A stretch of 48,305 nucleotides of DNA, taken from positions 1 to 48,305 of IMG/VR virus record IMGVR_UViG_3300046736_000012. One strand, given 5' to 3'. Each line of letters opens with the position of its first letter. Positions within the stretch are counted from its first letter, which is position 1. Positions 1 to 48,305 of the stretch are shown piece by piece. The notes under the pieces were generated by a model, which was not told where the DNA came from, did not search any database, and worked only from the letters and a program-made list of their open reading frames with translations. A program made the position numbers and the translations under genes. The DNA comes from a virus.

Positions 1-42
1 GCGCTTTCCCCGTGGTCCGCCGCGCTTTCCCCGTGGTCCGCC
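1..42. repeat. 21-bp tandem duplication at the terminus
   Basis: Two perfect adjacent copies of a 21-base unit beginning GCGCTTTCCCCG and ending GTCCGCC. The unit contains CGTGGTC, which recurs near 44072, 44345 and 45605. It may be a packaging or replication signal at the genome end; that role is inference. Confidence 0.9.
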
Positions 43-84
43 GATTAATGCCGGGTTTCTTAACCGACTAGATTGGTCGTGTAT

Positions 85-110
85 CGGCTCGGCTCGGCTC
101 GGCTCGGCTC
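85..110. repeat. CGGCT pentamer tandem repeat (5 copies)
   Basis: Five uninterrupted CGGCT units plus one extra C, within the terminal repeat. Such a short repeat can slip during replication, so copy number may vary between virions or be miscounted in assembly. Confidence 0.9.
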
Positions 111-125
111 AAATTACAAACGCGT

Positions 126-393
126 TGCCAGCGTACGCGTGGCGAACAAGTCCGTCAGATATGCGGAGCGAACAAGTTATGACGATACGGCTTGTATGTA
201 AGATGTCAGTAGTTCACGTGATGGACAGGTTGTGTAATCCCCGGTTGCGTAGACCGCGGGTTGCGTGGGCAGTTTCAAAAATCTGTAACCGAGGACTTGA
301 CAGGTGCTTCGCGTAGGGTGTAGGGTATGAGGGTAGACGATCACTTACGAACACATGGGCAGAATGAAACGGCGAACAAGTTGTGAGGGCAAG
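126..393. other. Left non-coding leader region with GCGAACAAGT repeats
   Basis: No convincing gene lies here. GCGAACAAGT occurs at 142-151 and 168-177, exactly 26 bp apart, and again at 372-381. A TTGACA box sits at 297-302. A 17-base block, TTACGAACACATGGGCA, at 345-361 is repeated perfectly at 1390-1406. The region is probably the early promoter and operator area, entered from the genome end. Confidence 0.5.
297..326 (+). promoter_or_regulatory. Candidate early promoter (TTGACA)
   Basis: TTGACA at 297-302 is a perfect -35 box. The best -10 at suitable spacing is TAGGGT (321-326, 18-bp spacer), which is weak. The conserved TACGAACACATGG block starts 49 bases after the TTGACA. The same arrangement with 50 bases occurs at 2097-2159, which supports a real regulatory unit. 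Confidence 0.4.
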
Positions 394-690
394 ATGACCT
401 ACACTAAGGCAATGGATTACGTTAGACCAATCGTCAACCTGAACGGCACATCACGTGAAAGCCTGATCCAACAGGCTTTCGACGTGTCGGGTGCGGCAGA
501 GGCTTTGATACAGGCCCTTGGACGCGCGGCACCGCATGGGCGCGACTACCAGACGGTAGGCAATAAAGCCTACGAGCGTGACCGAGAATTATGGGAGAAA
601 TTCGTTGGTCACGCGCGGGATATCTTTGACGCGTACCGGAATACGGGCGAAACCCTGTTTCTGGAAGGCGAGGAAAGGAAACGCAAATGA
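394..690 (+). CDS. Hypothetical early protein, 98 aa
   Basis: Soluble, charged small protein with no recognised family; it ends in a lysine/arginine-rich tail. The start at 394 is preferred because GAGGG lies about six bases upstream. An in-frame ATG at 355 lies inside the repeated block TACGAACACATGG, the same block that supplies the start codon of the gene at 2156, so a longer 111-residue form is possible. The stop overlaps the next start as ATGA, which suggests coupled translation. It is the first gene downstream of the candidate promoter at 297. Confidence 0.65.
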   Translation: MTYTKAMDYVRPIVNLNGTSRESLIQQAFDVSGAAEALIQALGRAAPHGRDYQTVGNKAYERDRELWEKFVGHARDIFDAYRNTGETLFLEGEERKRK

Positions 691-884
691 AATACCGGTT
701 TCAAGTTCATTTGGACGTGGGCAGGATAAATGAACGTTGGGAGTATGTACACCCTAACGGGCGGCAAAATGAACCCTACACGTACGTAACGCGTAGGGAA
801 GCCGAGGACATGGCGCGCATGTGCTATGGCAACGATCCTTCGTTAGTGCGGGTGGTGGAGATCGAGGATGGCATGGACATTTGA
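687..884 (+). CDS. Hypothetical early protein, 65 aa
   Basis: Small protein with an aromatic and charged N-terminal half and an acidic C-terminus (VEIEDGMDI). No family is recognised. It begins at an ATGA overlap with the preceding gene, with AGGAAAGG upstream as ribosome binding site, and its 3' end overlaps the next reading frame by 17 bases. The tight packing is typical of phage early operons. Function unknown. Confidence 0.65.
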   Translation: MKYRFQVHLDVGRINERWEYVHPNGRQNEPYTYVTRREAEDMARMCYGNDPSLVRVVEIEDGMDI

Positions 885-1077
885 AATGCGCTTTCCCAAC
901 GAAAGCCTATGGCGTATGTCGGCGAAGCGCGCCGACACGCCAGAAGATGCCGCGTCATACGTGGCTGACTGGTTATTGATATGTTGCCAGAATGGCGTGC
1001 TGGTTGAGGTCAGACTTACCAAGGTGGACGATCATGGCGACGTGGGACCACGACAAGGGCCAGTGGCTGACGCCTGA
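868..1077 (+). CDS. Hypothetical early protein, 69 aa
   Basis: Small protein with an N-terminal segment rich in aromatic residues (MAWTFEMRFPNESLW) and an alanine/aspartate-rich middle. The start at 868 is preceded by GAGG inside the previous gene. The 3' end overlaps the next gene by 44 bases, more than usual, so this call is less certain than its neighbours. No family recognised. Confidence 0.5.
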   Translation: MAWTFEMRFPNESLWRMSAKRADTPEDAASYVADWLLICCQNGVLVEVRLTKVDDHGDVGPRQGPVADA

Positions 1078-1450
1078 CGAATGGGAACAACAAGTGACGA
1101 ACAAGTTTCCATTTCCCCTGCCGTCTGAGTACGAAGCAGAGAAGAACAGGCTTTACGACAAGTTTGGGCCTGTGCCTGACTGGTTGGCAGAGCGTAGACT
1201 GCGCGCTGTCAACACGTTGGCATTTCAGGCACCCAAGCGTACAAAGGCACAACCTCTTGACCACGCACAACTACGTGACGCGTTGAAGGAACATTTCGCA
1301 GTAACGTCCGCACGTGAATTAGATGGGCTTGACGTATGGTTTCTTGAAACATGGTTGTTGACAACAGGCGTAGGGTATGACATGATCCTTTACGAACACA
1401 TGGGCACATGGGTTTGCTCATCGGTTCGCGAACATAAGGTGAACTCATGA
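1034..1450 (+). CDS. Hypothetical early protein, 138 aa
   Basis: The start at 1034 (MATWDHDKGQ) is chosen because AAGGTGG precedes it. The reading frame stays open further upstream but without a ribosome binding site. The N-terminal half is hydrophilic and lysine/proline-rich. The C-terminal half (DGLDVWFLETWLLTTG) looks helical and more hydrophobic. The codons for LYEHMGTW lie in the repeated block TACGAACACATGG, so a promoter for the next genes seems embedded in this 3' end. Function unknown. Confidence 0.65.
   Translation: MATWDHDKGQWLTPDEWEQQVTNKFPFPLPSEYEAEKNRLYDKFGPVPDWLAERRLRAVNTLAFQAPKRTKAQPLDHAQLRDALKEHFAVTSARELDGLDVWFLETWLLTTGVGYDMILYEHMGTWVCSSVREHKVNS
1358..1386 (+). promoter_or_regulatory. 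Candidate promoter inside gene 1034-1450
   Basis: TTGACA (1358-1363), a 17-bp spacer and CATGAT (1381-1386, four of six matches to the sigma70 -10). It is followed by TACGAACACATGG at 1391-1403. It would feed the genes at 1447 and 1671, which end at the terminator at 1950. The box match is seen in the sequence; promoter activity is inferred. Confidence 0.4.
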
Positions 1451-1674
1451 TTGGCAGCGGCGGCAAGTATTACCAGATTGAGATTGGCATAAGTGACCCG
1501 CGCCAACGTGACATATGGTGGCGTGAAATCGAGCCTGTCTATGCTTATTCGGCTGACGCCATAGCCGAGGCAAAGCGCGTCAAGGCAAAACGCGTTCGTG
1601 TTCTACGCGTTGACTGTGAATGTGTTTGGGCAAACAACGAAGCACTGGTGGCAATGGGAGAACCGATCAAATGA
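1447..1674 (+). CDS. Hypothetical early protein, 75 aa
   Basis: Small protein starting at an ATGA overlap with the preceding gene. It has an aromatic N-terminal half (KYYQIEIG, DIWWREIEPVYAY) and a basic middle (AEAKRVKAKRVRVLRVD), which could be a helix that binds nucleic acid. No family is recognised. The stop overlaps the next start as ATGA. Confidence 0.65.
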   Translation: MIGSGGKYYQIEIGISDPRQRDIWWREIEPVYAYSADAIAEAKRVKAKRVRVLRVDCECVWANNEALVAMGEPIK

Positions 1675-1934
1675 CCACGCACGAATACGAAATCAAGCTG
1701 AACCTGAACGAACAGCGCATGGCGCTTATGTCGCTAGTCGAGAGCATCAATAAGAGCTACGCGTCAACCAAGAAAAAGCGTAGTCTGCGGCTAAGTGAGA
1801 AAGCCATGGCGCTTTCTTCGCTGGCCACAAAACAGATCGCTGTCCTGATGGCAGTGGACCGGATTGACGAAGCGCTGAAAGCGGAGATCGAAGGCGCACA
1901 GCCCTTCAAAGGCGTGGGCATGGCCGCGTTCTAG
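1671..1934 (+). CDS. Hypothetical early protein, 87 aa, helical
   Basis: Predicted mostly alpha-helical: leucine, alanine and methionine repeats with a KKKRSLR basic patch near the centre, a pattern seen in small DNA-binding or dimeric regulatory proteins. No family recognised. The start at 1671 forms an ATGA overlap with the previous stop. It is the last gene before the terminator at 1950-1989, so it closes the first early operon. Confidence 0.65.
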   Translation: MTTHEYEIKLNLNEQRMALMSLVESINKSYASTKKKRSLRLSEKAMALSSLATKQIAVLMAVDRIDEALKAEIEGAQPFKGVGMAAF

Positions 1935-1949
1935 GAACCCGTTTTCCAC

Positions 1950-1989
1950 AAGCCCCGCGCCGCTCAAAGCCGCGCGGGGCTTCGCTTTT
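1950..1989 (+). terminator. Rho-independent terminator
   Basis: Perfect 11-bp GC-rich stem (AAGCCCCGCGC with GCGCGGGGCTT), 11-base loop, then CGCTTTT. It lies 16 bases after the stop at 1934 and ends the first early operon. Confidence 0.85.
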
Positions 1990-2029
1990 GCTCAAGCTGT
2001 GAACGCGTTTTACAGATATGTCAGCCGAT

Positions 2030-2066
2030 TTGACCCCAAGCGCGAAACGTGTTACCAAGCTATAGA
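2030..2066 (+). promoter_or_regulatory. Conserved regulatory block, copy 1
   Basis: This 37-base stretch matches 8184-8220 at 24 positions without gaps. Shared elements in order are TTGAC, CGCGAA, TGTTACC and AGCT, followed by a TA-rich hexamer (TATAGA here). Both copies lie in intergenic space upstream of a plus-strand gene. The gap between TTGAC and the TA-rich box is 25 bp, too long for an ordinary sigma70 promoter, so it may be an activator-dependent promoter or an operator. Confidence 0.5.
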
Positions 2067-2096
2067 AATTAAATCTGAAAATCGCGTACATGGTGG

Positions 2097-2125
2097 TTGA
2101 CAGGGGTGTTCGTAGGTACTAGCTT
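2097..2125 (+). promoter_or_regulatory. Candidate promoter of gene 2156
   Basis: TTGACA at 2097-2102, a 17-bp spacer and TAGCTT (weak -10). It is followed by TACGAACACATGG at 2147-2159, whose ATG is the likely start of the next gene. Spacing matches the copy at 297-358 to within one base. Confidence 0.4.
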
Positions 2126-2155
2126 ATACAGGTCGAAACAATCTACTACGAACAC

Positions 2156-2608
2156 ATGGAGATTACTAAAGTGACTGAAGCACAGGGTATCAAGGTTCCT
2201 CAGATCAAGTACACCACGGCTATCCCCGACAAGGGACGTGGCAAGGGCCGAACCGGTTCCGAGAGCATCTACCGCCAGATCATGGTGGACATGCCCGCAC
2301 CGGCACCCGGCAAGGGCAAAGGCGCGCCCGTGCAGTATGCATGGTTCTTCGTCGCGGCGGAAGTCCCGCCCACGATCACGGACCCGGCAGAGCGCGAAGC
2401 TGCGGCCAAGGACGAAGCATCGAAACTGGTCAACAAGTTCACTCAGGTGTCGCGGCGTATCCGCAAGACCCAAGGCGCGACACACGACTATACGTTCCGC
2501 AAGGTGCGTGATCCCGAAGCACCGGAAGGAACCGGCGATTGGGGTCTGGTCGTTTACCGTATCGAGCCGGGAGCCGCCAAGGCAGGCCCCCAGCGGAAAG
2601 CTGCGTAG
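2156..2608 (+). CDS. Hypothetical early protein, 150 aa, basic
   Basis: Single-gene unit between the regulatory blocks at 2030-2159 and the terminator at 2707. The protein has glycine/lysine-rich segments (DKGRGKGRTG, PAPGKGKGAP), an acidic-alanine helix (PAEREAAAKDEASKL) and a basic patch (SRRIRKTQG). A DNA- or RNA-binding role fits the composition, but no family is recognised. No Shine-Dalgarno sequence precedes the ATG, which lies in the repeated block TACGAACACATGG. A GTG at 2171 is an alternative start. Having its own promoter region and terminator suggests strong or separately timed expression. Confidence 0.75.
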   Translation: MEITKVTEAQGIKVPQIKYTTAIPDKGRGKGRTGSESIYRQIMVDMPAPAPGKGKGAPVQYAWFFVAAEVPPTITDPAEREAAAKDEASKLVNKFTQVSRRIRKTQGATHDYTFRKVRDPEAPEGTGDWGLVVYRIEPGAAKAGPQRKAA

Positions 2609-2706
2609 CGTACGTGTAGCCTGCAAGCGTAAGTGTTCAAGCGTATCAAACTGGTGTCTAGCACTACTACCTTCCCCTAGGTGTCGAGAGCAAAGGCCAG
2701 TTTGAA

Positions 2707-2749
2707 GACGGGGTGGTTACTTCCCAGCAACCACCCCGTCGCCCATTTT
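2707..2749 (+). terminator. Rho-independent terminator
   Basis: Perfect 12-bp stem (GACGGGGTGGTT with AACCACCCCGTC), 10-base loop, then GCCCATTTTC. It ends transcription of the gene at 2156. Confidence 0.85.
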
Positions 2750-2768
2750 CTAAACACGGAGGGAACAC

Positions 2769-2996
2769 GTGGGTATCATAGCCGAGACGATGGCAGAGGT
2801 AGTTGAGCGCACTCAAAATGACGTGGGTGGGCCGGTGACCGAGTTACGCAAGGCCGCAAGTATCCAACTCGTTACAGGTGCGGGTGGTCTGGTGTGGATC
2901 AACGTGGATGGCGTGTTGGCGCTACGCATACAGGTATGTGATACCGTGTATGTGGATACGTCAATGGCTCTGGAAACGGCGCACGTAACGAAATGA
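2769..2996 (+). CDS. Hypothetical early protein, 75 aa
   Basis: Starts with GTG, supported by GGAGGG six bases upstream. The first half is helical (TMAEVVERTQ) and the second beta-rich (IQLVTGAGGLVWINVDG), with periodic valines. No family recognised. The stop overlaps the ATG of the next, much larger gene as ATGA, so both are probably translated together. Confidence 0.65.
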   Translation: MGIIAETMAEVVERTQNDVGGPVTELRKAASIQLVTGAGGLVWINVDGVLALRIQVCDTVYVDTSMALETAHVTK

Positions 2997-4315
2997 CATT
3001 ATCGCTTGCGCTCTTAACCGGTGGTCGCAACCACATCCTGCCGCTGTTGCTGGAAGATGACACGTGGAAGCGTGTAAGGCTCAAGTCGGCGCAAGGCGCG
3101 GCTAGCCTGCTAGTCCAGATAGCCAAGCGTGTGCTACTGGATGAAGCGACAGCGTTGATACTCCCCGACATACAGTACTGGTATCAGGACTTCGTAAAGA
3201 CCAATGGCGAGCGTAATCCGCAAAGTCTGGACCAAGCTATGTCCATTGATTGGGACGAAGCCCACGATGACGGCTTACTAGAACTTTTCGAGCCTTTCAC
3301 CAACGTGTTATCTGCAAGCTGGCTGGCATTTGTCTCGACTGACGCACGCATATGGTTACCGGGCGAGGACGAGAAGCTAGCCAGAAGCTTCGCCAAGGAA
3401 GTATGGAAGCAACTGACTTGGCAACGTAGTGAGAACCAGATTTTAGCAGGCGTGGGCATCGTCGCCGAAGACTTGATGAAGTACGGTGGTGAGATCACGC
3501 TGGACGACCACATGGACGCCTATCAATACGGAACCGTTCCCGAACAGGAGTATAACCCTATGGCAGTAGCAGGCGTGTTGAACAGGATCATGCTGTCGTT
3601 TCCCGATCCCAAGAACTTGGCTGACGACCTGGATATGGTCAGCGACGATGATGACGGGCTGGCGGTAGGGGCAGCGCAAAGACTGGGTATAACCCTAGAC
3701 GATGCCAAGATACTGCGTCAGGCGCGTAGCCAAACAGCAAACGCGTTGGCGTGGTGGCAGAGCGCCATCGAGACGGGTGAAAGCCTAGACGAGGGCAAGG
3801 ACTACAAAGACCTTGAAGGCGTGGCTAACGGGTCAGCCACAGACGAAGACCCGCCCTTCGACACGGGACCGGAACTCCCCACAAACCTCAAACGCGTTGC
3901 TGCGCCGCCATTCGACATGGGACCGGTGCCGCCGCCGCCGCCGCCCCCGCCACAGCGCGCGAGTGGTTCTCCCCCTCCTCCCCCACCTCCTCCCCCGCCA
4001 AACGCGCCTACGGTCAAAACAGGCGCACTCCCGCCTACGAACACAGGGGCAAAGACCAGACGCGCCAAGAACACCGGCACCGCTCCCCCCGGTGCGATCC
4101 CCGTGGACGTGCTGCGCCAGATCAAGGAACACACGGGCTTGAAGGACGAACTCTTGGCGGAAATGCTGGGCTTGTCGCGTCCTACGCTGGCAAACATCAT
4201 GAAGGGTAAGACGTGGTGCGTACCGGGCGAAGACCGGCGTAGGGCAGTAGCTGACATGTTGCATAAGCACATTACGGAGTTACAACAAGCTGCGGACGCA
4301 ATTACTCCCTTGTAG
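2993..4315 (+). CDS. Proline-rich protein with C-terminal helix-turn-helix, 440 aa
   Basis: Three parts are visible. Residues 1-290 are helical and acidic with no recognised domain. Residues 305-345 form a linker with runs of up to ten prolines. Residues 365-425 resemble an XRE/lambda-type helix-turn-helix (LKDELLAEMLGLSRPTLANI). The likely role is DNA binding, such as a regulator or replication initiator, with the proline linker separating it from an effector domain. It is coupled by ATGA to the gene at 2769. Long proline runs usually stall ribosomes and need host EF-P. The helix-turn-helix is a pattern-based call; a specific function cannot be assigned. Confidence 0.75.
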   Translation: MTLSLALLTGGRNHILPLLLEDDTWKRVRLKSAQGAASLLVQIAKRVLLDEATALILPDIQYWYQDFVKTNGERNPQSLDQAMSIDWDEAHDDGLLELFEPFTNVLSASWLAFVSTDARIWLPGEDEKLARSFAKEVWKQLTWQRSENQILAGVGIVAEDLMKYGGEITLDDHMDAYQYGTVPEQEYNPMAVAGVLNRIMLSFPDPKNLADDLDMVSDDDDGLAVGAAQRLGITLDDAKILRQARSQTANALAWWQSAIETGESLDEGKDYKDLEGVANGSATDEDPPFDTGPELPTNLKRVAAPPFDMGPVPPPPPPPPQRASGSPPPPPPPPPPNAPTVKTGALPPTNTGAKTRRAKNTGTAPPGAIPVDVLRQIKEHTGLKDELLAEMLGLSRPTLANIMKGKTWCVPGEDRRRAVADMLHKHITELQQAADAITPL

Positions 4316-4324
4316 GAGCTACCC

Positions 4325-4543
4325 ATGGAAGACCACCCGCATACGCGACAAATTGGTGATATGATCCGATGTACGATCTGTCATCGTCAGTGGCAAACTG
4401 GCGATGACCCACCTCCATGCGAGGCCGTAGCCAACGACAGACCCAAGGTGGACTATGACCGATTTAGGGCGCATAAAAAAGAAGGCTGGCGTGGGCCGGG
4501 AACGCGTGGCACGACATACGGAACCCGCAAAACGGTCAGATGA
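4325..4543 (+). CDS. Small zinc-ribbon-like protein, 72 aa
   Basis: Contains a CTIC knuckle (residues 16-19) with a further histidine and a downstream cysteine (PPPCE), suggesting a small zinc-binding fold, then a basic C-terminal tail. AGGAG lies just upstream of the ATG. The 3' part overlaps the next gene by 89 bases in another frame. One of three cysteine-knuckle proteins in this cluster (see 5835 and 6032). Function unknown. Confidence 0.55.
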   Translation: MEDHPHTRQIGDMIRCTICHRQWQTGDDPPPCEAVANDRPKVDYDRFRAHKKEGWRGPGTRGTTYGTRKTVR

Positions 4544-4814
4544 CGACTTCATAACGCGTATCCAGCTTGCGCTGAACATGTCTCCGCGTGAACTGGCTGA
4601 CGCGTTGGACGTACCCTTCGATGATGTACTTGACCGCTACGGACCACGGGCTGTCATGTCGAGTTTTGTGACAGACCCGTTCTGGCAGAAACTGTTGAAT
4701 TTTGTTAACGCCCAACTTGCTGGCTGCATGGCAGTCAAGGACGAGCTTGACCGTAAGGCAAGAGTTGACCAGCGTGAGCACATAGCACGCATGGGTAAGA
4801 TGAGGGGTGAATGA
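4455..4814 (+). CDS. Hypothetical early protein, 119 aa
   Basis: The start at 4455 has AAGGTGG upstream. The N-terminus is strongly basic, followed by a helical segment (MSPRELADALDVPFDDVLDRYG) that resembles a small helix-turn-helix of the kind found in phage regulators. The C-terminal half is a charged helix. It overlaps the preceding gene by 89 bases. No family assigned. Confidence 0.6.
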   Translation: MTDLGRIKKKAGVGRERVARHTEPAKRSDDDFITRIQLALNMSPRELADALDVPFDDVLDRYGPRAVMSSFVTDPFWQKLLNFVNAQLAGCMAVKDELDRKARVDQREHIARMGKMRGE

Positions 4815-4815
4815 C

Positions 4816-5208
4816 ATGACCGGGGATGTCAAAGACGTTAGAATTAGAGATTTGAATGCAGCACTAGACATCATTGTAACAACCGCTGACTTTGTGGGTT
4901 TTGAAGCGGGCTGGGTTTATCTCTTGGATGAAAGCCTTGATAAGCGTTGGGCTTATTCGTGGGGTAGACCATCTAGAGACAAAATAATTGTAAGCCCAAA
5001 AGGCATTGCCTACCCCGGTGATACCGTGCCGGGTAGCGGCGCTAAGAAGATAGTTATTGACCTTGTTAGCCCACTTACATCAGTGACTATGACACAAGTT
5101 GAGAACGTGGATATAACAACAGGATGGGTCATCATCACAAAGGGTGACCATATGATTGCGTACAGCCCCGCCATCATCAACTTCCTCACAGTGGAGCCAA
5201 CGCCATGA
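4816..5208 (+). CDS. Hypothetical early protein, 130 aa
   Basis: The ATG at 4816 is preferred because GAGGGG lies eight bases upstream. A GTG at 4807 is in frame but would sit on that binding site. The protein is mostly beta (alternating valine/isoleucine, e.g. KKIVIDLV, TTGWVIIT) with no recognised family. Base composition is slightly more AT-rich than neighbours. The stop overlaps the next ATG. Confidence 0.6.
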   Translation: MTGDVKDVRIRDLNAALDIIVTTADFVGFEAGWVYLLDESLDKRWAYSWGRPSRDKIIVSPKGIAYPGDTVPGSGAKKIVIDLVSPLTSVTMTQVENVDITTGWVIITKGDHMIAYSPAIINFLTVEPTP

Positions 5209-5567
5209 CTGTCCTGATGGACGATCCCACCACGTACCTAACGCGTGACAACGATGTCCCGGTGGTAATCCTAGCGCCCAACTTAGCAATGGCGCAGTTC
5301 GTTGCGCGGCAGTATGGCGTAGCGATACAGGTCAATGGACCAGACCCGACAAAGGGTATCCGGGTTGTGCGTAACGAGACAGAAGCGGGCGTGTGCACTA
5401 CTACGCTGCCTAAAACTACCCTGTGGGCTGTAATACCCGGTGGCTGGTCGGTTACTACGTACAACAAACTGTTTGGGTACTTTGGACCACCCAAGACGAT
5501 GGACAAGGCGTTGGATGTGAAGACAGTGGGGATTGCATGGCGACCGGAAAAGACGGCTCTGATCTAG
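5205..5567 (+). CDS. Hypothetical early protein, 120 aa
   Basis: Starts at an ATGA overlap with the previous gene. It contains a helical stretch (VVILAPNLAMAQFVARQYGV) and a tryptophan/glycine turn. It may be soluble and globular; no family recognised. It overlaps the next gene by 31 bases. Confidence 0.6.
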   Translation: MTVLMDDPTTYLTRDNDVPVVILAPNLAMAQFVARQYGVAIQVNGPDPTKGIRVVRNETEAGVCTTTLPKTTLWAVIPGGWSVTTYNKLFGYFGPPKTMDKALDVKTVGIAWRPEKTALI

Positions 5568-5857
5568 AGATACATGAAGCCGAGTTTAAGGTCAGGGTAA
5601 AAGGCTTACGCGTTTTCGAGTTACGCGCCGACGTAACAGGCTACCTTGAAGGAGAGCTGAAAGACTGGCCAGATCATATCCAAGACGTGATCTTCGAGGC
5701 CATGGAACGCGTTATCAGGATAAGTGGGGTCAAGAGCCTGAAGCTGATAGGGTCACGCTGTGGCCGCGACGTACCGGAAGAACCATACTATGTTATAGTA
5801 CAGGTATGTGAAGAAGACAGGGGGCTAATCATCAATGGCAGCAAAACACGAACTTGA
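5537..5857 (+). CDS. Hypothetical early protein, 106 aa
   Basis: The ATG at 5537 is chosen because AGTGGGGA precedes it; the frame is open further upstream without such a site. The protein has a beta-rich start (AEFKVRVKGLRVFELRADV), a central amphipathic helix (DHIQDVIFEAMERVI) and a final beta stretch. No family is recognised. It overlaps its neighbours on both sides. Confidence 0.55.
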   Translation: MATGKDGSDLEIHEAEFKVRVKGLRVFELRADVTGYLEGELKDWPDHIQDVIFEAMERVIRISGVKSLKLIGSRCGRDVPEEPYYVIVQVCEEDRGLIINGSKTRT

Positions 5858-6044
5858 TTTTCAGTCGGCTATCAAAGCCATGCTGAAGGCACGGGATCAG
5901 TCAACGCAGACCGGCGAGTTGCAGGGCCAGTTCCGGTGCGAGAAGTGCCAGAACGGCGTGGTGACATGGGGCATCATGAGTTTGAAGAAGCATACAACGC
6001 GTGGATCATGTAGCACCAAGGGGTGTATACAATGGATCGAGTAG
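5835..6044 (+). CDS. Small zinc-ribbon protein, 69 aa
   Basis: Two cysteine pairs (CEKC near residue 35 and CSTKGC near residue 59) flank a beta stretch, a typical four-cysteine zinc ribbon. The N-terminus is helical and charged. It may bind nucleic acid or a protein partner. A run of G (GGGGG) precedes the start at a somewhat long distance. Specific function unknown. Confidence 0.6.
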   Translation: MAAKHELDFQSAIKAMLKARDQSTQTGELQGQFRCEKCQNGVVTWGIMSLKKHTTRGSCSTKGCIQWIE

Positions 6045-6325
6045 AGATAACGGATATTCAACTTAGGAAACCCATTATCTGCCCGTGGTGCCGGGTTGAG
6101 CATGACATGGCACTCAGCGTAACAGGTAGTGAAAAGCCGGAACCGGGTGACGTGTTCCTGTGTATCAAGTGCGGGAAGTTTGCGCTCTGGTTTGGGGCTA
6201 GCCAGATACGCAAGCCAACATGGGAGGAATTCCAAGAGGCTCTTGCCATGCCCGAAGTCGTGATGGCGTGGCTGGCGTGGAAGGGGATGATGCTAGAGCA
6301 ACGACGTGACAAGCGTAGGGGTTGA
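6032..6325 (+). CDS. Small zinc-ribbon protein, 97 aa
   Basis: The ATG at 6032 is preferred because AAGGGG lies eight bases upstream; a GTG nine bases earlier is in frame. CPWC (about residue 18) and CIKC (about residue 45) form a four-cysteine zinc ribbon. The C-terminal half is a tryptophan-rich amphipathic helix ending in a basic tail. It overlaps the resolvase gene by 20 bases, so it is likely co-translated with the recombination genes. Confidence 0.6.
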   Translation: MDRVEITDIQLRKPIICPWCRVEHDMALSVTGSEKPEPGDVFLCIKCGKFALWFGASQIRKPTWEEFQEALAMPEVVMAWLAWKGMMLEQRRDKRRG

Positions 6326-6833
6326 CTGTGGGCTGGGTGGTGCGATGGCCTACTACGATCACGGTAGGAGCATCCTCCACATCGAGGACATGCCCGGTTA
6401 TAAAGTCACGGTAGGCAAGACAAAGCGTCAACGCATTGATGACGTGGCGCTCCTGAACTACTTTGAAATGGCGAAGCTGCGTGGGGCTGACCGGGTGGTG
6501 ATCGAACAGATATGGGAGCGACCGGGTGACAGGGGTATGTTTGTTATGGGCATGTGCGTGGGCCTTGTGCGTATGGCTTGCATATCAGCACGTTTGCCCA
6601 TCGAAGAAATACCCCCGGCGACATGGAAGCGGCTACTACGGGTTCCCGGCAAGGCAAAAGACCAGACCGGGGAAGAGATCATGAGGCGGGCCGACGAAAT
6701 GTTTCCAGACCACCGGGACAAGTTCCGTGGGCCAAAGGGCGGTAGGCTTGTTGATAGGGCGGAAGCGGCCATGCTGGGCTACTATGGCGAGACGTTTCTT
6801 GTAGGGAACATCAATGCCACAGATCGTACCTAG
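6306..6833 (+). CDS. RuvC-like Holliday junction resolvase, 175 aa
   Basis: Predicted RNase H-fold endonuclease that cuts branched DNA made during replication and recombination, and helps clear junctions before packaging. Visible motifs are GVDCGLGGA at residues 5-13 (first catalytic aspartate), VVIEQ near 67-71 (second acidic residue) and VDRAEAAMLG near 150 (last catalytic aspartate). The length fits the RuvC family. The GTG start at 6306 is needed to keep the first catalytic strand. It overlaps the upstream zinc-ribbon gene and the downstream helicase gene. Confidence 0.85.
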   Translation: MTSVGVDCGLGGAMAYYDHGRSILHIEDMPGYKVTVGKTKRQRIDDVALLNYFEMAKLRGADRVVIEQIWERPGDRGMFVMGMCVGLVRMACISARLPIEEIPPATWKRLLRVPGKAKDQTGEEIMRRADEMFPDHRDKFRGPKGGRLVDRAEAAMLGYYGETFLVGNINATDRT

Positions 6834-8187
6834 CGTCTTCCAAGCCATATACCCCTACCAAGATGAGGGAGTGGATTTTCTGGCTGGACGTGACCGTGCT
6901 GGTCTGCATGATGCTATGGGACTTGGCAAGACGGCACAAGTCATAAGGGCGGCTGACAAGATCAAAGCACAGCGCGGCATCATGGTGGTGCCAGCCAAGC
7001 TAAGGCGTAACACGGTCGCGCAGTTTCACCGATGGGCAACGCGTGGGTACAAGATCACAGAGGGAAGAAGTCTTCACGACTTTATCGCGTGGCAACGGGG
7101 TAGGTATCACATTCTCGTAACGAGTTACGAACAAGCGACGAAGTGGGCCAACTCGATCTACATGAGTGGAGAACCCATAGACTTCGTGGCTTTGGATGAA
7201 GCCCACTACGTGAAGAACTCCGATGCCCAACGAACACAGGCGATCTTGGGGCCTGCCTTCGACGGATCGAAGGGATTGATCAACTGGGCCGCGCACGTCT
7301 GGCACGTGTCGGGTACGCCCATGGCCAATGACCCCATGGATATCTATACGTTCCTCCGTTTATGCGGGGCGACCACCCTGCCGCAGGGGGCGTTCATAAA
7401 GCGGTATTTCTACTCCGACGCGTCCATGTATGGCTCACGCCAGACAGTCAAGGAGCATATGGCCGCTGAGTTGACCTCGCTGATCAACACGCATAGGGTA
7501 CAGCGTACACTGGCTGACGTAGGGTTTCAACTCCCAGCTATACGGCTGGACCCCATCATCGTAGACGGCGACACGAAGCCAATCATAGAACTGTTGCGGC
7601 AATACCCTGAACTGAACCGGGCTATTGTCCACGCCGTGCAATCCGGTGGTCTGTCCTTCCTCGAAACGCAGCACATCATGACGCTAAGGCGTCTATTGGG
7701 CGAGGCCAAGGCGGCACCGTACGCTCACATGCTACTGGACGATCTGCGGATCACCGGCATGGAGAAACACGTGGTCATGGGCATACACGTGGACGCATTG
7801 AACTTCATATTTAACTTCTTGCGTAAGCGTAACGTGCGTTGTGTATTGGTCAACGGGACAGTCAGCGACCGACAAGCTGACAGGGCAATACGAGAATTTC
7901 AAGATGATCCTACATGCACGGTATTTCTCGGAAACATCAAGTCTGCGGGTCTTGGTAGTGATCTTTTCGCTAGTTGCAGGCTTGACATGCTGGAGTCTGA
8001 TTGGACTCCTGCCGGGAATGCACAAGCTGTCAAGCGCATACACCGTATTGGACAAATGCGCCCCTGTTTTGTCAGATTTGTCACATTAGCCAATACCTTT
8101 GACGAAAAAGTCAACAACCTGATTATCCAGAAAACGCGTGCTATAGCTGATATCGAAGGTTCGCCAATGCCTTCACATCCCGTTTGA
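6814..8187 (+). CDS. SNF2-type DNA helicase/translocase, 457 aa
   Basis: Superfamily 2 ATPase of the SNF2 group. Motif I is AMGLGKT (about residues 34-40), motif II DEAH (about 128), motif III SGTPMAN (about 166) and motif VI KRIHRIGQ (about 407). It lacks the extra domains of eukaryotic remodellers, like other phage versions found beside polymerase genes. It may remodel replication forks or displace bound proteins. It overlaps the resolvase gene by 20 bases and is followed by the regulatory block at 8184. Confidence 0.9.
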   Translation: MPQIVPSVFQAIYPYQDEGVDFLAGRDRAGLHDAMGLGKTAQVIRAADKIKAQRGIMVVPAKLRRNTVAQFHRWATRGYKITEGRSLHDFIAWQRGRYHILVTSYEQATKWANSIYMSGEPIDFVALDEAHYVKNSDAQRTQAILGPAFDGSKGLINWAAHVWHVSGTPMANDPMDIYTFLRLCGATTLPQGAFIKRYFYSDASMYGSRQTVKEHMAAELTSLINTHRVQRTLADVGFQLPAIRLDPIIVDGDTKPIIELLRQYPELNRAIVHAVQSGGLSFLETQHIMTLRRLLGEAKAAPYAHMLLDDLRITGMEKHVVMGIHVDALNFIFNFLRKRNVRCVLVNGTVSDRQADRAIREFQDDPTCTVFLGNIKSAGLGSDLFASCRLDMLESDWTPAGNAQAVKRIHRIGQMRPCFVRFVTLANTFDEKVNNLIIQKTRAIADIEGSPMPSHPV

Positions 8188-8220
8188 CACGGCTCGCGAA
8201 CTCTGTTACCCAGCTTATGT
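8184..8220 (+). promoter_or_regulatory. Conserved regulatory block, copy 2
   Basis: Ungapped match to 2030-2066 (24 of 37 bases): TTGAC, CGCGAA, TGTTACC and AGCT at identical spacing, then TTATGT. It lies just after the helicase stop and 31 bases before the next gene. It probably drives or controls the replication genes from 8251 onward. Confidence 0.5.
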
Positions 8221-8250
8221 AACGTACAACAACGTAAAGGACAAACAAGT

Positions 8251-8643
8251 ATGCCACGCTTCAACTTTGGCACAGATGACCCCAACGTAGCGCACCAGAT
8301 CATGGCGCTCATGACCGGGAGCAACGGCCAAGCTGGACAGGCCCCGGCCCCAGCCCCGCCGCCCGGTCGCCCCACGGCACTCCCGGCCGCTCCCAGCGGG
8401 ATGCCCCCGGCTCCCAGCACTCCCCCGCCGCCACCGGCTCCCACCGCGCCCCCTGCGTCCGTCAATCCCCGTCTCGACAACGTGATCCGCCTGATGGACG
8501 CGTACGCGAAGGCAGGCCACAAGGTAGACGGCGTGCGTAAGGTGTTGGCACAGGTCCAACTGCAACGCGCGCAGGACGCCAGCGAAGAGCAGTTAATCTG
8601 GCTGGAACAGGCGTTCGCCAATACGGCGTGGTCACCCGGCTGA
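8251..8643 (+). CDS. Proline/alanine-rich hypothetical protein, 130 aa
   Basis: Residues 1-27 form a short head. Residues 30-72 are a low-complexity proline/alanine linker. Residues 75-130 form a helical domain (NVIRLMDAYAKAGHKVDGVR). It resembles the proline-linker design of the 440-residue protein and the DUF2815 tail, and may tether replication partners. AAAGGA lies upstream of the ATG. No family recognised. Confidence 0.65.
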   Translation: MPRFNFGTDDPNVAHQIMALMTGSNGQAGQAPAPAPPPGRPTALPAAPSGMPPAPSTPPPPPAPTAPPASVNPRLDNVIRLMDAYAKAGHKVDGVRKVLAQVQLQRAQDASEEQLIWLEQAFANTAWSPG

Positions 8644-8655
8644 AAGGTAGGAGAT

Positions 8656-8904
8656 ATGGCATTGGCAATCCCCACCGTGGTAGCAACCACCGCTGACGTG
8701 ATGAAAGCGGCGGAAGACTTGTTTGACTTCCGGCAATCAAGTGCTTCGGATACCGATCCGCAGCACCGGCACCCGATCATGTACAGAGGTTATAAGTGGG
8801 CTGCACTCCCAGCTAGCGAAAAGATGTACTACTGTGACATGGCCGGGATTGTATTGCAGTCGTTTGGTGTGAAGCCCACGATGCCAAGCTTTGTGAGCGC
8901 CTAG
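8656..8904 (+). CDS. Hypothetical protein, 82 aa
   Basis: Small protein with a helical N-terminus (VVATTADVMKAAEDLFDF) and an aromatic C-terminal half. No family recognised. AGGAGA precedes the ATG. It sits between the proline-rich protein and the DUF2800 nuclease with minimal spacing, so it belongs to the replication operon. Confidence 0.65.
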   Translation: MALAIPTVVATTADVMKAAEDLFDFRQSSASDTDPQHRHPIMYRGYKWAALPASEKMYYCDMAGIVLQSFGVKPTMPSFVSA

Positions 8905-8906
8905 CT

Positions 8907-10184
8907 ATGCAAGACCATTCCGGCCGCACGCACGCGCTCTATAGTGCTTCCTCGTCATCCCGATGGATGAAGTGCTATGGGAGTATACAGCGTGCGGCCG
9001 GGATGCCTGCGGGCTTGGCGTCAACGTATGCTTTGGATGGCGAGGAAGCCCACGAACTCCTAGAATACGCGTTGGCAGGACAGTACAAGTCCGCGTATGA
9101 AGCCAAAGTAATGGGCCACTTCAATTGGGAACACCGTCACGACACAGAGGAAACACGTTTGGAAAGTGTCCAAGCGGCGTTAGACCACATCCAAGAACTG
9201 GTGGACGCATACTCTGCACCGGATACATTTATTGCTTTAGAGACGGAATTTATATTCCCGACAAAAGATCAAGACGACTGCGGCGGAACGGCTGACGTGA
9301 TCGTGTACATCCCCGATCTGGACATGATGGTCGTGGCTGACTACAAGCACGGTAGTGGTGTGTCAGTTAGCGTGCAGGAGAACAGCCAGCTTATGTTCTA
9401 CGCTGTCGGCGCGCGGCAGGAGCTACGGCGTAAGGGTATGTGCATGTCGGGCAAGACCATATACCGCATGATGATACTCCAGCCACGAAGCTTCCACCGT
9501 GATGGGGCCATGCGCGAATGGTCATGCGATGACGACAGGCTTGACAGGTTTATTGGCGAGGTCAACTTTGCCATCATCAAGTCCAAGGAACAAGTTCCTG
9601 AGATAGTACCGGGGCGGCATTGCCGGTGGTGTCCCGCGATCTCTGCCTGCCCAGAAGCAGAACGCTACCGTATGCAGGCTATCTTACCAACCTACAATGA
9701 CCCTGACAGCCTTAAAAAGACGGGGCTACCAGCGGCGGCAGACCTAAGTGTGGAACGCATTGCCGACATACTGACGATGCGCGAAATGGTCGAAGAGTGG
9801 TTCAACGCCGTCCATGCACAGGCTATAAAACTTGCACGTAGCGGAACCTCGATACCGGGCAAGAAACTGGTGTACGCACAGGCCAAGTCGAAGTGGGCGG
9901 GTGACGAACGCACAATCGCTACGCATCTGGGTCAGATAGCAGGTGTACCCCCTAATGTATTCTTCAAGCCGCGTTTGACCACCATTACGGAAGCCAAGCG
10001 GCTAGTGAAAGAAGCAATCTACGAACGCGTTGGTAAGTCAAAGGCAAAGAAAGATGTCGAGGAAGCCAACAAGGCAATGGCTCCCTTGACGGTCAAGGAC
10101 ACGTCAGGTAACTTGGTATTGGTGGACAGGGAGGACAGACGACCGGAAATAAACCTAGCTAACCTGTTGGAGTACAAACAATGA
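8907..10184 (+). CDS. DUF2800 PD-(D/E)XK nuclease, 425 aa
   Basis: Matches the DUF2800 family of phage and prophage Cas4/RecB-like nucleases, known to occur next to DUF2815 and a family A polymerase. The N-terminal HALYSASSSSRWMKC motif is characteristic. Catalytic elements visible are the LETEF glutamate near 109, GTADVIVY and VADYKHG (D-x-K). A cysteine group (HCRWC and ACPEA, about 232-243) resembles the iron-sulphur ligands of Cas4-type enzymes. The likely role is DNA end processing in recombination or replication. The stop overlaps the next ATG. Confidence 0.85.
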   Translation: MQDHSGRTHALYSASSSSRWMKCYGSIQRAAGMPAGLASTYALDGEEAHELLEYALAGQYKSAYEAKVMGHFNWEHRHDTEETRLESVQAALDHIQELVDAYSAPDTFIALETEFIFPTKDQDDCGGTADVIVYIPDLDMMVVADYKHGSGVSVSVQENSQLMFYAVGARQELRRKGMCMSGKTIYRMMILQPRSFHRDGAMREWSCDDDRLDRFIGEVNFAIIKSKEQVPEIVPGRHCRWCPAISACPEAERYRMQAILPTYNDPDSLKKTGLPAAADLSVERIADILTMREMVEEWFNAVHAQAIKLARSGTSIPGKKLVYAQAKSKWAGDERTIATHLGQIAGVPPNVFFKPRLTTITEAKRLVKEAIYERVGKSKAKKDVEEANKAMAPLTVKDTSGNLVLVDREDRRPEINLANLLEYKQ

Positions 10185-10390
10185 GAGATATAAAATCTGT
10201 TGAAGTCGAAATGGAAGGGCAGTTAGTGTTCAGTCTCTTTATAGGTAAAGACAGAAAGGCGTATGTTAAGTTTGGTATACCATACGAGACTGATGGAATT
10301 CAGCTAGACGGCATCATACTAAATTCAGCTAGCGAGGTGAGCACTTTTCTTCATGACATCAGCGAGACATTGGCTAGCAAGCTTAAGTAG
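10181..10390 (+). CDS. Hypothetical protein, 69 aa
   Basis: Small beta-rich protein with an amphipathic C-terminal helix (VSTFLHDISETLASKLK). It starts at an ATGA overlap with the nuclease gene. More AT-rich than neighbours. No family recognised; its place between nuclease and ssDNA-binding protein suggests an accessory replication role, which is inference. Confidence 0.6.
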   Translation: MRDIKSVEVEMEGQLVFSLFIGKDRKAYVKFGIPYETDGIQLDGIILNSASEVSTFLHDISETLASKLK

Positions 10391-10448
10391 GTGTAGCAGC
10401 GCGTATCGAATATAGACCAGATCAACCATAGCACAGGAACATAATAAC

Positions 10449-11306
10449 ATGTCTGGAGCATCATTCACACCGGGTAACACCCTTATGATGAACAGTGTCG
10501 TAGGAGACGATTGGATCAGGCGAGCCTGTACCGACAATCCGACGACCAAGATGGAAGACGGCTACATCAAGTCGGGACCGATCAGGCTCGCATTTTGCGA
10601 CACCTTGTTTGAACCCAAGGCACCAACCAACCAGCCTAACGCCACGCCCAAGTACTCCGTGTGCGCTCTGTATACCCCGTTCACCGACATGAACGTGTTT
10701 TATACCGAGTACTACAGAATATGTGGTGAAATGTTTCGGGACCACTATAACCCGCACATGAACCAGTACGCAGGCTTGGAGAACCCATTTCACGACTGCG
10801 CGACGAAGGCACACAAATTCGAGGGGTTTACGCCCGGTCTGACGTACATCAATCACACCAGCAAGTTCCAACCCGCCATCGTGGACACGATGAAGAACAC
10901 CATCACCGACAGGTCTAAAGTGTACCCCGGTGCATGGGCAATTCTCATATGCAACGCGTATGGGTACGGTAAGTCTCCACCCCAGCCAAAGAAAGGCGTA
11001 AGCTTCGGCCTACAAGCTGTTATGATCATAGGGCAGGATACGAACTTGTCGGGTGGCGGCGTTGACCCCCGACAGGTGTTCGCCGGGGTGAACGTACAGC
11101 CGCCCAAGGTCAGTATGCAAGGGCTGGTTCCGCCGCCCCCGCTGAACGGAGCGCAGGGAGGCCCGCCAGCGATGCCGGGAGTAATTCCGGGTGCTCCCAC
11201 CTATCCCGGTGGTTTCGTCGCTCCACCCCCGCCTAATCCACTCTACGGGGCCTTGGCGGGTACGACCACGGAAGCCGATCCCTACGACTTGTCTTCGCTC
11301 AAGTAG
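10449..11306 (+). CDS. DUF2815-family ssDNA-binding protein, 285 aa
   Basis: Belongs by sequence character and neighbourhood to DUF2815, an OB-fold single-stranded DNA-binding family like T7 gp2.5. The core (residues 1-200) has the family pattern of an RLAFCDTLFEPK strand and an aromatic middle. Residues 205-270 form a proline/glycine-rich linker and the tail is acidic (TTEADPYDLSSLK). Acidic tails in phage SSBs contact polymerase and helicase, so the same is expected here. It is flanked by the DUF2800 nuclease and the polymerase. Confidence 0.8.
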   Translation: MSGASFTPGNTLMMNSVVGDDWIRRACTDNPTTKMEDGYIKSGPIRLAFCDTLFEPKAPTNQPNATPKYSVCALYTPFTDMNVFYTEYYRICGEMFRDHYNPHMNQYAGLENPFHDCATKAHKFEGFTPGLTYINHTSKFQPAIVDTMKNTITDRSKVYPGAWAILICNAYGYGKSPPQPKKGVSFGLQAVMIIGQDTNLSGGGVDPRQVFAGVNVQPPKVSMQGLVPPPPLNGAQGGPPAMPGVIPGAPTYPGGFVAPPPPNPLYGALAGTTTEADPYDLSSLK

Positions 11307-11366
11307 CCAACAAGTTTCGGACGTGCGCTGGCATGGGCGACCATGTGACCAGTACACCTCCCGAAA

Positions 11367-11400
11367 CGGCGGGGCCAGACGCGAACCTCTGGCCCCGCCG
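11367..11400 (+). other. 13-bp perfect hairpin before gene 11420
   Basis: CGGCGGGGCCAGA pairs with TCTGGCCCCGCCG over 13 bases with an eight-base loop. No T-tract follows, so it is not a classic terminator. It lies 20 bases upstream of the next ATG and could attenuate transcription, protect the upstream mRNA or act as a processing site. Confidence 0.75.
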
Positions 11401-11419
11401 ACAACCGCAGGAGTAGTCT

Positions 11420-11638
11420 ATGGCTGACCGGATGATGCAGTTTTTCAGCTACGAACACTTACGCGATGACTTGAAGCAAATCAGCAAGCCATTTGGCGTG
11501 CTGGCACAACACATATGCGACACGTTGCCCAGTAACGCAGAGCGTACGGTGGCGTTGCGTAAGCTCTTGGAAGCCAAGGACTGCGCTGTACGAGCATTTC
11601 TCTACAAGGAACCACCCAAGACAGACCCTACTTCATAG
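11420..11638 (+). CDS. Acb2/Tad1-like small hairpin protein (putative anti-defence sponge), 72 aa
   Basis: The core, about residues 20-58, reads SKPFGVLAQHICDTLPSNAE followed by RTVALRKLLEAKDCAVRAF. This two-helix hairpin with a central LP-x-x-x-E-R and an L-x-x-A-x-x-x-A pattern resembles the Acb2/Tad1 hairpin family. Known members bind cyclic nucleotides and block CBASS or Thoeris immunity. The family match is recalled from pattern, not searched. AGGAG lies upstream of the ATG. Its place among early replication genes, downstream of a strong hairpin, suits an anti-defence protein made early. Alternatively it is an unrelated phage helical protein. Confidence 0.5.
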   Translation: MADRMMQFFSYEHLRDDLKQISKPFGVLAQHICDTLPSNAERTVALRKLLEAKDCAVRAFLYKEPPKTDPTS

Positions 11639-11671
11639 TTGGGTGGCATCGCTATCCCGACTGGATTTAAG

Positions 11672-13921
11672 ATGGACGATCTAGTCCTAGACTTTGAAAC
11701 ACGGTCAAGCGTCAGTCTCAAAAAGGCTGGCGCTTACCGCTACGCGTCCGACAAGACCACCGAGGTATTGGTGGCGTCCTATTGCATTGGGCAGGGGCCA
11801 ATCAAGCGATGGCGGCCATATAAGAAAGAGCCAATTCCAACTGACTTATGTAAGCACATAGACAACGGTGAGCGTGTAGTTTCACATGGTCCGTTTGAAC
11901 GGATCATCTGGAATCACACAATCGTCCGTGACCACCCGTATTACCCTGACATGAAGATTGAACAAATGTCCGATCTGATGATACGGGCATATGCGTGTAA
12001 TCTCCCCGGTAAACTTGAACAGCTAGCCAGAGTGCTGGGCCTGCCCGAGAAAGACATGGGTGGTCACGCCATCATGATGCGTATGACGAAACCGCGTAAG
12101 GTAAACCCAGATGGTACGATCATATGGTGGGATGAACCTGATAAGCTCAACGCGTTGGAGGATTACTGCGATCAAGATGTCAATGTGGAACGACACGCCA
12201 ACGCAGTGTTGCCTGAACTTACGCCTGACGAGTTGGAACTATGGCATATCGACCAACGAATTAACGACAGAGGTATCCCTCACGATATGCAATTTGTCGG
12301 ACGAGCTATTAAACTTGTTGATTATGCCAAGCTACGAGCCAATGAGGAAATTGCAAACCTCACGAATGGTGCGGTCAATAAGGCTACCGAGGTAGCCAAG
12401 ATTGTAGCATGGCTCAATACACATGGTGTCACTACCACAAGTTTGCGGAAGGGCGACCGGCAGAGGCTCTTGGACGTAGCGGAACAGATACGCGACGATG
12501 ACGCGTTTGATGTCATAGAATTGCGTTCGACCACCGGTAAGACAAGCACAGCCAAGTACCGCGCAATCAAGGGCAGCGTAGGGGTTGATGGGCGAGGACG
12601 CGGCTGGCTACAGTTTGGCGGCGCTCAACAGACAATGCGTTGGGCAGGCAGGGTGGTGCAGCCCCAGAACTATGTCAGGGTAGCAGACGAAGAAGAGGCG
12701 GCACTGGTTTCGTGGGTAGTGGGGATCACGCGCGATGAAACACGCCCGCTTTCAGAAGTGTACGATCTGGTCGAGTTGCTGGGTCCGCCTAAGCTGGCTA
12801 ATGGCGATAGACAGGGCGGAATGGCTACACTGGCGTGGCTGGCGAAGGGGCTACGTTCGACAATATCCGCGCCTGATGGTTATGCTTTTGTGGGTGGAGA
12901 CTTCAGCAACATCGAAGGCAGGATCAACGCGTGGCTTGCGCGTGAACTGTGGAAGATACAAGCCTTTCTTGACTATGATAATCGTATTGGACCCGATCTG
13001 TATAAGCTGGCGTATGCCCGTGCCTTCAACATTGACCCCACACTGGTCACCAAGACCCTGCGGCAGATAGGTAAAGTCATCGAGCTACAGTGCGGGTATC
13101 AGGGTGGTGTAGGGGCATTCATCACGGCAACGGGTACGTATCTTCTCAAACTCCCGGCCTTGGCTACGGCGATCTACCAGACCACCCCGGCCGAAGTCTG
13201 GGATGGCGTGGCGAAAAAGCACAAGCACGCGCGTGACCGGCTTGATCTGCCAGAAGACATCTGGACTGCCGTGAAGATAGCCGTACTGGGCTGGCGTAAG
13301 AGCAACCCGTTGATCGTACAGTCGTGGTGGGACTTGCAGGACGCCGCCATACAGGCTGTGGACCGTCCCGGCGTCTCGGTTCCGGTCTACGGCGGCAAGG
13401 CGGCTTACTACTCCGACACGCATTTCCTCTACTGCCGCTTGCCATCTGGGCGTGTGCTGATGTATGCCCAACCGCATGTCAGCATACTAGAGGAAGAAAA
13501 AATCTGGGACGGGCTACAATATGTAGACGTGGACAGTCTGTTTCCGTACGAACTTGACGAACTCCTCCGGCTGGGTTACAAAGTTGTCTCACACCGCAGG
13601 CGTGGCGTCCGGTTCTACGGCCTAAGTGACACAAAGCAATGGGTCCGCAAGGCGTTGTATGGCGGATACCAGTGTGAAAACATAGTACAGGGTATAGCCA
13701 GAGACTTCCTAGCACCGGCTATCGTACGTGCTGAACAAAATGGCTATCCAGTTATTCTAACTGTACATGATGAACTACTGTCACTGATAAAGCCAAACTG
13801 GTACAGTAAGCCTAGCGATTACGAAAGGTACTTCCAGTGGCTTCTGACACAGCTACCGAGCTGGGCAACGGACTTCCCGATGGCCGCGACGACATGGTAC
13901 GGCGACCGGTACACGAAGTGA
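11672..13921 (+). CDS. Family A DNA polymerase with 3'-5' exonuclease, 749 aa
   Basis: Replicative polymerase of the PolA type. The N-terminus has a DnaQ-like exonuclease start (LVLDFETRSS, residues 4-13), which fixes the ATG at 11672. The polymerase domain shows motif A (GGDFSNIEGR, about 407-416), a B-like motif (KTLRQIGKVIELQCGYQGG, about 459) and motif C (LTVHDELLS, about 696). Motif B differs from the classic R-x3-K-x7-YG form, as in other polymerases of DUF2800/DUF2815 phages. It forms the replication core with the DUF2815 SSB and the primase-helicase. Confidence 0.92.
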   Translation: MDDLVLDFETRSSVSLKKAGAYRYASDKTTEVLVASYCIGQGPIKRWRPYKKEPIPTDLCKHIDNGERVVSHGPFERIIWNHTIVRDHPYYPDMKIEQMSDLMIRAYACNLPGKLEQLARVLGLPEKDMGGHAIMMRMTKPRKVNPDGTIIWWDEPDKLNALEDYCDQDVNVERHANAVLPELTPDELELWHIDQRINDRGIPHDMQFVGRAIKLVDYAKLRANEEIANLTNGAVNKATEVAKIVAWLNTHGVTTTSLRKGDRQRLLDVAEQIRDDDAFDVIELRSTTGKTSTAKYRAIKGSVGVDGRGRGWLQFGGAQQTMRWAGRVVQPQNYVRVADEEEAALVSWVVGITRDETRPLSEVYDLVELLGPPKLANGDRQGGMATLAWLAKGLRSTISAPDGYAFVGGDFSNIEGRINAWLARELWKIQAFLDYDNRIGPDLYKLAYARAFNIDPTLVTKTLRQIGKVIELQCGYQGGVGAFITATGTYLLKLPALATAIYQTTPAEVWDGVAKKHKHARDRLDLPEDIWTAVKIAVLGWRKSNPLIVQSWWDLQDAAIQAVDRPGVSVPVYGGKAAYYSDTHFLYCRLPSGRVLMYAQPHVSILEEEKIWDGLQYVDVDSLFPYELDELLRLGYKVVSHRRRGVRFYGLSDTKQWVRKALYGGYQCENIVQGIARDFLAPAIVRAEQNGYPVILTVHDELLSLIKPNWYSKPSDYERYFQWLLTQLPSWATDFPMAATTWYGDRYTK

Positions 13922-14154
13922 AGTACCCTCGCTGGAACTGTGACGCGTTCGTCACGTACATGCTCCGTCAAGGTCTAAACATAGACGTTGACTCCAGCAC
14001 CATCCTGTGGGCGTTGGGTCTGACTGAAGTCGGCGGCGGCGGGATGGGGCCATACCCCGGTCGGGTGAATTCCAACGAGCGGCGTAAAGGCTCAAAATAC
14101 AGACTTGTTGTTGGCGTACAGGCAAACACCTATCGTCTCATCGAACTTGTCTGA
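13918..14154 (+). CDS. Hypothetical protein, 78 aa
   Basis: The start is taken as GTG at 13918, which overlaps the polymerase stop as GTGA; the frame is open further upstream, so a longer form is possible. The sequence has an N-terminal helix (CDAFVTYMLRQG), a glycine-rich turn and a beta-rich end. No family recognised. It lies between polymerase and primase-helicase and is probably a small replication accessory protein. Confidence 0.55.
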   Translation: MKYPRWNCDAFVTYMLRQGLNIDVDSSTILWALGLTEVGGGGMGPYPGRVNSNERRKGSKYRLVVGVQANTYRLIELV

Positions 14155-14162
14155 TATATGTC

Positions 14163-16289
14163 ATGGCTCTGTTATTGGAAGCCATCATGTGGGCCAGACG
14201 CGGCCTACGCATTTTTCCCATGCCGTTGGGTTACAAAGTACCTGACGTAAGCTTCCCAGAACTGGCAACCACCAATGAAACCAAGCTCGCCCAACTGTGG
14301 CGTGATCCTATCAGGGGTACAAAAGACCTCAACATAGGCGTCTTGTGTGGCAACGGTATAGTCATCGTAGACATAGACACCAAGAAAGACGCGCAGTTCA
14401 AGCGTTCAGCCATAGCCAACTACGAAGCCATTGGCGGGCATTGGAACACGCTAGTCGTCAAGACAGCATCAGGTGGTTACCAAGCCTACTACCGTCTCCC
14501 TGAAGGCAAGACGTACCGCAACGACCAAGACATCGTACCGGGTATCGACATACGCTGCGAGAACGGCTACGGCATCGCACCGGGTTCATTTGCGCTGGAA
14601 AGCGGCGGCACCTACGAACTCTATATCGACATGGAGATCGCCGAGATACCACCGGGTATCCTTGAACTCCTGAAGCCGGTCAAGACGCGCAAAGAGCGTT
14701 TCAACGGTCACGCAGACAGCGAAAAGGCTATCCCGCTCTATGCTGAGTATCTACAACGTGTTGACCCGGCAATCGAAGGCCAACATGGCGACACCCACAC
14801 TTACAACGTTGCGTGCATGGGCGTACGAGACTACGGGCTTACAACAGCCACCGTGTTCATGCTCATGCTGGAACACTTCAACCCGCGTTGCCAGCCGCCA
14901 TGGGACGCCGACGAACTTCAGCATAAGGTCGAGAACGCGGATGACTACGCAATCGGCGAAACAGGCTCGCGTGATCCCGATAAGCTTCTGGAACACGTTG
15001 CCTACATAGAACCACCGGTTCAGCCCCTTGGCCCGCCAGCCAACGGCCATGTGTTCACGCCCAAGCCACCCCAGCAACTGCTTCAAGAAAATACGATCCC
15101 GCTGATTGATTGGCTGGTGTATCCGTTGCTCGTCCCGAACGATCTGACGCTGATGGTAGGGCCGGGTGGTGTGGGTAAATCAGTGTTTGCCATAGCCTTG
15201 GCCTGCCATATGGCCGTAGGCAAGGACTTTGGACCATACAAGATCAAAAGACCTCTTGACGTACTCCTGTATAACCCGGAAGACAGTGCCAATCAGATAT
15301 CAGGACGCGCGGCGGTAACGTGCAACCAGCATGGGCTGGATTGGAATGAAGTACGTAATCACTTGGACATCATGGACTATTCAAGTGAAATGCTGACGCT
15401 GGTTGAAGCCGAGAACGGCAAGAACATGCACATACCGCAGGCGACCGAAAAGTATTTCACCGACTATAAGAACAGCCGCCCCAGCACTGAAGTTATAATC
15501 GTTGACCCGTTGCGAAAGGTACTAGCCGGGATCAACGAGAACGACAACGCCCAGATGTCACAAGCAATGCGCTTTGCCAACAAGTTTGCCCAGCGTCTGG
15601 CAGTCGGAATGATCGTCAACCACCATACCGGCAAGTACGTTATGACGCGCAAAGACCTTGACCCGGATAGTCCTGACCTCAGCGTAGGTGCAGGAAGCGT
15701 GACCTCAAGCGCGCGCATAGTCATGAACATACTGCCGCAGACGCCCGACGACCAAGACAAGTACGGCAGGCATCCAAGCTACTTCTCGACACGTGTCAGC
15801 AAGTCGAACCATGGCCCATCAGGCGAGACGACATGGTGGGAGCGGCGCATAGTCAGGGCATCGAATGGCGGGCTGTACCCGACGCCAATCAGGGTAGACA
15901 TCACAACGGTTTCCCAGCGTATGACTAACGAGTACGTTAACTACATTGGCGACGATATGACCGAAGCGGGTAAGACGACAATAAGCGTAGTTGAAGCCGC
16001 AGCTATGCTCTATAAACATATTGGCAAGCTACAGGATGCCAAGGCACTGAACGAGTCGGTACGCAGGCTGTTTGATCGTGGTGCGACCATGCACCCCTAC
16101 ACAGACGTATGGGGTGGTTCATACATGATGATGCTGGAAACAGACGGCAAACGCCACGAAGTGACCCTAGTCCCGCAGAGCGGGTTCAAGACGCCGCCAC
16201 CGGCAACGCTGGTCCTGCCCGGTCGCCCCAACGAGAACACCCCGGAAGGCGAGGACGAATACAAGGGGCCTGCGGATTATCTGCCGTGA
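14163..16289 (+). CDS. Bifunctional primase-polymerase / RepA-type helicase, 708 aa
   Basis: The N-terminal domain (about 1-175) matches the prim-pol family: VIVDIDTKK near 66-74 has the catalytic acids, then a glycine-rich ASGGYQAYYRLP strand and GIDIRCENGYGIAPGS. The C-terminal domain (about 305-600) is a RecA-fold ATPase with Walker A GPGGVGKS (about 333) and Walker B EVIIVDPLRKVL (about 441). It should prime and unwind DNA at the fork, replacing T7 gp4. It is the last gene of the plus-strand replication block and faces the lysis cassette. Confidence 0.88.
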   Translation: MALLLEAIMWARRGLRIFPMPLGYKVPDVSFPELATTNETKLAQLWRDPIRGTKDLNIGVLCGNGIVIVDIDTKKDAQFKRSAIANYEAIGGHWNTLVVKTASGGYQAYYRLPEGKTYRNDQDIVPGIDIRCENGYGIAPGSFALESGGTYELYIDMEIAEIPPGILELLKPVKTRKERFNGHADSEKAIPLYAEYLQRVDPAIEGQHGDTHTYNVACMGVRDYGLTTATVFMLMLEHFNPRCQPPWDADELQHKVENADDYAIGETGSRDPDKLLEHVAYIEPPVQPLGPPANGHVFTPKPPQQLLQENTIPLIDWLVYPLLVPNDLTLMVGPGGVGKSVFAIALACHMAVGKDFGPYKIKRPLDVLLYNPEDSANQISGRAAVTCNQHGLDWNEVRNHLDIMDYSSEMLTLVEAENGKNMHIPQATEKYFTDYKNSRPSTEVIIVDPLRKVLAGINENDNAQMSQAMRFANKFAQRLAVGMIVNHHTGKYVMTRKDLDPDSPDLSVGAGSVTSSARIVMNILPQTPDDQDKYGRHPSYFSTRVSKSNHGPSGETTWWERRIVRASNGGLYPTPIRVDITTVSQRMTNEYVNYIGDDMTEAGKTTISVVEAAAMLYKHIGKLQDAKALNESVRRLFDRGATMHPYTDVWGGSYMMMLETDGKRHEVTLVPQSGFKTPPPATLVLPGRPNENTPEGEDEYKGPADYLP

Positions 16290-16374
16290 CCGTGGAGAGG
16301 TTTTTTGCGATCGGAGCGCCGGGAGCCTCGCCGGGGAGAGGAAGCCACTCAGCGAGGCCCCTGCGGACCACGGT
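16290..16374. other. Inverted-repeat structure between convergent operons
   Basis: Nested inverted repeats lie between the converging replication and late blocks: CCGTGG (16290-16295) with CCACGG (16368-16373), and GCCTCGC (16325-16331) with GCGAGGC (16352-16358). A run of six T at 16301-16306 lies inside. Position suggests a bidirectional transcription stop, but a classic terminator shape is not clear in either direction. Confidence 0.4.
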
Positions 16375-16389
16375 GAGGTCAGGCACGCG

Positions 16390-16408
16390 TGGCAAACGCG
16401 TTTATAGC
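16390..16408 (+). repeat. 19-bp element shared with capsid leader
   Basis: TGGCAAACGCGTTTATAGC is present here on the plus strand and perfectly on the minus strand at 36681-36699, upstream of the major capsid gene. The core AAACGCGTTT is palindromic. It may be a regulatory or protein-binding site. Confidence 0.6.
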
Positions 16409-16683
16409 TTGAGATACCCCTCTGCCTCAAGCTGCAAGACCACCGTAGCCGCCATGTCGCCCCATAGCTTTCCCGCGTGACAGTTACCGTATATCCCACA
16501 GAGGCATCCCGGTTTGGGACCGTAGAGTTTGCACAACGCCTTGGCTGTGGCCTGTCTAGCGCCTGCCCGCTTGGAAATCCTGACGATCTCTTCTTCCAGC
16601 GGATAGACTACCGGGGCAACGAGAAGCGGGGGAGCTTCAGGCTGGGCCGGGGCAGGGGGTTCGCTTTCGATTTTTGCTTCCAT
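16402..16683 (-). CDS. Hypothetical late protein, 93 aa, cysteine-containing
   Basis: Last gene of the minus-strand late block. The N-terminus is proline/glutamate-rich and the C-terminal half has four clustered cysteines (LCKLYGPKPGCLCGIYGNCH) plus a histidine, suggesting a small metal-binding or disulphide-bonded domain. No signal peptide is obvious. It overlaps the upstream gene by 47 bases in another frame. Its place at the end of the lysis cassette suggests an accessory lysis or host-envelope role, but no family is recognised. Confidence 0.6.
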   Translation of the reverse strand: MEAKIESEPPAPAQPEAPPLLVAPVVYPLEEEIVRISKRAGARQATAKALCKLYGPKPGCLCGIYGNCHAGKLWGDMAATVVLQLEAEGYLKL

Positions 16684-17095
16684 AGCGGATCACGGTCCCG
16701 TCTTTGACTCTGAACGATGCAGGCCAGTGCTTCTTGCAGTAGGTGTTCCATTCCTTGGAATGTGGCGCAACCGGCGACGGGGGGTCAGCCATGGGGGCTG
16801 ATGGTGGTCCCGTCGCCGGTACGTCACCAACGCGTACCGGACGTGACATTGGCAGCACGTCCAGAGGCGCGGGAACGATGATTTGGATTGCCCCTTGGGC
16901 TGTCTCAGGAATGAGGGGCGGTTCGTCCTGATTGAGACAGTACGTGTAGGCGCGTTGCCACGCATACGTCAGCAACAACTGGCTGGTTTGCGCCGCGTAC
17001 GGGCGACAATACTCCATCGAAGCCGCGTCAGTCGTGCTTACGCTTGCTAAGAGGAGGAGCAAGCTTCCTACGCTTATGCTTCTTACGTTTTTCAC
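16637..17095 (-). CDS. Secreted or membrane-anchored hypothetical protein, 152 aa
   Basis: The GTG start at 17095 is chosen because it gives a clean signal sequence: basic VKNVR, a leucine-rich core (GSLLLLLASVSTTDAAS) and a plausible cleavage site. A start at 17128 would add 11 residues before it. The mature part has paired cysteines, a proline-rich middle and a basic, cysteine-containing end. It overlaps both neighbours. Lysis-cassette position and export suggest a periplasmic accessory such as a spanin-like function, but no spanin coiled coil or clear lipobox is seen. Confidence 0.6.
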   Translation of the reverse strand: MKNVRSISVGSLLLLLASVSTTDAASMEYCRPYAAQTSQLLLTYAWQRAYTYCLNQDEPPLIPETAQGAIQIIVPAPLDVLPMSRPVRVGDVPATGPPSAPMADPPSPVAPHSKEWNTYCKKHWPASFRVKDGTVIRYGSKNRKRTPCPGPA

Positions 17096-17207
17096 TTTTA
17101 GCCCCCGGAAAGTGACCACCGTGGGCATAGTACAGCCTGACCTGTGCCGCTGTAAAGTGGCGTCCGGTAGGGCTTTCGTAGTGACTGCCTACCTTCTTGA
17201 ACGGCAT
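17028..17207 (-). CDS. Small basic hypothetical protein, 59 aa
   Basis: The start at 17207 overlaps the stop of the DUF3309 gene as TAATG. An open frame extends upstream but would run antiphase through that gene. The sequence has a compact head (HYESPTGRHFTAAQVRLYYA) and a strongly basic tail (KSEKRKKHKRRK) that could bind nucleic acid or anionic polymer. No family recognised. The 3' end overlaps the next gene by 68 bases. Confidence 0.55.
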   Translation of the reverse strand: MPFKKVGSHYESPTGRHFTAAQVRLYYAHGGHFPGAKSEKRKKHKRRKLAPPLSKRKHD

Positions 17208-17365
17208 TACAAACGACCTGTCAGTAGCAGGATCACCACCACGATCAGGATCACACCTACAATGCTCGACGGGTAATACCCCCAGTTTCTGGCATACGGC
17301 CAAGTGGGTAAACCGCCGATGAGTATCAGGATCAGGATGATGATCAGTATGGTGGTGATTGTCAT
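17207..17365 (-). CDS. DUF3309-family small membrane protein, 52 aa
   Basis: Two hydrophobic segments (ILIIILILILIGGLP and SIVGVILIVVVILLL) flank the motif GLPTWPYARNWGYYPSS, the signature of DUF3309. These are small inner-membrane proteins of unknown function, common in Alpha- and Betaproteobacteria. Here it lies in the lysis cassette, one base from the upstream stop and overlapping the downstream start. It may have been captured from a host and could help permeabilise the membrane, as a second holin-like or antiholin-like protein. Confidence 0.8.
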   Translation of the reverse strand: MTITTILIIILILILIGGLPTWPYARNWGYYPSSIVGVILIVVVILLLTGRL

Positions 17366-17875
17366 TTACTTGTTCCCGTGTGGTGGGCGTGTTGGATGAC
17401 TTGGCCCGCCTTTCGGGCCTTTGCCCCCGCCCTCATTGCCTGTGCCGTTGCCGCCGCCCAGCCCCAGCCCTATACCACAGTTGCCGCTGCCACCATGGGC
17501 AACACAGCCGCTGCCTATGGTACCGGGTCCGCCCCCGCCGCCATCAGTCGGGGTTGGCCCACAGCCGGGACACCCACCAGTTCCGCCACCCCCGCCACCC
17601 GGTACACCACCCGGTACATTGCCAATGCCACCCGGTGCGCCATCACCCGGTCCTACAGACCCTATTTCGCCACTGGTTCCCACCAGTGCGCCAAGATTGG
17701 GTAGGCCGTAACACAAGCCACGTCCACCTGACCGTATACGTTCAAACCGGGTGAACTCGCCGGTCACACAGACGCAGCGATGTAGTGGGTCAAGGCCGGT
17801 TCCGGGTGGGCAATACGCGGCTAACGCGTTTCCCGGTATGATCAACAAGACAGCCCACAGTACATATCTTATCAT
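17366..17875 (-). CDS. Secreted glycine-rich protein, 169 aa
   Basis: Residues 1-19 form a signal peptide (YVLWAVLLIIPGNALA, cleavage after ALA). A short cysteine-containing domain follows (YCPPGTGLDPLHRCVCVTGE). From about residue 60 the protein is glycine/proline-rich with scattered cysteines, ending in a basic tail. It starts by ATGA overlap with the endolysin stop, so it is translated with the lysis genes. Function unknown; an envelope-located protein aiding lysis is possible. Confidence 0.7.
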   Translation of the reverse strand: MIRYVLWAVLLIIPGNALAAYCPPGTGLDPLHRCVCVTGEFTRFERIRSGGRGLCYGLPNLGALVGTSGEIGSVGPGDGAPGGIGNVPGGVPGGGGGGTGGCPGCGPTPTDGGGGGPGTIGSGCVAHGGSGNCGIGLGLGGGNGTGNEGGGKGPKGGPSHPTRPPHGNK

Positions 17876-18429
17876 GCGATTGCTCCTTGTAAGGCCAACA
17901 GGAATTCAGCGTGGTATCCTGCTATTTCCTTATCCCTGTCATGGCCGTTGATAATCTCTCTGGCACCAATCGGGTCATCAGTGCTGGCATTGAAGTAGTC
18001 ACCTAGCTTTGCGCCGGTAAACCACCCCTCAGCCATTCCCCTAAACATGATCCGTGCTGCTATCAGGCTGTCCAATGCCATCCACGGGTGGTCTACGAGG
18101 TCACGGTCGTCAATCAGGCTGAGTATGGTACTGGCCCGGTCATAGTTTTCTTCCCACGTCAATTGCACAAAACCACGCCCATAGTAGGTGGTGCCGTAGT
18201 CTTTGCCGCTTCCCTTGCCATACTCCTCGATTGGCCACATCTTGCGGTCTGTTTCGACATAGGTGGTTGCCAGCATGTACGCCAGCCACCGTATGTCGGT
18301 CATGGGCGTGCCTGTCTGGTCGCCTTCCCATAGCGCAAGGATGACACTCTGACCGTCAACCTGTTGCTGGGTCATGGCCCCGCCAAACAGGCTTTGCCTC
18401 ACACCGTCGAAGTAGGCGTCTCTGTTCAT
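17872..18429 (-). CDS. GH19 chitinase-like endolysin, 185 aa
   Basis: Single-domain enzyme of the lysozyme-like GH19 group that cleaves peptidoglycan at lysis. Typical family features are TTYVETDRKMWPIEEYG (the catalytic glutamate is expected in this helix) and YYGRGFVQLTWEENYDRAS. No signal peptide or cell-wall-binding domain is present, so release should depend on the holin encoded just upstream. Start and stop overlap its neighbours as ATGA. Confidence 0.85.
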   Translation of the reverse strand: MNRDAYFDGVRQSLFGGAMTQQQVDGQSVILALWEGDQTGTPMTDIRWLAYMLATTYVETDRKMWPIEEYGKGSGKDYGTTYYGRGFVQLTWEENYDRASTILSLIDDRDLVDHPWMALDSLIAARIMFRGMAEGWFTGAKLGDYFNASTDDPIGAREIINGHDRDKEIAGYHAEFLLALQGAIA

Positions 18430-18506
18430 AGTCGTTTACTCCATAAGCAGGCTACACCAAGATAGCCAAGTGATAGAAATACCATGGCCCACATACAGTG
18501 CGTCAT
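18426..18506 (-). CDS. Tiny membrane peptide, 26 aa, between holin and endolysin
   Basis: A 26-residue frame with one hydrophobic segment (MWAMVFLSLGYLGVAC) and a short basic end (WSKRL). Its ATG overlaps the holin stop (ATGA) and its stop overlaps the endolysin ATG (ATGA), so it fits exactly into a translationally coupled chain. LGVAC is only a poor lipobox match. It may be a lysis modulator. The overlap geometry is the main evidence; homology cannot be judged at this length. Confidence 0.45.
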   Translation of the reverse strand: MTHCMWAMVFLSLGYLGVACLWSKRL

Positions 18507-18682
18507 TTCTTTGCCAGATATGTGGCCAATGCCCCTACCAGTATGCCTACCGCACCCACTGCGGCCGCGCGTGTCATTTCGGATACCTGTACACCAAACG
18601 CTATTGCCACCGTGATAATAATCAGCAATACGCCTAGCATGAATGCCAGTATGATTGCTGCTATACCACGGTGGTAGCTCAC
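18503..18682 (-). CDS. Putative holin, 59 aa, two membrane segments
   Basis: Two hydrophobic helices (IAAIILAFMLGVLLIIITVA and AVGAVGILVGALATYL) joined by a short charged loop (SEMTRA), with a KK C-terminus: the layout of a class II holin. The GTG start overlaps the stop of the upstream gene (GTGA), and the stop overlaps the 26-residue peptide. It lies just upstream of the endolysin, which supports a pore-forming timer role. Confidence 0.75.
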   Translation of the reverse strand: MSYHRGIAAIILAFMLGVLLIIITVAIAFGVQVSEMTRAAAVGAVGILVGALATYLAKK

Positions 18683-18963
18683 GCCTCTGCCTCGACAGCC
18701 TCTCTATCCGTCGCTGACTTGTAGTATTTTGGATCTTTTGGTAGTGGTTGCGTCTCGGGCTTCAGCGGTGAAGGAACAATAACAAACTGGCCTTCGTGAT
18801 ACCTGACGATTACTTCGACTAGGCTCGCTGCCGCTGGTGCTGGCTCGTCTTCGGTCGTGACAAATTCGGCCATTGCCAGTGTGTATGCCTCAATTGCCGC
18901 CGGTAGATCGTAGCCGAGTGCCCGATACGTATCGGCATAAACCTCAAGCGCGGCCATTGTCAT
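18679..18963 (-). CDS. Hypothetical protein after the tail fibre, 94 aa
   Basis: Acidic small protein: a helical N-terminal half ([20 protein letters not shown]), then a proline-rich and charged end. It sits between the tail fibre and holin with overlaps on both sides. Small genes in this place are often fibre assembly chaperones, but no family is recognised and that role is only suggested by position. Confidence 0.65.
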
Positions 18964-20891
18964 GGTCCTCCTGTTGCGATCATGTAATTGAGGACGAGCG
19001 TCGGTTGGACGATGTTGTGCGCCGTAGCCGACCCGACGTGAGTTACCCCGGCACGCGCTGCGGCTCCGGCCGCTCTATCGTTAGCGGAATTATTGTCGGG
19101 AACTTCGCCGCCGGTCAGTGTGTGCGCGTCTTCGCCACCCGACCCTGCTAACGCTACTGATCCCATGCCGCCGCTTGCGGCTAAAGTTGTGGTCAACCGG
19201 CCCGCCCCTGCATCAACGCCAGCGACAACACGACCACGCAAGTCGGGAATGCCAAAGGTGCCACTGCCTGACCCGTAAGCCGTACCAATGACTGCGAATA
19301 GTTTGGCGTAAGTCGTTGTGCTGACCAGTTGCCCTTGGCAGAGTAGAAAGCCAGCCGGTGCCGCTGACCCGGCATAAGGGAGAACCACGCCAGCGGGCAT
19401 CTTGGCATCGACAAATGCAGTCGTCGCAATACTCGTATCACTATCGCTTGCCGCTGGGGTGACCGCTCTAGCATCACCTGTGAATATTGGTGCATTAAGC
19501 GGCGCTCTAGAAGTGTCCGTAGGGTGTACGTGGTCACCGCGTGAGTAGCTTGCTGCCGCGCCGGGTGCCGCAGCACCATCCATAACCGGGTTTGTTGCTG
19601 ATGCTGCACTGACAGCCAAGCGTGATGTATCAACAGGGTGTACGTGGTCACCACGTGCGTACGTCACTGCTACGCCCGGTGCTGCCGCACCATCCATTAC
19701 CGGGTTGGCACCTGACGCCGCTGGTAATACCGCTGTGACTTGCGCTGCCGTCTGGTAGCCAGACGGGTTACTAGCTGCATAGCGCGATGTATCGGTGGGA
19801 TGTACGTGATCACCACGTGACCACGTTACCGCCACACCCGGTGCGGCTGCGCCATCCATTATCGGGTTGGCCGCTGATGCTGCCGGGTTGGGTACGATTA
19901 CCGTCCAGCCTAAACCTTGTCGTCCATACTGGTTGGCATCATTCGGTGCCTCTGGCACTGGTCCCGCTGGGCCTGTTGCGCCCGTTGGCCCCGTTGGTCC
20001 AGCTACGCCTTGAATGCCCTGTGCGCCGGTCGCGCCTGTCGGCCCCGGCACTGTACTGGCTGCACCCTGTGCGCCCGTTGCCCCTGTCGGCCCTGTCGGC
20101 CCTGCCGGTCCCGGCACTACGCTCGCCGCGCCCTGCGCGCCGGTCGCGCCGGTTGCCCCTGTTGGACCCGTTGGTCCTGCCGGTCCCGGCACTACGCTCG
20201 CCGCACCCTGTGCGCCGGTCGCGCCTGTCGCGCCTGTCGGCCCCGCTGGACCCGGCACTGTGCTGGCGGCACCCGTCGCCCCTGTCAGCCCTATCGGCCC
20301 CTGCGGGCCTGTCGCGCCTGTCGGCCCCGGCACCACGCTTGCCGCGCCTGTCGCACCTGTCGGCCCTACTGGCCCCTGTGGCCCCGGAACCGTGCTTGCC
20401 GCGCCCGTCGCCCCTGTCGGTCCTACCGGTCCTGTTGGCCCCGGTATGGTGCTGGCGGCACCCGTCGCACCCTGTGGCCCCTGTGGCCCCGCTGGACCCT
20501 GCGGACCCGGCACACCCGGTTCGGCGTCCAGTTGCTGGAACCGCATGATCGTGCGATTAAACTCGTCAACCAGCTTCTGTCTGACGAACGCGTTGTCATA
20601 GTCGAAATCGGTGGTGTAGGGCAGATGACGCGCTACGTAGATGACGTTTGGCCCACTTATGGCTATCTTGGCTAACAGTGAAGCCGTAGGCGTAATGGTG
20701 AAGTTGAACAGGCTACCGTCCAGTGGGAACGCTACTGAGTAGTCCACACCCTGCGTAGCCGGGAACTTGGACGCGCCATACCATACGTATATTTCGCCTG
20801 CCACACCGCTGGTATGAATGCCAACGGTTATCGGCACATTGACTACGATATTCGTAAACTCAAGGGCTACGTCTGTGTCGGATATGCTCAT
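18960..20891 (-). CDS. Collagen-like tail fibre with tail-collar domain, 643 aa
   Basis: Receptor-binding fibre. Residues 1-125 resemble the T7 gp17-type N-terminal attachment domain ([19 protein letters not shown]). Residues 126-315 are Gly-X-Y repeats rich in GPTGATGA, forming a collagen triple helix. Residues 335-470 contain three repeats of the type [11 protein letters not shown]. Residues 490-560 are a phage tail-collar domain ([19 protein letters not shown], then [10 protein letters not shown]). The end ([16 protein letters not shown]) is a typical tip. Collagen repeats are recombination-prone, so length may vary between relatives. Confidence 0.88.
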
Positions 20892-23452
20892 AGCGCGCCT
20901 CCCAGACCCGGTAGGCTACCGGTGCCTGAACCCGGTTCGTACCCCTTACGGAACTCTGCGCCCACTTGCTTCGCGCGACGTATCTGCGCCCTAGCCCGTG
21001 TTTTCATGCCAGTGGGGTCTATCCACTTTTGCGTGCCTTCTATGACATGACGTTCCAACGCCATCCTCGTCCAGAACGTCGATGGCATCGCGTACTTACG
21101 CACAAAGTCGAGAACCTGCACACCCTTCTTGCTCGCTAGAAACTCACTGTTACCCTCGCTCATGTCGAGGAACTGGAACGCGGAGCCAGCGGTATTCTGG
21201 TACAGGTCAGCAATCATCTGGATGTATGGCCCACCCGCCGCCTTGATCACTGCGGAAGCCGGGTCTGCCCTCAGACCACCCGATACGAGAGCGCCCCACG
21301 GCCCCATGGCTCCGTTGGCAATTGCCTTCATCCAAAAGCTTACATCGTCCATAGGCTCCATGGTCTTACCGTACCACAAGTTACGTGCTTGCGCGGCGAT
21401 TGCCCCGGCGACGATCCCTGCCACACCCATGCGCGCGAAGGCAGTCATGCGCTCGCCCGGTGTGCCGTGCATGAGCGTACGGCCTAGCGCCATCCCAAAC
21501 GTGATGCCGTACGACTGAAAGGCGACTGTAGACTTACGCAACGCACCAATGATTTCGTGCGACCGTGAGCCGCCCATCGCAATGGCCTGCGCCTCGATGC
21601 TGGAACGCAGCACACTGCGGTGGCTTTCATTCGAGAACAGGCGTTGCCATTTGTGGACTAGCTCGCTCCCCAGCGTGTCCATGTGGTTAAACGGGTTGAA
21701 CATGCTGATGCCGTCAGCGGGCTGGAACGGTGCCTGATCCATCACCTTACGGGTCTTGTCCCATTCGGCTGGTGTGATCCCGTTGTTCTCCAGCACGAAG
21801 CGTTCACGCACTTCGTCGTAGGGCAAATGCCTGCTTTCAAACAAACTGAATGCACGCCACTTGTTGTCCGCAATAACCATGCTGTCGAAATGACGGTTCA
21901 TCAAATTCAACTTCATGGTCTTATCAGCAAGCACCTTGCTGACATGCTCACCCATGGCGAAGCCGCTGTTGTAGTGGGTTGAGTGAGTAATCTGTCCTAG
22001 GAACTCCGAATAAATATGCCCCACAGCCAACGCATCCCGCCGCGCTGTCTTGGTGCCGATGAAGTCCTTGAAATACTGGCTAATCGCGCCAATCACGGGT
22101 TCGTGGTTACGCAGCCGGTTGGCTACCATGTTCAGGAAATCACCCGGCACGGAGGATATCAACGCACCATGCAGCATGGTGGCATTCATCAGATTGGTGG
22201 TCGTACTCACAAACATACCCAGACGACTTTCACCGTCCAAAGGGTTCTGCTTAAACGCTATGTCGTGTATGTTATCAATTCGGCCCATCAACCTGTTTAG
22301 GTTACTTATGGGCTTACCCGCGGGTTTCAGTGCCTTGACCGCATCCTCGGTCATCTTCTTGAACGCCGCTGCCGTGTACTGCGGGCTTGGCCCCCATATC
22401 TTCGCCATCGCAATGTTATGGCCCATCTTCTCGACCATACGCGTAGCCGTATCGAGAAAATCCCCGTCCATCAATTTTGCGTGAGCTTCGGCGTAAGCCG
22501 CGCCATCCTTGAACTTCAGGATGGTAAAATTCTGGAAATCGCGAGCAAATTGACCACCCGTGAACTCGTACGGGCGTGGTATCCCGTCAAGCTTGGGGTT
22601 CACGTCGAAACTATTTTCACCCCACATCTCATTCACGTGTGCATAGTAATAGCTCTTCAAAAAGGCGTCCCGTTCAGCTTCCCGTACGAAAAACCCGTTA
22701 CCTGACCTGTTCCAATCTACCACCGTATGCGCCCATGCCACAAATTCAGTCTCGCCCATGGCTTCAAGCTTGGCCGCTTTAGGCTGGAACATAGCCGCGT
22801 CATCAAGTGCTAGCTCAAGGGGTACACCGTGCAGGCCAAGTTCAGTTGCTGCGTACTTGTATATCTTCTGTAACGCAGTCGCCACATCCCGCGCTACCTG
22901 ACTGACGTTCTTCTTGCCAGCAACACCCTGCATCGCGTCAATAATTTCGGCTGTCTCCACATGCCCGCGCTTGAAGCCAAGCCAGTTCCGGCTGAACTCG
23001 TCCATCACACCGCGCAACATGCTGAACATGTTGCCCAGTGCTATGTCCTTCTCTGCCGTGAAGTTGTGACGTGCCGTCTTCAGGTGGGATACGTCCTCCA
23101 CCGTGCCATGCAGCGCATCGTAGCCCTGTGCCGCCCGTGACCTCTGGAACCAGCCAAAGCCCGGTCCTGATCCTGTGGACTCGGTAAGGCGCTCACGCAT
23201 TTCCCCCAACTTCTTGGTGGTCGCAATGACCCTCTCTTGCTTCTCCGCCGCCTTGGCTTTGATCTTACGTGTAATCTCGTTCATGGCCGCTTCACGGGCA
23301 TCGTTCAAGCCCATACCTGACGCAATATAGCCGTCAGTCGCGCGCAGATACGCGTCCTTGGCGGCATCCATCCGCACTGGGCCAAACCGCGCTGTCGCCA
23401 TGTTCTTCAGGAGACAAGCCAGAAACTTGTCACCGCTTGCTGACTTGGCCAT
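20888..23452 (-). CDS. Large internal virion / ejection protein, 854 aa
   Basis: Third of three giant proteins following the gp14-like core gene, where T7 has gp15 and gp16. It is mostly helical, with charged N-terminal helices ([20 protein letters not shown]) and glycine/alanine-rich hydrophobic stretches ([20 protein letters not shown]) that could line a channel. No enzymatic motif is recognised. The likely role is ejection into the host with the genome, forming part of the trans-envelope conduit. It overlaps its neighbours by 1 and 4 bases. Confidence 0.75.
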
Positions 23453-26040
23453 TACGGCTCCGTGCTACACTTGTTAAAGATGCTCAAGGACTCGATTTCG
23501 GACTTCACGTCTGCCCAAGCTGTAGCCATATCCACGTTCTTACCGTCAACCTCGAAACCATCCCTTACGGCAAGGTTACCTAATGCTTCACCTGATGGCA
23601 TACGCGGCACCACTGGCTGGTCACCCTCTATGCGACCGATTACGTTCCGGGTCTTTATGTCTACGATTTCACCGGTTAGCTTAAGCTGCCAATCGCTGTT
23701 GATATTGGGGTCTTTCATCCACTCTGCGTTTATCTTGGCAACGCGTTCCGCAGGCAATGCCGCCTTGGGCGCGGCTGGCGCTTCCTCGCCTATCCTCTTG
23801 ATGAACCCGGTATCCTCCAAGAATTTACCTATGCGCTCAAACATGGCGGGCGTACTCTCTTCGCCCTCTTTCATCTTTGCTTCGTTGACCCTGATGGCTA
23901 CATCCGCTGGGCCTTCACCGGGCAAAGCGCCTTCTCGCGCTACCGGGTCAGAAAGCTGTTCCAGCATCAGTTCGCGTTCGGCAAACAGTTGTTTCTGTGT
24001 CGGCCCCTTCAGTAGCTGCACCTCGTAAGGGTTCTTGTCCTTACGTAGACGCTTCACATCCTTCGGCCACTTGAACGACTGATTGATCCAATCCCGGTGT
24101 GTACCCCGCAGACGCTGTTCCAGTGCTTCGGCTTCCTGTACACTCAGACCGTATGCGCCCTTTGACCGTTCAAATGACCGCTCTATCTCGGGGTATAACG
24201 CCTTGTATTCCTCTTCAAGTAACATAACCCTTCCAGCGTGGAATTGCTGATCAAGGTGTTTTGGCGCTTCTGGCCTTTTACCACCCGGTCGCGTTTTCGC
24301 GAGTTCCTTGTGGTATCTCAGCGTCTCTTCCAACTGATTTGCGATAGCCGCTCTGCCACCCGCTGAACGCGCACGCATCCGCGCGTTCTCAAGCTGCATA
24401 ATCGTGGCGTCCAGAGCCGTCTTGTCGCCTGCCGCTACCTTCCCGTGGAAGCCTGTGATACGCTGTAACTCAGCCTTGGCTGCATTTAATCGTTCAAGTA
24501 CGCTATCCGCTTTCGCCCACGTCTCCGGGTCATGTTCGCGCGCCGCGTATTCGGCCGGATCAGTGCCGGGGTCTGCGGCTATCTGATCGTCCACGCGCCG
24601 TGATATCCACGTCTTGGTGGCTGGGTCCAAGTCCTTGGTCATGCCTGCACCGGGACCATTCCACACGCGTACGTCAGGCATACGTGTTGCCATACGGTCC
24701 AACGCGCGTGACGGTCCTACAAGGTCTTGCGGGGCTACACCGTCCACTGCCAACTGTTGTTCGGCGTGGTCCATGTCCTTGGCGGCACGGACCTTCTGCG
24801 CCTTGGTCGTAAACTTGCTAAGAATGATCGTGCCGGTCTGGTGGTGACGCGGCACGTGGGTAATCGCCGCACCCTCGGTCAGGTCAAGGCTCCGGTTGAC
24901 CCCGGCCGCCGCGTCCTCGCCGGGGATCGGTATCTGTTCCGCCAGATGCTCTGGGAGCGTCGTAGGGAGCTTTCCACGGGGTAGACCCGGCAGACCTACC
25001 GGCGCGCCCTCCCCCAGCCTCTGGAACGGCCCCGGCCCCGCTGGACGCCCCGCCAGAGCCGCTAGGTCAGGACCGGGAGGTGGCGGGGCTGGAGGTGCCG
25101 GTGGTTCCGGGGGTGGACCCGGCACGCGCAGAGGCGCGCTCTTGGCGTTACGCTTCGACAGGGACATCCAACTGTACGACTTGTTCAGTGCTTCCCTGCC
25201 AGCCGCACCAGACAGTCCCTCGCCCAGTACACCGAACGCCGCGCCAAATGCGAAATCAACCCCTACGCCCAGTAACAGGTCGCCTGTCGTCTCTTCCGGT
25301 AAGCCCAGCATCGCACGTCGATTGGTGGGGTCCGTCGCGCGTTCAGCCAGACCCACGCCAGCCTGTGCCGCCGCCATGGACACTACGCGCATGGCTACGT
25401 TAGGCCCCACGCCCGTGAACGCTAGCAACGGTGCCTTGACTACCGCAAACGGGTCTGACGGGCTGAACGAGTTACCCATGGCACCAACAAATTCGCCCAA
25501 GCCCGCCATCCAACTTGCGCGCGGGTCTGACGTACCCTTACGCTTAAGGTCGGCAACCACCCCGTTGTGAACTTCGTCAATTGTCTGGATACCAAGGTCC
25601 GGTCGCTTGACCTTGGCATCTTCGATCATCTGGCTGACTGTCTTGATGTCGGCGCGTAGCTTCGCGCTCCGCTTCGACGCGTGATCATACCGCTCATCTG
25701 GCCCAGCAATCATGCCATCGTGAGCCATGATGTCCTGAAACATCGTGCCTTCGGTGGTGTTGTCGATGCTGAGATAACTTCCGATGATGGGGATATGGAA
25801 CGCTGTATCCACCAACTCCGGTGGATCGTAGCCTGCCGCGCGTAGCTTCTTGTCATTCTCAGCCAGTGCGTCACCAACGCGTAGCTGATATGCATAGCGA
25901 TTGTTGGCCACAGCGCGTTCGTAGCCGGTACTTATGCCACCACCCAAGCCTATAGGTGGGTCTTCGCCACCCCACCGACTTAACATGTCGGGGTGGGGCC
26001 TGTCCCACATGGGGCTTACGGGAAATAGGTAATCGGTCAT
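23452..26040 (-). CDS. Large internal virion / ejection protein, 862 aa
   Basis: Second giant ejection-type protein. It has an alanine/glycine-rich amphipathic region in the first third (MRVVSMAAAQAGVGLAERA), a proline-rich linker near residues 300-325, and long charged helices afterwards. No catalytic motif is recognised. The gene is coupled by ATGA to the upstream giant gene and by TAATG to the downstream one, so all three are made together. The function is inferred from position and composition. Confidence 0.72.
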   Translation of the reverse strand: MTDYLFPVSPMWDRPHPDMLSRWGGEDPPIGLGGGISTGYERAVANNRYAYQLRVGDALAENDKKLRAAGYDPPELVDTAFHIPIIGSYLSIDNTTEGTMFQDIMAHDGMIAGPDERYDHASKRSAKLRADIKTVSQMIEDAKVKRPDLGIQTIDEVHNGVVADLKRKGTSDPRASWMAGLGEFVGAMGNSFSPSDPFAVVKAPLLAFTGVGPNVAMRVVSMAAAQAGVGLAERATDPTNRRAMLGLPEETTGDLLLGVGVDFAFGAAFGVLGEGLSGAAGREALNKSYSWMSLSKRNAKSAPLRVPGPPPEPPAPPAPPPPGPDLAALAGRPAGPGPFQRLGEGAPVGLPGLPRGKLPTTLPEHLAEQIPIPGEDAAAGVNRSLDLTEGAAITHVPRHHQTGTIILSKFTTKAQKVRAAKDMDHAEQQLAVDGVAPQDLVGPSRALDRMATRMPDVRVWNGPGAGMTKDLDPATKTWISRRVDDQIAADPGTDPAEYAAREHDPETWAKADSVLERLNAAKAELQRITGFHGKVAAGDKTALDATIMQLENARMRARSAGGRAAIANQLEETLRYHKELAKTRPGGKRPEAPKHLDQQFHAGRVMLLEEEYKALYPEIERSFERSKGAYGLSVQEAEALEQRLRGTHRDWINQSFKWPKDVKRLRKDKNPYEVQLLKGPTQKQLFAERELMLEQLSDPVAREGALPGEGPADVAIRVNEAKMKEGEESTPAMFERIGKFLEDTGFIKRIGEEAPAAPKAALPAERVAKINAEWMKDPNINSDWQLKLTGEIVDIKTRNVIGRIEGDQPVVPRMPSGEALGNLAVRDGFEVDGKNVDMATAWADVKSEIESLSIFNKCSTEP

Positions 26041-29000
26041 TTTTCCCTTACGGCCTTTTTGGTCGTACGAGTGGCGCGAATGTCGTCTAGTAATTGCGAT
26101 CTGGCCACATCCGCCTCTGCCTTGCTCGCGCCATTCCGCAGTAGAACGTCCCTGTAGTTATCCGCGTACTCTTCAAGGGCTTTCTCTTCTGCGGGTGTCC
26201 ACGGTCCTTCTTTCTGCGTAAGTCCGATTGCAGGGGCTAATGGCGCACCCGGTGCTTTTGGCTCCATAGCCCGTCGTTTTGCTTCGGGGTCAACTTCGAA
26301 CTGTTGGCTACGCCCCACCCTAGCCTCACCACTCGCAGACCCCCGCACTGCTTCTGCCGGTGTGGGTACACCCGGTGCTGGTGGCTCCACGCCCGGTGCC
26401 GGTGGTGCCTCTATCGCTCTTGTCGCTGGCGGCTCGGCTGGTGCCTCGCCTGTGTAACCCTCTGGGTAACCAAACAACTGCCCCGGTGGGCGGAAGCCAG
26501 ATGGTGCCGCATCTGGCGCTCTTTCCACGTCCACGCCTGCCGCCGCAGCACGCGCCGCCGCTTCGTTGATGACTGATGCCGTCAGCGTGGCTTTATAAAT
26601 CTGCCCGTTGCCCTCGTTATCAATCGTATGCAATAGACCACCGTCAGGGTCCATAAACGCGTAGGAGTCGTCACCTAGCCAGATTGGAAGCATACGCGAC
26701 TGAGCATACGGGGTTATGTCAGCCAATACGCCTGTCACGTGGTCTTCAGCCTGTGGCTTTGTGTGGGTGGTTGATATGGCTGTCATGTCCAAAACTGGTA
26801 GCGCAGCTTCAAGTGCTGGGCCATTTGTACCCGGTGGTACGGCTACTGGACTTTCATTCACAAAGTCAAACTTGCGTCCAACCACCTGTTCCATTACTTG
26901 CTGATACGCTTCAGGAATAAGTGCCTTGTCCGTACCATACTTGACGGCATACACTGCGTCAGCCACAGACTTCAAACCAGCACTTAGTTCCGGTTCCACT
27001 ATACCCCGCATGATGGGGAGCATGTTTTCTTCAAACCATTTCTTGGAGTCCGTCGCCCACGCTGCATCAGCGTTTTGCAGCTTCAAGTCCATGAGCGCCT
27101 TGTGGCCTTGCACCGCAGTGTTCGCAATATCCTTTTTACCGTTTGCATACAGTCTACCGGCTGTCGCGCCAAACGGGTCAGTCTGTTGCAACTGCTTGTA
27201 CGCTGCCTTCTGCATGGGTGGTGACCACGTGTCGAGGCTAGCCCACACCCGGTTCATCTGGTCGGGATTGTTACTAGCCAACAGATTGCTCAACGCAGTG
27301 ACATCCTCGGGCAGGAGTGGCTTGTCTGCCGCCGCTGTACCATACTGTGCCTGTGCCGCCGCATAAAGCTTGGCACGTTCCGTAAAACCGCCCTCCGCAG
27401 TCAGAGGCACGATTGGCATCCGCAATTGCTCTGACGCATACTTCATTGGGTTGTCTTTAAGCGCAGCATCCATTACCGCCGCTTTTTTGTCGATCACCTC
27501 AATGACGTTATGCTGTGATGCCGTCAGTGGCTGATTGGGTTCAGGCACTTCGATAAGGTCTGAACGTGTACGCGCGTCTCCATCACCTCCAGTGCCAACT
27601 GATATGCCGCTACCATCACCTACGTCCACACTACCGTCAACAGCGTGACCTTGTTCAACTTCTGTCATTGCGCGGACAAGGTTTGCGCGGTCTTCTGGGG
27701 TTAACTCCTTGTTGGCATCAATACCCAACTTCTTAGCTACGGTGGCTATGTATGACGCAGTGTCATTCTCGCTTGGTGGTGCCCATTTGTTAATAATTGA
27801 ACTTATTGTGTTTTGCCCCGATCTAGCATAACTATCAAGCAAATTATTCATGGCTTGAAAGCCGTGTTCTACCGTATCAAATACAGCAAACCCACCTTCT
27901 TCGCGCACAAAGCCTGCTTGCCCGCGCGTGAAACCACTTACTCGTAGGTTTCCGGGGTTATTACGTTTGGCAACACCGTAGCCCGCATTGCCCGCGCCGC
28001 CGCCACCCGCGCCACCGATGCTACGCGTACCGCTCCCGCCACCAAAGTCCTTCACGAACGCTTGGCTATCGGGATCGCTGAACCGTCGTGATGCTGCGCC
28101 ACCTGTTAAACCACCAGCACCCCAGACAGCCGCCGCAAAGCCTTCATGCGAGTAGCCCACGTGCAACAAGTTTCTGTGGCTTCCACCTTCGTACAGGCCA
28201 AACCTGTCGGCCCCGCCCTTCGCCGCGTCTCTAGCTACGGCTGCACGCTGCGCCGCAGTCCACACCTGTCCATTCGCCTGATAGCCAACGATGTCCCACT
28301 CGGTGCCGGAACCATGCGACTTATGCCCGGTGCCTCTGCCCGCCACGATGACGAGACGCACCACCCCGTGGTCACGCGCCGTATCCTGCATGGCGTGCAA
28401 TATCTGGTATGATCTGCCTGTCATACCCTTGACTGACGTGGCGTCCCTGATGCTGGCAACGACAATCGCCTTACCCTTGGAACTCGGGATGACCTCGGAA
28501 CCGGCACCACCGTGGTGGTACACCTTACGTCCTGTCGTAGGATCACGGTAGGTTTTTCCGGCGTCTTTAGGGTCTACGACAGGCCCGATACCCCTTTTCT
28601 TGTTGGCACCGGGTGCGTGCTTGCCACTTCCCTTGAACTCGACGTAGCTACCGTCATGCCCCGTCTCAAATTCTGCATCACCATTCCACAATGCCCGTCG
28701 CCGCCACTCACCCAGCGTTTGCTGGTTCAGAGCGCCGCCGCTCTCCATTATGTTTATGGCCCCATACTTATCAATGACCTTTTGATACCGGTTTACGTCC
28801 GCAGGGTCCAATTGCTTGTAACCACCAATTGTCTTGACTTCGGCGACTAAAGCATCCATTTCGCTACGGCGTACATTTTCATTGTTTTCCAGCCTTTGAA
28901 GAATGCTGGTCATGTCGGCTGAAGCTTGCTTCTGTACCTTCTCAATGGACGCCTTAAGCTGCGTCTCAAGCTCTTTTTGCGTGGCGTGATAATCCCGCTT

Positions 29001-30197
29001 GAGGTCTTCCTTGCGTTTGATCAGGTTCTGGGTTAATTGGTCATAAGCCTCTGGAGTTAGCGACTTCACGTACTCCGACTTCGGGTCTTTCAACTCCTTC
29101 TGAAGTGCCTCGATACCAGCCGTGGCGTCCTTGACCGATTTGGCCTTGCTGAAATCCTCCCCTTCTATGGTCGCTTGTTCCGCACGCGACTCAAACTGCA
29201 TACGCGCCATGGCCGACTTGAATTCAGCTTCTTTCTTCGCCAACTCCAATGGCTGGTCCGCCAACGTCTTCCTTAATTCCTTCAAGCCAGCATCAAGCTC
29301 GCTTTTATACGTCTTAGGGTCAGCCCGTACGTTGTTGATGTGCGGATTGGCTGCATTCTCCGCACCAATCTCCGACATTGCCTTTGCGCTGGCTGCAAGC
29401 GCACTCTCTGCCGCCTGAAAGGCTGTCGGGCTGAACGACTCCTTCCAGTACTTCATATTCAGGCTGGAAATGAGTATCTGAAAATCCTCTGGCGTCTTCG
29501 CTACCTTGATCAACGTGTTAAAATGAAGAACGGCATAATCGTTCTTCATCTTGGTAATTCTGTCTTCCTTTTCGTTGTTTGGTATATTACTGGCTTTTCT
29601 AATACGATCTTCAGCCGTAGCCACTAACTTCTTATGCTGGTCAAGCGTTACGGCACCATTTGCGGTGATGTCATTTGCTTGTGTCGCAATCACCTTATCC
29701 ACGTCAGCCAAAGCGTGGTCTTCCGCCATCTTGGTCGCGGCTACCGCCGAGTTATCGACATACCCCTTCTTCATATTGAGGTACTTAATTCTCAAATCCC
29801 GCAAACCACTCTGCGACATACCTTGCTTGGCCGCCGCAGCTAGTCCATCGTTCATATACTTGTCAAAAGTCTCACCCGTGGTGGCAACCAAGCCAGACCC
29901 ATCTGGTGCTTCGTTGTCTATTACGTTCTTGTTGTATTGCTCCTGAAACGAGCTATTGCCTATTACCGACGCGCCTATCTCCTCGTCCCGTTGTCCCTGT
30001 TGCTTGGCAAAATATCCACCAGCAGCGTCAGCAGCACCCTGTATGGCACCACCCAGCCCCTGCAACGCCAGACCGATAGCTGGGTTACCTTCAGCCCCTG
30101 CCGGTACTTCAGAGCCAAAGCTTTCACCACGCGCACGCGACTGCGGCGCACCGATCATGGCACTCGTTGGAGGAGGAAGACCGGGTATGGTCGCCAT
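26037..30197 (-). CDS. Giant ejection protein with two peptidoglycan-cleaving domains, 1386 aa
   Basis: The N-terminal 500 residues are helical with coiled-coil segments. Around 595-685 a DD-peptidase-like (M15/Hedgehog) signature appears: SHGSGTEWDIVGY (about 627) and LLHVGYS (about 677), matching the S-H-x2-G-x-x-x-D and H-x-G pattern of zinc peptidases. At about 743-850 a second domain resembles the P5-type phage lytic protein: KRNNPGNLR, FAVFDTVEHGF and WAPPSENDT. A glycine linker joins them. The C-terminus is proline-rich. It probably opens the cell wall during genome entry. Domain calls come from motif recall, not a search. Confidence 0.8.
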   Translation of the reverse strand: MATIPGLPPPTSAMIGAPQSRARGESFGSEVPAGAEGNPAIGLALQGLGGAIQGAADAAGGYFAKQQGQRDEEIGASVIGNSSFQEQYNKNVIDNEAPDGSGLVATTGETFDKYMNDGLAAAAKQGMSQSGLRDLRIKYLNMKKGYVDNSAVAATKMAEDHALADVDKVIATQANDITANGAVTLDQHKKLVATAEDRIRKASNIPNNEKEDRITKMKNDYAVLHFNTLIKVAKTPEDFQILISSLNMKYWKESFSPTAFQAAESALAASAKAMSEIGAENAANPHINNVRADPKTYKSELDAGLKELRKTLADQPLELAKKEAEFKSAMARMQFESRAEQATIEGEDFSKAKSVKDATAGIEALQKELKDPKSEYVKSLTPEAYDQLTQNLIKRKEDLKRDYHATQKELETQLKASIEKVQKQASADMTSILQRLENNENVRRSEMDALVAEVKTIGGYKQLDPADVNRYQKVIDKYGAINIMESGGALNQQTLGEWRRRALWNGDAEFETGHDGSYVEFKGSGKHAPGANKKRGIGPVVDPKDAGKTYRDPTTGRKVYHHGGAGSEVIPSSKGKAIVVASIRDATSVKGMTGRSYQILHAMQDTARDHGVVRLVIVAGRGTGHKSHGSGTEWDIVGYQANGQVWTAAQRAAVARDAAKGGADRFGLYEGGSHRNLLHVGYSHEGFAAAVWGAGGLTGGAASRRFSDPDSQAFVKDFGGGSGTRSIGGAGGGGAGNAGYGVAKRNNPGNLRVSGFTRGQAGFVREEGGFAVFDTVEHGFQAMNNLLDSYARSGQNTISSIINKWAPPSENDTASYIATVAKKLGIDANKELTPEDRANLVRAMTEVEQGHAVDGSVDVGDGSGISVGTGGDGDARTRSDLIEVPEPNQPLTASQHNVIEVIDKKAAVMDAALKDNPMKYASEQLRMPIVPLTAEGGFTERAKLYAAAQAQYGTAAADKPLLPEDVTALSNLLASNNPDQMNRVWASLDTWSPPMQKAAYKQLQQTDPFGATAGRLYANGKKDIANTAVQGHKALMDLKLQNADAAWATDSKKWFEENMLPIMRGIVEPELSAGLKSVADAVYAVKYGTDKALIPEAYQQVMEQVVGRKFDFVNESPVAVPPGTNGPALEAALPVLDMTAISTTHTKPQAEDHVTGVLADITPYAQSRMLPIWLGDDSYAFMDPDGGLLHTIDNEGNGQIYKATLTASVINEAAARAAAAGVDVERAPDAAPSGFRPPGQLFGYPEGYTGEAPAEPPATRAIEAPPAPGVEPPAPGVPTPAEAVRGSASGEARVGRSQQFEVDPEAKRRAMEPKAPGAPLAPAIGLTQKEGPWTPAEEKALEEYADNYRDVLLRNGASKAEADVARSQLLDDIRATRTTKKAVREK

Positions 30198-30731
30198 TTA
30201 TGCTGTCCTTGACATTGAGCTGAATGCACTGGACATACCACCCAATACACCTGATACCATGCTAATCATACCAGCCGTCCTTGACGCGCCAGCTTGATCC
30301 ATATACGCTTGCGCGCCTATTCGTTGCTGCGCGGCCGCCATCTTCTCAAGCACGATGTCGTCTCGTAATTCGACTATGGATATAGCGCCCTTGTAGCCGA
30401 TACGCGCGCGATTGAGCTTCATCGACTTAGACGCGTCCAGTTCCACGTCCATGGCCGACCCCGTGTTCGTCACCCCCGCAGACGCGTATAAACCCTGTAT
30501 CGTCGCCATCGTACGTACGTCTAATAGCTGTTGATCCTCTATTGCCGCCGCTGTCTGTTCGCGAATTACACCTACGTTACGTTCGTCCACAGCCACATTG
30601 TAGTCATGGCTTTCAGCGACGGCTTCAGCCTGTGCTGCCTGCGCTTCTTGCTGTGCTGCCTGCGCTTCACCGGCTTGCATTGCGCCGATGCCCTGCACAA
30701 TCCCGCCGACAACACTCATCATCGCGCCCAC
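30198..30731 (-). CDS. gp14-like internal virion protein, 177 aa
   Basis: Alanine/glutamine-rich amphipathic helices (AQAAQQEAQAAQAEAVAES), a YASAGVTNTGS segment and glycine/methionine/serine-rich ends are typical of the internal core protein B family of T7-like podoviruses, which forms the outer-membrane part of the ejection channel. It ends one base before the giant ejection gene begins. Size and place agree with T7 gp14. Confidence 0.78.
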   Translation of the reverse strand: MGAMMSVVGGIVQGIGAMQAGEAQAAQQEAQAAQAEAVAESHDYNVAVDERNVGVIREQTAAAIEDQQLLDVRTMATIQGLYASAGVTNTGSAMDVELDASKSMKLNRARIGYKGAISIVELRDDIVLEKMAAAQQRIGAQAYMDQAGASRTAGMISMVSGVLGGMSSAFSSMSRTA

Positions 30732-30744
30732 GGGCGTTTTCCCT

Positions 30745-31173
30745 CTAAACGAGCTTTAGACGCGTGAATAAATACACGGTTGAACCGTCAGGATAGAACG
30801 CTGGGAGCCTCGCCTCGCGTTGAAAGCCCAAAAGCAGTGCTAGGCGGCACCCCGGCGCAAAACTCTCGCGTACGGTCATCTCAATGCGCTTTGCGGGGAA
30901 GGTAGCGAGGACGAAGCGAAGCTTTTTGGCGATTGCGGGCAGCGCAGGCCCCGAATGCTTACCTAAAAGCGACCAAGCGAAGGCTCTACCACGCCAAATG
31001 GGCCTAATGCCGGCCGCACCGACGCACTTGTCGTCTATCCAGCAAGACAGGGCTAACGAGTTGCCCACAAGGTCAACGTCAATCTGTTCCGACCAATGCT
31101 TCTCGTCAAGCTGACTGTCCTGTACCTCGATCAGCTTGACATGCCAATCCTGACAGGGTTCGAACCTGATCAT
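30745..31173 (-). CDS. gp13-like / GNAT-fold internal protein, 142 aa
   Basis: Compact protein with acetyltransferase-like features (CVGAAGIRPIWRGRAFAWSL and a GFQREARLPAFY ending), as in the T7 gp13 family and DUF2833-like phage proteins that often lie between tail tubular B and gp14. It may be needed for core assembly instead of being an active enzyme. Start overlaps the nozzle gene stop as ATGA. Confidence 0.65.
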   Translation of the reverse strand: MIRFEPCQDWHVKLIEVQDSQLDEKHWSEQIDVDLVGNSLALSCWIDDKCVGAAGIRPIWRGRAFAWSLLGKHSGPALPAIAKKLRFVLATFPAKRIEMTVRESFAPGCRLALLLGFQREARLPAFYPDGSTVYLFTRLKLV

Positions 31174-34100
31174 CGCTCGTCTTCGACATACGCTTGCGGG
31201 TATATGCCCGCCACGTTGAAGGGTACGGGGTCAGTCTGTCTGAACCTGACCGTGCCAAGCGTCCCATAACCACCCGGTAGCACGATGGTCTTCGTCAAAC
31301 ACGTCAGCAACGTGATTTCCGGCACATCCGACGCCTGCGGGCTGTTGTAGTCGCATGGCGTCCACATCAGTTCACCGTGGTCTTCGTCCCAACGCCCGAC
31401 TTCGCCCCTCGCGCTCTGCCACATCCTGAGAACCACGCTATGCGGTCGCTTGGACTTGCCCTGCGCTGTCCCGTCCTGCGCGCCGAGTTCCGGCGATATG
31501 ATTTCGCCTTCCCTGAGTACCGGCAAGCCTACCACGATATCGAACGCCGTCCGTTCAAGCTGTAACATACCGTTGACTACTGGCCCAACGTGCTTGTACA
31601 CGATCCTGTCAGCCAGCACGTCAAGGTATTTGCCCTCCATATGCCTCAAACCGTACACCTTGTCCGTGGCTAGCGCACCGTAGTAGCGTAGCGCGCTGTC
31701 CAAGAACGTCGCGTTGACCGATAGCTGGTCGCCAAAATCCCAGAACCTGTACAGGCGCTCTATGTAGTGAACGTCTTGACCGTTCACGTTCCGCATGACG
31801 ACCATCCACAGCGCGTCTTGGTGGTCTGTCGAGCTTTCCAGCGTACACAGGTCTTTCACCTTGCACGAAAAGTCGTGCCTGTGGCCGCCAAACACGTCTT
31901 CGTCGCTGGTGTAGGTCATGGCCACAACGGAGTCGTCCGCGCGCCTGCCCCAGATGATGCTATGCGGCTCTTGCTGGTACACGATCTGAACCACTTCCGG
32001 GTCCAGCAAGTGGGAACCCAGCTTCGACATGAGCTGTGACTTATAAACTTGTGCGCCAGTTGCCGTCAGCGTAAACGCCAAGCTATAAAGCGACCTACCA
32101 TGCTTCTGCAAAAACACCACGTCGTTATCGACCATCACCGCATCGCGCGCGGCACCACCCCGGTTGGTGGTCTGGCGTATACTCAGGTTTAACGCACTAA
32201 GCCCGCCCTCACCGGGTGCCGATAATACGAATTCGCCTTTTCCCGTCCCTATGCGAAGTGCCTCGACGCATGATTTTATCCATACAATACGTGACATGAA
32301 CTTGCTGTTGCACCGTACGACCATCGCATGAGAGGCAGTCACCACGTCGCGATAGCTTATGTGCGTGAACTTCTCATGCCTACCTATGTTTGACCCAACT
32401 ACCGTGTCGGGGAAGCCGCTAGCCCCGCCAACGAATAACCTGTCTTCGTGCAGTGTCCCGCACGTGGGCCAACCAGTGGTGTCGGACCATAACCCCAGCC
32501 GCCAGAACTTCACTTGGTTGTCCAGCACCAACGGATCGCTGCCCGTAGCCGGTTGAGGGGTGCCAATTGCCGCCGTTATCTGCGTCGTCGTCAGCACTGA
32601 CGTAATTTTAAGCCAACGCCATATGTTGTCTGCGTCTCGTATACGTAATTGCCGCCCTACGTCAGTTGGCAAAAAGCCCTGATCGTCATTTATGCCTATT
32701 GTACCTGTTGCAGTGAAGTTCACGCCCGGTGCATTCGGCGACGAAAGCGTCAGTCTGCCAATACGGGGGTTCACGTCTCCCGCCAAGCTGACGTTCTTTA
32801 TCCTGATACGATACTTTGAGAATATCTCCCGGTTTTGTAGCTCAAAAAATCTCGATCTGTACTCGTCCCAGTTCGTATAGCCCTGTTGAGCGTCTAGCAA
32901 CCACCACTTCGTGCCGTCCCACCCTTCAAAATACCACGTCTTGGGTGCGTGGTTCGTTACGTCCTTGCCCTTGGCATAACGTCCGAGATAGATCGTGTAG
33001 CCGTCAACCGCTTTTGGCGTACCTAACGCGTAGCTGAATTGTATACTCGCGAAGCCCGCGTAGTTATTGGTCCGTGTTGTCGTGGTGAACGCCGGTACAT
33101 AGCCTTTCGTGCCTTTCTTCCCCACAGCCGGGGTCACGACAACTGTAGTCTTACGGTTTACCTTGGTGACGTTGATCCTGTAGTACCTGAAACTGGCTGG
33201 TGTCTGCGAGTTAAACAGCTTGCGTTCACCGCTGTCCCACTTGAAGGCCGTACGCGTATCGACAACTGTCCATGGCCCAGTTATCGCTGTGTTCGATCCT
33301 GAAAGCGTCCAATCGGCTGGCGCAAAGTACACCCGGTCCTTGCTGGCGCGCATTGCATACGTCATCACCGTATGCGCTGCGCCCAGATCAATGCGCCATT
33401 CCTGCGGCAAGTCGGCACCAGAGCGCCAATCGGTATCCGGGTTCTGGTCTGCTGCCCGCCAGCCTTCAAAGCCAGCTACCGCCGCCGACGTAGCAATGGT
33501 CATGCCGCCCGTCGTAGCCCCAGTAAACAGGGGCAACGCGTTCACAAACCCGGTTTCAAACGAATACTCCAGCCAACCTTCCTGCGAAGCATTACCTTCC
33601 CAATAGGTATCACTATCGTCGTCAAACGCACGCCACGCCTCATGGCCAACAACTTCACTACTTGCTACCGCCAAGCCTGAAGGCGTAGCTGGCCCCGTCA
33701 TGTCAGGCACCCACGAGCCTTTACCGACAGGTATCAGCTTCGTGGTGGTGACGTTCACGTCCATGTATGGCCCATCTTCAAGGACCATGGGCGCAAGCGT
33801 CCAATTAAATGTATCCAGACGCCGCAGAATGTACATCTGATAGTCGCCAGTACCATCAGACTTGAAGCAGAACAGATAGCAAAGGTTCAGTTCCTGCACT
33901 ATACGCAAGTTTACCACGTCATCACGGTGGTACGGTGTCACTACCTCATACACAATGGCCATGACAGGCGAGCCGGATAGCCCCGGCCCCGTGTTTGCCA
34001 CGTAGTCCGTGGTGATATCGTTGCCCACCACTGCCGTGACCTTGGCAACCACCCCGTTGACATTGTACTGGGCAGGAAAGCCACGGAAGACGATGCTCTG

Positions 34101-34475
34101 GCCTACCAGCACAAGGTGTCCCGGTGCCGTGATCTTGAAGGGGTTGGTGCTTATCACTGCCGTGACGGCAGCTTCCTGATTGGCTGCAACACCATTGTAC
34201 TCATACAGGAAACGCAGATTGAAGTGACCAAACTCCAATACCAGCGTCTCAACGTCATTGTATTCAAACGGAAGCAGTTTGGACGCATGAACCGGGTCCA
34301 TGCACTTGGCTTCGAAGTACGAGCCAGATCGCCCTATGCCCGGTCCTGTCTTGCAGGCCACTACGTTCGACATATACCGCATACCACGTGGGTAGCGGTC
34401 TATGTCCGTCCTGCCTTCTGCTAGTGGGCTGAGTTCACCCTCAAAGACATTCTGGAATTGGCTAGCCTTCGCCAC
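31170..34475 (-). CDS. Tail tubular protein B (nozzle) with discoidin-like insert, 1101 aa
   Basis: The N-terminus (FEGELSPLAEGRTDIDRYPRG) and C-terminal half (GGASGFPDTVVGSNIG, KSQLMSKLGSHLLDPEVVQI) fit the T7 gp12-like nozzle family. Between about residues 265 and 580 lie sequences typical of F5/8 type C (discoidin) folds: EAWRAFDDDSDTYW, EGWRAADQNPDTDW, ADWTLSGSNT and FRYYRINVT. These bind carbohydrate in known proteins. The GTG at 34475 is preferred since GGAG precedes it and TAGTG overlaps the previous stop; a GTG 15 bases upstream is in frame. The protein is longer than T7 gp12 (about 800) because of the insert. Confidence 0.85.
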   Translation of the reverse strand: MAKASQFQNVFEGELSPLAEGRTDIDRYPRGMRYMSNVVACKTGPGIGRSGSYFEAKCMDPVHASKLLPFEYNDVETLVLEFGHFNLRFLYEYNGVAANQEAAVTAVISTNPFKITAPGHLVLVGQSIVFRGFPAQYNVNGVVAKVTAVVGNDITTDYVANTGPGLSGSPVMAIVYEVVTPYHRDDVVNLRIVQELNLCYLFCFKSDGTGDYQMYILRRLDTFNWTLAPMVLEDGPYMDVNVTTTKLIPVGKGSWVPDMTGPATPSGLAVASSEVVGHEAWRAFDDDSDTYWEGNASQEGWLEYSFETGFVNALPLFTGATTGGMTIATSAAVAGFEGWRAADQNPDTDWRSGADLPQEWRIDLGAAHTVMTYAMRASKDRVYFAPADWTLSGSNTAITGPWTVVDTRTAFKWDSGERKLFNSQTPASFRYYRINVTKVNRKTTVVVTPAVGKKGTKGYVPAFTTTTRTNNYAGFASIQFSYALGTPKAVDGYTIYLGRYAKGKDVTNHAPKTWYFEGWDGTKWWLLDAQQGYTNWDEYRSRFFELQNREIFSKYRIRIKNVSLAGDVNPRIGRLTLSSPNAPGVNFTATGTIGINDDQGFLPTDVGRQLRIRDADNIWRWLKITSVLTTTQITAAIGTPQPATGSDPLVLDNQVKFWRLGLWSDTTGWPTCGTLHEDRLFVGGASGFPDTVVGSNIGRHEKFTHISYRDVVTASHAMVVRCNSKFMSRIVWIKSCVEALRIGTGKGEFVLSAPGEGGLSALNLSIRQTTNRGGAARDAVMVDNDVVFLQKHGRSLYSLAFTLTATGAQVYKSQLMSKLGSHLLDPEVVQIVYQQEPHSIIWGRRADDSVVAMTYTSDEDVFGGHRHDFSCKVKDLCTLESSTDHQDALWMVVMRNVNGQDVHYIERLYRFWDFGDQLSVNATFLDSALRYYGALATDKVYGLRHMEGKYLDVLADRIVYKHVGPVVNGMLQLERTAFDIVVGLPVLREGEIISPELGAQDGTAQGKSKRPHSVVLRMWQSARGEVGRWDEDHGELMWTPCDYNSPQASDVPEITLLTCLTKTIVLPGGYGTLGTVRFRQTDPVPFNVAGIYPQAYVEDER

Positions 34476-35071
34476 TACATGCCACTCCACGATGGGTTCG
34501 CACGTGCGTTATCCCACGTGAATGCCCTGTCGTCGCCCTCTGTCTCATGCGGGTCCAGCACGAAGGCATTCAGCCGCCCAGCTTCGTCTTCCGCGTCCTT
34601 CAGGAAAAACAGCGCATCGCGCTTCTTCGCCGACGATTGGCTGGCTAACTCCGCGCACTCGACTGCTACGCGTGCAGCCAGTACGTCCACGAAGCACGGG
34701 TCAGTCAGTTCGTTGTCTGGCACAAGGCGGATGTATTCAAGATTGATGTAGTTGCCATAATCGTATAAGAACTGGCCTCGCTCCACCCACGTGCAATTCT
34801 TCGGCCGTATGCCCCTAAGAAAATCACCCGGTTTCTGGAACTGGTACGTACGCCCGTCAGTGTCAGCCGCTACCTGTGTCGTCAACGCACTGACTCGTAA
34901 GAGAGTAGTCGCGAATACCCAGCGTTTCTTCTTAAGCTCGCTGGCTTTCCACTGGGGGTATTCGCTCGCGCACTTGACTTCAAGCGTGCTTATCGGTGGT
35001 GACAGGTTATTTACGCGAGAAGCCCCAAGCTTGCCTAAACCCTGATTACAGATATCTTTCATGGTCGGCAT
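34475..35071 (-). CDS. Tail tubular protein A, 198 aa
   Basis: Head-to-tail gatekeeper of the T7 gp11 family, forming a ring between portal and nozzle. Typical features are an N-terminal ICNQGLGKLGASRVNNL helix, KKRWVFATTLLRVS and RTYQFQKPGDFLRG. Length matches the family. It sits directly upstream of the nozzle gene, sharing its stop region with that gene's start. Confidence 0.88.
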   Translation of the reverse strand: MPTMKDICNQGLGKLGASRVNNLSPPISTLEVKCASEYPQWKASELKKKRWVFATTLLRVSALTTQVAADTDGRTYQFQKPGDFLRGIRPKNCTWVERGQFLYDYGNYINLEYIRLVPDNELTDPCFVDVLAARVAVECAELASQSSAKKRDALFFLKDAEDEAGRLNAFVLDPHETEGDDRAFTWDNARANPSWSGM

Positions 35072-35112
35072 AGCTTGAGGCTCCCTACTGGACTAGCTGC
35101 GTAGCGTCGTCC

Positions 35113-35592
35113 TTACTCGTAAATATACGCCATATAGACTTCCAGCGTGGCGTTGGCCGGGATGACTGCACCCGCCACGGTGCCGATGACGTTCACGCCT
35201 GCGAGCGAGTAGAAGTCCCACTTCATCAGCGTGGCTGACCACGGGGTACGACCGAGTGCCGCCGCTGTCACCAAGCCACTAGCCAACGCGTTGGCACTGG
35301 CGGCTTCCATGCCGTCACCGGCTACTGCCCCGTCCTGCTTGGAACGGTACGCCGCATAGCCAATATTGAGCAACGCACCGGCACCCCATGCGGAGCATGT
35401 ATAGAAACACCCCGGATACCACAGGCGTACTGCGCCGGGGGGCAGGATGCCGATCTTGAGCGTGCTGCCGATGTCACCGACGATGGCCGCCACGAACTTC
35501 TTGTAGTGCGTCCGCAGTTTACCGTGGTCGTCAATCGGACGCTTGAAGAAGCCTGCCGCCTGACTGAGCGGATCATATACCTGAATTGCCAT
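35113..35592 (-). CDS. Putative minor capsid or head decoration protein, 159 aa
   Basis: Lies between the major capsid and tail tubular A. The sequence is glycine/alanine-rich with beta character and ends in an aromatic strand (ATLEVYMAYIYE). Cysteines occur in one cluster (CFYTCSAWG). Genes in this place in related podoviruses encode virion proteins of unknown location. No family recognised. Confidence 0.68.
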   Translation of the reverse strand: MAIQVYDPLSQAAGFFKRPIDDHGKLRTHYKKFVAAIVGDIGSTLKIGILPPGAVRLWYPGCFYTCSAWGAGALLNIGYAAYRSKQDGAVAGDGMEAASANALASGLVTAAALGRTPWSATLMKWDFYSLAGVNVIGTVAGAVIPANATLEVYMAYIYE

Positions 35593-35662
35593 TTGTCATT
35601 TCCTTGTGTCGAACAAACATCAGCTAGGCGTGATTGCCTAGCTGACAGCCCGGTGCCACAAA

Positions 35663-36568
35663 CTAACCTTCAACCCAGTCGATGGCGAACACCTTGTCTT
35701 CTTCCAGACGCGTTGCCCCGGCAGTGAACGTGCCGTGGATTTGCTTGATGTTGTTCTTGTCAGGACGGTTGCTGATCGTGATGACCAAATCCTGCCAAGT
35801 GCCGTAGTGCATTCCATCCGGTATCCACACGGGCGAATGCCGTATGGTGGACGATCCCGTCACAAACGGGATACCCTGCGCGTTGTAGTCTTCATAGGGC
35901 AAGAACCTGAACCCCATGAAGTTGTCGATTTCGCCGCCCACCAACGCCTTCACTGCCGCGTAGTCGGACGATGTGGTTTGCGTCTCGCTGAGTAGGTCGT
36001 CAATCGCTTCGCCGTTGGTCAGGATCAACGGCATCATCGAGCGCATATCGAGATTGCGCTTCTTCATCAGCTTACGCAGTGACCGCAGCTTGGCGACGGT
36101 GAAACCGGTGCCGCCGTCTGCTACCGTATTCGACGCCTTGTATGGCGCATCGACGTTGGCGTCCTTGCCGGTCTTCGCAATGCTGAAGAACTGGTCAACG
36201 ATGATCTGGTCGCGCTTGCGCTCATGCGCCTGACGGAACCGCTCGACGTACGGGCTGGTCGGGTCGTAGATCATCTTCAACGTGTCAAGCCTGTCGATCA
36301 GGACTGCCACGTCGTATTCCTTGCCGCTGATCCAACGGCTGGTGTGTTCCAGCTCGGTCAGCTTGGTGTCGCTGTATGGGGTATCCCGCTCGATAAACTC
36401 GACGGGACCAATGAAGTTGACCACCTGTACGCGTTCGCCGGAATAACTTCCGTGCGTGACGTATGGATAGATCAAGCCACCAGCACGTGTGATCGTGTTA
36501 CGGACGTTATCCGTGAACATGTACACATGGGCTTCGGGGATACTGTAGGAGGCGATTGTCTCGGGCAT
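35663..36568 (-). CDS. Major capsid protein, 301 aa
   Basis: Expected HK97-fold shell protein. Supporting features are length near 300, position after the scaffold, an N-arm followed by an E-loop-like region (FIGPVEFIERDTPYSDT), a spine helix (PYVERFRQAHERKRDQIIVD) and a beta-rich end (LVITISNRPDKNNIKQIHG). The ATG at 36568 is chosen because GGAGA lies nine bases upstream; an ATG five codons earlier lacks such a site. A long leader upstream (36569-36835) contains a hairpin and a conserved element, consistent with high expression. Confidence 0.85.
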   Translation of the reverse strand: MPETIASYSIPEAHVYMFTDNVRNTITRAGGLIYPYVTHGSYSGERVQVVNFIGPVEFIERDTPYSDTKLTELEHTSRWISGKEYDVAVLIDRLDTLKMIYDPTSPYVERFRQAHERKRDQIIVDQFFSIAKTGKDANVDAPYKASNTVADGGTGFTVAKLRSLRKLMKKRNLDMRSMMPLILTNGEAIDDLLSETQTTSSDYAAVKALVGGEIDNFMGFRFLPYEDYNAQGIPFVTGSSTIRHSPVWIPDGMHYGTWQDLVITISNRPDKNNIKQIHGTFTAGATRLEEDKVFAIDWVEG

Positions 36569-36680
36569 CTGCCCTGTCTCCATCTGGCTTGTCAGCGCAC
36601 GTCGCGTGGATCGTCACGCTGACGGGTTGATCGAAAGTCATGGAAACAGAGGGTGTCCGAGTAGGCCTCTGCGGGATCAC

Positions 36681-36699
36681 GCTATAAACGCGTTTGCCA
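36681..36699 (-). repeat. 19-bp element, capsid copy
   Basis: The minus strand reads TGGCAAACGCGTTTATAGC, identical to plus strand 16390-16408. It lies about 110 bases upstream of the capsid start. Confidence 0.6.
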
Positions 36700-36709
36700 G
36701 ATGTGGCAA

Positions 36710-36740
36710 GGGGGTCAGTGAGATGCAGGCACTGACCCCC
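36710..36740 (-). terminator. Hairpin upstream of capsid gene
   Basis: Perfect 11-bp stem with a nine-base loop. On the minus strand only TTG follows, so termination would be partial. It may reduce read-through from the scaffold region or stabilise the capsid mRNA end. Confidence 0.5.
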
Positions 36741-36835
36741 AAGGTCCAGCGTAGGCCCCATGGGAGGCTCACTGGACGGGCTGTCGCAACGTTGCCCGCC
36801 GGGGGCTAGCCGCAGGGCAACGGCAGCGTCAGCCG

Positions 36836-37432
36836 TTAGCCAATGCGCTCCTTGGCGCGTTCCTTGTCGCTTGGTTGCGCCAGCCGCTCGCGCTCTTCGT
36901 CGTCCCGCTCGTTGCGCTCGTAGACCATCGTGCCAGCCTGCCCGAACGGCTCGTTGCCAATCGGGGGGAGCGTACGCCGGTCGTAGAGCGGCGCACCGTC
37001 TGGCGGATCGTTGAACATAAGCTGCGGGTTGGTTGCCGACGCACCGGGCGTGGCTTCGTGGATGGCGGGAGGTTCGTCGCCCATTTCGAGCTGTTCGATT
37101 TCGGCGTCCTTGATTTCCCGTTCCCTACGCCGGTCGGCTTCCTCCTGCGTCTCGCCTTCCTTGCGTGGCGCAAAGCCAGCATGGGTATCCGGCTGTGGTG
37201 CATTCGGGTCAAGAGGATTGATACGCGGGTCAGCATACGCGCCACCCTCGGCGTGGGCTTCGTCGTAGGCGGCTTTGATCTCTTCACTGGTGGGCGCATA
37301 CGCAGCCTTGAACTTGTCCCGATACGGCGTCTGTTCCGTATCGTTCATGTTGTACCACCAGTTCTCGGCGTCCTGCGTACCGGCATCGACTGTCGTATCG
37401 CTGACAGTCACTGACTTCTTCTTTGCGGCCAT
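36836..37432 (-). CDS. Hydrophilic structural-region protein, 198 aa (paralogue of 37468-37641)
   Basis: Highly charged and probably disordered over its second half (EEADRRREREIKDAEIEQLE). The first third (AENWWYNMNDTEQ, then KFKAAYAPTSEEIKAAYDEA) aligns with the small protein encoded just upstream, sharing WW, M, KF, APTS-E and AY-E. It lies between scaffold and capsid and may assist capsid assembly or be a minor head component. No known family recognised. Confidence 0.7.
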   Translation of the reverse strand: MAAKKKSVTVSDTTVDAGTQDAENWWYNMNDTEQTPYRDKFKAAYAPTSEEIKAAYDEAHAEGGAYADPRINPLDPNAPQPDTHAGFAPRKEGETQEEADRRREREIKDAEIEQLEMGDEPPAIHEATPGASATNPQLMFNDPPDGAPLYDRRTLPPIGNEPFGQAGTMVYERNERDDEERERLAQPSDKERAKERIG

Positions 37433-37467
37433 TGCCTAGTCTCCAGTTTGGGGCTTCGCCTAGCTGA

Positions 37468-37641
37468 CTAGCTAGTCGTATCTCCCTGTTCCTCGTACGC
37501 CTTCACCAACTCGTCGCTTGTTGGCGCGTCCTTGTTCTGGAACTTGCCCTGAAGCTGTTTCTTTTGCTCGCTGGACATGCTCTGCCACCACTCACGCGCC
37601 TTCTGCGCCTTCTGCGAAGGCGTCTGGTTCTGGGATGTCAT
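37468..37641 (-). CDS. Small protein paralogous to its neighbour, 57 aa
   Basis: Complete frame with GGAGA seven bases before the ATG, lying in the gap between scaffold and the 198-residue gene. Key segments REWWQSMSSEQ, KFQNKDAPTSDELVKAYEEQ match the start of that larger protein, indicating a tandem duplication with divergence. This similarity is strong evidence that the gene is real. Function unknown; likely tied to head assembly. Confidence 0.7.
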   Translation of the reverse strand: MTSQNQTPSQKAQKAREWWQSMSSEQKKQLQGKFQNKDAPTSDELVKAYEEQGDTTS

Positions 37642-37656
37642 GCTAAGTCTCCGTGG

Positions 37657-38577
37657 TTAGACCGCCGCACCACCCATCAACGAGCCTGCTTTGCGGTAAA
37701 GCCCCTCCATAAGCCTAACGGCGTCCTCGTGACCCGGTTCCGTCTTGCCCATGTAAGTCTTCTGGAACGCAGCGTCTGCTACCCTACGCGTGATTTCGGA
37801 CTTCGCCTGTTCAGGCGTCATGTTTGCGGGGTCTGTTGCGCCACCACCTGTACCGCCGTCCATGAACTTACCCTCTCCTGATAGCTTGCCAATGGTTGCC
37901 AGTAGCTTGGCCAGTGCCGGTACGCCAATGTGTTGTTCCACACTGGCTAAGTCAGCTTCACCAAACCCTGCCTTATCAAGTGCTTGGATAACTTGTTTAC
38001 CTCTTGCGGCGTTGGCGTCGAAATCACCTTTCCAGTCGGTCTTAAGCTGTTGCATAGCTTGCTGACCTGTCTGTTCAAGTGTCTCCGTTGCCTTTGCGTT
38101 TGCCTTCTGGATAAACGCGTTCCATTCACTGACCATGATGCTTTCCACTGCCTTTGGTGGAAGGCCCAGCTTGAAGGCAAGCTGTTTACCAAATTCCACC
38201 ATGCCGGGGTCAGCATTGTCGCCCCACTTAACATCTTTATATCCTGACGGGTCTTTGGGCCTACCTAGCTTCTCGTATACCGCATTCCAATCTTCCGGCT
38301 TGGCGTTCTCATCCGGTATACGAATCATCTTGCTGTCATCGCGAGATGCGTTTATCCTTTCCATCTCAGCATATGACGTAGCAACAACGCTCGGGTTAGC
38401 ATATTTCTTGGCGCGGAATAGCTCCTTTGCCGGGCCATCCGGTACAGCCGTCTCGTACCACGGCTTGTCGCCGACAGTCCAAATCTGGCCTTCAGGCACA
38501 CCAGCCCACGGTACTGTAGGTGTAGTCTGGCCATTGGTGTTTGCCGCCGGGGCTGGCGCTCCACTTGTATCACTCAT
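37657..38577 (-). CDS. Capsid scaffolding protein, 306 aa
   Basis: Located between portal and capsid genes, with an acidic, proline/alanine-rich start, helical middle (ETLEQTGQQAMQQLKTDWKG) and basic helical end (TPEQAKSEITRRVADAAF), the usual pattern of podovirus scaffold/assembly proteins. The conserved pieces KPEDWNAVYEKLGRP and FGKQLAFKLGLPP are typical. It should direct procapsid assembly and leave before packaging is complete. The start overlaps the upstream gene's stop. Confidence 0.8.
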   Translation of the reverse strand: MSDTSGAPAPAANTNGQTTPTVPWAGVPEGQIWTVGDKPWYETAVPDGPAKELFRAKKYANPSVVATSYAEMERINASRDDSKMIRIPDENAKPEDWNAVYEKLGRPKDPSGYKDVKWGDNADPGMVEFGKQLAFKLGLPPKAVESIMVSEWNAFIQKANAKATETLEQTGQQAMQQLKTDWKGDFDANAARGKQVIQALDKAGFGEADLASVEQHIGVPALAKLLATIGKLSGEGKFMDGGTGGGATDPANMTPEQAKSEITRRVADAAFQKTYMGKTEPGHEDAVRLMEGLYRKAGSLMGGAAV

Positions 38578-38927
38578 GACTTACCCTCACTCAGTAGTTC
38601 CCACAAATCGTCAAACGACATGTTTATGTGTTGGCTTATGCGATTAAACACTTCATTGCGCCCGGTAAGCAATGCATGTAGGCGCGCGTCGTCTGCCCAT
38701 GGAGTTTGACCACCCCTACAAAAGCGGCGAAGATCAGCAAGAACAACAGTAGCATCACCGTCAATAGGATGATCAGAAAATAAACGTATGTAGGCTTCCT
38801 TCCGTGCGCGCAGCATAGCTTGCTGCTTGTATACCTCTGTTTCCAGCGTCTCGCGCGCAACGCTCTGCGCTGCGGCAATGTCAGCGGGATCGAACGGGTC
38901 AACTGCATCGAGGTTTTGCTCAGCCAC
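38574..38927 (-). CDS. Bbp19-like phage structural-region protein, 117 aa
   Basis: The segment YIRLFSDHPIDGDATVVLAD, then LRRFCRGGQ and GRNEVFNRISQHINM, matches the Bbp19 family of small podovirus proteins encoded between portal and scaffold. Role is unknown, probably head morphogenesis. GTG start, with an eight-base overlap with the previous gene. Confidence 0.75.
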   Translation of the reverse strand: MAEQNLDAVDPFDPADIAAAQSVARETLETEVYKQQAMLRARKEAYIRLFSDHPIDGDATVVLADLRRFCRGGQTPWADDARLHALLTGRNEVFNRISQHINMSFDDLWELLSEGKS

Positions 38928-39081
38928 GAATTGATGCCCATACGCACTTGACGCCCAACATGAGCATTTCCCAACGCGTCATTTTCCAACGTGTTTTCAT
39001 TTCAGGGTTCAGGTCTTCAATGCCCAACGTACCGTCCGTGTAGTACATCAGTGGGCCAGTTCCGTGCCAAAACAATGTCAT
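38920..39081 (-). CDS. Small hypothetical protein after the portal, 53 aa
   Basis: Complete frame beginning one base after the portal stop and overlapping the Bbp19-like gene by eight bases. Aromatic and methionine-rich (LFWHGTGPLMYYTDGT, then TRWKMTRWEMLMLGVK). It fills what would otherwise be a 155-base gap. No family recognised; position suggests a head protein. Confidence 0.6.
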   Translation of the reverse strand: MTLFWHGTGPLMYYTDGTLGIEDLNPEMKTRWKMTRWEMLMLGVKCVWASIRG

Positions 39082-39082
39082 A

Positions 39083-40828
39083 TCAACCACCCGGTGCTGC
39101 CCCCTGTTGCTTCATCGCCGTGGACACTACGTTGCCGATGGCCGGTGACGCATCGACGGCTTGCTGGGCCTTCTGCGCCTGTGCGCGTTGATCCCTCAGT
39201 GCCTGTAGCTCTTCCGGCGTATGCATCCAACGCGTTGGCACGGAGCGGTGTTCGGCTAACTCTGGTATCGCGACATCGAAGTTATAGTGGTCCAAAGCTG
39301 ACGGATCACCCGTCGCTGTCGCCACTTCAATGCTTGACTGAACCATGTAGAGAAAGCCCGCGTCTTCCTCTGCGTGTAAGCCCTTCGCCAACGGGCTTGT
39401 GTAGATAATCTCATACTCGCCCTTCGCCTCGATCAGTTCAGGGGGCATGGGTGGCAGCATGTTGGGCGCATACTCCATCATCAGGCTCAACACGCGTTCG
39501 ACTTCCGGCCCCAGTAGACCGCTCTGTAGCCGCCCCATAGTCGGTGCAGCTAACGCTGCCTTCTCCGCTACGCGTTCGATGACTTCCGTAGCCGTCATTT
39601 CTGGCGTGTCCATGAGTATCTGGAATAGCGTAACCAGAAACGCATCGTTGATGTCGCCGCGTTCATCCGCGAGTATTTCCTTGGCGGGATTGAGATCACC
39701 TACGTTCAACGGCTGTACGAGCGGTTGGCCTTGTGCGTTGATAGCACCATAGTTTACATACCCCGGCGTCAACCCCAGCCGCCCACTGAGTACACCATCG
39801 TCTGACGCCAGCAATGTCGGATCGGCCTTCTTCTGACCGATACGCAACATTGATTTTTTCATCGCGTTGACGGACCCCATGGCGGGGCTGCACTGTTGCG
39901 CGGGCGAGAAACCAAATAAACCACCCGGCTCTGTCGCCGTCCTAGGTACGAGATACGGAAAGCTCGCGAAGCCGTCTTCCGGCCCCATGTACTCAGCGTC
40001 TTCCACACTGACAAAACATCCGATGAACGGGTGACGATTGACCGTGATAGACTCCGGGTCATACCGTTTGATGTCACGTGGGAATACTGCATGTACAATT
40101 TCAAAGTAGCGTGTATTGCTCGGGACTGCCTTGCTGAGTTCAGCCCTGACGGCTGTGGGTATCGCGTCGTACGCAAACTTCTTTTGAATTTGTGGCGCAG
40201 TATACCATAGCCTGACGAACATCGTATCAATGATGCCATCCCCGTCTGTCAACGGAAACATGTCGCGCAAGGGCATTGCCTTGTAGGCTAGCCCACCACG
40301 GGTGTCGTAGGATTTCTTGTCGCGCCACTTGAGCCTTACGGGTGCTGTCCCATAACAGCCAAGTCCAAGATACGTTTCGTCCATTGTCTGGCTGAACATG
40401 GCGCGTGGATCATAGCGCAGTTTGAACAGGACATCAGTGAGCGCATCAAAAAATGCGCGGACATTGTACTGTTCACGCAGATAAGGATCGCTTGCAGTGA
40501 GGCGCTCCCATTTGTGACCGTCTGGTGTTGCCAAGCGTCGTAGAATAGCTGACCACTTAGGCAAAGCTCTCGCTGCCGTCGCGTCGTACGCATAGCGTTT
40601 CACTGATTGGCTGTTGGGGTTCGCGCTGGCTGGTCCCTCCATCGTCCAGCCGGAATAGTGACGCGGCAAACAGAACGCCGCATTCATCTTCCAATCCTGT
40701 TCGTAGGGCGACCGTATGGACTTGGCCTCGTTGTAGGCCATGATTATGTCTTTGGGGCTGGGCCGCTCACCGTCGTTCAAGCGGGACAGAGACTTACTAT
40801 TGATCGAGGGGTACGAGCCGTCAGCCAT
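39083..40828 (-). CDS. Portal (T7-like head-tail connector), 581 aa
   Basis: Dodecameric portal through which DNA is packaged and ejected. It matches the T7-type connector family in size and in segments such as IRSPYEQDWKMNAAFCLP, YDATAARALPKWSAILRRL and PEMTATEVIERVAEKAALAA. The C-terminus is glutamine/alanine-rich. It is preceded by a small glycine-rich gene and followed closely by head genes. Confidence 0.9.
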   Translation of the reverse strand: MADGSYPSINSKSLSRLNDGERPSPKDIIMAYNEAKSIRSPYEQDWKMNAAFCLPRHYSGWTMEGPASANPNSQSVKRYAYDATAARALPKWSAILRRLATPDGHKWERLTASDPYLREQYNVRAFFDALTDVLFKLRYDPRAMFSQTMDETYLGLGCYGTAPVRLKWRDKKSYDTRGGLAYKAMPLRDMFPLTDGDGIIDTMFVRLWYTAPQIQKKFAYDAIPTAVRAELSKAVPSNTRYFEIVHAVFPRDIKRYDPESITVNRHPFIGCFVSVEDAEYMGPEDGFASFPYLVPRTATEPGGLFGFSPAQQCSPAMGSVNAMKKSMLRIGQKKADPTLLASDDGVLSGRLGLTPGYVNYGAINAQGQPLVQPLNVGDLNPAKEILADERGDINDAFLVTLFQILMDTPEMTATEVIERVAEKAALAAPTMGRLQSGLLGPEVERVLSLMMEYAPNMLPPMPPELIEAKGEYEIIYTSPLAKGLHAEEDAGFLYMVQSSIEVATATGDPSALDHYNFDVAIPELAEHRSVPTRWMHTPEELQALRDQRAQAQKAQQAVDASPAIGNVVSTAMKQQGAAPGG

Positions 40829-40831
40829 AGC

Positions 40832-41068
40832 TTAAAACCCCGACCCTGTTGCGTTGAACAATTGCGCTGTGTAGCTTTTCGTGGGGTTTGGCGCGCTACC
40901 GCCCAGTGCCGACTTGGTGTAGCTCTTGTTGCGCTTCGCCGCGACACGGTATTCCGCCATGGTCAAGACCGTGGACTTCAGCGTCGGCGCGGGTGGCGCA
41001 GGCGTCGGCGGGGGAACAGGTTTCTTCTCGACTTTTTTGGAGCCGCCGCCACCGAACAGACCACCCAT
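40832..41068 (-). CDS. Small glycine/proline-rich head protein, 78 aa
   Basis: The start at 41068 (MGGLFGGGGSKKVEKKPVPP) is typical for a small podovirus protein found just upstream of the portal; the frame is open further upstream but would run across the divergent promoter region. Basic, proline-rich centre and a helical middle (LTMAEYRVAAKRNKSYTK). It is the first gene of the minus-strand late operon. Function unknown. Confidence 0.7.
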   Translation of the reverse strand: MGGLFGGGGSKKVEKKPVPPPTPAPPAPTLKSTVLTMAEYRVAAKRNKSYTKSALGGSAPNPTKSYTAQLFNATGSGF

Positions 41069-41140
41069 GGGGTTTGTATCCTTGTCACGAACGCGTTGGC
41101 TGGATACGCTTCCGCCCGACATACAGCAAACGGGTTTGTC
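41069..41140. promoter_or_regulatory. Divergent promoter region between portal block and terminase
   Basis: The 72-base gap separates the minus-strand late block from the plus-strand terminase genes. It contains an inverted repeat, GTATCC (41076-41081) with GGATAC (41102-41107), that encloses GAACGCGTTGG. This could be one operator controlling both directions. No clear -10 and -35 pair is visible. Confidence 0.45.
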
Positions 41141-42658
41141 ATGCAAATCTCGACGGACGCCCAACTCGCCCATTTTGCCGCCAGCTTCAGGGACGATCCC
41201 CTTGGCTTCGTGAAAGCCGCGTACCCTTGGGGAGAGGGTTTATTACCGGACGGAAGTGTTAATCCACTGGCAAAGCGTAAGGGACCGGAACCATGGCAAA
41301 AGAGACTATTGGAAAAGATAGGCAAGCACGTACGGGAGAACGACCAGCGGATAGCGATGGGGTTGGAACCGTTGGTGTGGAGGTCCGCCAGAAGCTCCGG
41401 CCATGGAGTAGGGAAATCAGCCTTGGTCGCGTGGATTATCCAATGGGTTATGGCAACGAGAGCGATGGCCAGAGGCGTCATAACCGCAAATACACAAAAA
41501 CAATTAGAAGATAAGACATGGCCGGAACTGGCAAAGTGGCATAAGCTGTTCCTGTTTAAGCGCTGGTTCAACTGGCAAGCCACGTCGTACAGCTCAAGCC
41601 TAGTACCAGACGCAGAGCGTAAGAACTACATGATGACGGCTATGACCGTGGGTGAAGACAATGTGGAAGCCTTCCAAGGGCTACATAATGCAGAAAGCAC
41701 GGTTCTTATGGTATTTGACGAAGCGTCAGGCATTCATCCTAAGATATGGGAAGCGGCAGTGGGAGCGACAACTGATGGCGAGGTATTCTTTCTGGCCTTC
41801 GGAAACCCAACCCAGCCGACCGGCGAGTTTGCGGATTGCTTCGACAAACATTCAGGAATGTACGACTTGGAGTTCGTTGACAGCCGAGACGTTTCACACA
41901 CCAATAAAGCCGCCCTGAACGACATCATCCAAATGTATGGAGCCGACAGCGATGAAGCCCGAGTTCGAGTTTATGGACAGTTTCCTCACCAAGCATTTAA
42001 CGAGTTTATCGGAAAAGATTTGGCAAGAGACGCACAAACACGTGTTCTCCACCCTGACCCACAAGCCGCTCTCATCATGGCGGTTGACGTGGCAAGATTC
42101 GGGGGAGACGAAATCGTCATTGCATATCGACAGGGTAGAGACGCACGAACGAGGAAACGAAGGGTATTCAAAAACCTGAGTAGCGTTGCGCTATGCAAGA
42201 TCATCGTGCAGGAATACCAGATCAACCACCCGGATGCCATCGTGGTAGAAGCGCCGGGAGGCGGGGAAGGCGTCATCGACCAACTGAGGGAAAACTACCA
42301 CCTGAAGGTATTCGAGTTCTGGCCGGGGAGCATGAGTTCAAAGCCCGAACTGTTTTACCGGAAGCGCGACGAGCTATGGAACGATGGCAAGGAATGGCTG
42401 GTGGCGGGCGGCTGCATAGACGATGACGAAGAGTTCTTCATACAGTTGACGGGTATGAATTACGGCTACGACCGGTTTGAACAGAAGCTGAAGATCGAAG
42501 CCAAGGAAATGTATAAGAGCCGTACAGGGGAACACAGCCCAGACCGCGCCGACGCGTTCATGCTGACATTCGCGGTGAACGTCGTACGGCGCGACATAGG
42601 GCTTGATTGGCGGCAGAGGCATCAAGCGAGGACAGAATATGACGAATTCGCCCTCTAA
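41141..42658 (+). CDS. terL: Terminase large subunit, 505 aa
   Basis: ATP-driven packaging motor with nuclease. The ATPase domain shows Walker A SGHGVGKSALVAW and Walker B VLMVFDEASG; the nuclease domain shows MAVDVARFGGDE, VVEAPGGGEGVID and SPDRADAFML, the three acidic clusters of the RNase H-like fold. The ATG at 41141 is chosen because upstream codons run into the divergent control region. It is encoded opposite to the portal and capsid genes. Confidence 0.93.
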   Translation: MQISTDAQLAHFAASFRDDPLGFVKAAYPWGEGLLPDGSVNPLAKRKGPEPWQKRLLEKIGKHVRENDQRIAMGLEPLVWRSARSSGHGVGKSALVAWIIQWVMATRAMARGVITANTQKQLEDKTWPELAKWHKLFLFKRWFNWQATSYSSSLVPDAERKNYMMTAMTVGEDNVEAFQGLHNAESTVLMVFDEASGIHPKIWEAAVGATTDGEVFFLAFGNPTQPTGEFADCFDKHSGMYDLEFVDSRDVSHTNKAALNDIIQMYGADSDEARVRVYGQFPHQAFNEFIGKDLARDAQTRVLHPDPQAALIMAVDVARFGGDEIVIAYRQGRDARTRKRRVFKNLSSVALCKIIVQEYQINHPDAIVVEAPGGGEGVIDQLRENYHLKVFEFWPGSMSSKPELFYRKRDELWNDGKEWLVAGGCIDDDEEFFIQLTGMNYGYDRFEQKLKIEAKEMYKSRTGEHSPDRADAFMLTFAVNVVRRDIGLDWRQRHQARTEYDEFAL

Positions 42659-42812
42659 CGAGTCAGACCGTAAACTGGTAGGTCATCTTCATTTACTGAA
42701 GGTCGCAATCAGGGTCAGGCAGGATCAAACGGATTTTGCGGAGAATGCGGTAGCTTTGATCAATGAGGCAATCAAGCGCATTGAGGAGTTAAGTGATGAC
42801 GGTTCCATATGA
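42639..42812 (+). CDS. Small helical protein between terminase genes, 57 aa
   Basis: The ATG at 42639 has GAGGACAG upstream and overlaps the large terminase by 20 bases. Mostly one or two helices (KLVGHLHLLKVAIRVRQDQ, NAVALINEAIKRIEEL). It overlaps the small terminase start. Possibly a packaging accessory; no family recognised. Confidence 0.62.
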   Translation: MTNSPSNESDRKLVGHLHLLKVAIRVRQDQTDFAENAVALINEAIKRIEELSDDGSI

Positions 42813-43302
42813 TGTCATGAGTGACGTACTCACTGTCTTGACTAGGATATCAAGCGGAAAGGTTCCTACTGTCGCCTGCGACGAACAAGGGTTGTCGTAC
42901 AACACGTTCGTCACATACTGCAAGCGTTATCCCCATCTGGCTCAGATGCGGATTGAAGCCGAAGACAGGCTTTACGACCAGATGGCGGAAGCCCTGCCGC
43001 AGATTTATGACCACCCCATCTATGGTACAAATGATCCCAAGATGGCGGGTGTGGTGTCGGCGAACATCAAATGGCTACTGGCTAGACGCAGAAGGGATGC
43101 CTACGGAGAGCATAGTACCGTCGAGCATAAGATCACGGCTGATCGTGAGGTTCTCGATGCGCTGCAAAAAGCGAAAGCTAGAGCGCAGGGCTTCATTGAC
43201 ACCACCGGTATTGTCACAAATGTCATAGAGGGAGAAATCCTAATAGACGCGCCCGCGCGCGAGACATTAATGTCAGATGAGGATTTGTCAGACCTTTACT
43301 AA
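42796..43302 (+). CDS. terS: Terminase small subunit, 168 aa
   Basis: Resembles small terminases that recognise viral DNA and load the motor. The N-terminal part has a helix-turn-helix (TVACDEQGLSYNTFVTYCKR), the centre an oligomerising helix (EAEDRLYDQMAEALPQIYD), and IKWLLARRRRDAYGEHS is a family hallmark. A GTG three bases upstream of the ATG is an alternative start. Unusually it lies downstream of the large subunit. It borders the structured non-coding region, a plausible packaging or origin site. Confidence 0.78.
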   Translation: MTVPYDVMSDVLTVLTRISSGKVPTVACDEQGLSYNTFVTYCKRYPHLAQMRIEAEDRLYDQMAEALPQIYDHPIYGTNDPKMAGVVSANIKWLLARRRRDAYGEHSTVEHKITADREVLDALQKAKARAQGFIDTTGIVTNVIEGEILIDAPARETLMSDEDLSDLY

Positions 43303-43464
43303 AGTGTCAGCTTTACAAATATGTACTATACCTACTTTTTACATTTTTTGTATTTTATGAGTGTTTTGTATTTCGTGGAATTTTAGGGGTTTACAAAGCC
43401 TTCCGAGCAAGCTCGCCGGGTCAAATGAAAAATTTTTCCCCCCACCCCCCTCAATCTCATAAAC

Positions 43465-43488
43465 TGTGACATATTTGTCACACTTTTA
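43465..43488 (+). terminator. Possible terminator or operator after terS
   Basis: Perfect inverted repeat TGTGACA / TGTCACA with a TATT loop, followed by CTTTTAT. The stem is AT-containing and only seven bases long, so termination would be modest. The same sequence could be an operator. Confidence 0.45.
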
Positions 43489-43512
43489 TACTATAGTGTT
43501 GCACATATGTAC

Positions 43513-43528
43513 TTTACAGTACTGTAAA
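43513..43528. promoter_or_regulatory. 16-bp perfect palindrome
   Basis: TTTACAGTACTGTAAA is a perfect palindrome in the AT-rich part of the non-coding region. Its symmetry and length fit a binding site for a dimeric regulator. Confidence 0.5.
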
Positions 43529-43666
43529 CACACCAACAAGGTGTATGCACTCTATGCGTTAGGGTATATCATTCTATGTTACGCGTATCATGGTATATTA
43601 TACCTACACCCTATGTGTGTATGTCATCATACGTATTATGTCATATGTCTTATCACTTATGCAGTG

Positions 43667-43770
43667 AACGCGTTATGCATATGTATGCGCGTAACGCGTT
43701 GTCGCCTTACAAACCTGTAACGCGTTACACGTTTGACAAATGAGACGCGCGTCTCGTTTTGACATTTGTG
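43667..43770 (+). repeat. 26-bp-phased iteron-like array
   Basis: AACGCGTT occurs at 43667, 43693 and 43719, exactly 26 bp apart. A fourth 26-bp step at 43745 has the related ACGCGCGT. TTTGACA also repeats at 26 bp (43732 and 43758). The copy at 43716-43729 sits in a perfect palindrome, TGTAACGCGTTACA, and 43742-43755 is the palindrome GAGACGCGCGTCTC. Regular spacing of bound sites is typical of replication origins and multi-site operators. Confidence 0.6.
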
Positions 43771-43776
43771 TCTCAT

Positions 43777-43788
43777 GCGCGTACGCGC
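43777..43788. repeat. 12-bp GC palindrome
   Basis: GCGCGTACGCGC is a perfect palindrome directly after the phased array and probably belongs to the same regulatory or origin structure. Confidence 0.55.
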
Positions 43789-43819
43789 GTATATGCGCGA
43801 GACGAGGATATCACTTTAC

Positions 43820-44010
43820 AATTTTGCGCCCATGAAACCGGGATAGGCGAATAGCGGCTAGGTGGATGGCGCGCGCGGACTATGGGGCTTGCGCTTAGTC
43901 CGGCAGGATACCGGCTCTTGACCACCATTAAGGGGACGCCGCGCCTTCCTTCATTCATCCTCTTCGAGCCTAGTCTCTTAGGCGAGAAGATTTCGCCAGA
44001 GTCTAGTGCT
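43820..44010 (+). ncRNA. Possible structured RNA
   Basis: Several stems occur in a row: CGGACTA (43876) with TAGTCCG (43896), CCGG with CCGG at about 43900-43915, GCCTA with TAGGC near 43967-43984, and GGCGA with TCGCC near 43982-43998. Base composition is richer in GC than the flanks. No tRNA, tmRNA or riboswitch pattern fits. Strand and function are uncertain. Confidence 0.3.
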
Positions 44011-44078
44011 GCGAATAGGATGGTTTTATACTTGTGGCGCTAAAGCATTGAACCTGAGAAACCTCAATAACCGTGGTC

Positions 44079-44102
44079 AATGGCGTTACTTATCGCCATT
44101 TT
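44079..44102 (+). terminator. Hairpin with T-run
   Basis: AATGGCG (44079-44085) pairs with CGCCATT (44094-44100) over an eight-base loop and is followed by TT. It could be a weak terminator of a transcript from the structured region. Confidence 0.4.
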
Positions 44103-44323
44103 GAACAAGTGTACATTTACTCAATACTGGCAATGGTCCTACTAGCGCATGTATCCTATTGTGCTGGTCGCGTTTAAGTGTATGTAAAATGATACCTTTG
44201 GGAGCATTTAATACGTTTACTTCACAATCTGGTAAAGGGTTACACATTTGTAAGAATGGCTCAATTCCGCCACCAATCCCAACCATTGGGCACATTGTGG
44301 CAAGTGTACATAAATGTATAGAA

Positions 44324-44345
44324 AAATGGCGTCAATTCATAAACC
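44324..44345 (+). repeat. 22-bp dispersed repeat, copy 1
   Basis: Matches 44441-44462 at 18 of 22 positions (AAATGGCG, CAA, TC, TAA and CC conserved in order). Confidence 0.55.
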
Positions 44346-44440
44346 GTGGTCCAATTTCATCAATGATATCAATACCCTTTCCATAGATGTCCGTAGGACG
44401 CGTTAAAGTAGAGTGCCAACTCAACCGTTTTTCCGTTCAT

Positions 44441-44462
44441 AAATGGCGGCAAATCGTAAGCC
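44441..44462 (+). repeat. 22-bp dispersed repeat, copy 2
   Basis: Partner of 44324-44345, 117 bases downstream on the same strand. It leads directly into the cruciform at 44462. Confidence 0.55.
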
Positions 44463-44520
44463 ATAAACTATCTCATATACCATCAAAGTCATAATATGAC
44501 TTCACTTGGCATAGTTTATG
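44462..44520. promoter_or_regulatory. Nested cruciform upstream of the DUF3150-MoxR-VWA module
   Basis: CATAAACTAT (44462-44471) and ATAGTTTATG (44511-44520) form a perfect 10-bp outer inverted repeat. Inside, AAGTCATA (44486-44493) and TATGACTT (44495-44502) form an 8-bp inner one around a single A. It lies about 135 bases before the first gene of the module and is a candidate operator. Confidence 0.55.
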
Positions 44521-44640
44521 CACTTACGCGGGCGCATGGCGCAAGCGCGTTCACCATTCCGCGCACTTGTTTATTGATTGTTGCCATGCCATATTGGTGG
44601 TCCGGTTCTACCCGGTCGGCGCAAGCCGTTCACACCAAAC

Positions 44641-44652
44641 CCTAGGGGATAT
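44641..44652 (+). promoter_or_regulatory. Shared translation leader, copy 1
   Basis: CCTAGGGGATAT ends four bases before the ATG at 44656 and carries an AGGGGA ribosome binding site. The same leader recurs at 45639 and 46828. Confidence 0.75.
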
Positions 44653-44655
44653 CCA

Positions 44656-45576
44656 ATGCTAGCCAATCACTCTCACATTCATTCCGTTGCCATGTTGGCG
44701 GACTTCCACGCGTCACAATGGACGGCGAGGAAAATTGACAAGCCGGAAAGCGATAAGGTCCGTTCCGACAATGCCGTGACGGACGCCAAGGCCGCGCATG
44801 TTTCGAAAAAGCTGGTCAAGAGTGATGAGCTGGACGCAATCGCCACACTCGTCGGCAAGGCGCGCGCTTTCCATAAGCGCATGACCAGCCCGTGGTCGCA
44901 GGAAGGCGCGCGCATTCTGTCTGTCACCAACTACCGTCCGTATCATGACGGCATCTTCGATGAAGACGGCAAACAGATTGAATGGGGGATGGATCAATAC
45001 GAAGCTGAATTCGAACGGCTCGTGCCAATCTTCGTCAACGCGTACCCTGATATCCGCGACAACGCGCAAAGCGTATTGGGCGGGCTATTCAAAATAAGCG
45101 ACTATCCGCAACCATCCCGCATCGCGGCTAAGTTTGCTTGGAATTCAAAAATATTCGGCTTGCCCAACGAAGCGGACTTCCGTTGCGACATAGGCGACGA
45201 AGAGATTGCACGCGTACGTTCGCAAATCACAAGCGAAGTGAATGAACGCGTGTCACTGGCAACGGCGGATATCTTCGAGCGCATTCACAGTGTGATTGCC
45301 CCGCTTGCCGAAAAACTTGACGCGTATCAGCCCGATAAGACGGGCAAGGATAAGGGTACATTCCGCGACAGCGCATTAGAGAACGTCGCGGAATTGGTTG
45401 ACCTGATACCCGGCTTGAACTTCACAGGCGACAAGCGCGTTGCGGACTTGTGCGCGGCAATGGCGGACCTTGTTAAGCCGGGACCGCAGGCAATGCGTAC
45501 GGATAACCGGCTTAGGTCCGAGACTGTCGCAAAGGCGAAGGCAATGGTCGAAGCGGTATCAGACTTTATGGCCTAG
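44656..45576 (+). CDS. DUF3150-like protein, 306 aa
   Basis: First gene of the right-end module. The sequence has the character of DUF3150 proteins: a charged N-terminus with KLVKSDELDAIATLVGKARA, a central YDKFG-like aromatic region (QYEAEFERLVPIFVNAYPDI), IGDEEIARVRSQITSEVNER and a helical end (RLRSETVAKAKAMVEAVSDF). DUF3150 genes are known beside MoxR-type ATPase and VWA genes in phages and mobile elements. It may be a substrate or adaptor for that machine. The ATG at 44656 is fixed by the AGGGGA leader. Confidence 0.72.
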   Translation: MLANHSHIHSVAMLADFHASQWTARKIDKPESDKVRSDNAVTDAKAAHVSKKLVKSDELDAIATLVGKARAFHKRMTSPWSQEGARILSVTNYRPYHDGIFDEDGKQIEWGMDQYEAEFERLVPIFVNAYPDIRDNAQSVLGGLFKISDYPQPSRIAAKFAWNSKIFGLPNEADFRCDIGDEEIARVRSQITSEVNERVSLATADIFERIHSVIAPLAEKLDAYQPDKTGKDKGTFRDSALENVAELVDLIPGLNFTGDKRVADLCAAMADLVKPGPQAMRTDNRLRSETVAKAKAMVEAVSDFMA

Positions 45577-45583
45577 TTGATTA

Positions 45584-45623
45584 GGCTAGTTGACCACGGT
45601 TCGCCGTGGTCAATCGCCTAGCC
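45584..45623 (+). other. TTCG-capped intergenic hairpin 1
   Basis: Ten-base perfect stem TTGACCACGG / CCGTGGTCAA with a TTCG tetraloop, plus an outer stem GGCTAG / CTAGCC. UUCG caps are exceptionally stable in RNA. No T-run follows, so it is more likely an mRNA-stability or processing element than a terminator. Confidence 0.7.
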
Positions 45624-45638
45624 AATGGTGGTCTAGAA

Positions 45639-45650
45639 CCTAGGGGAATA
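45639..45650 (+). promoter_or_regulatory. Shared translation leader, copy 2
   Basis: CCTAGGGGAATA before the ATG at 45656, nearly identical to 44641 and identical to 46828. Confidence 0.75.
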
Positions 45651-45655
45651 CGGTT

Positions 45656-46756
45656 ATGGAAATCACTCTTAAGCAGGCTTTCGATGACTTGCGCGTTGGT
45701 CTTTCGATCAATTCACGCCAATTGATCCTTGGTGCCGTTGGCGTTGGCAAGACTGACGTGGCGCGGCAAGTGGCTGACGCGTGGGCAATGCAAGACTATG
45801 GTCTTAACAAATGCCCGTTGATTGACAGGCGCGTCTCGCAGTTCCTTGGCTATGATACGTCAATGCCGATGCCCAACACCGCGACAGGCTTAATTGATAC
45901 ATATCAGCCGGGGTGGTTGCCACGCGTAGAGCGTGACGGTCCCGTTGGTGTGTTGCTTCTTGACGAATATACGGACGGCAAGCCTGATACGTTGGCGGCA
46001 ATCAATCAGCTAGTGCTGGAAGGCAAACTAGGGGATTACGTATTCCCTGATGAAACGAGCAATCCAGACCATCATTGGCGGATTATCGGCACTGGTAACC
46101 GGGCAGTGGACAAGGCACATGCTCAAAAGATTAGCCGCGCGGCGTCCAATCGCTGGAATATTCTCAACATCTGCATTGACGTTGACGCGTGGATTGAATG
46201 GGCAATTGGCGCGGGAATAGACGCCGCATTGGTCGCGTACGTTCAAACCACGGTTATTGCGCTTAAGGGGATGAAAGACCGTGACGTTAGCGAGGCAATC
46301 CACCAATACCCCGCAAGCGGGTCTGATGCCGTTGCGTTCAAGACGCCGCGTTCACTGGCAAGGTGCGACCGTTACCTGAAAATGCCCGTGGTTCCGGCTG
46401 ACGCGCAATTGCGGCGTCTCTTCTCGCAGAACATAGGCGACAACGCCGCGCATGACCTTATGACGTTCCTCGCGTCATATCGCCTTGCGCCTAGCATCAC
46501 AGACATATTGAAAGACCCGGCAGGCTATGCCGTACCACGCGAACCGTCCGTAAACTTCGCAATTAGCGTTGGGCTGGTGTCACGGCTGACGTTGACCAAT
46601 GTCGCTACTGTGAACAAGTTTGTGGCGCGCATGGGCGCAAACTACCAAGCCGCATTCTGGAATAACGCGTTGGCCAAGGATAAGGCATTTGAGAAAACGC
46701 CCGAACATGTTGAATACCTGATTGCGACACGCGACGAAGATAGGGACGCCGCATAG
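45656..46756 (+). CDS. MoxR-family AAA+ ATPase, 366 aa
   Basis: AAA+ chaperone-type ATPase. Walker A is GAVGVGKTD (residues 26-34), Walker B LLLDEYTDG (about 99), sensor 1 GTGNR (about 145), and KISRAASNRW carries an arginine-finger-like residue. MoxR ATPases form hexamers that work with VWA proteins to remodel targets or insert metals, as in RavA-ViaA, NorQ-NorD and CobS-CobT. The adjacent gene encodes just such a VWA partner, so the two very likely form a complex. Confidence 0.87.
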   Translation: MEITLKQAFDDLRVGLSINSRQLILGAVGVGKTDVARQVADAWAMQDYGLNKCPLIDRRVSQFLGYDTSMPMPNTATGLIDTYQPGWLPRVERDGPVGVLLLDEYTDGKPDTLAAINQLVLEGKLGDYVFPDETSNPDHHWRIIGTGNRAVDKAHAQKISRAASNRWNILNICIDVDAWIEWAIGAGIDAALVAYVQTTVIALKGMKDRDVSEAIHQYPASGSDAVAFKTPRSLARCDRYLKMPVVPADAQLRRLFSQNIGDNAAHDLMTFLASYRLAPSITDILKDPAGYAVPREPSVNFAISVGLVSRLTLTNVATVNKFVARMGANYQAAFWNNALAKDKAFEKTPEHVEYLIATRDEDRDAA

Positions 46757-46765
46757 GCTAATCCC

Positions 46766-46808
46766 GCTTGCATCATGGCCTGTCATTCGTGACAGGCCAT
46801 TAGCAAGC
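46766..46808 (+). other. TTCG-capped intergenic hairpin 2
   Basis: Eleven-base perfect stem (ATGGCCTGTCA / TGACAGGCCAT, 46775-46800) with a TTCG tetraloop, enclosed by GCTTGC / GCAAGC. It has the same design as 45584-45623, in the next intergenic gap of the operon. Confidence 0.7.
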
Positions 46809-46827
46809 TGGAATGGTCCAGTTTGAT

Positions 46828-46839
46828 CCTAGGGGAATA
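46828..46839 (+). promoter_or_regulatory. Shared translation leader, copy 3
   Basis: CCTAGGGGAATA, identical to 45639-45650, six bases before the ATG at 46846. Confidence 0.75.
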
Positions 46840-46845
46840 GAAAAC

Positions 46846-48060
46846 ATGCTCTGGTCTAAAATCACAAACCCGCAAAAGCGCGTGGAACGCGCAATGCGTA
46901 AACTGTTTAAGGATAGGAACGCGCAATTTTGGGGAATAATCGGCCTAGGAATGGACCTAGTACAAGCTGGTGGCGCGTGCATTTACAGTGAAGCTGACGT
47001 GCCAACCATGGCAACGGATAGCATCAGGATTTATTTCAACGGTCCGTACGTCATGACGCTAAGTGAAGCTGAATGCATGGGCGTTCTAGCGCATGAAGTA
47101 GACCACCCCGCAATGAGGCATAAACAGCGGCTTGCCTATTTGAACGACCATGAATTGGCGAATATGGCGGCAGACTACGAAGAAAACATGGATTTAACTA
47201 ATGCTGGTCTGACGCTTCCTGAAAACGTGTTGCTAGATTGGCGTTTTCAGGGGATGGCGGCAGAGCAAATAGCTAACGTGTTGCGTAGAGAGAACGAACA
47301 AGCCACCAAGGAAGGCAAGGATAAGCCACACCAGCCACAATCGGGACAGTGGCTAGAACCAACTCATGAAGACGGTTCAGACTACACCAGCGAAGAAAAA
47401 GCCGAATTGGCCGAACAATGGGAAACCAAGGTCAATCAGGCATTAGGCGCGGCTAGGAAAGCAGGCACATTCGGCGGTAAAGACGTTCCTAGTGAACTGC
47501 AAAGCGTAAAGAATACGCGTGGTCACACTGCGTTGGTGGATTGGAGACAGCCGTTGCGCGCTTTCATAGACCAGCTTGGCAGCATCGAAAGCACATGGTC
47601 GCGCTTGTCACGTCGCGGTATGGCCCACGGCATGATCTGGCAAGGCGAGGAACCAGTAAGGCCAAGCCTGATTGGCTGGTTTATTGACGTTAGCGGGTCA
47701 ATGGACACGACCAAAAATCGGCAGGCATTGGAAGAGGCGCAATCGGCTTTAGACGATATGGCCTGCGATGCAATTGAACTGGTCTACGTAGACACTAGGG
47801 TTAAGTCTACGGAACGCTATGAGACAGGCCAAGCCATCGAATTGAAAGACGGCACTGGTGGCGGAACGGACTTTGCCAGCGCAATGGACTACGCCAGCGA
47901 ACAGGAATACGCCGCAATAGTTTTCGTTACAGATGGTCACACCACTAGTTGGGGCATAGACCCTAGCATTCCTGTCCTATGGGCAATCACGGGTTCGCAG
48001 GCTGATACGGATAGGCTGACGCCACCATTCGGCGATAAACTCTGTCTCTACACCAGCTAG
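46846..48060 (+). CDS. Metallopeptidase-VWA fusion protein (DUF2201-like), 404 aa
   Basis: The N-terminal domain has a zinc-peptidase motif, HEVDH (residues 83-87), then a conserved MAADYEENMDL segment with a probable third ligand at D110, as in the DUF2201 N-terminal family. Residues 150-225 are a charged linker. The C-terminal VWA domain has an intact MIDAS: DVSGS (281-285), T341 in GGGTDF and D363 in VTDGH. It should bind a divalent ion and partner the MoxR ATPase. The start at 46846 is set by the AGGGGA leader. Confidence 0.87.
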   Translation: MLWSKITNPQKRVERAMRKLFKDRNAQFWGIIGLGMDLVQAGGACIYSEADVPTMATDSIRIYFNGPYVMTLSEAECMGVLAHEVDHPAMRHKQRLAYLNDHELANMAADYEENMDLTNAGLTLPENVLLDWRFQGMAAEQIANVLRRENEQATKEGKDKPHQPQSGQWLEPTHEDGSDYTSEEKAELAEQWETKVNQALGAARKAGTFGGKDVPSELQSVKNTRGHTALVDWRQPLRAFIDQLGSIESTWSRLSRRGMAHGMIWQGEEPVRPSLIGWFIDVSGSMDTTKNRQALEEAQSALDDMACDAIELVYVDTRVKSTERYETGQAIELKDGTGGGTDFASAMDYASEQEYAAIVFVTDGHTTSWGIDPSIPVLWAITGSQADTDRLTPPFGDKLCLYTS

Positions 48061-48069
48061 GTTGAAATC

Positions 48070-48106
48070 GCGTGTAGCGGGCCCGCAGGCCTGCTACGCG
48101 CGTTTT
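48070..48106 (+). terminator. Rho-independent terminator of the right-end module
   Basis: A 14-bp stem with two G-T pairs (GCGTGTAGCGGGCC with GGCCTGCTACGCGC), CGCA loop, then GTTTTCCCC. It begins ten bases after the last stop codon. Confidence 0.85.
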
Positions 48107-48146
48107 CCCCTATTCGGCTAGGTACACCCTAGGCGGATAGTGGAAA

Positions 48147-48163
48147 GCGCGTCAGTGACGCGC
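48147..48163. repeat. Hairpin next to the right terminal repeat
   Basis: GCGCGTC / GACGCGC with a three-base loop, 18 bases before the terminal repeat begins. It may belong to the end-processing or packaging signal. Confidence 0.45.
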
Positions 48164-48180
48164 CTAGCGAGGTCTAATAT

Positions 48181-48305
48181 GCGCTTTCCCCGTGGTCCGC
48201 CGCGCTTTCCCCGTGGTCCGCCGATTAATGCCGGGTTTCTTAACCGACTAGATTGGTCGTGTATCGGCTCGGCTCGGCTCGGCTCGGCTCAAATTACAAA
48301 CGCGT
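48181..48305. repeat. Right copy of 125-bp terminal direct repeat
   Basis: Identical to 1-125, including the duplicated 21-base unit (48181-48222) and the five CGGCT units. If the genome is circular or permuted, this is assembly overlap. Confidence 0.95.

What the first reader, a model, noticed from the sequence alone, without database searches (positions are those of the whole stretch)
44656..48060. Phage-borne MoxR ATPase / metallopeptidase-VWA / DUF3150 module
Three consecutive genes form what looks like a complete AAA+ machine: an intact MoxR-type ATPase, a protein joining an HExxH metallopeptidase-like domain to a VWA domain with an intact MIDAS, and a DUF3150-like partner. Cellular MoxR-VWA pairs activate or remodel enzymes or insert metals, and related pairs occur in conflict systems. 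A phage of 48 kb devoting 7% of its genome to this suggests a real benefit, such as modifying a host complex, disarming a defence, or maturing a phage protein. Motifs are seen directly; the role is inference.
Basis: partly seen in the sequence, partly recalled or inferred. Interest (0 to 1): 0.82.

Follow-up and report, generated by a model that had tools for sequence, protein, structure and literature searches.

The report
Phage three-gene MoxR–VWA–DUF3150 ATPase machine
This phage carries three side-by-side genes for what looks like an ATP-driven protein-remodelling machine, and the same trio (not only the already known pair) recurs in well over a hundred sampled uncultured phages and, in divergent form, beside the recombination genes of conjugative plasmids, so the unstudied protein DUF3150 is very probably its third working part.

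Summary
The window is a complete podovirus genome (identical 125-bp ends) with intact, same-strand DUF3150, MoxR and HExxH-plus-VWA genes at 44656–48060. The MoxR/metallopeptidase-VWA pair is already known: it is N4 gp24/gp25, core in N4-like phages, and was described in jumbo phages in 2021. DUF3150 as third partner appears undescribed: no paper in the searchable library names it. Anchored on DUF3150, 79 of 80 IMG/VR loci also hold MoxR and VWA, and the 80th is cut by its contig end. Anchored on VWA or MoxR of two triplet clades, 33/33 and 31/31 uncut loci hold all three. Five of six gene orders occur, so linkage survives reshuffling. All three genes are under purifying selection. Profile comparison ties each part to a divergent MoxR–DUF3150–CobT-like-VWA set on conjugative plasmids, usually directly behind ssb–recT/bet–exo. 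The predicted DUF3150 fold is confident and matches nothing in the PDB. In the phages the trio opens the early/replication arm, away from structural genes. Best reading: a RavA–ViaA/NorQD/midasin-like machine with DUF3150 as adaptor, acting on a protein complex of DNA replication or recombination. The machine is well supported; its target is inferred. New variant of a known kind.

The parts
44656..45576 (+). DUF3150-like gene (306 aa), predicted adaptor/third component
   Evidence: AlphaFold pLDDT 92.5, pTM 0.86; no PDB fold match at E<=0.001; matches other phage DUF3150 models in BFVD
45656..46756 (+). MoxR-type AAA+ ATPase gene (366 aa), PHROG 1297
   Evidence: best solved-structure relatives by profile: midasin, also CobS and CbbQ-type ATPases
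46813..48060 (+). Zincin-like (HExxH, DUF2201_N) + VWA (DUF2201) gene, PHROG 1314; likely true start ATG 46846
   Evidence: model pLDDT 87.3; VWA domains, including a chain of the NorQD complex 9qhe, among best PDB matches
45577..45655 (+). DUF3150-MoxR gap with a strong stem-loop (GGCTAG TTGACCACGG TTCG CCGTGGTCAA ... CTAGCC)
   Evidence: z -3.6; covarying with relatives' hairpins, 9 of 16 pairs with double compensatory changes
46757..46845 (+). MoxR-VWA gap with a second stem-loop of the same type
   Evidence: z -5.1
44641..44649 (+). CCTAGGGGA element before DUF3150 start (ATG 44656)
   Evidence: 4 in window vs 0.15 expected, three of them directly before the three triplet starts
45639..45647 (+). 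CCTAGGGGA element before MoxR start (ATG 45656)
46828..46836 (+). CCTAGGGGA element before likely VWA start (ATG 46846)
   Evidence: sequence
43303..44655 (+). 1.35-kb gene-poor leader upstream of the triplet (head of the rightward early arm)
   Evidence: No convincing ORF, no Rfam match, no promoter enrichment by sigma-70 consensus

Best explanation
The three genes encode one working unit. A MoxR AAA+ ring (inferred to be a hexamer, as in its kin) is coupled by a VWA/MIDAS protein with a zincin-like domain to a client that DUF3150, an alpha/beta protein with long helices, recognises or holds. ATP hydrolysis remodels or extracts a subunit of a target complex, and the HExxH domain may clip it or help bind it. 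The unit is made early, and the target is most likely a protein assembly on DNA during phage replication or recombination (host or phage). Shown: the triplet, its catalytic and MIDAS residues, its co-retention through gene-order changes, purifying selection, the homologous plasmid triplet behind ssb-recT-exo, and the position at the head of the early/replication arm. Inferred: complex formation, DUF3150 as adaptor, peptidase activity, early timing and the DNA-related target.
For: Co-occurrence 79/80, 33/33 and 31/31. Five gene orders, at least 5 order changes on the VWA tree. 78/78 triplets on one strand, median span 3.5 kb. dN/dS about 0.05-0.25 for each gene. Zinc and MIDAS residues nearly invariant. 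Plasmid triplets: IncC MoxR...ssb-bet-exo-DUF3150-VWA and contiguous ssb-RecT-exo-MoxR-DUF3150-VWA in Providencia and Citrobacter, RecT-exo-MoxR-DUF3150-VWA in Proteus. Phage-plasmid homology of all three parts: E 5e-8, 1.7e-5, 6e-10. Phage triplets lie upstream of DNA polymerase A (16 of 46 DUF3150 groups) and PD-(D/E)XK nuclease (10 of 46) on the same strand. This window also has an exonuclease, a gp2.5-like SSB/annealing protein and a polymerase downstream. MoxR-VWA pairs act as remodelling machines: RavA-ViaA (PMC3893208, PMC10585395; abstracts), CbbQO (PMC4660213; abstract).
Against: No interaction or activity was measured. Early operons of phages hold replication genes anyway, so the neighbourhood in phages is weak evidence for a DNA target. 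N4, Presley, S-TIM5, PA5oct, FV3, CRP-7 and phiFa keep the pair without any detectable DUF3150, so DUF3150 is not needed by every such ATPase. In N4-like roseophage RPP1, virion proteins are encoded near the gp24/25 homologues (PMC4193335).
Confidence: 0.42

Rival explanations
1. Virion-maturation chaperone/protease: the trio assembles or trims a structural protein, as proposed for the MoxR-metallopeptidase-VWA pair of jumbo phages and by analogy with Acidianus two-tailed virus.
For: Published proposal (PMC7824862). In RPP1 four virion proteins are encoded near the gp24/25 homologues, a second structural module expressed mid-phase (PMC4193335). The HExxH site is intact.
Against: Here the trio lies on the opposite strand from the structural block at the head of the replication arm; N4 gp24/25 are middle genes (PMC4193335). 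Conjugative plasmids, which make no virions, carry the homologous trio.
Confidence: 0.17
2. Counter-defence or host-takeover machine: remodels or inactivates a host complex, e.g. a nuclease or defence assembly, early in infection.
For: Early-arm position; shared by phages and conjugative plasmids, both of which meet host defence on entry; MoxR-vWA ternary systems are known in conflict settings (PMC7159879).
Against: No PADLOC match. Near-universal retention within the two scanned clades is unlike patchy anti-defence genes. The MoxR-vWA conflict systems have VMAP or iSTAND as third part and variable C-terminal effectors, which are absent here.
Confidence: 0.25
3. Metal insertion/chelatase-like or enzyme-activation unit (CobS-CobT- or NorQ-NorD-like) that boosts a host metalloenzyme.
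For: Plasmid MoxR proteins carry a CbbQ C-terminal domain and the plasmid VWA proteins match CobT; a chain of NorQD is among the VWA fold matches.
Against: No CobN-like or metalloenzyme gene was recognised among the window genes scanned; the porphyrin-biosynthesis PHROG is a far weaker match (2.5e-5 vs 2e-49); no metal or cofactor gene is among the conserved neighbours identified.
Confidence: 0.06
4. Chance neighbourhood or fragments of bacterial genes mis-sorted as viral.
For: Most loci are metagenomic contigs.
Against: Terminase and head-tail connector genes among the recurrent neighbours; complete genome here; one locus in 84,980 species genomes with the phage-type motif scan; linkage far beyond chance.
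Confidence: 0.01

Closest known systems
N4 gp24/gp25 and the Schitoviridae core pair (PHROG 1297 + 1314)
   Same: MoxR ATPase plus zincin-VWA protein, same families; core genes, middle-transcribed in N4 (PMC4193335)
   Different: No DUF3150 anywhere in N4 or Presley; 20-30% identity
MoxR-metallopeptidase-vWA pair of group 2.2 jumbo phages (Iyer et al. 2021, PMC7824862)
   Same: Same two-gene architecture
   Different: No third component described; function proposed as virion assembly
Conjugative-plasmid MoxR-DUF3150-CobT-like VWA cluster (IncC and relatives)
   Same: All three parts homologous by profile comparison; HExxH before the VWA also invariant
   Different: MoxR is CbbQ-type, VWA is CobT-like and longer; usually sits in the ssb-recT/bet-exo operon
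vWA-MoxR ternary conflict systems (VMAP, iSTAND; PMC7159879)
   Same: MoxR + VWA + a third protein
   Different: Third protein is DUF3150, not VMAP or iSTAND; gene order is not fixed; no variable effectors
RavA-ViaA, CbbQ-CbbO, NorQ-NorD, midasin
   Same: MoxR-clade AAA+ working with a MIDAS/VWA partner; midasin is the top profile match of this ATPase in the PDB
   Different: Cellular; to my knowledge none has DUF3150 or this zincin domain

Membership tests
MoxR-type AAA+ ATPase | Walker A/B, sensor 1, arginine residues of a AAA_5/MoxR ATPase | tested here: met
   Invariant G29, G31, K32, D103, E104, N148, R166, R232 in A2; PHROG 1297 2e-49; AAA_5 E=8e-4 but under Pfam cut-off
MoxR-type AAA+ ATPase | Gene coupling with a VWA partner | tested here: met
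DUF2201 metallopeptidase-VWA (PHROG 1314) | DUF2201_N with HExxH and C-terminal VWA with MIDAS | tested here: met
DUF2201 metallopeptidase-VWA (PHROG 1314) | Proteolytic activity | not testable with these tools
   Zinc-site residues nearly invariant only
DUF3150 (PF11348) | Pfam gathering score | tested here: inconclusive
   Window protein 14.4 bits vs 24.9; 43% identical relative 35.7 bits
DUF3150 (PF11348) | Profile-level homology to plasmid DUF3150 | tested here: met
   hhalign 94.8%, E=5e-8 over 199 columns
VMAP / iSTAND ternary conflict system | VMAP or iSTAND third protein | tested here: not met
   Third protein is DUF3150; no VMAP or STAND match to it in Pfam
VMAP / iSTAND ternary conflict system | Fixed order VMAP-MoxR-vWA | tested here: not met
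   Five gene orders
Cobaltochelatase CobNST | CobN subunit present | tested here: not met
   No CobN match among the window proteins scanned, which include every long ORF
Known anti-phage defence system | PADLOC model match | tested here: not met
   Only matches with E above 0.01

The most novel reading that the evidence does not exclude
MoxR-zincin/VWA-DUF3150 is a distinct ternary AAA+ machine specific to mobile elements, shared by tailed phages and conjugative plasmids, that remodels nucleoprotein complexes during single-strand-annealing recombination or replication; DUF3150 is its substrate adaptor with a fold not yet solved.
Probability: 0.3. Interest if true: 0.85.

Novelty: new variant of a known kind. 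Interest (0 to 1): 0.6.

Why it matters
DUF3150 has been a nameless family, and the searchable library holds no paper on it. Showing that in phages it practically always travels with a MoxR ATPase and a zincin-VWA protein, across at least five gene orders, and that over a thousand sequenced plasmids, mostly conjugative and including IncC multidrug-resistance plasmids, carry DUF3150 relatives (with MoxR and VWA genes beside them in most sampled cases, usually behind recombination genes), turns an unknown into a testable three-protein machine. It bears on a long-open question: what N4 gp24/gp25 and their hundreds of phage relatives do.

Tried and rejected
Defence-system membership (nothing). Known RNA elements (none). 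Sigma-70 promoters and terminators: no enrichment. A fold match of DUF3150 to Mycobacterium phage Dylan S5YZA3 (probability 0.99 but E=0.013), taken to be gp94 by its length of 275 aa: not supported by profile comparison and its neighbouring ATPase is a classical AAA, not MoxR. Searching cellular genomes with the phage DUF3150 motif: a single locus in 84,980 species, so cellular DUF3150 was sought by Pfam model instead: 9 of 398 genomes over cut-off, one of them that same locus. Diverse VWA alignments were unusable for pattern scans, so two clade-level alignments were used; the reciprocal test therefore speaks for those clades, not for all MoxR–VWA phages. Mirror-tree correlation is high (0.91–0.95 Pearson) but was not controlled against an unrelated phage gene, so I give it little weight.
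Full report
WHAT IS THERE. The window ends in an identical 125-bp direct repeat 48,180 bp apart, so it is a complete, circularly closed phage genome. Structural genes (head–tail adaptor/portal, major head protein, tail proteins, collagen-like tail fibre, endolysin) occupy the minus strand from about 17.9 to 40.8 kb. Terminase genes lie at 40.6–43.3 kb on the plus strand. RuvC, an SNF2-type helicase, a PD-(D/E)XK exonuclease, a gp2.5-like single-strand-binding/annealing protein, DNA polymerase and a primase-helicase lie on the plus strand at 6.3–16.3 kb. It is a podovirus-type genome. Between terminase and the rightward early arm stand a 1.35-kb gene-poor leader and then the trio at 44656–48060, so the trio opens the early/replication arm.

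All three genes are intact. The VWA protein passes both Pfam cut-offs and keeps the zincin (HEVDH) and MIDAS residues that are nearly invariant in 33 relatives. The MoxR protein keeps every catalytic residue though Pfam sees it only weakly. DUF3150 is below the Pfam cut-off on its own, but its 43% identical relative passes. A CCTAGGGGA ribosome-binding element precedes the start of each of the three genes (4 in the genome, 0.15 expected). It shows that the VWA gene most likely starts at ATG 46846, not 46813.

THE PAIR IS KNOWN. tblastn finds the VWA protein in 465 and the MoxR protein in 457 of 50,697 phage records. They are N4 gp24 and gp25, listed among the core genes of N4-like phages and described as middle transcripts (PMC4193335). 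Iyer et al. 2021 described the MoxR–metallopeptidase-vWA pair in jumbo phages and proposed virion assembly (PMC7824862). The PHROG name of the VWA family, 'HNH endonuclease', is contradicted by the domain content.

THE TRIO IS NOT. No paper in the searchable library mentions DUF3150 (open-licence papers only). In cultured phages DUF3150 occurs in one 65,014-bp cyanophage type, sequenced three times, and PHROGs gave no match to the window protein. In IMG/VR, however, a DUF3150-anchored scan gave 203 loci. Of the 80 held, 79 carry both MoxR and VWA within 8 kb, and the last is cut by its contig end. Scans anchored on VWA or MoxR of two triplet clades gave 33/33 and 31/31 triplets among loci with at least 4 kb on both sides. 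Orders DMV, MDV, MVD, VMD and VDM all occur, always on one strand in the 78 triplets measured, with at least five order changes on the VWA tree. dN/dS is about 0.05–0.25 for each gene. Linkage that survives reshuffling is hard to explain without joint function. Seven pair-only phages have no DUF3150 anywhere in their genomes by the sensitive profile, so DUF3150 is an optional but, where present, strictly coupled partner.

THE PLASMID COUNTERPART. Pfam DUF3150 in bacteria is uncommon (9 of 398 genomes of the phylum over the cut-off) and is common on mobile elements: 1,168 plasmid records, 978 of them conjugative. In IncC plasmid pAM04528 the order is AAA ATPase (MoxR)…ssb–bet–exo–DUF3150–VWA; in Providencia and Citrobacter plasmids it is contiguous ssb–RecT–exo–(small gene)–MoxR–DUF3150–VWA, and in a Proteus plasmid RecT–exo–(small gene)–MoxR–DUF3150–VWA; a Vibrio vulnificus plasmid has MoxR–DUF3150–VWA without RecT/exo in the flank. 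One of these five further plasmids lacked an annotated VWA gene in the flank, and in a Comamonas plasmid the gene after DUF3150 is short and followed by an IS3 transposase. The plasmid MoxR is CbbQ-type and the VWA is CobT-like, but the latter too has an invariant HExxH. Profile–profile comparison links all three parts to the phage ones: DUF3150 5e-8, zincin domain 1.7e-5, MoxR 6e-10.

STRUCTURE. DUF3150 is predicted with pLDDT 92.5 as strands plus long helices. Its best PDB matches are insignificant, while phage DUF3150-type models match at about 1e-9 to 1e-17. The VWA model matches VWA domains including a chain of the NorQD complex 9qhe. The MoxR profile's best solved relative is midasin.

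REGULATION. The two intergenic gaps hold strong stem-loops that are conserved in the nearest relatives with compensatory changes in 9 of 16 pairs. They lack U-tracts, so I read them as RNA processing or translation-control elements (inference).

MECHANISM. Established MoxR–VWA pairs (RavA–ViaA, CbbQO) remodel target complexes. The trio fits that scheme with DUF3150 as the client adaptor and the zincin domain as clipper or clamp. The early-arm position, and above all the plasmid operon with ssb–recT–exo, favour a DNA-related client over virion assembly; plasmids make no virions. Counter-defence cannot be excluded. Complex formation, activity and target are inference.

VERDICT. Real, the pair already known, the third component and the phage–plasmid link apparently new: a new variant of a known kind.

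Noticed in passing
window 45577-45655 and 46757-46845; L013-L016 intergenic gaps: Strong stem-loops (TTGACCA...TGGTCAA core) sit in the gaps of the triplet in this phage and its nearest relatives, with compensatory changes in 9 of 16 base pairs.
   Followed up: partly
window 44641, 45639, 46828: CCTAGGGGA directly before each triplet start codon (expected 0.15 in the genome, found 4); also 2 plus-strand and 1 minus-strand copies in relative L013.
   Followed up: partly
whole window: The palindrome AACGCGTT occurs 22 times against 1.2 expected by dinucleotide shuffles, but close to the 17.5 expected from its 7-mers; also frequent in relatives L013-L015, absent or rare in other triplet phages.
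   Followed up: partly
PHROG 1314; RefSeq phage records such as NC_008720 gp25: The zincin-VWA protein family is labelled 'HNH endonuclease' in PHROGs and in many RefSeq phage entries; its Pfam domains are DUF2201_N and DUF2201, with no HNH match.
   Followed up: yes
window 2993-4315: 440-aa protein with a C-terminal Xre-like helix-turn-helix, recurring about 7 kb downstream of DUF3150 in 4 of 46 DUF3150 groups.
   Followed up: no
window 20017-20509: Collagen-like repeats in the tail-fibre gene 18960-20891.
   Followed up: no
L092 (uncultured Aurantimonas contig): The only phage-type DUF3150 triplet found by motif scan in 84,980 bacterial and archaeal species genomes; probably a prophage or related element, not examined.
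   Followed up: no
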